From: an uncultured Arenicella sp.
GTDB taxonomy: Bacteria > Pseudomonadota > Gammaproteobacteria > Arenicellales > Arenicellaceae
DNA length: 35,826 bases
NCBI GenBank assembly: GCA_937973905.1
Contig: CALJJR010000135.1
Span: 1 to 35,826, forward strand
Direction: 5' to 3'
Shown: in pieces, positions 1-35,826 of the stretch
How the letters are laid out: every line of letters begins with the position of its first letter
Numbering within the stretch: the stretch's first letter is position 1
Program-made: the position numbers and the translations under genes
The notes under the pieces: model-generated
Database searches by the model: none
The model's input: only the letters and a program-made list of their open reading frames with translations
What the model was told of the DNA's origin: nothing

Positions 1-1094
1 GGATGTTCTAGCAAAAACGAATCATGACCAAAGGGCGATTCGATTTCGGCGTAGCTCACATTTAAGTTGTTGGTATGCAAAGCACGCACAATCTCCTGCG
101 ATCGTTCGGGTATGAAGCGCCAATCGCTGGTGAAAGAAACCACCAAAAAATTTGCTGTTGCTGATGCAAGCGCGGCGGCAAGATTCCCGTCATGTGCTGA
201 CGCTGGGTCAAAATAATCCAGCGCTTTGGTCATTAGCAAATAAGTGTTTGCATCGAAGGTGTTGACGAAGCGTTGGCCTTGATAACGTAAGTAACTCTCG
301 ACTTCGAATTCTGGGTTGTAGGCGTACTCCAATCGTTGTTTTTCTCGTAAGGAGCGACCAAATTTTTGCGCCATTAGATCATCAGAGAGATACGTCATAT
401 GCCCAAGCATGCGCGCTATGCGCAAACCACGTGCGGGGGTCACATCATGCTGGTAATAATTTCCGTCATGAAAATCTGGGTCAGTGCGGATAGCTTGCCG
501 AGCTACGTCGTTAAAGCCAATGTTTTGGGCGCTTAACTTGGCCGCTGAGGCGATGATGAGTGCATGTTGTATTCGCTCTGGGTGTCGAATCGACCATTCA
601 AGAACCTGCATACCGCCAAGGCTCCCGCCTACGGCTGCAGCCCAAGTTTTTATGCCTAGATGATCCGCCAGCTGGCATTGACTGGTTACCCAGTCGCAGA
701 CCGTCACAATTGGGAAGTCGGGACCAAAGGGTTGCTTGGTTTTTGGGTTGATGCTCGCTGGCCCAGTGCTGCCATTGCAGCCACCAATATTGTTGCTGCA
801 AACCACGAAAAATTTCCGCGTGTCTACTGGCTTGCCAGGGCCGATTAAAGTGTCCCACCAACCTAGTGACTTTTCTTTGTTGGCATGAGTGCCTGCCGCA
901 TGGTGATCGCCACTCAGTGCGTGACAAATTAGGATCGCGTTGTCGGCATTGGCGTTTAATTTCCCGTAGGTCTCATAGGTCAGATCATAGCCATCGAGCA
1001 CGCCGCCACTTTCCAATTGCAGCCGTTGGTCGAAGCGGATTGTGCTTGGTGACACATCTCCGACCGAGCCTGCATTTAAAGGTGCAGAAGACAT
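1..1094 (-). CDS. metX: Homoserine O-acyltransferase MetX (partial, 3' end outside window)
   Basis: The product is an alpha/beta-hydrolase-fold enzyme that acylates homoserine in methionine biosynthesis. Translating the minus strand from the ATG at 1094 gives 364 open residues before the window edge, and the family is about 380 long, so only the C-terminal tip is missing. The catalytic triad is visible: Ser158 in GGSLGGMQ, Asp324 in TSDWRF and His357 in FGHDSF. The family signature [12 protein letters not shown] lies at about 101-112. Non-enteric gammaproteobacteria use MetX-type proteins with either succinyl-CoA or acetyl-CoA, and I cannot decide the acyl donor by eye. yggT lies 45 bp upstream on the same strand. 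metW often follows metX in this gene order and may lie just outside the window. Confidence 0.93.
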
Positions 1095-1139
1095 GACGGA
1101 ATTAATTCTTACCGACTTCTTGCAGGTCGGTGAATGTCA

Positions 1140-1709
1140 TTAAATAAAACACTGGTATAACCAAGGGCAGGTTTGATTTAAAAATTGCAAACCAAGCTGG
1201 AGCAAGATAATTACAAAGATGGGCGAGATGTCCAAACCAGCAATCGGTGGAATGAGCCTTTGAAATGGCGCCATGATGGGCTGCGCGATTGACTGCGCAA
1301 CGGTCACCAAAGGGTGCGCTGAGTATGGGTTAATCCAACTGGCGATGATGCTCACGATTATTGCGGCAAAAAACAGATATACGCTGCACCTTAGTACCTC
1401 GAAGATTGAGAAAACCACTAAGTTTAGAATTGGCGGCACGCCACCCTGAATTAAAACCAGAAGCGTAGTTTTGAGTGCAGCAATTAAGAGCGCGAGCACA
1501 ATAGTGGCAGTATCGACTAGGCCGATACTTGGCAAAACACGCCGCAAAGGCACAACAACAGGATTGGTAGTAGTGATCAAAAAATGCCCCACTTGATTGC
1601 GAAAATTAGCCCGCACCCATTGCATCCAAAACCGGAGCAGCACTACATATAGTGCGAGCCCAACAAGTGCTTCTACCAAATAGCTACTGGCGTTAATAAG
1701 GTAATTCAT
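1140..1709 (-). CDS. yggT: YggT family integral membrane protein
   Basis: This 189-residue hydrophobic protein has two YGGT domains. Each has paired membrane segments and a short conserved stretch: near residues 30-60 (FRNQVGHFLITTTNPVVVPLRRVLP), and again near 125-160, where an SWINPYSAHPLV-type segment is followed by QPIMAPFQRLIPP. The family sits in the inner membrane and has been linked to osmotic tolerance and cell-envelope upkeep, but its molecular role is not established. It lies 21 bp downstream of proC and upstream of metX on the same strand. This yggS-proC-yggT order is conserved in many gammaproteobacteria. Length and architecture are normal for the family. Confidence 0.92.
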   Translation of the reverse strand: MNYLINASSYLVEALVGLALYVVLLRFWMQWVRANFRNQVGHFLITTTNPVVVPLRRVLPSIGLVDTATIVLALLIAALKTTLLVLIQGGVPPILNLVVFSIFEVLRCSVYLFFAAIIVSIIASWINPYSAHPLVTVAQSIAQPIMAPFQRLIPPIAGLDISPIFVIILLQLGLQFLNQTCPWLYQCFI

Positions 1710-1730
1710 AAGGGAGTCGTTGTGTTTTTA

Positions 1731-2546
1731 CTAGGCGCCAAGTTCATCGGCGAGCTGTGCAGCGCGTTCGCTCGCTGCGGCAACTGCTGCTTCGATAGCT
1801 GAGGGTACACCATGTTGACGTAAAGCGGCTACTGCCTGTTCGGTTGTTCCGCCCGGCAACAGCATATCTTCGATCATCTGTGGAAGTTCTTTCTCGCTGT
1901 GGGCGATCATGCCGGCGGTGCCGCGCGCTGTTTGTAAAGCCAGGGTCTTGGCCGCAGACGCAGACATGCCGCGCTTGACTGCCGCTTCGATCATGCTTTG
2001 AACGAACAGCATAAAGTATGCTGGGCCGCTACCGGACAGGGCCGTTACTAAATCCAAGTCCGATTCGTTCTCTACCCATGCGATTTCGCCTATGGCTTGA
2101 AAAATGCCGTTGACGAGTGATTTTTGGTTCTCACTAACGCCATCGAAGGCAAACAATCCTGTCACTCCTTCGCCAATCACCGAAGGCGTATTTGGCATGC
2201 TACGCACAATACTGGTGTCATCTCCACACCAAGCGCGTAGAGAAGCGCATCGAATTCCAGCGGCAACCGAGATGACGAGAGGCTTGCGTTCGATAAACGG
2301 CCCTTTTAGGGGTTCTAGCACCGCTTCCAATATTTGTGGTTTCACCGATAAGATTACGATGTCGCAGTCACTCACAAGCTCTTCATTACTCCTGGCCGCT
2401 GTCACCCCATAACGATCAACTAATGTAGCCAGTTTTTCTTGGCCGCGATTGGATACCATGATTTGCTCGTATCCGTTATTTTTGAGGCCACCAACTATGG
2501 CGGCCGTCATATGCCCACCGCCGATGAAGCCGATTGAGTTTTGCAT
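1731..2546 (-). CDS. proC: Pyrroline-5-carboxylate reductase
   Basis: ProC reduces 1-pyrroline-5-carboxylate to proline with NAD(P)H, the last step of proline synthesis, in the cytosol. The 271-residue length is typical. The N-terminal Rossmann motif IGFIGGGHMTAAIVGGL is at residues 5-21. The C-terminal substrate and dimer domain carries the signatures LSGSGPAYFMLF and LPGGTTEQAVAAL. The start ATG at 2546 gives the expected N-terminus directly before the nucleotide-binding motif. It sits between yggS and yggT, all on the minus strand and probably cotranscribed. No abnormality is seen. Confidence 0.96.
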   Translation of the reverse strand: MQNSIGFIGGGHMTAAIVGGLKNNGYEQIMVSNRGQEKLATLVDRYGVTAARSNEELVSDCDIVILSVKPQILEAVLEPLKGPFIERKPLVISVAAGIRCASLRAWCGDDTSIVRSMPNTPSVIGEGVTGLFAFDGVSENQKSLVNGIFQAIGEIAWVENESDLDLVTALSGSGPAYFMLFVQSMIEAAVKRGMSASAAKTLALQTARGTAGMIAHSEKELPQMIEDMLLPGGTTEQAVAALRQHGVPSAIEAAVAAASERAAQLADELGA

Positions 2547-2608
2547 GAGAAGATTTTTGCGTGTCTGCGTAAGGGTTCTATTGTATGTGGCTAGCGGCTC
2601 GGCACCAA

Positions 2609-3301
2609 CTAATTACGCGTACCAAAAAGATCAGAGCCGATGCGAACCATAGTGCTGCCCTCTGCTATCGCCGCTTCCAAATCACTCGACATGCCCATTG
2701 ACAGAGTGTCTAAGCCGAGCTCATGTTGCTGATTGCAATGCGCGAGTAATTCGCGGGCCGCTGCAAATGGCTTGCGCTGCTGGCTAACATCCGTTCTGGC
2801 TTTTGGAATAATCATGAAGCCGCGCAACTTTAGGTTTGGCAATTCGCTAATTTGCCGGCACACGTCAGCAGCCTCGTAAGTGGTAATACCGGCTTTGCTC
2901 GCCTCGTCGTCTATGTTGATTTGTATCAAGATTTGTATCTGCTTACCAGTCGGGCATTGCTGTGCGAGACGATTGGCAATTTTTAAGCGATCAACACTAT
3001 GTACCCAATCAAAATGTTGCGCGATCAATGCGGTCTTATTTGACTGAATTTGGCCTATGTAATGCCACTGAGCGTGCTGATCTGGCAATTGCTCTTTCAT
3101 GGCGATGGCTTCTTGTAAGTAGTTATGGCCAATATGGTTGAGGCCGGCGTCAAGGAAGGCGCCAACCATTTCGACAGGTTGTTGCTTTGCGGCGCCAACC
3201 AACGCAACCTCATGACGTTGGCGGCCCGCGTTGCTGGCAGCAGAATTGATCCGCGCTTGCATGGCAGAGAGCCGCTGCGCCGCGTAATCGTTGTCATTCA
3301 T
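2609..3301 (-). CDS. yggS: YggS/PLPBP family pyridoxal-phosphate homeostasis protein
   Basis: This is a single-domain alanine-racemase-like TIM barrel that binds pyridoxal phosphate and buffers its free level, without known enzyme activity. From the ATG at 3301 it is 230 residues, the usual length. The frame stays open upstream to an ATG at 3400, but those 33 residues are not part of the family, so I reject the longer start. The PLP lysine lies in the LVGAAKQQP segment near residue 38. The signatures HYIGQIQSNK and LSMGMSSDLEAAIAEGSTMVRIGSDLFG are present. It is divergent from pilT across about 235 bp, as in many gammaproteobacteria. Confidence 0.95.
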   Translation of the reverse strand: MNDNDYAAQRLSAMQARINSAASNAGRQRHEVALVGAAKQQPVEMVGAFLDAGLNHIGHNYLQEAIAMKEQLPDQHAQWHYIGQIQSNKTALIAQHFDWVHSVDRLKIANRLAQQCPTGKQIQILIQINIDDEASKAGITTYEAADVCRQISELPNLKLRGFMIIPKARTDVSQQRKPFAAARELLAHCNQQHELGLDTLSMGMSSDLEAAIAEGSTMVRIGSDLFGTRN

Positions 3302-3537
3302 CGTGATTTTCTGGTTATACTTAAGAAAAAGTTTAACTGTGTGTGCGTAGCTTATTGATTGCACTGCAAAAATACTCCTAAGCAAGAGCACATGACTCAA
3401 CTATAGCATTCCGAGTCTAGCGTCTAAGTTAAAGAATTGAATAAAGTCTGTATTGGCGATCAACTAACGTGAAGAGCCGTTGTGAGAGCTAACTTTAGAA
3501 AAGAGTACGTAGAATAATAAAACCAAGGTAGAGAAGT

Positions 3538-4575
3538 ATGGATATCGCCGAGCTATTGGCTTTTGCGCAGAAAAACAAAGCATCCGATTTGCATTTATCG
3601 GCGGGCTTACCTCCGATGATTCGCGTTGATGGGGACATGAAGCGGATAAATCTGCCCACGTTGGATGATGAGACGGTCTTAAAGATGATTCTCGACATCA
3701 TGAACGACAATCAACGCAAAACCTACGAAGAAAATCTCGAAGTGGATTTTTCGTTTGAGATACCTAATGTCGCACGCTTTAGGGTTAACGCGTTTAATCA
3801 AGATCGTGGCCCAGCGGCGGTGTTCAGAACGATTCCGTCGGTGGTATTGAGCTTGGAAGATCTCGATGCTCCGTTAGTGTTTAAAGAGATTTGCCAAAAA
3901 CCGCGAGGTTTGGTGTTAGTAACCGGCCCAACGGGCTCTGGTAAATCCACGACTCTCGCCGCGATGGTTGATTTCATCAACGAGAAGAGCCGCATGCATA
4001 TCTTGACGGTTGAAGATCCAATCGAATTTGTGCATCAAAGCAAAAAGTCTCTGATCAATCAACGTGAGCTGCACGAAAATACGCACTCGTTTGAAAACGC
4101 CTTACGGTCCGCCTTACGTGAAGACCCTGATGTGATCTTGGTTGGCGAGCTTCGAGATCTTGAGACCATTCGTTTGGCGATGACTGCTGCCGAAACGGGT
4201 CACTTGGTAATGGGTACTTTGCACACCACATCAGCGCCAAAAACCATCGATCGTATTGTTGATGTATTCCCCGCCGAAGAAAAATCGATGGTTCGATCTA
4301 TGTTGTCAGAATCGATCCAAGCAGTTATTGCGCAAACCTTACTTAAGCGCGTTGGCGGCGGACGAATCGCGGCGCACGAAATTATGATTGGTACACCTGC
4401 AATTCGAAACTTGATTCGTGAGGACAAGATTGCGCAAATGTATTCAATGATCCAAACCGGTCAGTCAGAAGGCATGCAAACTCTGGATCAGTGTTTAGAG
4501 AATCTAGTGCGCGACAGATTGATTACGTCGGGTGATGCGCGTCGTCGCGCGGTCGACAAATCTAAATTTATGTAG
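3538..4575 (+). CDS. pilT: Type IV pilus retraction ATPase PilT
   Basis: PilT is the hexameric cytosolic motor that powers pilus retraction and twitching motility. The product is 345 residues, as expected. The Walker A motif GPTGSGKST spans about 130-138. The Asp box (LTVEDPIEF), Walker B (DPDVILVGELRDLETI) and His box (TGHLVMGTLHTTSA) follow in order. A purine-rich ribosome site (ggtagagaag) precedes the ATG. pilU follows after 33 bp on the same strand, so the two are likely cotranscribed. The long gap to the divergent yggS start should hold the promoters of both, but I could not pick a convincing -35/-10 pair. Confidence 0.97.
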   Translation: MDIAELLAFAQKNKASDLHLSAGLPPMIRVDGDMKRINLPTLDDETVLKMILDIMNDNQRKTYEENLEVDFSFEIPNVARFRVNAFNQDRGPAAVFRTIPSVVLSLEDLDAPLVFKEICQKPRGLVLVTGPTGSGKSTTLAAMVDFINEKSRMHILTVEDPIEFVHQSKKSLINQRELHENTHSFENALRSALREDPDVILVGELRDLETIRLAMTAAETGHLVMGTLHTTSAPKTIDRIVDVFPAEEKSMVRSMLSESIQAVIAQTLLKRVGGGRIAAHEIMIGTPAIRNLIREDKIAQMYSMIQTGQSEGMQTLDQCLENLVRDRLITSGDARRRAVDKSKFM

Positions 4576-4608
4576 TCCGAGTTTTACGACTCGCCGAGGA
4601 GAACCTCT

Positions 4609-5745
4609 ATGTACAAAATGGCCGACCTATTGCGCGCGATGATGGTTAAGAATGCATCTGATCTATTCATTACCGCGAACGCCACCCCCAGTTTTAAAGT
4701 CGATGGCAAAATTTTCCCAATTGCAGGCGATCCGCTAACGGGAAAAGATTCGCAAGAGCTTTGCTACAGCATTATGAATGAGGAGCAGCGGCGGATTTTT
4801 GAAGGCGAGAAAGAATGTAATTTCGCTATCCACCCAAAACAAATCGGTCGATTCCGCGTCAACGTTTTTATTCAACAAGACAATGTCGGCATGGTCTTAC
4901 GCGCCATTAAAACGCAAATTCCAACCGTTGAAGAATTGATGATTCCAGCGGTGCTGAAAAAAATGATCATGCGCAAGCGTGGTCTGTTGATCTTTGTAGG
5001 TGGTACCGGTACTGGTAAGAGTACCTCGATGGCGGCCTTGGTTGATTACCGTAACCGCAATGCGCAAGACCACATTGTTACGATCGAAGATCCAATCGAA
5101 TACCTGCATACACATAAAAAATCGATTATCACCCAACGTGAAGTAGGGGTTGATACCGACTCATTCGAAATTGCTTTGATCAATGCGATGCGGCAAGCGC
5201 CCGATGTGATTCAAATTGGTGAGATTCGTACCAGAGAAACCATGGACGCGGCGATTGTGTTTTCTGAAACCGGTCATTTATGTATCGCAACCTTGCACGC
5301 GAACAACTCGTATCAAGCACTTGATCGGATATTCAACTTCTTTCCTTCTGATCGGCGTGACCAATTGGCGATGGATCTATCGCTGAATTTATATGGGCTG
5401 GTTTCCCAGCGCTTGTTGCCGATAAAAGGTAAAGAGGGTCGGGTGCCAGCTGTGGAAGTCATGATTAACAGCCCAATGATTGCCGATATGATTAAGGATC
5501 ACCGCATTGACGAGATTCGCTCTGCGATCGAGCGTTCAACTGAATGGGGCATGCAGACTTTTGACCAGTCGTTGTTCTCACTGCATGAGCACGATCTCAT
5601 CACCTATGAAGACGCAATAAAAAATGCAGAGTCTGAAAACGATCTACGTTTAGCGATCAAACTGCGTGGCAAAGACGCAGCCAAAACGGAATTCGGTGAA
5701 ACCCTAGCTGGTGTAGGCGTCGAAGACGACGACTACGATTATTAG
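4609..5745 (+). CDS. pilU: PilT paralogue PilU, type IV pilus retraction ATPase
   Basis: PilU is an accessory retraction ATPase that works with PilT at the pilus base. The product is 378 residues, longer than PilT because of an acidic C-terminal tail ending in EDDDYDY. The Walker A motif GGTGTGKST is at about 131-139. The Asp box (VTIEDPIEYLH), Walker B-like segment (APDVIQIGEIRTRETMD) and His box (TGHLCIATLHANNS) follow. The ribosome site gaggagaa lies 5-12 bases before the ATG at 4609 and supports this start over the in-frame ATG three codons later. No terminator directly follows the stop; a repeat array begins about 50 bp downstream. Confidence 0.96.
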   Translation: MYKMADLLRAMMVKNASDLFITANATPSFKVDGKIFPIAGDPLTGKDSQELCYSIMNEEQRRIFEGEKECNFAIHPKQIGRFRVNVFIQQDNVGMVLRAIKTQIPTVEELMIPAVLKKMIMRKRGLLIFVGGTGTGKSTSMAALVDYRNRNAQDHIVTIEDPIEYLHTHKKSIITQREVGVDTDSFEIALINAMRQAPDVIQIGEIRTRETMDAAIVFSETGHLCIATLHANNSYQALDRIFNFFPSDRRDQLAMDLSLNLYGLVSQRLLPIKGKEGRVPAVEVMINSPMIADMIKDHRIDEIRSAIERSTEWGMQTFDQSLFSLHEHDLITYEDAIKNAESENDLRLAIKLRGKDAAKTEFGETLAGVGVEDDDYDY

Positions 5746-5794
5746 TAGATAGAGCCGCGAAACCTCGATGGTTGCTGTTAATGCGAACCATTGC

Positions 5795-6019
5795 GGAATA
5801 GCGCCCGCGGCGAATCAAACAGACATAAAAGTCGAGTCCTGGATAATCGGTGATAGCGAGGACTAACCCGGAATAGCGCCCGCGGCGAATCAAACAGACA
5901 TAAAAGTCGAGTCCTGGATAATCGGTGATCGCGCGGCCCATCACAGAAAAGCGCCTGCGGCGAAAAGAACAGACATAAAAGTCGAGTCCTAGATAGTCGG
6001 TGACAACGAGGACTAACCC
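5795..6019. repeat. Three tandem 75-bp intergenic repeats
   Basis: Three head-to-tail copies start at 5795, 5870 and 5945, each exactly 75 bp, with a 6-bp stub (ggaata) of a fourth at 6020. Copies 1 and 2 are nearly identical over their first 60 bases; copy 3 is more diverged. The most conserved core contains gacataaaagtcgagtcct. Copies 1 and 3 carry an inverted repeat, AGTCCT with AGGACT (5835-5840 with 5859-5864 in copy 1). Each copy also has a short CGCC-cgc-GGCG type dyad, so the unit can fold like a REP element. Because 75 is divisible by three, the minus strand has an open frame with a 25-residue repeat across the array. I take that as a by-product. Confidence 0.9.
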
Positions 6020-6030
6020 GGAATAAAAAA

Positions 6031-6064
6031 AACCTTCTGGAGGGGTTGGGATCTCCAGAAGGTT
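6031..6064 (-). terminator. Rho-independent terminator, minus strand
   Basis: The arms AACCTTCTGGAG (6031-6042) and CTCCAGAAGGTT (6053-6064) pair perfectly over 12 bp with a 10-base loop. On the minus strand the hairpin is followed by a run of at least seven T (the A-run at 6024-6030 on the plus strand). On the plus strand the bases after the hairpin are A-rich, so it should work mainly for leftward transcripts. It lies about 345 bp beyond the stop of the nearest minus-strand gene, the fructosamine-kinase-family gene. Confidence 0.85.
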
Positions 6065-6407
6065 TAAAAATAAGGGATTTATACCCCCCAATGACTCGAA
6101 TCTAAAACACGGGTTGGAGTTGTTTTAAATTCGAGGCAAACTTATAGCAGGCGAGTACGGTGATTATCCCTGAGCATCCACTATGTTTGCGTACGCAAAC
6201 CGGTACCCCCTGAAAACCCAATACAGCCTTGCTTTTCTTTCCCCTTGGTATTCTTGCAAAGAGAAGTCGACATCTTCTCTGTATAAAACTTTTCCGCAGC
6301 ATCCTATGGGACATCTCTGCAGCGATTAAAAGTACCTGTTTCGATCATTCCCTGCAATCCCAAGCGGTGAAAAAAACCTAGAATTTGCTCATTTTATAGA
6401 CATCTTG
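6065..6407. other. Gene-poor spacer, possible small RNA region
   Basis: I find no recognisable gene here. It lies between the minus-strand terminator and the fructosamine-kinase-family stop. A minus-strand frame at 6102-6314 encodes 70 basic residues that resemble no family I know, and its ATG has no good ribosome site. On the minus strand a TATAAAAT box at 6398-6391 could be a -10 element, although its -35 is poor. With the terminator at 6031-6064 this would bound a transcript of about 350 bases. A 7-bp hairpin (AGAGAAG/CTTCTCT) lies near 6259-6281. Confidence 0.4.
6185..6200. promoter_or_regulatory. Perfect 16-bp palindrome, possible operator
   Basis: GTTTGCGTACGCAAAC equals its own reverse complement over all 16 bases. 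It lies in a gene-poor spacer, where a protein-binding site or hairpin is plausible. I do not recognise the binding protein. It falls inside the weak 70-codon minus-strand frame at 6102-6314. Confidence 0.4.
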
Positions 6408-7295
6408 TTAAAAATCATCGAGTCTCTTCACTTGATCGCGAACAAGTGTTAAGTAACTGGCGCCAAATAAATTGAAGTGATTTAAAGCGTGATAGAGATG
6501 GTACAGCGGTTTGCGTCGCTCCGCATCGGCATGGAGAGGCAAAGTAGCGTTATAAGCCTCGTAAAACGATCGAGAGAACTCGCCAAACAATTCTGTCATT
6601 GCCAGGTCAGTTTCGCGGTCACCGAAGTATGGAGCAGGGTCATATAAGAGCGGGCGCTGTAAATCAGAGTCGAAGCTGGCATTACCCGCCCACAGGTCGC
6701 CATGCAGCAAACAAGGCTCAGGCGCATAATCGCCAAAATACATATCTAGATTTGCCCCAATAGAAGAAATCTGGAGCTGCTCTTTTCTAGACAGCCCATT
6801 TTTTATTGCTTGATTGAGTTGTGGGAGCAGTCGTTGATGCCAGTAAAACGTCTGCCAATCTTGGGTCCAATCGTTGTGCTGTAGATTCAAACCGATATGG
6901 TTATTTCGCTGCCAACCAAATTCTGAATGCGTGATTTGATGTTGTTTTGCCAGCAGTTCGCCGAGGGATGCTGCTGCCTCTGCAGGCATCGGTCCCAGAG
7001 TGTGGTGTGATATCAACAATAGGCAGATTTCGTCACTGGCAATAAAGTTGAGCGGCTTCGGGTAGGCGCAAGGGAGCAACTGCTCAAACTGTTGTAGAGA
7101 GAAATATTCCCCCGCCAATACCCTAGAGTGTTCTGAATGATTTACTTTTACGAAGAACTTTGGTTCTTGAGTTTCTCTATCAACAAGAGAAAAGCTGTGA
7201 TGAATATCGCCGCCAGAGCGAGGCGTGGGGGTGAGATTTTGGCCAGCATATCCTGCTGAATCTAGGAGCGCCAAAACCTGTTGTTCTGAGATCAC
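6408..7295 (-). CDS. Fructosamine kinase family protein
   Basis: The 295-residue product belongs to the fructosamine-3-kinase/ketosamine kinase family, which has a protein-kinase-like fold and phosphorylates sugar adducts on amines (deglycation). The catalytic loop LLHGDLWAGN and the metal-binding segment LLYDPAPYFGDRETDLAMTELFG are intact. The ATP-binding lysine lies in FFVKVNHSEH near residue 50. The start is GTG at 7295, only 7 bp after the gluQ stop, so the two are translationally linked. The physiological substrate of bacterial members is mostly unknown. It is the last gene of the minus-strand run that begins with bufA. Confidence 0.88.
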   Translation of the reverse strand: MISEQQVLALLDSAGYAGQNLTPTPRSGGDIHHSFSLVDRETQEPKFFVKVNHSEHSRVLAGEYFSLQQFEQLLPCAYPKPLNFIASDEICLLLISHHTLGPMPAEAAASLGELLAKQHQITHSEFGWQRNNHIGLNLQHNDWTQDWQTFYWHQRLLPQLNQAIKNGLSRKEQLQISSIGANLDMYFGDYAPEPCLLHGDLWAGNASFDSDLQRPLLYDPAPYFGDRETDLAMTELFGEFSRSFYEAYNATLPLHADAERRKPLYHLYHALNHFNLFGASYLTLVRDQVKRLDDF

Positions 7296-7302
7296 GTCGG
7301 TG

Positions 7303-8217
7303 CTATCGATGGGCCTGTAAACGCACCTGCAAGGCGTCGTGGCTCAGCTCCGTTAAAAGTTCCTGAGCACTCAATGGTTGCGCACAATCAATGAGGCCCA
7401 GCTCGCAAGCGAACTTGCCGATTAGATCCGCCGCATTTTTGCCTTCAGCACGCCAACTATCTACTGAAAATGAACCATCTCGTTTCGCCATTCGTTCGCC
7501 GCTTGCATCGAGCACTAGAGGCACGTGCCAGTATTCGATTGGCTCTCGTTGTGGCCTTAGAAGACTTGCCAGATACAACTGTCGACCAGTGCTATCCGAC
7601 AAATCAGCGCCTCTTAAAACATGGCTGATGTTTTGCTCAAGATCATCCACTACCACGGCGAGCTGATAGGCATGCAAGTCATCTGCTCTTTTGATCACAA
7701 AATCTCCCACGTCAGCTGACAAGCATTCGTTTTGCTGACCGAGTACGCCATCTGAGTATTTGATCTCATGATCCTGAACGCGCAGACGTAGGGCAGGGGT
7801 TTTCTTCGTTGCGCGTTCTCTGCGTTCAGCATCATTGAGACTGGCGCAGTTACCGGGATAAACATGAGTTTTGCCATGTGGAGCGCTGGCGGTTTCGCGC
7901 AGTTCTTTACGCGAACAAAAACATGGGTAAACAAGTTGTTCAGCGGCTAAGGTTTGAATTGCCAGCTCGTAGGCTGCGCGTCGGCTTGACTGATAGAGAA
8001 TTGGCCCATCCCAGTCTATTCCAAGCCAATGGAGGTCGTCTAAGATTTGTTGATCGCTACCGCTTACGACACGAGGAGTGTCGAGGTCTTCCATGCGAAC
8101 GAGAAAGATTCCACCGAGCAACCTCGCCTGTAACCAAGCGAGGAGAGCGGTGCGAAGGTTGCCTAAATGCTGTGCGCCTGTGGGGCTCGGCGCGTAACGT
8201 CCTACAACCTGCTTCAA
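7303..8217 (-). CDS. gluQ: Glutamyl-Q tRNA(Asp) synthetase
   Basis: GluQ-RS (YadB) is a truncated glutamyl-tRNA-synthetase paralogue that attaches glutamate to the queuosine base of tRNA(Asp). The 304-residue product has only the catalytic part. The HIGH-like motif is in YAPSPTGAQHLGNL at residues 8-21. The zinc ligands appear as YPCFCS and YPGNC. The KMSKS-like motif is MAKRDGS. Translation seems to begin at TTG (8217), three bases after the bufD stop, with no good ribosome site, so it probably depends on coupling to bufD. In many gammaproteobacteria gluQ lies next to dksA; here it is attached to the bufferin genes. Confidence 0.93.
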   Translation of the reverse strand: MKQVVGRYAPSPTGAQHLGNLRTALLAWLQARLLGGIFLVRMEDLDTPRVVSGSDQQILDDLHWLGIDWDGPILYQSSRRAAYELAIQTLAAEQLVYPCFCSRKELRETASAPHGKTHVYPGNCASLNDAERRERATKKTPALRLRVQDHEIKYSDGVLGQQNECLSADVGDFVIKRADDLHAYQLAVVVDDLEQNISHVLRGADLSDSTGRQLYLASLLRPQREPIEYWHVPLVLDASGERMAKRDGSFSVDSWRAEGKNAADLIGKFACELGLIDCAQPLSAQELLTELSHDALQVRLQAHR

Positions 8218-8220
8218 ATG

Positions 8221-8640
8221 TTAGCGTTTGTTCTTAAACAGAAAGTTGTCGATTGACAATTTATCACCGCCATAACCAACCAACATGCCAAGTACCAACA
8301 TCCAAATATAATGTTGTGGATCTTGAATGGCATAAACCTGGATTACTATGGTCATGATGAATAGGCCGAGTGCGCCAATTCTGGTGAACAAACCTAGAAT
8401 CAGAAGAATAGGCAGTACCAATTCTCCTGCGGTTGCTAGATAGGCAGCTGGTGTTGGTGGCAGCAAAGGAATAATCCAGTCTTCTTCAAATAGCTCGACG
8501 GTCCCTTCAAAGTCATCGAGCTTCGCCAGACCGGAAACAAAAAAGATGCTGTAGCCCATGTAAATGCGCGCTGCTAAATTGGCAAGTGGCGCGAACGCAG
8601 TAGCGCAAAAATTGCTGAATGCACTGTATAAATTCATCAT
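8221..8640 (-). CDS. bufD: DoxX family membrane protein, bufferin-operon BufD-like
   Basis: This 139-residue protein has about four hydrophobic segments: roughly 20-37, 63-83, 87-104 and 110-124. It also has the DoxX hallmark MGYSIFFVSGLAKLDDF and the GELVLPILLILGLFTRIGAL block. DoxX proteins are inner-membrane proteins that recur beside MNIO (DUF692) operons, where this member is called BufD; a role in redox or export of the modified peptide is suggested but not proven. The start ATG at 8640 is preceded by GGAG. It lies 35 bp after the bufBC stop and 3 bp before gluQ. The family assignment is firm; the BufD name rests on context. Confidence 0.85.
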   Translation of the reverse strand: MMNLYSAFSNFCATAFAPLANLAARIYMGYSIFFVSGLAKLDDFEGTVELFEEDWIIPLLPPTPAAYLATAGELVLPILLILGLFTRIGALGLFIMTIVIQVYAIQDPQHYIWMLVLGMLVGYGGDKLSIDNFLFKNKR

Positions 8641-8675
8641 GGTGAGCTCCGTATAGTATTTCTTTTTGTGTGTTA

Positions 8676-10289
8676 TTAGTTGGTTTGGACTAACAGCCCA
8701 TGCTGGAAAATTAAAGCCAGGGCGGAAGATAGTACTTCTGGTAATAGAGACCCGCTTAATTGCTCAATCGCTTGCAACAAATTTTCACTCTCTGAGATCT
8801 CGGCAAGAAATATGGCATGTTCATTACTAATAATTTGATTGTAGACTGTATACCCCTGCTTAAAGACTAACAGGGAATCTTGACTTTGGCCAAGGTCAAT
8901 CTTGATCTCCTCAGCATAGCTGGGGAGAGACTGACGATGAATTTCATGAATGGGGAAATCGCATTGTTTAAACCACACGCTGTTGTTAAACCTAATCGAT
9001 AGTTGCAGCAGCTCTTCTTGCGGGATATCAACGGGGTTTAGCATGGAGCCAGTTTCTGCGAAATAAGCGCAATGTTGTGCCCATTCGTAGGCGAGTAGGT
9101 CTTGTAAATAAGGCATGCCTTGCAGGCCTTCGAAATGAGGTAGTACTGAGGCAAAGTCGCCACCAAAGTAATAGATATTTCCTTTCTCTGGCGGGTGATC
9201 TTGCACATACTGTTGGCACATTTGTCGAAAGAATTGCTCGCCCACGACACCTTTGGTGGCTGGGTAAACTTCACTTAGATAATCGAGAGTGGCTCCAAAT
9301 GTGTTGTTTTGATATACCCATACGCGAGGGGCGTGTTCGGGTGCCGCGTTCCCCAGTAGTTCGTCTCTGCCAATAACCTGGTCAAGAAACTGGCTTTGTA
9401 ACTCGGCCAATGAATGAATACTCGGCTTAGCCCATTTAGGTGGGCTATTGTCGATTGTTTCCGCATTAGCAATGGTTTCGATCACTGATGCTTGGGCCTT
9501 ATCGGCTTTTTCACATTCCTCAATCAGTACTTCGAAGGCAGGAAAGTCGCTGTCCCATTCAAATATTGTTGGGCGCGTACCATGCAGTTTGAGTGCAAGG
9601 TCATATAAGTGCCAAACCTCTGGGTACACAGGTTGATTATGAGTATCAATCAGCAAGTTCTCTTCGCCAACCTGCATCTCAATATAGCCAGCTAAGTGGT
9701 ATTGTTTGATATGCGACGAATCAATCGCGCGCAGATATTTACTGGATTCGCGGCCCAGATTCGTGGCGCTAACGTGAATATTGTTGATGTCCAGTAGCAA
9801 GCCGCAACCTGTTTCATTGGCGATCGCGTTCATGAACTCGGGCTCATCAATCTGGTATTCATCGAACAACAAGTAGTTTGATGGATTCTCCAATAGAATC
9901 TGACGCTGAAGATAATCCTGCATTTCAGCAATGTGAGTACATACGGTTTCAAACGCTTCTTCTGTTAACGGTAGTGGCAGTAAATCCGGCAAGTGTCGAT
10001 GTGAATAAGCGCTCCAGGCTAGGTGCTCAGAAACGATTATTGGTTCAATATCATCCACCAGCCTTTTCAAATCTGATAGATGGTTTTGGTCGAGTTTGTC
10101 AGCGCGGCCCAAAGACAAACCGACACCATGCAGGCTGATTGGGTAGTGGTCGCGCAGCTCCATTAGTTGTGCCCGGCCAATGGATGGCTGAAAATAATTT
10201 TCTGAATGCGCTTCCAAAAAGCCGAGTCCTGGCTTTTCATTGAGTACTGATTCGAATAACTCTGGGCGGATGCCGAGACCTGATTTCAT
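8676..10289 (-). CDS. bufBC: Fused MNIO (DUF692, BufB) and DUF2063 (BufC) bufferin maturation protein
   Basis: Residues about 1-280 form a DUF692 TIM barrel, the multinuclear non-haem iron oxidase (MNIO) family that converts peptide cysteines into modified forms. Likely iron ligands are His54 (SLHG), Glu88/His89 (SEHLAW), Glu134 (ENPSN), Asp167 and His172 (LLDINNIH), His198 (YHLAG), Asp215/His217 (DTHN) and Glu244 (FEW). After a linker, residues about 292-537 form DUF2063, the BufC partner that binds the precursor. These are normally two adjacent genes; here one frame continues from one into the other without a stop. I chose the ATG at 10289, which gives the usual short N-terminus before GLGIRPE. 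The frame extends to a TTG at 10352. Neither start has a good ribosome site. Confidence 0.9.
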   Translation of the reverse strand: MKSGLGIRPELFESVLNEKPGLGFLEAHSENYFQPSIGRAQLMELRDHYPISLHGVGLSLGRADKLDQNHLSDLKRLVDDIEPIIVSEHLAWSAYSHRHLPDLLPLPLTEEAFETVCTHIAEMQDYLQRQILLENPSNYLLFDEYQIDEPEFMNAIANETGCGLLLDINNIHVSATNLGRESSKYLRAIDSSHIKQYHLAGYIEMQVGEENLLIDTHNQPVYPEVWHLYDLALKLHGTRPTIFEWDSDFPAFEVLIEECEKADKAQASVIETIANAETIDNSPPKWAKPSIHSLAELQSQFLDQVIGRDELLGNAAPEHAPRVWVYQNNTFGATLDYLSEVYPATKGVVGEQFFRQMCQQYVQDHPPEKGNIYYFGGDFASVLPHFEGLQGMPYLQDLLAYEWAQHCAYFAETGSMLNPVDIPQEELLQLSIRFNNSVWFKQCDFPIHEIHRQSLPSYAEEIKIDLGQSQDSLLVFKQGYTVYNQIISNEHAIFLAEISESENLLQAIEQLSGSLLPEVLSSALALIFQHGLLVQTN

Positions 10290-10466
10290 AGAGATGTAAG
10301 TAATTAGCTCGCGCTGGTGTTTAAGACCGGATACAGCGACTTTTTGCTGCAAGAGTTTGGCTCAAAACCTTACTTTATTTCGACTTTGCTGGCGAGAGCC
10401 GCGGAAGAAATTCGGTCATAAGTGGTGGATGTCATGAGCAAATGCCGCGAGTAAAAAAAGATGCAT

Positions 10467-10491
10467 AAAAAAAGGCGGCCGAAGCCGCCTT
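10467..10491 (-). terminator. Rho-independent terminator between bufA and bufBC
   Basis: AAGGCGGC (10472-10479) and GCCGCCTT (10484-10491) pair perfectly over 8 bp. On the minus strand they close a TTCG tetraloop, and a run of seven T follows (10473 down to 10467). It lies 27 bp beyond the bufA stop and about 180 bp before the bufBC start. It should release most bufA transcripts and let only part of transcription continue into the maturation genes. Confidence 0.88.
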
Positions 10492-10517
10492 CCTTAGGGA
10501 AAGAGTCTAGGGGGGGA

Positions 10518-10916
10518 CTAGATGCTCTCACCGTACTTATCAACCAACCGTCCGCCAGCAACTTCACCTTCTTGCTCAGCAACTTTCGAACATGCTTTTG
10601 TCAATTTACGCTCACTCGTGCCTTCAGGAGCTTCAGCGGTTCCGGCACAGATGTTAACAATGTTGCCGCAGGTGCCAGCTGGGACCTTGATCCAAGCGCC
10701 GACCATATTGTCTTCTTTAGCGTTGCCCTGGCAAGAAATGCCGAGAGACTTAGATGCACACGTGTTTTTACCACCTTTAACAATATCAGCGCAGCGCTCG
10801 CTTGAAGCAGCCGTGGCGACTGTAGGAGCAGCCATCAATGCCGCAGCTAATACAGATGTTGCAACAGCCGAACCTAATGTCTTTTGTGAATGTTCAATGA
10901 TGTTTTTAGTTTTCAT
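10518..10916 (-). CDS. bufA: BufA1-type bufferin precursor (DUF2282), extended C-terminus
   Basis: This 132-residue secreted precursor belongs to the DUF2282 family, whose members are ribosomally made periplasmic copper-binding peptides modified on cysteines by an MNIO. A Sec signal peptide (hydrophobic residues 14-34, then ATA-AS) is visible, with cleavage near residue 37. The core carries Cys42, Cys53, Cys62 and Cys83 in the family pattern: a [12 protein letters not shown] block, then [12 protein letters not shown] and VPAGTCGN. Unusually it continues about 45 residues past the last core cysteine, with extra Cys90 and Cys109, whereas most family members end soon after that cysteine. It is followed by a terminator, then bufBC, bufD, gluQ. 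No copper- or sigma-factor site was confirmed upstream. Confidence 0.88.
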
Positions 10917-11047
10917 GGTTATGTCCCGAAAGGTAAAAATTTTGTTAAAAGCTTGCTTAGTATCGAGGGTAAATCGTTCGATATTCGATGTTACACTCCT
11001 AAAAGAACCCGCGTATTAAAAATTCCTTACAACAAAAATCTCCCAAA

Positions 11048-11995
11048 ATGCAAGAATTTGTCAAAGGCAGTGATGTTTTCACAGTCGATGCGCTCTATTA
11101 CGAACCCGAATTGGCTGCAATCCATTTAATTAGAGAGGGTGACGAGCTTGCCATCGTGGATACCGGTACGCAATTCTCCGTTCCCCAAATTAGCTCTGCG
11201 CTGGATGCCATGGGGCTCGGATTTGACGCCGTGCGGTTCATCATTCTAACGCATATACATTTAGATCACGCTGGTGGTGCGAGCGCCTTGATGGCCTTAT
11301 GTGACAATGCCACTTTGGTAGTGCACGCGAAGGGAGCAAGACATATGGCTGAGCCCGGTAAGCTAATTGCCGGCACGATTGCAGTCTATGGTGAAGCCGA
11401 ATTTCGCAAGCTGTATGGTGAGATTACATCGATATCGGCAGAGCGAATTATTTCTCCCGGCGATGGAGATCGATTGTCGATGGGCGCTCGTCACTTTGAA
11501 TTTATTGATTCTCCAGGCCACGCCAATCACCACTTCTGTGTCTTAGATCACAAGACCAACAGCGTGTTTACGGGTGATACGCTTGGCATCGCTTATCAAG
11601 CCTTGCGCGATGGCGACCATGCCTTCGTGATGCCCACGACTACCCCAGTGCAGTTCAACCCCGATGCCCTGCATGCATCCATCGATAAGGTGATGGCTCG
11701 TCAACCTGAAACCTTGTATTACACGCACTACAGCGCACTGCAACCAAACGCGCAGAATATAGCTGGTCTACATGAGCAGATTGACGACTACGTGATGCTC
11801 ACCGGGCAGGCGGCCGAACGGGGTGACGACTTTGAAGCAGTTTTGGCGGCGAGCTTAAAGCAATATGCGGTCAGGCGTGCTCAAAACGAATTGAATAACA
11901 TCGATGATGCAACCATCGAACACTGGGTACAACTTGATTCAACGCTAAGCGCACAGGGTTTAGCGTTTTGGTGGCAGCACAGGCGGGCAGCGTAG
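11048..11995 (+). CDS. Metallo-beta-lactamase-fold hydrolase
   Basis: The 315-residue product has the metal-binding motif HIHLDHAG (THxHxDH), then His in DSPGHANHH, Asp in FTGDTLG and a final His in YYTHYS, a complete set for a two-metal MBL-fold hydrolase. No signal peptide is seen, so it is probably cytosolic. The C-terminal 80 residues are helical. Similar proteins range over thioester, lactone and glyoxalase-II-like activities, and I cannot choose among them. It is divergent from bufA across about 130 bp and ends exactly where the convergent mmsA stop begins. The ATG at 11048 lacks a clear ribosome site. Confidence 0.85.
   Translation: MQEFVKGSDVFTVDALYYEPELAAIHLIREGDELAIVDTGTQFSVPQISSALDAMGLGFDAVRFIILTHIHLDHAGGASALMALCDNATLVVHAKGARHMAEPGKLIAGTIAVYGEAEFRKLYGEITSISAERIISPGDGDRLSMGARHFEFIDSPGHANHHFCVLDHKTNSVFTGDTLGIAYQALRDGDHAFVMPTTTPVQFNPDALHASIDKVMARQPETLYYTHYSALQPNAQNIAGLHEQIDDYVMLTGQAAERGDDFEAVLAASLKQYAVRRAQNELNNIDDATIEHWVQLDSTLSAQGLAFWWQHRRAA
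11941..11967 (+). terminator. Hairpin in the 3' end of the MBL gene, possible weak terminator
   Basis: AACGCTAA (11941-11948) and TTAGCGTT (11960-11967) pair perfectly over 8 bp with an 11-base loop, and a short T-run follows on the plus strand. The MBL gene and the convergent mmsA stop abut with no spacer, so any terminator has to lie inside coding sequence. The T-run is short and the stem has modest GC, so efficiency is doubtful. Confidence 0.3.
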
Positions 11996-13495
11996 TTAGT
12001 CTAGCGTTGGCATTGAAAATTGTGTGCCTTCCCGCACCTTGCTCGATGGCCAGCGTTGGGTGATGGTTTTACGTTTGGTGTAGAAACGAATAGAATCCGG
12101 GCCATAGGCATGCAGATCACCAAACAGTGATCTTTTCCAGCCACCAAAGGAGTGGTATGCAACGGGCACAGGTAGCGGGATATTGATCCCAACCATGCCA
12201 ACCTGAATATTGTCTGAGAAATAGCGAGCCGCTTCACCATCGCGAGTGAAGATACAGGAGCCATTCCCGTATTCATGGTCATCGATGAGCTGCATCGCTT
12301 CTTGCATGGACTCTACCCGTAATACGAGTAACACTGGGCCAAATATTTCTTCGGCGTAGCAAGTCATCTCCGGTGTCACGCGGTCAATCAAGCTGCCACC
12401 CATAAAGTAACCGTCTTCGTGACCTTCAATCGAAAGGGCGCGACCATCGACCACTAATTCCGCACCTTGTCGTTCGGCGCCGGCGATCAATCTGCTCACC
12501 CGATCATGATGTTGTTGCGTGATAAGTGGGCCAAAGTCATTATCGGCATTGCTTGCTTCACCGACTTTAAGGTCTTGCATTTGTGCCCGCATTTTTTCAA
12601 TCAGTGAATCTGCCGTGGCATCGCCTACTGCCACCGCAACTGACAAAGCCATGCAGCGCTCTCCTGAGGAACCAAAGGCGGCTCCAACAAGCTGGCTAAC
12701 GGCATTGTCCAGATCCGCGTCTGGCATCACAATGGCGTGGTTTTTAGCGCCTCCTAGAGCCTGGCAGCGTTTACCATGCGCGTTAGCAGTCTTGTATATG
12801 TGCTCCGCTATCGGTGTTGAACCAACAAAGCTGATGGCCTTGGTTTGTGGATGCTCTAATAAAATATCCACTGTTTCGCGGTCACCATTAACCACACTCA
12901 TTACTCCGTCGGGGAGTCCAGCATCCTTGAGCAGTTGTGCGACGAACAGAGCTGAACTTGGGTCGCGTTCAGATGGCTTTAGAATAAAGCAGTTGCCGCA
13001 CACCAGCGCCGACGGGTACATCCACAACGGCACCATGACGGGAAAATTAAACGGCGTGATTCCGGCGACGATTCCAAGCGGCTGAAATTCGCTCCACGAA
13101 TCGATGCCCGGGCCGACGTTTTTACTGTGCTCGCCCTTGAGGAGTTCTGGAGCTCCGCAAGCGAATTCAACGTTCTCAATGCCACGTTGCAGTTCGCCAC
13201 GTGCATCGTGCACAATTTTGCCGTGCTCTTCACCGATAAGACGGCAAATTTCGTCTGCGTTGGCCTCTAGTAACTCTTTGAAACGATACATAATCCGTGC
13301 GCGTTTGAGAGGTGAGGTATCACGCCAAGCTGGGAAGGCCGCTTGCGCAGCCCGAATCGCTTCTTCAACCGTACCCTGGTTAGCGACTGCGACCCGTTTC
13401 GAAACTTGGCCACTGGCTGGGTTGAAAACGTCGAGTGTTCGATCAGCCTGCGTATTTATTTCGCCATTAATCAAATGGCCGACAATTTGGTTCAT
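11996..13495 (-). CDS. mmsA: CoA-acylating methylmalonate-semialdehyde dehydrogenase
   Basis: This aldehyde dehydrogenase family enzyme oxidises methylmalonate or malonate semialdehyde to propionyl-CoA or acetyl-CoA with NAD and CoA. From the ATG at 13495 it has 499 residues, the family norm; the frame runs 28 codons further upstream but those residues are unrelated. The signatures GITPFNFPVMVPLWMYP, the glycine-rich FVGSTPIAEHIY and the catalytic-cysteine segment GSSGERCMALS are present, and ALGGAKNHAIVMPDADL is typical of this subfamily. It is the last gene of the minus-strand catabolic cluster, with a truncated SDR frame directly upstream. It likely handles the semialdehyde released by the pathway. 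Confidence 0.93.
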   Translation of the reverse strand: MNQIVGHLINGEINTQADRTLDVFNPASGQVSKRVAVANQGTVEEAIRAAQAAFPAWRDTSPLKRARIMYRFKELLEANADEICRLIGEEHGKIVHDARGELQRGIENVEFACGAPELLKGEHSKNVGPGIDSWSEFQPLGIVAGITPFNFPVMVPLWMYPSALVCGNCFILKPSERDPSSALFVAQLLKDAGLPDGVMSVVNGDRETVDILLEHPQTKAISFVGSTPIAEHIYKTANAHGKRCQALGGAKNHAIVMPDADLDNAVSQLVGAAFGSSGERCMALSVAVAVGDATADSLIEKMRAQMQDLKVGEASNADNDFGPLITQQHHDRVSRLIAGAERQGAELVVDGRALSIEGHEDGYFMGGSLIDRVTPEMTCYAEEIFGPVLLVLRVESMQEAMQLIDDHEYGNGSCIFTRDGEAARYFSDNIQVGMVGINIPLPVPVAYHSFGGWKRSLFGDLHAYGPDSIRFYTKRKTITQRWPSSKVREGTQFSMPTLD

Positions 13496-13496
13496 T

Positions 13497-13628
13497 TTAT
13501 TTATCTCTGTAGCCTTGCCGCGCAGCCGACCGAGTGTTGTCAATATTTTCGGTAAGCTTTCTGACAAGATCAGCCCCAATGCAGCTACCAGCGCCAGTAA
13601 ATAAGGCTACTTTTTGTTGATTGGTCAT
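13497..13628 (-). pseudogene. N-terminal remnant of a short-chain dehydrogenase/reductase
   Basis: Reading leftward from the ATG at 13628 gives 43 residues: MTNQQKVALFTGAGSCIGAD, then LVRKLTEN, then unrelated sequence and a TAA one base before the mmsA ATG. The first 28 residues match the start of an SDR: beta-strand, TGxGxxIG cofactor motif and first helix. All of the catalytic Ser-Tyr-Lys region is absent. The simplest reading is an internal deletion that removed roughly 200 codons and left the 5' end fused to the mmsA leader. The position 7 bp after the uronate-dehydrogenase-like stop fits an operon gene. It could still be translated as a short leader that couples to mmsA. Confidence 0.65.
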
Positions 13629-13634
13629 GGATGC

Positions 13635-14471
13635 TTATACCTCTTTAGTGTCGTCAATAATGTTCATGCTTGCGGTGCCGCTGTTACCCAGTTCCACTGA
13701 TGCGAACGGGCCACCCAGATATAGATGCTCCGTATCGTGGAGGTCAAGCGGTGGTGTGTCAGCCAAAATTTGCTCAGCAAATTGCTCGGCATTATCTTTT
13801 GGCCGATAGCCAAGAAAATCAGCCTTAGAGTTATCGACTGGGCAACGATCGTTATTGGATATGCCCCACACAACGGTGAATTTGGTGACTGGCGTGGTGA
13901 TGGACTGTTCGACCAAGTGAATGAGGTCGTTGTAAGACAACCATGTACCGAGTGCGCGAGCATTAGTGACTTGCGCGCAAGAAAAGATACGCATGCAAAC
14001 CGATTCGACCCCGCGCTTATCCCAGTAGAGGCTGGCTAAATCTTCAGCGAAACATTTGGCCAGACCATAAAAGGTGTCAGGTTTATGCGGTGCGTCTAAG
14101 CCAATGCCGGCGGTACGATCGTGCATGCCAATTGCATGCACGGAACTGGCGTACACCACTCGGCGAATACCGTTGCGGTGAGCTGCTTCCCAAACGTTAT
14201 AAGCGCCCACAATATTGGGGCCAAGGATTGTTTCAAACGGGGCTTCATCCCCAATCGCGCCAAAATGTATCACCATGTCGGCACCCTGTGTGACGGCAAT
14301 CATTTCGTCCAAACTGGTTAGATCAGCCTTTATATACTCCTCGCCCGGGTACAACTTACCGATATCGTCGGCGAGATCGGTGCTTACTAAGGTGTCGGCC
14401 ATTTTGCTGAGTGGCTCACGTAAATATGAACCCAAACGCCCAGCAGCGCCAGTGAGTACCAGTTTTTTCAT
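13635..14471 (-). CDS. NAD-dependent epimerase/dehydratase, uronate dehydrogenase-like
   Basis: This 278-residue extended SDR has the N-terminal LVLTGAAGRLGSYLR nucleotide-binding motif and the catalytic YGLAK (Tyr-x-x-x-Lys), with the Ser region in VVYASSVHAIG. Several stretches resemble uronate dehydrogenases: the SLYWDKRGVESVCMRIFS-type segment, TWLSYNDLIHLVE and NSKADFLGYRPKDNAEQF. Those enzymes oxidise galacturonate or glucuronate to the aldarolactone with NAD. The neighbouring genes handle amides and amino groups, not uronates, so the true substrate may be another hydroxy acid or sugar acid. It lies 9 bp after the aminotransferase stop, in the same minus-strand run. Confidence 0.85.
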   Translation of the reverse strand: MKKLVLTGAAGRLGSYLREPLSKMADTLVSTDLADDIGKLYPGEEYIKADLTSLDEMIAVTQGADMVIHFGAIGDEAPFETILGPNIVGAYNVWEAAHRNGIRRVVYASSVHAIGMHDRTAGIGLDAPHKPDTFYGLAKCFAEDLASLYWDKRGVESVCMRIFSCAQVTNARALGTWLSYNDLIHLVEQSITTPVTKFTVVWGISNNDRCPVDNSKADFLGYRPKDNAEQFAEQILADTPPLDLHDTEHLYLGGPFASVELGNSGTASMNIIDDTKEV

Positions 14472-14480
14472 GGTGAAGTT

Positions 14481-15686
14481 TTACCTATATAGTTTTGCGA
14501 CGCTGGCAGCTAGCCGATCCATCGCCGTCATTAAAATTTGATCTGATGTGGCTGTAGAGAGGCGAAAGAAAGGCGATAGACCATAGGCTGAGCCGGGCAC
14601 GGCTGCAATCTTCGCGTCTTTGAGTAAGTACTCGGTAACATCAACGTCACTGCTTAAAGTAGTGCCATCGGGCGTGTTTCGGCCAATCAGTTTTGTACAA
14701 CCAACGAAGGCGTAAAAAGCACCGCGCGGCGGATCTAAGCTTAGCCCTGGAATGCCGCTAACTCTGTCAACAACCAAGTTGCGACGTCGTTCAAACGCCA
14801 GTCGAAATTCCTCGACCGATGTTTGTGGGCCAATGAGCGCTGCGGCGGCAGCGGCTTGTGCCACCGAACATGCGCCGGAGGAAATTTGCGATTGCACCTT
14901 GTTCATACCTGCTACCAGCTCTTGCGGCCCTCCACAGTAGCCTATTCGCCAACCGGTCATGGCATAGGCTTTGGAGACCCCGTTAACGATCAAGGTGCGA
15001 TGTTTTAGTTGAGGGCAGGCTTGCGCGAAGGAGATGAATTCGAAGTCATCGAACACAATATGTTCGTAGATCTCATCGGCCATCACCAGCACGTGCGGGT
15101 GCTTTAAAAGCACTGCAGCTAGAGCTTGCAACTCTTGTTTTGTGTAAGTTGCACCGGCCGGATTAGAAGGCGAATTGAGAATGACCCACTTGGTCTGTGG
15201 CGTTATCGCAGCTTCCAAATCTTGCGGTGTCATTAAAAACGCATTGTCTGCGGAGCATGGCACTTCTTTAGGCTGACCGCCTAATATGAGCACCATATCT
15301 TTGTACTGACCGAAGTAGGGCGCGCATAACAGAACTTCAGAATCGGCTTCTAAGCTCGCCATCAGTGCGTTGAAAATTATTTGCTTAGCGCCGTTGCTAA
15401 CCAGAATCTCCTTGGCATCAAAATCAACTCCGTTGTCGCGGCTAAATTTATCAGCGACTGCACGCTTCATCGCCGCAGTACCGTCATTGGGCGGATACTT
15501 GGTTTCGCCGGCTTTGGCGGCCGCGTACGCGGCCTCGACAATGTGCTCAGGGGTATCAAAATCTGGTTCACCCAACCCCATATCGATCACGTCATGGCCT
15601 TGGGCCTTTAGTTCTCGTGCTGCTTGACTGACCCAAGCGGACGCTGAAGGCTTAACCGGCGATAAACGAGAGGAGAGAATCTGCAT
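14481..15686 (-). CDS. Class I/II pyridoxal-phosphate aminotransferase, aspartate aminotransferase-like
   Basis: The 401-residue product is a fold-type I aminotransferase. The N-terminus with VIDMGLGEPDFDTP is typical of the AspC/AatA subgroup Ib. The family residues follow: ILNSPSNPAGATYT, the cofactor Asp in MADEIYEHI, and the Schiff-base lysine in VNGVSKAYAMTGWRIGYCGGP. The C-terminal substrate Arg is in PFFRLSTA. In this cluster it probably removes the amino group from an intermediate after ring opening, making the 2-oxo acid used by the aldolase gene 2 bp upstream. A general aspartate aminotransferase role cannot be excluded. Confidence 0.9.
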   Translation of the reverse strand: MQILSSRLSPVKPSASAWVSQAARELKAQGHDVIDMGLGEPDFDTPEHIVEAAYAAAKAGETKYPPNDGTAAMKRAVADKFSRDNGVDFDAKEILVSNGAKQIIFNALMASLEADSEVLLCAPYFGQYKDMVLILGGQPKEVPCSADNAFLMTPQDLEAAITPQTKWVILNSPSNPAGATYTKQELQALAAVLLKHPHVLVMADEIYEHIVFDDFEFISFAQACPQLKHRTLIVNGVSKAYAMTGWRIGYCGGPQELVAGMNKVQSQISSGACSVAQAAAAAALIGPQTSVEEFRLAFERRRNLVVDRVSGIPGLSLDPPRGAFYAFVGCTKLIGRNTPDGTTLSSDVDVTEYLLKDAKIAAVPGSAYGLSPFFRLSTATSDQILMTAMDRLAASVAKLYR

Positions 15687-15688
15687 AA

Positions 15689-16465
15689 CTATTGCTCAAT
15701 GGCGTTTCTAACTTTGGACAACAGGGCGTCAGAGGCTTTTGCGAGTAGTGATGTATCCATCCCGCAAGCAACAAAGCTGAAGCCTTGTTGAAATAATTGA
15801 ATGCTGAAGTTCGCATCCAACACAAAAGAACCAACCGGAACTTCTTGTTTGACCAGCTTGGTCACCGCAGGAGAAATAATGTCCCAAACGTCGTTTGATA
15901 GTGGCTGGCCAACTTTGCCGATATCAGCTGCGATATCGGCAGGGCCAAAAAACACCGCATCCACGCCATCCACTGCGGCTATTTCTTCAGCCCGCGCCAC
16001 CGCTGCAGCAGTTTCCAATTGCACAATTACGCAGATGTCTTGTTCGCATTGCTTGGCATAGTTTTCGACGCGGCCAAACCGAGTCGCCCTGGTTGAACCT
16101 GCGACCCCTCGAATGCCATCGGGTGGATAGCGCGTAGCTGCAACAGCTAAAGCCGCCTCTTCTGGTGTCTGAATCATCGGGAAGATTAGCCCCCGCGCAC
16201 CAAGATCGAGCAAGCCTTTTACCATTACGGGGTCGTTCCAGGCCGGACGTACCAGGGCGCTGGTCGGGTACGCGGCCAGCACCTGCAATTGCGCGAGCAC
16301 TGAAGCGAGATCATTCGGCGAATGTTCCATATCGATCAGTGCCCAGTCGTATCCGCTTGGCGCAATCACTTCAGTGCTGACATTGCTAGCCATACTCATC
16401 CACAAGCCGATTTGTTGCGTGCCGTTGGCGAGGCCGGCTTTGAAGCCATTGCGTTTTAGTTTCAT
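15689..16465 (-). CDS. HpcH/HpaI family class II aldolase
   Basis: These metal-dependent aldolases cleave 4-hydroxy-2-oxo acids to pyruvate and an aldehyde. The 258-residue TIM barrel has the family landmarks: NGTQQIGLWMSMAS near the N-terminus, DWALIDMEHSPND (the general base His and metal environment), ALVRPAWND, the metal Glu in VIVQLETAAAV and Asp in FFGPADIAADIG. The ATG at 16465 overlaps the stop of the FAD oxidoreductase by one base (TGATG), so translation is coupled. Paralogues act on 2-keto-3-deoxy-rhamnonate, 4-hydroxy-2-oxoheptanedioate or 5-keto-4-deoxy-glucarate, and the substrate here is open. Confidence 0.9.
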   Translation of the reverse strand: MKLKRNGFKAGLANGTQQIGLWMSMASNVSTEVIAPSGYDWALIDMEHSPNDLASVLAQLQVLAAYPTSALVRPAWNDPVMVKGLLDLGARGLIFPMIQTPEEAALAVAATRYPPDGIRGVAGSTRATRFGRVENYAKQCEQDICVIVQLETAAAVARAEEIAAVDGVDAVFFGPADIAADIGKVGQPLSNDVWDIISPAVTKLVKQEVPVGSFVLDANFSIQLFQQGFSFVACGMDTSLLAKASDALLSKVRNAIEQ

Positions 16466-17685
16466 CAGATAACTGCTCGCTCAACAAACGGTTCGTTTTT
16501 AACAATGCGCTCAAAGTTAAAGGGCGATAAATCAAGCGAGCGGTACTCACCGTAGGTGATCAGTTCTGCAGTCCCACGGCCAATGGCCGGGGCCTGCTGA
16601 AAACCGTGGCCGGAAAAGCCGTTCACGAATACGAAGTTTTCTACTTCGGTATGAGCGCCCAAAATCACATTCTGATCGAAGGTATTGAAGTCATAGTGCC
16701 CGACCCATGAGTTGATCACCTTGATGGCTTCGAATTGCGGTATGCGAGTGGCTATTGCTGGCCACACCTTTTCCATCCACAGACTGTGGTCTTCAACAAA
16801 ATCATCGTAGTCAACTGCGGGATCAATGTCTGGCGGACATCCAGCTAAATAATAATGGCCCTCAGAACGCATATGCACACCGCTTGGATCGATTGTTAGC
16901 GGTAGATCACGATCGAGCGGATGTTCGGCATCGAATATGTATGTATAGCGTTTGCGCGGCTCAACCGGCAGTTTAATGCCGGCCATTTCTGAGGTGCGTG
17001 TGGCGCGTGGTCCCGAGCAATTCACTACCTTACCGCAACTGATTTGTTCGCCGGTAGCGAGAGTTATGCTGGTAACCTGCGTGCCAGCATCATTGAGCGT
17101 CATCGCGGTTACCTCATTGGCGAGGTATTCAGCACCATGCTCTTGCGCAGACCGTTTCCACCAATCGAAAACAGTGTTGCCGTCATAGTAGCCTTCATCA
17201 ATTAAATTGTGGCTGCCACAGACGATATCGTCGAGCTGATAGAACGGATAATCCCGTTTTATTTCCTCGGTGCTCATGATCTTGGTTCCGGCACCACAGC
17301 TCGCTTGCAATTGTTGCGCCTCTCGCAAGGTGGCTGCAAATTCTTCGTTATCGGCCAGATACATGTAGCCGTAACTTTGGAAATAAATCTCTGGCACGCG
17401 TGGGTCGTTAGCAAAGAAATCTTGGAAGTTATTTACGAATTCCGCTGCAAACTGCGAGATACGAATGTTGATCTCATTAGAAAATTGCTGTCGCATACAG
17501 CTATTGGTATGCGACGTTGATGACATATGATAGGTGGGGTCGCGTTCTACAACCAAGAGAGAGCCATCAAAGTCTGGGTTGGAGCCTAAAAACCAAGCCA
17601 CCGAAGAGCCGAGTTTAGCTCCGCCGATAATAACAACGTCGTAGGAGGTCTTCTTCGGAGTTTTAAATGATTTGACGCTACTCAC
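16465..17685 (-). CDS. FAD-dependent oxidoreductase, DAO family
   Basis: The 406-residue product has an N-terminal FAD-binding Rossmann fold (VVIIGGAKLGSSVAWFL at about residues 18-34) with the acidic ribose-binding residue in LLVVERD. The C-terminal FAD segment NGFSGHGFQQAPAIGRGTAELI is intact. It falls in the DAO superfamily with sarcosine, glycine and D-amino acid oxidases, and likely oxidises an amine or secondary amino acid. The third Gly of the usual GGGxxG is Ala, which I believe is common in FOXRED1-like members. It starts at GTG (17685) inside the end of hyuB (8-bp overlap) and overlaps the aldolase start, so it is embedded in the operon. Confidence 0.88.
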   Translation of the reverse strand: MSSVKSFKTPKKTSYDVVIIGGAKLGSSVAWFLGSNPDFDGSLLVVERDPTYHMSSTSHTNSCMRQQFSNEINIRISQFAAEFVNNFQDFFANDPRVPEIYFQSYGYMYLADNEEFAATLREAQQLQASCGAGTKIMSTEEIKRDYPFYQLDDIVCGSHNLIDEGYYDGNTVFDWWKRSAQEHGAEYLANEVTAMTLNDAGTQVTSITLATGEQISCGKVVNCSGPRATRTSEMAGIKLPVEPRKRYTYIFDAEHPLDRDLPLTIDPSGVHMRSEGHYYLAGCPPDIDPAVDYDDFVEDHSLWMEKVWPAIATRIPQFEAIKVINSWVGHYDFNTFDQNVILGAHTEVENFVFVNGFSGHGFQQAPAIGRGTAELITYGEYRSLDLSPFNFERIVKNEPFVERAVI

Positions 17686-19414
17686 TGATCGCTTCTCCCT
17701 TCTTGACTGCGTTTAATACGGTATCAATTTCGGCTTGGCTCAGGCCATACTCATCGCTGGCTGACTGTTCGGAAATATAGCCTCTAGCTAAATCACGGCA
17801 TACCAACGCCTTATCACGTTCGCTGCTAGGGCCATAACCAGCACCACCGGGGAAGAATAACTGCACACGAGTGCCATGCGGGACAAACTGTTTGCCCTTG
17901 CCGCGCATCGTCACGCCGTCATCGCGCTGCACCACAGTGGGTGCACCGTCACCACCGCCCTGGCGCCCACGCGCGGGGTGGTCGACGCGGTCGAACATGG
18001 CCGAAAAGTCGAATTCATGCCCTTCGCTCGCGCTAACTTCCATACATTGGCCCAAACCACCACGATGCTTGCCTGCGCCACCGCTATCGGGCCGTAGCTC
18101 TTTACGCCAGATAACAACCGGGCCCGCGTGTTCAGTTGCTTCAACGGGCATGGTCATCACCCCTGAAGGGAAAGCTGTGGCATCCATACCATCCAAATCA
18201 GGGCGAGCTCCAGCTCCACCTGAATTAAAGGTAAGCACTTCACCGCGTTGCGCATATTCAGGTGCTTTGGTGTCAGTACGCGGGCGAACTGACATCTGAA
18301 AATTACACAAACTACCAGCACCCTCAGCAGGTACTGTGTTAGGTAAAATTTTGTCGAGCGCGTTGTACACGGTGTCGGGCAACATATGGCCGATAACATG
18401 GCGCAGAGCAACCGGCGCGGGGTGTTGAGCATTTAAGATTGAGCCAACCGGCGCGGTTATTTCAAAGGGCGCTAACGACGCCGCGTTATTTGGTACTTCC
18501 GGAGCGATTGCGCACTTCAGGGCGTAACAAGCGTAGGCTTGGGTATACACCAAAGGCACATTGATGCCTTTCTTGTCGATGCCTGAGGTGCCTGCAAAGT
18601 CACACACTACTCGGTCTTCCTCAATGCCAACTTGAGCAACGATTTTAATCGGCGAGTCATAACCGTCGATGGTCATTTCACCTTGCGCTGTCGCGCGCGG
18701 TAACGCGGCTATTTTTTCCAAAGTCGCGATGCGTGAGTTGGTGAGAATGAAATCGGCGATCCCATTGAGATCAACGAGTTCAAATTCGTCCATCATTTCC
18801 ATCAGTCGCTTATGCCCTGTTTCATTACAAGTGGCGAGGGCAAAAATGTCGCCTACCACTTGATCAGGTTCTCGGACATTGGCGCGCACGATATTGACGA
18901 ACGAGTGGTCGACGGTGCCCTGATGTGCAAACTTCATGATAGGAATGTACAAGCCTTCTTCATAGACGGATGCGGCATCGGCATTAAAACCTCGGCCGCC
19001 GATATCGACGACGTGTGCTGTGCAGCCAAAGAAACCCACTAATACTCCGTTATGAAATGACGGGCTGACCACGGTAATGTCATGTAAATGCCCAGTGCCT
19101 TCCCAAGGGTCATTAGTGATGTAGACATCGCCTGCGTAAATATTGTCGCGACCGATGCGGCGTATAAAGTGAGACACGGCTTCTGCCATCGAGTTTACGT
19201 GCCCCGGCGTGCCGGTCACCGCTTGCGCCAACATGCGGCCATGCGTGTCATAGACACCCGCTGATAAATCTCCTGCTTCGCGCACCGAAGTTGAAAAAGC
19301 AGTGCGGATCAAGGCCTGCGCTTGTTCCTCGACAACGGATATCAAGCGGTTCCACATGACCTGGTTTAAAACGCTGACGTTTTTGGCAGGCTTAGCTGTC
19401 TCGTTGGTACTCAT
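17678..19414 (-). CDS. hyuB: Hydantoinase B / 5-oxoprolinase C-terminal-type subunit
   Basis: HyuB pairs with HyuA to form an ATP-dependent enzyme that opens cyclic amides such as N-methylhydantoin or 5-oxoproline. From the ATG at 19414 the protein has 578 residues. The frame is open upstream to 19465, but that start lies inside hyuA; the 19414 start leaves 13 bp after the hyuA stop. Family stretches include the DLSAGVYDTHGRMLAQAVTG segment, GHVNSMAEAV, ITNDPWEGTGHLHDITVVSP and the glycine-rich PDSGGAGKHRGGLGQ. Related subunits also serve as acetone or acetophenone carboxylase parts, but the neighbours favour amide ring opening. The next gene overlaps by 8 bp. Confidence 0.92.
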   Translation of the reverse strand: MSTNETAKPAKNVSVLNQVMWNRLISVVEEQAQALIRTAFSTSVREAGDLSAGVYDTHGRMLAQAVTGTPGHVNSMAEAVSHFIRRIGRDNIYAGDVYITNDPWEGTGHLHDITVVSPSFHNGVLVGFFGCTAHVVDIGGRGFNADAASVYEEGLYIPIMKFAHQGTVDHSFVNIVRANVREPDQVVGDIFALATCNETGHKRLMEMMDEFELVDLNGIADFILTNSRIATLEKIAALPRATAQGEMTIDGYDSPIKIVAQVGIEEDRVVCDFAGTSGIDKKGINVPLVYTQAYACYALKCAIAPEVPNNAASLAPFEITAPVGSILNAQHPAPVALRHVIGHMLPDTVYNALDKILPNTVPAEGAGSLCNFQMSVRPRTDTKAPEYAQRGEVLTFNSGGAGARPDLDGMDATAFPSGVMTMPVEATEHAGPVVIWRKELRPDSGGAGKHRGGLGQCMEVSASEGHEFDFSAMFDRVDHPARGRQGGGDGAPTVVQRDDGVTMRGKGKQFVPHGTRVQLFFPGGAGYGPSSERDKALVCRDLARGYISEQSASDEYGLSQAEIDTVLNAVKKGEAISE

Positions 19415-19427
19415 GTTCGGGTTCTCA

Positions 19428-21536
19428 TTACGCGGCGGCAAGCTCGCTGTTTGATTTTTGCTCACTTACCGTCATATCAATACAGCCGTCGGGTTGTTTA
19501 ACGGCCTGTCGACTGGCGGGCAAAATGATGGTGGTTTCGTCTTCCACTATCGCTGCAGGCCCTACAACGGTTTGCCCATTTAGCATGTCTTCGCGCAGGA
19601 TTACCGACGCCTGTGTAAGCTCGCCTAAAGCCGGGTCGAAAATAGCGCGCTCGCCATCGATATTTGCCGCGCTGGTATCAGATGCAACTGCCACGGGTTC
19701 TACATCATCCACAGGTGTGCTTGCGTTCACTGACCATACGGTGATTTCTACATCCATACCTTCGACCGTGCGACCAAATAATGCCGAATAGTCATGCTCA
19801 AACAGCGCAAGAAATGTTTCGGCATCAGGTGCTAACGCTTGTTCTTTGGTGAGTGAGATTGGGATCTCCCAGCCTTGCCCGCAGTAACGCATGTACACCC
19901 TATATTCGCTGGAAATTGCAGCTTGGGCATCGCATGTTCGTACAAACTGCGTGGCTTCTGTGGCTAGCTCATTCAATAGCGACTTGGTGAGTTCGGCATC
20001 AAACGATGATAGCCGCATATAAACGCTGCGATTGGCTTCGAAACTGAATGGCGCACGTAGAAAACCGATGGCCGAACCCACACCGGCACCGGTGGGAACC
20101 AATAAGCGATCAATACCGAGTTTTTCGCATAAACGGCCGGCGTGCAACGGTGCAGCACCACCAAAAGCGATCATTGTGTATTCTGATAAATCTTCACCGT
20201 TTTCGACCGCATGCACGCGTGCCGCATTGGCCATATTTTCGTCAACAACTTCGACTAAACCATAAGCAGCGGTGGCTGCATCCATGTCGAGTTTGCTGCC
20301 GAGTTCCTTCAATAGTGCTTGTTCTGAATCTTGCGCATTGAGTTGTATCGAGCCACCGGCAAAATTATTCGGGTCGAGTTTGCCGAGTAGCAAGTCGGCA
20401 TCAGTCACGGCCGGACGTTCACCCCCGCGACCGTAGCAAGCAGGGCCTGGTTCGGATCCGGCAGATTCTGGTCCAACACGGATTTGCCGCATTGAGTCAA
20501 CATGCGCTAATGAACCGCCGCCGGCACCGATTTCAACCATGTCGATGACAGGGATGGAGATCGGCATGCCAGAGCCTTTTTTGAAACGGTAAGTGCGTGC
20601 TACTTCAAACACTCGGCTCGTTTGCGGCGTTTGATCGTTGATCAAACAAATCTTAGCCGTGGTGCCGCCCATATCGAATGACAAAACTTTATCAAGGCCA
20701 TAGCGAGCCGCAATATGAGCAGCAAACACTGCGCCGCCTGCCGGGCCGGATTCGACTAATCGAACTGGGAATTCGGCCGCACTTTCCAGTGCGATAATGC
20801 CGCCGCCAGAGTGCACCATGAAAATGTCGCAACCCACTCCTTGTTCGCTTAATCGATCTTTAAGTCGACCCAAGTAGCTTTTCATTAAGGGTTTAATATA
20901 TGCGTTCGCCACCGTTGTATTGAAACGCTCGTATTCACGCATCTGTGGAGATACTTCACTCGACAGTGAAATCATCGCGTCGGGCATTTCCCGTGCCAAT
21001 ACATCATGCACTAGACGTTCGTGCTGATCGTTGAGATAGGAATGCAGAAATCCAACCGCAACACTGTTGTAGCCTGCTTGCTTAATCTCCGCCACCAGTG
21101 ATTCTACGTCGCTCATTTCAAGCGGGATTAAAATATCACCCGACGCGGCCACACGTTCTTTCAATGTGTACCTTTGTTGACGTGGTAACAGCGGCTCTGG
21201 AAGTTTTAGATTCAAGTCGTATTGTTCAAACCGAGACTCGGTGCGCATTTCAATAACATCCCGAAAGCCCTCGGTGGTTATCAATGCAGTTTTAGCGCCG
21301 CGCCGTTCAATTAGTGCGTTGGTCGCAAGCGTGGTGCCGTGAATGATCTGATCAATTTGCTCGGCTCGGATACCCGCTTTTTCACAAACCTGCTGCATGG
21401 CATCAATGATGGCATCTTCCGGAGCGGCATAGGTAGTGAGAACTTTGGTGGAAAACTGCTGATCGGCTTTCTCAAGAACAACATCGGTAAACGTGCCACC
21501 GATATCGACCCCCATGCGGATTGCTGTGCTTTTCAT
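19428..21536 (-). CDS. hyuA: Hydantoinase A / 5-oxoprolinase N-terminal-type subunit
   Basis: This is the ATP-binding subunit partner of HyuB. The 702-residue product begins with MGVDIGGTFTDVVLE (about residues 8-22), the phosphate loop of the acetate/sugar kinase-like fold, then HGTTLATNALIERRGAKTALITTEGFRD. The second nucleotide motif FDMGGTTAKICLI is near residue 280. The FGGAAPLHAGRLCEKLGI block and a C-terminal beta-rich domain complete the expected order. It is the first gene of the minus-strand catabolic run and has about 170 bp upstream before the LysR stop, with two inverted repeats that could be regulatory. Confidence 0.93.
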   Translation of the reverse strand: MKSTAIRMGVDIGGTFTDVVLEKADQQFSTKVLTTYAAPEDAIIDAMQQVCEKAGIRAEQIDQIIHGTTLATNALIERRGAKTALITTEGFRDVIEMRTESRFEQYDLNLKLPEPLLPRQQRYTLKERVAASGDILIPLEMSDVESLVAEIKQAGYNSVAVGFLHSYLNDQHERLVHDVLAREMPDAMISLSSEVSPQMREYERFNTTVANAYIKPLMKSYLGRLKDRLSEQGVGCDIFMVHSGGGIIALESAAEFPVRLVESGPAGGAVFAAHIAARYGLDKVLSFDMGGTTAKICLINDQTPQTSRVFEVARTYRFKKGSGMPISIPVIDMVEIGAGGGSLAHVDSMRQIRVGPESAGSEPGPACYGRGGERPAVTDADLLLGKLDPNNFAGGSIQLNAQDSEQALLKELGSKLDMDAATAAYGLVEVVDENMANAARVHAVENGEDLSEYTMIAFGGAAPLHAGRLCEKLGIDRLLVPTGAGVGSAIGFLRAPFSFEANRSVYMRLSSFDAELTKSLLNELATEATQFVRTCDAQAAISSEYRVYMRYCGQGWEIPISLTKEQALAPDAETFLALFEHDYSALFGRTVEGMDVEITVWSVNASTPVDDVEPVAVASDTSAANIDGERAIFDPALGELTQASVILREDMLNGQTVVGPAAIVEDETTIILPASRQAVKQPDGCIDMTVSEQKSNSELAAA

Positions 21537-21594
21537 ATCTGTAGTGCTGAAGTAAAGAGTTAAGGGTCATTGCGTATTTGCAACAACAGCTTGA

Positions 21595-21625
21595 GTCCAA
21601 AACGCGAGGCCACATGCGTTTGGAC
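21595..21625. promoter_or_regulatory. Imperfect inverted repeat upstream of hyuA
   Basis: gtccaaaacgc (21595-21605) and gcgtttggac (21616-21625) form a 10-bp inverted repeat with one extra base in the first arm and a 10-base loop. It lies about 60-90 bp before the hyuA start. No T-run follows in the minus direction, so it is more likely an operator or leader hairpin than a terminator for the LysR gene. Confidence 0.35.
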
Positions 21626-21649
21626 ATCTCCACAGTATTTATGAGTAAC

Positions 21650-21661
21650 GACGTTTACGTC
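21650..21661. promoter_or_regulatory. Short dyad upstream of hyuA
   Basis: GACGT-TT-ACGTC is a 5-bp inverted repeat with a 2-base spacer, beside an AT-rich stretch (21662-21685). It lies 114-125 bp before the hyuA start and could be part of the regulatory region, for example a LysR-type site. No binding protein is assigned. Confidence 0.25.
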
Positions 21662-21710
21662 TAATTAATTTATTCGATCGGATAGATAAGGCGTTTTTAT
21701 GATGTGCCAA

Positions 21711-22619
21711 TCAGTCTACGTATTTACGTGCATATTGGTTCGACACTTGTGACGCGATCTCGGCAGCGGCGAGTGTGAGGCTTGATGCTCTTTTTTCGTC
21801 GTAGCGGGCAAAGAAATCGAGATTACTTGGGCGCCAGTCGTAGTTCACGACGGCCAAACTACCCTTTTCAACTTGTTCTTCAACCATTGGCGTTAACATT
21901 GGTGCAATACCAAAACCATCCATCGCCATCTGTGCACTCGCGGATAGATTGTTGCATTGAATGATGCGTGGCTTGAATTTTGAGCGATTCGCAAAATGCG
22001 CCTCGATCTCACCGAAGTGTTTAGTGTTGCGCGCATGCGCAATAATTGGGTGTTCGGTCATATGTTCAATACAGACCTCACGCGGCAGCTGGTCTTTAAT
22101 CTTTGGTGCTGTGACCCAAGTGATGGGAAACGATCCTAAAAAGTCATTGCCGGTACTTTTGGTCTGAAATGGGCCGCTTTGAAACGCGATGTCGATATTG
22201 TGTTGCGCTAGCTCGGTCTCGAGATTCACCGACAGGTCGACTTGTAGTTCAACCATCGCGCTCGGGTATCTTTCTTTGAGTGTTGCCAAAAAAGGCTCCA
22301 GCCATGTACTAACGATCATTTCCGTGACCCCTATTTTTATAACACCGTCAAGAAGGCTCACGTTTTCGGAAGCTTCGATAAAATCATCCATGCTGCGCAC
22401 CACGTTGCGCGCACGATCCAGCAGCTGATGTCCGCGAGTTGTCAGTCTCACTGAACCCGCATCCCGCTCCATCAAAGTAACTCCGAGTACGTCCTCGAGC
22501 GTTGAAATACGTGAAGATATATTCGGCTGCGTGGTGTTCAATCTGTCCGCTGCCTGCCGAAAGCTCCCCAGATCTGCAACCCAGACGAACGTTTCCAATT
22601 GTTTTAGCGTAAGCTTCAC
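21711..22619 (-). CDS. LysR-type transcriptional regulator
   Basis: The 302-residue protein has the N-terminal winged helix-turn-helix of the LysR family (LKQLETFVWVADLGSFRQAADRLNTTQPNISSRISTLEDVLG at residues 4-45) and a type 2 periplasmic-binding-like effector domain from about residue 90. Such regulators usually control the adjacent divergent gene and respond to a pathway metabolite. Here the divergent neighbour is the broken symporter gene and the gene downstream on the same strand is hyuA, so it probably controls both uptake and breakdown. The effector is unknown. The intergenic palindrome at 22659-22670 is a candidate site for it. Confidence 0.92.
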   Translation of the reverse strand: MKLTLKQLETFVWVADLGSFRQAADRLNTTQPNISSRISTLEDVLGVTLMERDAGSVRLTTRGHQLLDRARNVVRSMDDFIEASENVSLLDGVIKIGVTEMIVSTWLEPFLATLKERYPSAMVELQVDLSVNLETELAQHNIDIAFQSGPFQTKSTGNDFLGSFPITWVTAPKIKDQLPREVCIEHMTEHPIIAHARNTKHFGEIEAHFANRSKFKPRIIQCNNLSASAQMAMDGFGIAPMLTPMVEEQVEKGSLAVVNYDWRPSNLDFFARYDEKRASSLTLAAAEIASQVSNQYARKYVD

Positions 22620-22658
22620 TCTGCTAGTTCTAATTTGACGATAAATATTTTAGTTCTT

Positions 22659-22670
22659 GAATAATTATTC
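22659..22670. promoter_or_regulatory. 12-bp palindrome in the LysR-symporter intergenic region
   Basis: GAATAATTATTC is a perfect palindrome midway in the 114-bp AT-rich gap between the divergent LysR and symporter starts. Its left half overlaps a TTGAAT that could act as a -35 box for the symporter, with TTTTAT 18 bases downstream. LysR proteins often bind AT-rich dyads there, but such sites also arise by chance in AT-rich DNA. Confidence 0.35.
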
Positions 22671-22733
22671 GATTAATATATTTTATCAACCACAAATCAA
22701 TAAAAACGATCACAAGAACAAAAGGAGACCTCC

Positions 22734-24086
22734 ATGCAATCATCCCCAGACGGAGCGACCGTTAACTGGACCTCAAGATCCGCGTTTATTTTGGCCTCTG
22801 TTGGCAGCGCGGTTGGCCTTGGAAACCTCTGGCGATTCTCCGCCGAAGCCGGCTCAAATGGGGGTGCTGCTTTCATCGCCCTGTATCTGATGTGAGTGGC
22901 GTTTATTGGGATTCCCATCATCATGGCGGAACTTTTGATTGGTCGCGGTGGGCGAGCGTCCAGTGCGATAAAGAGTGCTGAAGAGTTGGCCGAGCGCAAT
23001 AACTTGAGTAAATCATGGAGTCTTGGCATTTGGCTCGGCGTAATCAGTAGTTTTTTGATTCTCAGTTTTTACGCAGTGGTCGCGGCTTGGGTCGTGGCCT
23101 ATATTCCAAAGTTTCTATTTGGTGCTTTTGCCGGCCAGACGCCGGTCGAAATCGCGGGTCAATTTGATGCATTGGTCGCCAGCCCTGGCCAGTTGATGCC
23201 GTGGTATTTGGCGATCTTTGCCATCACCATCTGGTTGGTTGCCCGTGGCGTGAATCGCGGTATTGAAATGGCTGCCAAAATTTTAATGCCAACCTTTTTG
23301 GTCTTGCTCGTCTTACTAAGCATCATCAGCGTAATTTCAGGTTGGGAGTCTGGCGGTACCCAAAAGGCAATTGCTTTTATGTTCAGCCCTGATTTTTCCA
23401 AGATTACTCCTGAAGTCGCTACCAGTGCTTTAGGGCAGGCGTTTTTCTCCTTAGGGATCGGCATGGCCATGATCGCCACTTACGGCAGCTATCTGACCAA
23501 GCAAGTTAATATTCCTGAATCTGCTGTCATCATTGGCGTGTGCGACACCCTTGTTGCCTTGATTGCGGGGTTCGCTATTTTTCCGATCGTGTTTAAGTTC
23601 GGCTTAGACTTTCAAGCTGGCGCTGGCTTGTTCTTTCAAACATTACCAACGGCGCTTTCAGAGACCACTGGTGGCACTTGGATTGGTGCGGCGTTCTTCT
23701 CGATGGCCTTTTTTGCCGCAATGACCACGGCGGTTGCGTTTCTTGAACCAGCCGCAGCTTATATAAAAGAGCAATTCGGGATGTCAAAAGCCAAAGCCGC
23801 CATTCTGATTGGAATTGCGGCCATGTTGTTCGGGCTTGGTTCTTTATACAGCCTAAAATTTATGGATTTCTTGGATGGTGGTTTTACTGCGCCGATTTTG
23901 CTGCCGCTGTCAGCCTTGATCGTAGTGATTTTTGTGGGCTGGCGTTTAGACCGAAAATTGGTGGAAGGAGAACTCGGCGACGAGTCCCGTGGCCTAGCGA
24001 ACTTTCTTCTGCTAATGATTCGCTATGTTGCGCCCATTATGATCACCATCATTATGATTAGTGGCATCACGGACAAATATTTCTAG
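22734..24086 (+). pseudogene. Sodium:neurotransmitter symporter family transporter with in-frame TGA at codon 54
   Basis: SNF/SLC6-type proteins take up amino acids or amines with sodium. Translation from the ATG at 22734 (strong ribosome site aaaggag, 6 bases upstream) gives the family N-terminus, including [20 protein letters not shown], for 53 codons and then TGA at 22893-22895. The same frame continues at once with 396 residues of a normal transporter (VAFIGIPIIMAELLIGRGGR onward), including about ten membrane segments. Total length would be 450 residues, normal for the family. No other defect is visible, so this is a very recent nonsense mutation, a sequencing error or read-through. A start after the stop would lose the first membrane segment and the sodium-binding residues. 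It probably served the catabolic cluster. Confidence 0.7.
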
Positions 24087-24095
24087 CGCATGACT

Positions 24096-24614
24096 CTAAT
24101 CGTCAACTAGTGAGACCATTAGATCGTCAGAGACGCTCTCCAAGACCTGTTCGAGTTTTTCACTGCTGACATTTTCTGGCAGGCTGACGGCCAGCTGCGC
24201 GATGAATAAGTCGTAGCCTGCCATCGAAGCACTTTCTCGCCACGTCTCCAGTTGCTCGACATTGACGGACGCCGTGGCGAGCGCCGAGGTGATTTCTTCA
24301 ACGATTCCAGGTCGGTCGTTTGCTTCGACATAGAGGGCCACTGTTTCCCGTGAAATATCACTGGCCGCTGCATGTTCACCGTGTTGTGTCACGAGTATCC
24401 CCTGCGAAGCAAGATCTTCCAGGGCTGTTAATAAGGCAGCCTTCTTTCGACCATCAACTTTCAGTCGAACAATGCCCGCAAACTGGCCACACAAATGCGA
24501 CAAGCTGCTTTCGAGCCAGTTGGCTTGATGAGCGAGCGCTGTATCCGACAAGGCTTGTACCACCCCCGGTCGGTCTTCGGCAGTAACGGTGATTACAATG
24601 GATTCCTGATTCAT
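24096..24614 (-). CDS. Two-ACT-domain protein, GcvR-like
   Basis: The 172-residue product has two ACT domains, one from about residue 5 (IVITVTAEDRPGVVQALSDTA) and one from about residue 92 (VALYVEANDRPGIVEEITSAL). Both show the DRPG turn that binds small ligands. This layout matches GcvR, the glycine cleavage regulator that acts through GcvA by protein contact and does not bind DNA itself. No gcv genes are in the window, so the specific role is not shown. It is convergent with the symporter gene (9 bp between the stops) and 26 bp downstream of selO on the same strand. Confidence 0.82.
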   Translation of the reverse strand: MNQESIVITVTAEDRPGVVQALSDTALAHQANWLESSLSHLCGQFAGIVRLKVDGRKKAALLTALEDLASQGILVTQHGEHAAASDISRETVALYVEANDRPGIVEEITSALATASVNVEQLETWRESASMAGYDLFIAQLAVSLPENVSSEKLEQVLESVSDDLMVSLVDD

Positions 24615-24640
24615 AGTGTCTCCTAGATTTGTGTCCGTGC

Positions 24641-26206
24641 TTAACTACTGCAACTCAGCATCGAGCACCCTACTTTAGACTTTGCCCAATCGGGGCGTTT
24701 CTCAGCATAGTGTCCAAACTCGGCTTGCTCCTCGTAGGGGCGCCGATAGAGTTCGAGCAGTTCGTTAATCATGCTGTGGTCGCCCGCTGTTGCCTTATCA
24801 ATGGCTTGCTGTGCAAGGTAGTTGCGGAATATATATTTCGGGTTTACTAAGTTCATCGCGTTGCAACGCTCAGCTGCTGGACGTGGTTCTTGTTCAAGCC
24901 GCTTAGAGTAGCGCTCCAACCATACCTTTACGCTTTGCTTAAATTCATCGTTGTGAGATTCTGGTTCATACCAAGCCGATTTTAGTGATTCGTAACTCAG
25001 TTGTTCTGAGGCTAGAGCCCGATAAAAAATCGTCATGTCTGTCTCGACTGCGGTCAGCACCGATTCGAGATCAGAAAATAAGGTTTGGTCGCTATCCTGA
25101 AATTTTGACAAGCCCAACTTTGCAGCCATCATGGCTTGTGATTGCTGCTGGTATTGAGATTGAAAATGCGCCAGCGCTTCTTCCAGCGGCTTGGCGTCTT
25201 CAATCAAGGGGTAAAGAGCATTCGCCAGTTGATACAAATTCCACAGTGCGATATTCGGTTGTTGGCTGTAGCGATAACGTTTCTGGCCAGCGTCTGTCGT
25301 GTTTGGCGTCCACTCAGGGTCGTAATTATCGAGCCAGCCATAGGGGCCGTAGTCGATAGTGAGGCCAAGAATCGACATGTTGTCGGTGTTCATAACACCA
25401 TGCACAAAACCCACTCGCATCCAATCGACAATCATTGTTGCAGTTAGCTCGCAAACACGTTGAAAGAATGCGCTATAGCTACTTTTACTGGCCGGTGTGT
25501 GTTCATCATTGAGTTCAGGAAAATGATGCCGAATAGTGAAGTCTGTAAGTTGTTTTAGCTCCGCGTATTCCTTGCGCGAGGCAAAAATCTGAAAGTTACC
25601 GAAACGGATAAAGCTGGGTGCCACTCTGCAGACTATCGCGCCGGGCTCGTACTCTGGACGGCCATCGTAGAGCATGTCACGCATGACTTGTTCGCCGGTC
25701 GTGACTAGGCTCAGCGCCCTTGTCGTAGGCACACCCAAATGGTACATGGCTTCGCTACACAGATATTCTCGCACTGATGAACGCAATACGGCTAAACCGT
25801 CGGCGGTACGAGAATAGGGCGTCTCTCCTGCCCCTTTTAATTGCAGTACCCAATGTTCGCCTTTCGAATTAAGCGCTTCGCCTAGATTGATGGCGCGCCC
25901 ATCACCCAATTGCCCAGCCCAATTACCAAATTGGTGGCCGCCATAACACATGGAGTAGGATTGCATACCCTCCAGCAGTTCGTTGCCGCTCATGGCGTTG
26001 AGGAATTTTTGTGATTCGCAATCGCTGTCTTGCCAATCGAACAAATCGGCAACCTCGCTAGAATATGAGATCAAGCTTGGCGCGCTAACCTTGCTAGGGT
26101 CTACCAATGAGTAGCAAGCATTGTGCACTTGGCGCCTTTGTGTGCCGGTGACAGGGTCGCCCGGCAACTCGCGCGTGAAGCGATTGTCAAACTCAGGTAG
26201 ATGCAT
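24641..26206 (-). CDS. selO: Protein adenylyltransferase SelO (YdiU family)
   Basis: SelO is a pseudokinase-fold enzyme that transfers AMP to protein Ser, Thr or Tyr and takes part in redox stress responses. The 521-residue product has the family stretches NWAGQLGDGRAINLGE, LKGAGETPYSRTADG with the flipped ATP-site residues, GVPTTRALSLV and MNTDNMSILGLTIDYGPYGWLD. It ends with Cys514 and Cys519 (SCSS), where bacterial members carry a redox cysteine and eukaryotic ones a selenocysteine. It overlaps the ampG stop by 14 bp, so the two are translationally linked. Length is slightly above that of E. coli YdiU. Confidence 0.94.
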   Translation of the reverse strand: MHLPEFDNRFTRELPGDPVTGTQRRQVHNACYSLVDPSKVSAPSLISYSSEVADLFDWQDSDCESQKFLNAMSGNELLEGMQSYSMCYGGHQFGNWAGQLGDGRAINLGEALNSKGEHWVLQLKGAGETPYSRTADGLAVLRSSVREYLCSEAMYHLGVPTTRALSLVTTGEQVMRDMLYDGRPEYEPGAIVCRVAPSFIRFGNFQIFASRKEYAELKQLTDFTIRHHFPELNDEHTPASKSSYSAFFQRVCELTATMIVDWMRVGFVHGVMNTDNMSILGLTIDYGPYGWLDNYDPEWTPNTTDAGQKRYRYSQQPNIALWNLYQLANALYPLIEDAKPLEEALAHFQSQYQQQSQAMMAAKLGLSKFQDSDQTLFSDLESVLTAVETDMTIFYRALASEQLSYESLKSAWYEPESHNDEFKQSVKVWLERYSKRLEQEPRPAAERCNAMNLVNPKYIFRNYLAQQAIDKATAGDHSMINELLELYRRPYEEQAEFGHYAEKRPDWAKSKVGCSMLSCSS

Positions 26207-27770
26207 TCTGAAGCTCCAAACGACTACGCAAAAAGTAAATTAGAAAAATAACCGGCACACCGAGTAGGCTTGCAAATAAGAAAAAATTTGCATAGCCAAA
26301 AGTGTCGACCAGTGTGCCTGAATACCCGCCGATGATTTTCGGGAACAAAGTCATGATCGAACTGAAGATTGCGTACTGAGTTGCTGTGAAAGAAATATTG
26401 GTAAGGCTGGACATCCAAGCAATAAACGCCACCGTAGAAAATCCTTGCGCAAAATTATCAAAGGCGATCACCAGCGCTAATTCGAGCGGGAAGTTGACCG
26501 TGCCAAACAACGGTAGCGTCAATGATAGGTTGGTGTGGGCTTGGCCCACCGAGGTTAACCAAATAAACAGCAGATTGGTGGCAACCACAAACACAGCGGC
26601 GCCTTGGAGTGTCTTCAATACGCCATAGCGTAAAGCAATGATACCGCTCATAAAACTGCCGAATATCGAAATCACTAAACCAAAGGCTTTAGACATGGCG
26701 CCGATTTGTGATTTGCTGTAGCCCATGTCTTGGTAGAAGACGTTGGCGATGACGCCGAGCACAATATCGGATATGCGGTAGAACAAAATCAGTAACAGGA
26801 GCCAGACAGCGAGCTTGCCGTATCGATCGAAAAAGTCGAACACAGGTTCTTTGTAGCTCTCATTGACCATGGCTTGGTTGATCAAGCCTGTTCTACTGCT
26901 GGCCGTCGCTACTAGGTAGGCAGCCCCTAAGCCAGCGAATAATACGATGCTGGAGTAAGCAAACTGAAACAACGATTGAGTGCCGCCGGTAAACCACTTG
27001 GGCGTTGACGGGCTCAATAAAAGCGTGCCAATCAATGCCAATACTGACACTGCGAACACTGCCGTGAAATAGAGATAGTCTCTATTTGGGTAACTCGCTT
27101 TGCGGACGCCTACCTCTGGTTCACGAATCAATAGCGTTGTGACAACGCCAACGAGCATGGCGGCCGCCATTACCCAATATGTTTTCTGCCAAGCAAGATA
27201 ACTGTAGGTTTCGCTGGTGCTGCCAAACCCCTCGGCCAACGACAAAGCGATTGCGCCAGCCATAATCATGCCAATTCGATACCCAGAAATATAGGTGGTG
27301 GCCAGCATGGCTTGCAATTTTGGAGGCGCTGTTTCAATACGGTACGCATCGATCACAATATCTTGCGTTGCAGAAGCAAAACCAAGGCAAACCGCGGCGA
27401 TCGCCATGGCGGTAAGGTTGAGTTGAGGGTCGGTATTCGCCATCAACAAAATGGCCGCAATCACAGCAAGTTGAGAAAATATAATCCAACTTCGCCGTCG
27501 ACCCAGCCTCCGGGTCAGCAGCGGAATGGGCAGGTTGTCGACCAGCGGTGCCCATACGAACTTGAAGGAATAGCCAAGAATTGCCCAAGAAAAAAATGTA
27601 GCAGTTGAGCGGCTAACGCCAGCTTCACGCAGCCACAGTGAGAGGGTTCCGAAGATCAGTAAAATGGGTATCCCGGCTGAGAAGCCGAGGAACAACATTA
27701 CCCAAACGGACTTCTCTCGCCACCAGGGGGTGCCTTGTAAGTCGGTACTCACGGTTGCGGAGATTGCCAT
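26193..27770 (-). CDS. AmpG-family MFS permease (muropeptide transporter type)
   Basis: The 525-residue product is a major-facilitator protein with about 12-14 membrane segments. AmpG features are visible: the GFSAGIPILLIFGTLSLWLREAGVS start, FSWAILGYSFKFVWAPLVDNLPIP, the GRRRSWI loop and ATQDIVIDAYRIE. AmpG imports anhydro-muropeptides for cell-wall recycling and so affects beta-lactamase induction. No other recycling gene is in the window, and distant AmpG paralogues may carry other cargo, so the substrate is inferred. The downstream partner selO overlaps its end. Confidence 0.88.
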   Translation of the reverse strand: MAISATVSTDLQGTPWWREKSVWVMLFLGFSAGIPILLIFGTLSLWLREAGVSRSTATFFSWAILGYSFKFVWAPLVDNLPIPLLTRRLGRRRSWIIFSQLAVIAAILLMANTDPQLNLTAMAIAAVCLGFASATQDIVIDAYRIETAPPKLQAMLATTYISGYRIGMIMAGAIALSLAEGFGSTSETYSYLAWQKTYWVMAAAMLVGVVTTLLIREPEVGVRKASYPNRDYLYFTAVFAVSVLALIGTLLLSPSTPKWFTGGTQSLFQFAYSSIVLFAGLGAAYLVATASSRTGLINQAMVNESYKEPVFDFFDRYGKLAVWLLLLILFYRISDIVLGVIANVFYQDMGYSKSQIGAMSKAFGLVISIFGSFMSGIIALRYGVLKTLQGAAVFVVATNLLFIWLTSVGQAHTNLSLTLPLFGTVNFPLELALVIAFDNFAQGFSTVAFIAWMSSLTNISFTATQYAIFSSIMTLFPKIIGGYSGTLVDTFGYANFFLFASLLGVPVIFLIYFLRSRLELQNAST

Positions 27771-27830
27771 GCGTTCTGCGCTCGCAATGACGTGGCTAGG
27801 GTGCAGAGTTTAATAATGGCAACCCATCGC

Positions 27831-28646
27831 CTAGAGGTCATATTCCAAGATGAGCGGCGCGTGATCTGAGAATCGTTCGTCTTTGTAAATTAGGTCGGAT
27901 CCGGTTACTACTTTGTCACGCAGGTTGCTCGTGATGACATGGTAATCAATTCGCCATCCGGTATTGTTGGCCCACGCTTGGCCTCGGTTAGACCACCAGG
28001 TGTATTGTTCATCTTCATCATTGATCACGCGAAAAGCATCCACAAAACCAGCATCGCCGCGAGGAGGCACATCGGTCTCTGCTTCTTTCTCACCAAATAG
28101 CCAATCCAACCATTGTCGCTCCTCGGGCAAAAAGCCGGAGTTCTTTTGATTGCCCCGCCAGTTTTTAATGTCACGCTTTTTGTGCGCGATATTCCAGTCA
28201 CCGCAGATTACCCATTGCCGCTTCGACTTCGCCATGGCTTTGAGTTTTTTCTCAAAGCGCTCCATCACATCGATTTTGAACTCTTGGCGCTCGTCTTTTG
28301 AACTTCCCGAAGGCATGTACAAAGAAACTACGCTGAGGTCGCCAAAATCAGCCTGCAAGTAGCGGCCTTCATTATCGAAATCGTGAAAGCCTTTACCCAA
28401 GCCGACTTGCACTCTGTCTGGCTTTTGCTTGCAGTATATTCCAACGCCGCTGTAGCCCTTCTTTTCAGCGGCGTGAAAATACGTGTGATAGCCCTCGGGG
28501 TGATAGGGCAAACCTTCGATTTGGTCTGGTTGAGCTTTAAGTTCTTGTAAGCAAATAACGTCGGCGTCGACCTTGGGTAACCATTCGTAGAGCCCTTTTC
28601 GAGCGGCCGCGCGAATACCGTTTAGATTTAGAGAAATAATTTTCAT
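27831..28646 (-). CDS. xth: Exodeoxyribonuclease III family (Xth/ExoA) AP endonuclease
   Basis: The 271-residue product is an endonuclease/exonuclease/phosphatase fold protein. Catalytic residues of active family members are retained: Asn7 (SLNLNG), Glu35 (LQELKA), Asp150 and Asn152 (CGDWNIAH), and the C-terminal Asp261/His262 (FSDHAPL). This favours a base-excision-repair nuclease acting at abasic sites over the catalytically dead regulator Crc, which occupies the same spot beside pyrE in pseudomonads. It is separated from pyrE by the IalB-family gene. The ATG at 28646 gives the usual MKIISLN start. Confidence 0.9.
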   Translation of the reverse strand: MKIISLNLNGIRAAARKGLYEWLPKVDADVICLQELKAQPDQIEGLPYHPEGYHTYFHAAEKKGYSGVGIYCKQKPDRVQVGLGKGFHDFDNEGRYLQADFGDLSVVSLYMPSGSSKDERQEFKIDVMERFEKKLKAMAKSKRQWVICGDWNIAHKKRDIKNWRGNQKNSGFLPEERQWLDWLFGEKEAETDVPPRGDAGFVDAFRVINDEDEQYTWWSNRGQAWANNTGWRIDYHVITSNLRDKVVTGSDLIYKDERFSDHAPLILEYDL

Positions 28647-28719
28647 GTGCTAACTCAGGAGTGCTTCACTGCAAAGTGCAAGTATGCCAGCTGTGAGTCA
28701 GCGGGGAAATGAAACCTTA

Positions 28720-29265
28720 TTAAGGCGTTGAGGTTTTGGCCAAAGCTCTGGCCATGGTTTGCATGGCACTAAATGCAGCACGCGATCCATTGCCAGAGAT
28801 CGGGATCTGTACTGCTTCGCCATTGCCGGCATGTAACTTTAACTCACCTTCATACATGCTTAATAAACGTTCGAGCAAGTCAGTGTTGAGATTGAAGGTG
28901 CTGTAGCAACCATCTTGTAAGCACATATCCAATGCTACAGGGCCAGCGGGTCTTCGGTCCAAGTAGAGTTGCGGAGTATGTTTCAGCGAAACACCCAGAG
29001 GCACAACAAACTGAATCAGCATGTTTTCGATTCCCGGCTGGTAACGAATATTGATTCGCAAAAGTGGTTCAGAAGTGGTTTCAACAACTGCCATCTGCGA
29101 CATTTTGCAGCTGCTTTGTCGCGCAGATTGGGTGTCACAATGCACAACCCAATCGCCAAATAATTGCCCCCCTTCGCCGCTTTGCGCAGCCAAATCTGCA
29201 GCAAAAAAGGCGACTAAGGTCAACACGCTAGGTGTCAAAAAAGCGCGTACTCGTTCTTTTAGCAT
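28720..29265 (-). CDS. Invasion-associated locus B family secreted protein
   Basis: From the ATG at 29265 the product has 181 residues with a signal peptide: basic MLKERVR, a hydrophobic stretch, then ADLAAQ with likely cleavage near residue 27. The frame is open 14 codons further upstream, but that start spoils the signal peptide. The mature part matches the IalB (invasion-associated locus B) family: [11 protein letters not shown], the paired-cysteine CKMSQMAV segment, [11 protein letters not shown], and [10 protein letters not shown] near the C-terminal half. Four cysteines likely form two disulphides in the periplasm. Its function outside pathogens is not known. It is divergent from pyrE with 62 bp between starts. 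Confidence 0.85.
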
Positions 29266-29327
29266 GCAGTATGATAGGCCAAAAAATGGCAAGCCTTCAA
29301 TTGCCACACAACCTCCAATTTAGAAAT

Positions 29328-29987
29328 ATGCTCCCGTATCAGGAACAGTTTATCGAATTTGCAATCGAGACCGGCGTTTTGCGTTTTGGCGAGTTCACTT
29401 TGAAGTCGGGCCGAACCAGTCCCTACTTTTTTAACACCGGCTTATTTAACACCGGTGCCTGCATGCTGCAATTTAGTCGCTACTTTGCTAAAAGCATTGA
29501 AAACTCCGAACTCGAATTCGATGTTTTATTTGGCCCTGCTTATAAGGGCATAACGTTAGCCTGCAGCGCAGCGATGGCAGTTTCAGAGAATTCCGGTAAG
29601 CAAGTTCCCTTTGCGTTTAATCGTAAGGAAATCAAAGATCATGGTGAAGGTGGCTCATTAGTTGGCGCTGAGCTGAGTGGTCGAATTGCCATCATTGATG
29701 ACGTTATTACCGCTGGCACTGCTATCCGTGAGTCGTTTGACATTATTGCTGCCGCGGGTGCGAAACCCAGTGCGGTATTTCTTGCACTTGATCGGCAGGA
29801 GTTGGGTCAAAAAGGGGGTGAGCTTACGGAGACCTCGGCTATTCAAGAAATTGAGGCCGAATTTGGAATTCCGGTGGTGGCAATTGCCACGCTTTCAAAT
29901 CTGATCGAATACCTAAAGCAGCAGCCAGATCAGGAAGAGAACCTACTGAATATGCGCGCCTACCGTAAGAAGTATGGCATCAAGTGA
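29328..29987 (+). CDS. pyrE: Orotate phosphoribosyltransferase
   Basis: PyrE joins orotate to PRPP to make OMP in pyrimidine synthesis. I chose the ATG at 29328, giving 219 residues, because [20 protein letters not shown] aligns with the start of known PyrE proteins. Upstream in-frame ATGs add sequence not found in the family. The loop [18 protein letters not shown], the FGPAYKGI motif and the PRPP motif [16 protein letters not shown] are all present. It overlaps the following cca start by 14 bp, so the two are coupled. The 62-bp gap to the divergent IalB-family start must hold both promoters. Confidence 0.96.
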
Positions 29988-31215
29988 TGGCAAAAATCTG
30001 AACGCTTATCTTGTTGGCGGGGCAGTAAGAGATGCCGCGCTTGGCTTGCCGGTGGCCGATCGAGACTGGGTGGTAGTAGGCTCGACGCCCGAGCAGATGA
30101 CCGAACTGGGTTTTCTACCCGTGGGTAACGACTTCCCAGTTTTTATCGAACGGCAGTCGGGCGAAGAATACGCCCTAGCGCGTACCGAACGAAAGACCGC
30201 GCGTGGCTATCAAGGTTTTCAATTCAACACCTCGCAAGAGATTACCTTGCAAGAGGATTTAGCTCGCCGCGATATTACGATCAATGCGATGGCACAAGAC
30301 CGTGCCGGCAATTTAATTGATCCGTTCAATGGCATGGCTGACTTGCAGCAAGGGGTTATTCGTCATGTATCTGACGCATTCCTTGAAGATCCGGTTCGAG
30401 TGTTACGTGTGGCTCGATTCGCTGCGCGCTTTAAGTTTAACGTAGCGCCGGAGACGCAGCAATTGATGGCTGCGATGGTTGATAACGGCGAAGTTGACGC
30501 TTTGGTTGCAGAGCGAGTTTGGGCTGAAATGCGCAAGGCACTCGATACTGATGCGCCGCAAATCTTTTTCCAAACGCTTCGTGACTGTGGTGCGCTGGTG
30601 CGAATTCTGCCAGAAATTGATGCCTTATTTGGTATCCCGCAGACAGCCACTTATCATCCGGAAATAGATACCGGTGTACATACCATGATGGTGATCGAGC
30701 AAGCGGCAGCATTAACCAAAGACCCCATGGTGCGCTTTGCGGCCCTCGTGCATGACCTTGGCAAGGCGGTCACGCCAGAAGAAATACTGCCTTCACACAA
30801 GGGGCATGAACGGGCCGGCTTGCCAATCATCAAGCAGCTTTGCTCACGCCTGCGAGTGCCCAAAAAGTTTCTAAGTTTGGCGTTGGCCGTAGCAGAGTAC
30901 CACCTGCACATGCACAAAATGGCTGAACTCAAACCGACCACTGTGTTGAAAATGCTAGAGAACACGCGTGCCTTAAATGATGATGAGCGCACCAGGCAGA
31001 TAGCCGACGCTTGCATCGCCGATGCGCGTGGGCGTACTGGGTTCGAAGATCGAGACTATCCGCAAGCCGAGTTGTTCGTTAAATTTCAACAGTTTGCTAA
31101 ACAAGTGGACAGTGCGGCCATCGCTGCGCAGTACGCAGATGGCGTTGCGATTAAGAACGCTGTGCACCAAGCCCGAGCGGCTGCCATAGCGAAAGTGAAA
31201 GCAACGCTCGAATAG
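29974..31215 (+). CDS. cca: CCA-adding tRNA nucleotidyltransferase
   Basis: The enzyme builds or repairs the 3' CCA of tRNA using CTP and ATP. The 413-residue product is the long class II form with an HD phosphohydrolase domain. Visible are the [15 protein letters not shown] motif, the catalytic acidic pair in DRDWVVVG, the [13 protein letters not shown] segment and the RFAARF-containing body. The HD motif is [10 protein letters not shown] near residue 260. It overlaps the pyrE end by 14 bp. The tRNA-Gln gene in this window already encodes its CCA, so the role here would be repair. Confidence 0.95.
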
Positions 31216-31253
31216 TTTAGCGCGCAAATTTACCGCCTTCCGAGCGGCAACTT

Positions 31254-31262
31254 TGCTAAAAT
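31254..31262 (+). promoter_or_regulatory. Possible extended -10 promoter upstream of hisB
   Basis: TGC-TAAAAT fits an extended -10 element, about 50 bp before the hisB start and in the 96-bp gap after cca. No good -35 is found at the right distance. Extended -10 promoters can lack one. It could drive the his-lolB-ispE run. Confidence 0.3.
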
Positions 31263-31311
31263 CTGCGCTCCTTGAGTAACTCCGCGTGGTCCACCGTGTT
31301 CGCGCCTTGCA

Positions 31312-31917
31312 ATGACCAGTTCACCTCCAGCTCGTATCGCCGAAGTTGTGCGCGATACCAGCGAGACTCAAATTTCCGTAAAGTTAAATCTCGACGGTTC
31401 CGGCAAAACCTCGTTTGACACCGGTGTGCCATTTCTTGAACACATGATGGATCAAATTGGCCGTCACGGTTTGATCGATTTAGACGTTGTTTGTAAGGGT
31501 GATTTGCACATTGATGATCATCACACTACTGAGGATATCGGTATCACCATCGGCCAAGCGTTTGCCGAGGCTTTGGGCGATAAGAAGGGCGTGAAGCGCT
31601 ATGGCCACGCCTACGTGCCACTGGACGAGGCGCTCAGTAGAGTTGTGGTGGATTTTTCCGGCCGACCTACCTTGATGCACAGCGTTGATTACCGTCGTGC
31701 TCGCATTGGTGGTTTTGATGTCGATCTGTTCGACGAATTTTTTCACGGTTTTGTGAATCATGCCAAGATGACGGTGCATATCGACAATATTCGCGGTAAA
31801 AATGCGCACCACATTGCTGAGACCATTTTTAAAGCGTTCGGCCGTGCATTGCGCATGGCGTTAGAATATGACGAGCGGTCACAAGGCGTGATTCCGTCGA
31901 CCAAAGGCAGCCTTTAG
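31312..31917 (+). CDS. hisB: Imidazoleglycerol-phosphate dehydratase
   Basis: HisB removes water from imidazoleglycerol phosphate in histidine synthesis. The 201-residue product is the single-function dehydratase, without the N-terminal phosphatase domain of enteric HisB. The metal-binding motifs [10 protein letters not shown] and [10 protein letters not shown] are intact, with CFEHM-type residues in [13 protein letters not shown]. The ATG at 31312 gives an N-terminus a few residues longer than the minimum. hisH starts 4 bp after the stop. This is typical of non-enteric gammaproteobacteria. Confidence 0.95.
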
Positions 31918-31921
31918 TGCT

Positions 31922-32575
31922 ATGAAAGTAAGTATTGTTGACCTGGGCGTAGGAAACTTGCGTTCGGTCGAACAAGCTGTGCGCACCGTGTCTCCCAACA
32001 GTGAAGTGTTGGTGACCTCCGAGGCAGATCAAGTGCAAAGTGCCGATAAGGTGGTGTTACCAGGCCAAGGCGCAATTGGTTCTTGGCTACGTGAATTGGA
32101 TGCTCGCAATCTGCGCGTTGCAGTCATCAATGCTCTAGATACCAAGCCGGTACTGGGTATTTGTGTTGGCATGCAAGCCTTGTTTAGTTTCTGCGAGGAA
32201 GATGGCGGCCAAGCGGGTCTTGGTTTGTTTAATGGGGAGGTGCGCCATTTCCGCCAATTTCATCCGCAGCAAGCGGAACAACGAATTTCCATTCCGCAAA
32301 TGGGCTGGAATCAAGTCCGCCAAGTACAATCACACCCTCTGTGGCAAGGTATTAAAAATGATGCTCATTTCTACTTTTTACACAGTTACTGCGCTAATTT
32401 GAGTACTGAAGAAAATACAGCGGTGATGGTTGGAAGTGCAAACTATCATCATGAATATGTTGCCGCGGTGGCGTATAAAAATGTGTTTGCCACGCAATTT
32501 CACCCTGAAAAAAGCCACGATGATGGTCTACAATTGATTCGTAACTTTTGTGGGTGGGATGGAATAACCGTCTAA
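31922..32575 (+). CDS. hisH: Imidazole glycerol phosphate synthase glutaminase subunit
   Basis: HisH hydrolyses glutamine and passes ammonia to HisF to make imidazoleglycerol phosphate and AICAR. The 217-residue product is a class I glutamine amidotransferase. The nucleophile Cys is in LGICVGMQAL, and the catalytic His-Glu are in FHPEKSHDDG. The glycine-rich VLPGQGAIGSW is the oxyanion strand. It follows hisB by 4 bp and precedes hisA by 55 bp. Its partner hisF is not found in the window. Confidence 0.95.
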   Translation: MKVSIVDLGVGNLRSVEQAVRTVSPNSEVLVTSEADQVQSADKVVLPGQGAIGSWLRELDARNLRVAVINALDTKPVLGICVGMQALFSFCEEDGGQAGLGLFNGEVRHFRQFHPQQAEQRISIPQMGWNQVRQVQSHPLWQGIKNDAHFYFLHSYCANLSTEENTAVMVGSANYHHEYVAAVAYKNVFATQFHPEKSHDDGLQLIRNFCGWDGITV

Positions 32576-32630
32576 GTTACCGCTTTGCAGCCTGCATTTG
32601 TAACTTAGTCGTCTACTGAGAGAAACAACC

Positions 32631-33383
32631 ATGCTGTTAATACCAGCGATTGATATAAAAGAAGGTAAATGTGTTCGTCTACGACAGGGCGTCATGGAAG
32701 ACTCAACAGTTTTCAGTGATAGCCCGGTTGCGATGGCGGATAAATGGGTTGAGCTGGGTGCTAAAAGATTGCATCTGGTTGATCTGGATGGTGCTTTTGC
32801 AGGCAAGCCGGCGAACGCAGAAATCATCCATGAAATCGCTGAGCGTCACCCCAATGTGCCGATTCAAATTGGCGGCGGGATTCGTGATGAGCGAACGATT
32901 GAGGGTTATCTTGATGCTGGCGTCCAGTACATTATTATTGGCACACGCGCAGTCAATGAGCCGCATTTTGTGAGCGACGTTGCCATCGAATATCCGCGGC
33001 ATATCATCATTGGTCTTGATGCCAAAGATGGCAAGGTGGCGATCGACGGCTGGTCAAAGCTGTCAAAGCATGACGTGATCGATTTAGCGCAACACTTTGA
33101 AGAAGATGGCGTGCACGCCATTATTTATACGGATATTTCGCGTGATGGGATGATGCAAGGGGTAAACCTTGAATCGACTAAACAGTTAGCAGAGTCGGTG
33201 CGCATTCCCATCATTGCATCTGGCGGTGTGACCAATATGCAAGATTTGATTGAGTTGCAGAAGCTTGAAGAATCTGGCGTACAAGGTGTAATCACGGGGC
33301 GTGCCATCTACGAAGGTACGCTGGATTTCGCCGAAGGACAGAAATACTTCAACGAACACGAAGTTCCTAAATTGTATTCTTGA
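32631..33383 (+). CDS. hisA: Phosphoribosyl-formimino-AICAR ribotide isomerase
   Basis: HisA isomerises ProFAR to PRFAR, a (beta/alpha)8 reaction in histidine synthesis. The 250-residue product has catalytic Asp8 (IPAIDIKEG) and the second catalytic Asp in [10 protein letters not shown]. The phosphate-binding loops QIGGGIRD and ASGGVTN are present. HisA and HisF are paralogues, but the start [17 protein letters not shown] and the [10 protein letters not shown] segment place this as HisA. lolB starts at the overlapping TGATG of its stop. In many relatives hisF follows hisA directly; here it does not. Confidence 0.95.
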
Positions 33384-34030
33384 TGAGAAACATTTATCGC
33401 TGGCTGTCGATTGGGTTGGTCGTTCTCACACTCAGCGCTTGCCAGACTCGCATCGCACCTCCAAGCAATGGCGATTCTAAGGAATGGCTAAAAGACGCAA
33501 GCGTTTTTGAGAATCAAACCCCCACACTCGACTGGCAGCTGAATGCCAAAGTGGGTGTGGTTATCGACGGAAAGTCGGAACAGGCTAATTTGAACTGGCA
33601 GAGCAGCTCTGATTCAAGCGGCGAGACCTATAATCGAGTGAAGTTGTTCGGCCCTTTTGGTGCCGGCGCTATCAGGCTTGAATATGGCAGCGATATAGCC
33701 ACCTTAACGGATAACAAAGGGCGGCGTTACCAAGGGCGCAAACCGGAAAAATTAATTCAAGACGTTGTCGGCTGGCCACTGCCTATCGACGCACTCTCAT
33801 ATTGGCTATTTGCGCAACCAGAGCCTGCTAGCGCATACCGCTATCAGCTCGGTGACGATGGTCAACTCAGTACCTTGGAACAACGCGGCTGGCGAATTGA
33901 GTTCAAGGATTGGCGCGAGTTTGACGGCCAAGAATTGCCGCGCAAAGTGTTCGCGTACAAAAAGTTTGCACAAGATCAGCGCGGCGCTGTTTCGGTCAAG
34001 CTGATAACCAAATCATGGCGCTGGCCCTAG
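33383..34030 (+). CDS. lolB: Outer-membrane lipoprotein receptor LolB
   Basis: LolB takes lipoproteins from LolA and inserts them into the outer membrane. From the ATG at 33383, which overlaps the hisA stop, the protein has 215 residues. A lipoprotein signal is clear: [20 protein letters not shown] with the lipobox L-S-A-C and lipidation at Cys20. The mature part shows the WQLNAKVGVV start and the segments KLFGPFGAG and LIQDVVGWPLPIDALSYWLFAQP, typical of LolB. It overlaps ispE by 16 bp. The lolB-ispE-tRNA-prs order is widely conserved in gammaproteobacteria. Confidence 0.94.
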   Translation: MRNIYRWLSIGLVVLTLSACQTRIAPPSNGDSKEWLKDASVFENQTPTLDWQLNAKVGVVIDGKSEQANLNWQSSSDSSGETYNRVKLFGPFGAGAIRLEYGSDIATLTDNKGRRYQGRKPEKLIQDVVGWPLPIDALSYWLFAQPEPASAYRYQLGDDGQLSTLEQRGWRIEFKDWREFDGQELPRKVFAYKKFAQDQRGAVSVKLITKSWRWP

Positions 34031-34929
34031 ACACGCTCGCCCACTACGCCGAACTCAATCGTTGGCCAGCACCCGCCAAGCTCAACTTGTGCTTGTATGT
34101 GGTAGGAAAGCGAGACAATGGCTATCACGAGCTTGAAACACTTTTTCAACTGCTCGATCATGGCGACACCTTGAGCTTTAAGGTGAATGAGCAAGGCGCC
34201 GTGTCACGCAGTTACGACCTTGGGTTTTCTGAAGAAGTGGACTTGTGCCTGCGCGCCGCTCGTTTACTGCAGAAATCGACCGGTGTCACACAGGGGGTTG
34301 AAATAAGCCTAGATAAAAAGCTCCCCATGGGTGGAGGTCTTGGGGGCGGAAGCTCTGATGCAGCTACCGTTTTGATCGCCTTAAATCATCTGTGGCAGGC
34401 CGGGCTCAACGTAAACCAACTGGCTGATTTGGCGCTTGGTTTAGGCGCAGATGTCCCGCTATTTGTGCGCGGTCGCACTGCTTGGGGAGCCGGGATTGGC
34501 GAGCACTTAACTCCGGTTTCCTTGGCCGCTAAAAATTGGCTCGTAATCAGCCCGAATGTGGAAGTGTCAACAGCCAAGATTTTTTCACATAATCGTTTGA
34601 CAGCAAGGCCTCAGATGAAGAAAATACGCGCTCTCAAAACGGCGCTCCAGCAAAATTGCTTTGATTACGCTGTTGGCGAGAACCAGCTAGAGCCAATTGC
34701 GCGAGCCGAGTTTCCCGCCGTAAATGCCGTTTTTGAGTGGTTTGACACGCAGCAAACTCCTGAAATCACAGGCCCGCCAAGATTGAGTGGCTCTGGTGGC
34801 ACTGTTTTTGCAGCTCTGGCGGATACCGCAACAGCTGAACAAAGTGCAACATTGCTCCAAGGCTTGCCTGCCCAAAGCATCGGTTTCGTTGCCAGAGGGC
34901 TTAATTTTCACCCTTTGCACGCAGGATAA
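34015..34929 (+). CDS. ispE: 4-diphosphocytidyl-2-C-methyl-D-erythritol kinase
   Basis: IspE phosphorylates CDP-methylerythritol in the non-mevalonate isoprenoid pathway. The 304-residue product is a GHMP kinase. The PAPAKLNLCLYVVGKRDNGYHELET start carries the catalytic Lys and family residues. The ATP loop PMGGGLGGGSSDAATVL is at about 103-119. GADVPLFVRGRTAWGAGIGE and the C-terminal LSGSGGTVFA follow. The ATG at 34015 lies inside the lolB end (16-bp overlap), about 15 residues ahead of the conserved start; a later start would have no ribosome site gain. No clear terminator follows. Confidence 0.95.
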   Translation: MALALDTLAHYAELNRWPAPAKLNLCLYVVGKRDNGYHELETLFQLLDHGDTLSFKVNEQGAVSRSYDLGFSEEVDLCLRAARLLQKSTGVTQGVEISLDKKLPMGGGLGGGSSDAATVLIALNHLWQAGLNVNQLADLALGLGADVPLFVRGRTAWGAGIGEHLTPVSLAAKNWLVISPNVEVSTAKIFSHNRLTARPQMKKIRALKTALQQNCFDYAVGENQLEPIARAEFPAVNAVFEWFDTQQTPEITGPPRLSGSGGTVFAALADTATAEQSATLLQGLPAQSIGFVARGLNFHPLHAG

Positions 34930-35113
34930 TTGCAATATTCCCTTGAATTTGGGAAGCGTAGCGGACACTCAAGCAGGATAGCGATATACTCTCACCCGCG
35001 TGAGTTTGAGATCTTTAAAAAGATGTCTACTTATTGATTGAGAGTGATTGCGAGCAATTGTGAGCGAGAACTTAATCTTGCAGTCGACGGGCGACCAGCG
35101 TTTTTATGGCCGC

Positions 35114-35142
35114 TTGACGAATCGCATAGAGCTTCACGCTAA
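35114..35142 (+). promoter_or_regulatory. Possible sigma-70 promoter for tRNA-Gln
   Basis: TTGACG (35114-35119) is close to the -35 consensus. Seventeen bases later lies CGCTAA, a weak -10, ending about 20 bp before the tRNA. The rest of the 233-bp gap from ispE (34930-35162) shows a small hairpin, CTCAC-CCGC-GTGAG near 34992-35005, and no gene. Confidence 0.3.
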
Positions 35143-35162
35143 CACGTGAGTAAATGACACAC

Positions 35163-35238
35163 TGGGGTGTGGCCAAGTGGTTAAGGCACCGGATTTTGAT
35201 TCCGGCATTCGAAGGTTCGAATCCTTCCACCCCAGCCA
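35163..35238 (+). tRNA. tRNA-Gln (anticodon UUG)
   Basis: A complete cloverleaf of 76 bases including the encoded CCA. The acceptor stem TGGGGTG pairs with CACCCCA, the discriminator is G, and the 3' CCA is present. The anticodon arm CCGGA-TTTTGAT-TCCGG carries TTG (UUG, glutamine). The T-arm is GAAGG-TTCGAAT-CCTTC. Its place between ispE and prs is the usual one in gammaproteobacteria. It is probably cotranscribed with prs, as no terminator separates them. Confidence 0.97.
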
Positions 35239-35283
35239 TTCATCAATAGAATTTTAGACCCGCGCACAAGAAAAAGAACAACC

Positions 35284-35325
35284 ATGCCTCGCTCGCAGGC
35301 GAAGGGGAGAATGAGTGTCTATTGA
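35284..35325 (+). other. Short upstream frame overlapping the prs start
   Basis: The ATG at 35284 opens a 13-codon frame ([13 protein letters not shown], stop TGA) that ends 8 bases inside prs in another frame. It could be a leader peptide affecting the non-ATG prs start, or chance. The ribosome site aggggag used by prs lies inside it. Confidence 0.25.
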
Positions 35326-35826
35326 TAATCTATTAATATTTTCCGGTAACGCAAACCCAGAACTCTCGGCCCAGGTTGTCGATTATCTGAAAGTGCCTCT
35401 CGGAAATGCGCGTGTTGAACAATTCAGCGATGGTGAAATTGCCATTGAGGTGCTTGAAAACGTGCGTGGTCGTGACGTGTTTATCGTGCAACCTACCTGC
35501 GCGCCGAGCCATAAAAATTTGATTGAATTATTGCTGATGATTGATGCCTGCAATCGATCGTCGGCCAAGCGTATAACCGCGGTTTTGCCGTATTACGGTT
35601 ATGCACGGCAAGATCGACGCCCGCGAAATTCACGCGTGCCGATCAGTGCCAAACTTATTGCATCTATGATCAGCACCGCGGGTGCAGACCGAGTTCTAAC
35701 CATGGACTTGCACGCTGATCAAATACAGGGGTTCTTTGATATTCCTACCGACAATATATATGGCTCGCCCGTATTGTTGGATGACATCCGCAACCTGAAC
35801 GAACCAGATCTGATTGTGGTCTCGCC
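35315..35826 (+). CDS. prs: Ribose-phosphate pyrophosphokinase (partial, 3' end outside window)
   Basis: Prs makes PRPP from ribose 5-phosphate and ATP, the shared precursor of nucleotides, histidine and tryptophan. Translation from GTG at 35315 (ribosome site aggggaga) gives 170 residues to the window edge, about half of the expected 310-320. Visible signatures are [36 protein letters not shown], the ATP-site [12 protein letters not shown] and the metal-binding [18 protein letters not shown]. The in-frame alternative ATG is absent, so GTG is the likely start. Product feeds the his genes and pyrE upstream in the window. Confidence 0.95.

Follow-up and report, generated by a model that had tools for sequence, protein, structure and literature searches.

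The bufferin operon described here most probably encodes a natural single-chain BufB-BufC maturase, in which the C-terminal half would be docked on the barrel and which would oxidise precursor cysteines for copper binding, probably in two precursors. The operon lies in a 35,826-nucleotide stretch of DNA from an uncultured Arenicella sp. (contig CALJJR010000135.1), referred to below as the window. Judged from its sequence, the fused gene, bufBC, is a natural, lineage-fixed and functional-looking variant of a maturase already known with two subunits, here joined in a single chain; the system as such is of a familiar kind. The locus comprises the following features.

8221–8640, minus strand: DoxX membrane protein (PF07681, 74.8 bits)
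8676–10289, minus strand: bufBC, fused MNIO-partner coding sequence, 537 residues from the ATG at 10289
8679–9146, minus strand: RRE-type C-terminal portion of the PME-type 1 partner, residues 382–537, assigned by fold match to TglI and NGO1945
9147–9404, minus strand: DUF2063 domain of bufBC, residues 296–381 (PF09836)
9405–9491, minus strand: bufBC linker, residues 267–295, poorly conserved, in frame in 17 of 17 genus copies
9492–10283, minus strand: MNIO (DUF692, BufB) TIM-barrel domain, residues 3–266 (PF05114 and NF050167)
10469–10494, minus strand: terminator-like hairpin followed by Ts, in the bufA-bufBC intergenic region (RNA fold)
10518–10916, minus strand: bufA, six-cysteine DUF2282 precursor, 132 residues (PF10048, 46.8 bits, cut-off 22.4)
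10990–11009, minus strand: upstream element GGTTCTT-N6-GTGTAAC, a weak candidate for a promoter or regulator site

A preliminary description of this DNA had reported one continuous minus-strand frame of at least 537 codons with a full DUF692 domain followed by a full DUF2063 domain, and the profile searches bear this out. In Pfam, PF05114 scores 311.8 bits (cut-off 25) and PF09836 scores 61.8 bits (cut-off 27.2), each over nearly its full length. The N-terminal half is assigned to BufB by the NCBIfam model NF050167 (MNIO_BufB; 332.5 bits, cut-off 310), and the HvfC model NF050145 reaches 49 bits, below its cut-off of 142. PF09836 spans part of the partner, the remainder being assigned from the predicted fold. 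The BufC half is not a separate protein of about 250–260 residues but shares its frame with the MNIO. An in-frame TTG at 10352, upstream of the ATG, defines an alternative gene at 8676–10352 (minus strand, 558 residues), on which Pfam places PF05114 at residues 24–287 and PF09836 at 317–402; alignment with relatives backs the ATG at 10289 better. The flanking genes are also as first described, with the DUF2282 precursor before bufBC (10518–10916) and DoxX after it (8221–8640). The general DoxX model PF07681 recognises the latter protein, and the HvfX model NF050144 gives 53.8 bits against a cut-off of 80. The whole window genome contains one MNIO and one DUF2063 match, both inside the window; as this assembly of 231 contigs is 88.75% complete, a further MNIO could be missing.

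The fusion recurs throughout the genus. Of 18 Arenicella genomes, that of the window included, 17 bear an MNIO, and in each of the 17 it lies in a single frame of 538–584 residues in which our own HMMs find both halves. The presence of the same open frame with both halves in 17/17 genomes excludes chance or a missed stop. The remaining Arenicella genome (G003), 99% complete, has neither MNIO nor precursor, which shows that members of the genus can do without the system. Overlap of the two open frames in most separate operons, with bufC in the +1 frame relative to bufB in 97 of 126, means that a missed stop or frameshift, through an assembly or annotation error, could in principle join two genes into one. 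For bufBC we consider such an error vanishingly improbable, since the two halves share one uninterrupted frame in 17 separate genome assemblies, and the halves and the linker frame are retained despite nearly saturated synonymous sites. In three close pairs, dN/dS is 0.05–0.11 in both halves where synonymous sites are unsaturated. A stop or frameshift between the domains was looked for and none was found, the junction extending over about 9405–9491, wider than the 9410–9450 given originally.

The linker is the part of bufBC where selection in these three pairs appears relaxed (dN/dS 0.39 in the one unsaturated pair, pN/pS 0.52–0.72), with the frame retained, and it forms the block of lowest pLDDT in the predicted model. 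Its weak conservation and low model confidence would suit a protein cut there by a protease, or a gene that also yields free BufC by internal initiation; the fusion would then be mechanistically meaningless. This reading is improbable, because in 16 of the 17 genus copies the region around the junction offers no in-frame start codon preceded by a Shine-Dalgarno-like site, the single candidate being a weak TTG in the remaining copy (L013), and an independent BufC from an internal start was rejected for those 16 copies. Furthermore, the linkers of the fused proteins span 26–41 residues by our own HMM bounds and every one is in frame, and an artificial, linker-less HvfB-HvfC fusion shows activity and has an apparent size equal to that of the dimer (PMC13419390).

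Outside the genus the fusion looks rare, with at least four cases among the genomes sampled. In the order, PF05114 matches were obtained in 48 of 109 genomes, and no fused frame was seen in the 31 of these outside Arenicella, some of whose matches end at contig edges. The one long frame outside the genus at this level, of 486 residues (G030:C29), was rejected as it has a partial MNIO match and no partner match. The class sample contains PF05114 in 222 of 369 genomes; four are Arenicella, all fused, and at least two of the other 218 are fused as well (G199 and G324). In the phylum sample, the fusion profile matches 145 of 398 genomes and, besides the window's own genome, at least one of 144 is fused (G748). 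A further fusion is carried by the metagenome-assembled genome Proteobacteria bacterium WY3.bin95 (L107). Pfam confirms both domains in all four non-genus fusions, whose totals are lower bounds since the set of related loci comprises 80 of 587. Plasmid records match in 353 of 72,556 cases, and the best 25 of these 353 each hold the match in two pieces rather than in one frame. Two long frames of 668 and 609 residues (L048 and L159) were rejected because they consist of a long open upstream stretch that ends in the MNIO, with no fused partner. At L062 and L160 (one place), L085, L098, L133 and L161–L164, bufB and bufC share a frame with a stop between them, so these were counted as separate; L198, L199, L201 and L202 are absent from the list of fused loci. 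Whether the fusion is the usual form in relatives, a question raised with the preliminary description, thus has two answers: it is usual in the genus (17/17 MNIO-bearing genomes) and, in the samples searched, apparently rare beyond it. In the independent fusion of G199 (L047), Asp occupies the position of Ser247 of the window protein, and the adjoining precursor is rich in Cys-Lys motifs (57.8 bits with our own iterated DUF2282 profile).

The phylogeny proposed together with that survey was computed from 112 of 167 MNIO rows, 21 fused and 91 separate; five rows with no partner were left out and the separate rows were thinned at 72% identity. The 17 Arenicella fusions form one clade (SH-aLRT 99), which adjoins the separate BufB proteins of Hahella and Saccharospirillum (83) and of Emcibacter (96). 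Five changes of state are needed on the tree, which we read as five apparent origins of the fusion, although the count cannot separate gain from loss and the tree comes from a quick search under LG+G4 without mixture. In six near separate operons (L086–L088, L090, L091 and L095), the likely bufC ATG, located by eye, lies 14–17 nucleotides before the end of bufB and in another frame. Over 126 separate loci, which include some duplicates and several same-frame loci fetched for that trait, the bufC open frame is +1 to bufB in 97, +2 in 20 and in the same frame behind one stop in nine. As bufC mostly stands in the +1 frame and overlaps bufB, a frame change within the overlap would be the simplest origin of the Arenicella fusion. 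One Arenicella genome (G017) has, in addition to the fusion, a conventional bufA-bufB-bufC-doxX operon in which B and C are separate genes (L049, on contig G017:C1), and the BufB of this operon groups with Caulobacter in the tree.

The gene order and domain families of the locus are those of known systems. In bufferin operons bufA, bufB and bufC are described as separate genes in conserved order (Antoine et al. 2025, PMC12452194), and the BufB-BufC maturases with a type 1 PME share with bufBC the precursor-MNIO-DUF2063 order, the DoxX protein and the domain families, differing in that B and C are two genes there and one in the window. The few bufferin-domain fusions listed in the available text of Antoine et al. 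do not include MNIO-DUF2063, and a natural fusion of this type was not found in the available portions of PMC13097082, PMC12538549, PMC12710340, PMC12141560, PMC8692599, PMC13174530 and PMC8719888. The fusion is not without precedent: according to Das et al. (2009, PMC2954202), one of 216 DUF2063 proteins in Pfam also has DUF692, at its N-terminus. That protein has the two domains of bufBC in the same order and appears in the accessible part of the paper as a single unnamed instance with no function or distribution given. The domain architecture itself is therefore not new, the pair having been in print since 2009 and the same fusion having been built in a 2026 preprint (PMC13419390).

Complexes of an MNIO with its partner can be weak. 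The preprint (PMC13419390, July 2026) reports that the HvfB-HvfC dimer forms partially and on coexpression only, that the mixed-valent Fe(II)/Fe(III) active state depends on HvfC, and that product yield is markedly higher with an artificial HvfB-HvfC fusion than with the two proteins coexpressed. The artificial protein and bufBC share the domain order and the joining of the MNIO C-terminus to the partner N-terminus in one chain. The former is laboratory-made, linker-less and directed at an EGKCG-type oxazolin precursor, whereas bufBC is natural, has a linker of about 30 residues and belongs with DUF2282 precursors. The suggestion that the fusion fixes a 1:1 ratio, tethers the substrate-binding part and gives a single-chain maturase gains support by analogy, as the artificial protein with this domain order is functional and has the higher activity. 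The preprint singles out MovX and ChrH as exceptions (PMC13419390). MovX resembles bufBC in combining an MNIO and a peptide-binding domain in one chain; it belongs to another RiPP class and has a C-terminal RRE or winged helix fused to it, and DUF2063 is not mentioned for it in the available text (PMC13419390, PMC12452194). The presence of DUF2063 shows that bufBC is not of the MovX type, in which the RRE follows the barrel directly and DUF2063 is lacking.

Structure prediction, which had been proposed as a check on the fusion, yields a single confident fold: AlphaFold2 with 56 rows models the 537 residues at a pLDDT of 95.0 and a pTM of 0.92. Foldseek relates the N-terminal half to 3bww (TMt 0.85), TglH (8hci_B) and MbnB. 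The C-terminal half modelled alone (residues 292–537, pLDDT 93.8) matches TglI (8hci_A, E 1.9e-6, TMt 0.56; 8hi7_A also) and NGO1945 (3dee, E 3.8e-6, TMt 0.71); its match to the RRE protein TbiB1 is insignificant (E 0.84). A PDB sequence search with the C-terminal half as single query found no partner protein, and a profile query gave a weak match to 3dee (E 0.098). At the level of fold, the models thus point to a full-length RRE-type domain after DUF2063. The N-terminal half resembles TglH and the C-terminal half TglI of the same complex (8hci, with 8hi7 as a second structure), so one chain holds what TglHI divides between two. TglHI removes one carbon from a cysteine that has been appended to the C-terminus (PMC12141560).

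The candidate iron ligands noticed in the barrel stand up to comparison. The eleven candidate metal and catalytic residues, H54, H89, E134, D167, N169, N170, H198, D215, H217, E244 and D246, are identical in 20/20 fused rows (17 from the genus and three from outside, L200 being left out) and in 18/18 separate rows. Those among them that are not equated below with residues of HvfB or FonB are candidate ligands. Residues N175, D242 and H244 of HvfB (PMC13419390) would correspond to N169 or N170, D215 and H217, and the FonB base D249 (PMC13097082) to D246; these equivalences were mapped by eye on the 3bww alignment and through the papers rather than from an alignment of the HvfB or FonB sequence itself. 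If Arg15-Arg16 of FonB correspond to the two adjacent Arg residues of 3bww, the second position is Pro9 in bufBC, and the position of FonB Phe250 is Ser247. MNIOs of the DUF2282 type are described as having lost conservation at both the Arg16 and the Phe250 sites, and Cys-Lys MNIOs at the Arg16 site (PMC13097082), and Pro9 and Ser247 of bufBC appear to fit the DUF2282-type pattern.

On these grounds, we infer the chemistry of bufBC, its copper binding, its docking in the cell and its use of both precursors along the following lines. The C-terminal half would dock on the N-terminal barrel in the manner of TglI on TglH, as the models predict, and would bind the signal-peptide end of the precursor. 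The iron centre of the barrel would then oxidise precursor cysteines, which in characterised relatives become 5-thiooxazoles. Oxidation would precede export, and the product would leave by Sec and bind copper in the envelope, the copper role of the system being borrowed from relatives. The fusion may keep the partner always bound, as HvfBC needs for its active Fe(II)/Fe(III) state. Two precursors are probably processed by the enzyme, namely the six-cysteine protein next to it and an orphan four-cysteine protein. The occurrence of the fusion in five sampled lineages suggests that a permanently bound partner is important in nature as well, and bufBC can be seen as the natural counterpart of the laboratory fusion recently built to improve such an enzyme (PMC13419390). 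With natural fusions, structural and kinetic work could start directly from single-chain holoenzymes, and the influence of the partner on the iron centre could be tested in a natural setting.

The precursor encoded next to bufBC belongs to DUF2282, as first stated, but with six cysteines and a long tail it is not of the usual four-cysteine type, which is encoded elsewhere in the genome. BufA contains the four canonical and two extra cysteines, all six invariant in 15/15 aligned rows, and its long conserved tail ends in a 12-residue stretch (letters not shown). Its N-terminus is hydrophobic and closes, by eye, in an A-x-A stretch, a putative Sec signal. A full-length match to the six-cysteine precursor (at least 222 bits) is present in 16 of the 18 Arenicella genomes, as against none of the 91 non-genus genomes of the order, where the best match (51.3 bits) covers the core only; none was found outside the genus in the class sample (best 63.8 bits). 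Within the order and class samples, the six-cysteine form has accordingly been found only in this genus, and it adds a bufferin form for which no description was found in the available parts of the literature.

The six- and four-cysteine precursors stand together at the fusion locus in 10 of 17 genomes, of which G011 was placed there from a gene tail at a contig edge. The six-cysteine precursor alone is present at the locus in six of 17, the window included, and the four-cysteine one alone in G017. The window genome contains two DUF2282 precursors, the four-cysteine one being an orphan on contig C25 (L168:6604–6945). As the only MNIO lies in the window, the fusion would have to act in trans on this orphan, if the latter is modified, subject to the 88.75% completeness of the genome. 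Orphan precursors in G006 and G009 also have four cysteines and are of a different sequence type.

The arrangement in G017, where the gene directly before the fusion is the four-cysteine one and a genome that is 99% complete contains no six-cysteine gene, raises the question of whether the four-cysteine precursor is the true substrate and the adjacent six-cysteine protein an unmodified relative with another role. Buf1 has indeed been described with four conserved cysteines (PMC12452194). We regard this reading as unlikely, because the six-cysteine precursor retains all four canonical cysteines and because, in G002, G005 and G012, nothing besides its gene matches the precursor profile with which these genomes were searched (E 0.001), two of the three being 97–98% complete. 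Service of both precursors is the preferred reading. A bolder proposal, that the single-chain holoenzyme evolved together with the genus-only six-cysteine bufferin (more cysteines being modified, or a second disulfide formed), acts in cis and in trans, and through its permanent assembly allows several scattered precursors, is speculative, and we lean against it.

Between bufA and bufBC, the terminator-like hairpin folds at -22.3 kcal/mol (z -3.06 over a 71-nucleotide stretch), and 2 of 200 shuffled sequences are as good. Our own scan, run without shuffled control, places a similar hairpin after the six-cysteine gene at 11 of 15 loci of the genus and found none at the other four. A terminator consensus scan of the window listed no site, this hairpin included (mean of shuffles 3.3). 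If the hairpin works, it would allow far more precursor than enzyme, and the fusion would then fix the ratio of BufB to BufC and not that of enzyme to substrate. An exact copy of the upstream element GGTTCTT-N6-GTGTAAC precedes bufA in 5 of the 18 Arenicella genomes, and one further copy lies elsewhere. With the pattern reversed as a control there were nearly as many hits (four), so the promoter reading was dropped and nothing is made of the element as a promoter. A sigma-70 scan gave three sites against a shuffle mean of 4.1, which is no excess.

Several neighbouring genes were also annotated. The divergent neighbour at 11048–11995 (plus strand) is a metallo-beta-lactamase-fold hydrolase (PF00753, 80.6 bits); its protein stays under the cut-off of each of the 25 models listed out of 32 in NCBIfam and is thus probably an ordinary hydrolase of that fold. 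The gene at 19428–21536 (minus strand) is near the caprolactamase alpha and acetophenone carboxylase models, its best score being 476 of 1000 bits, far under the cut-offs. Farther downstream of DoxX lie genes for GluQRS (NCBIfam) and a fructosamine kinase family protein (Pfam).
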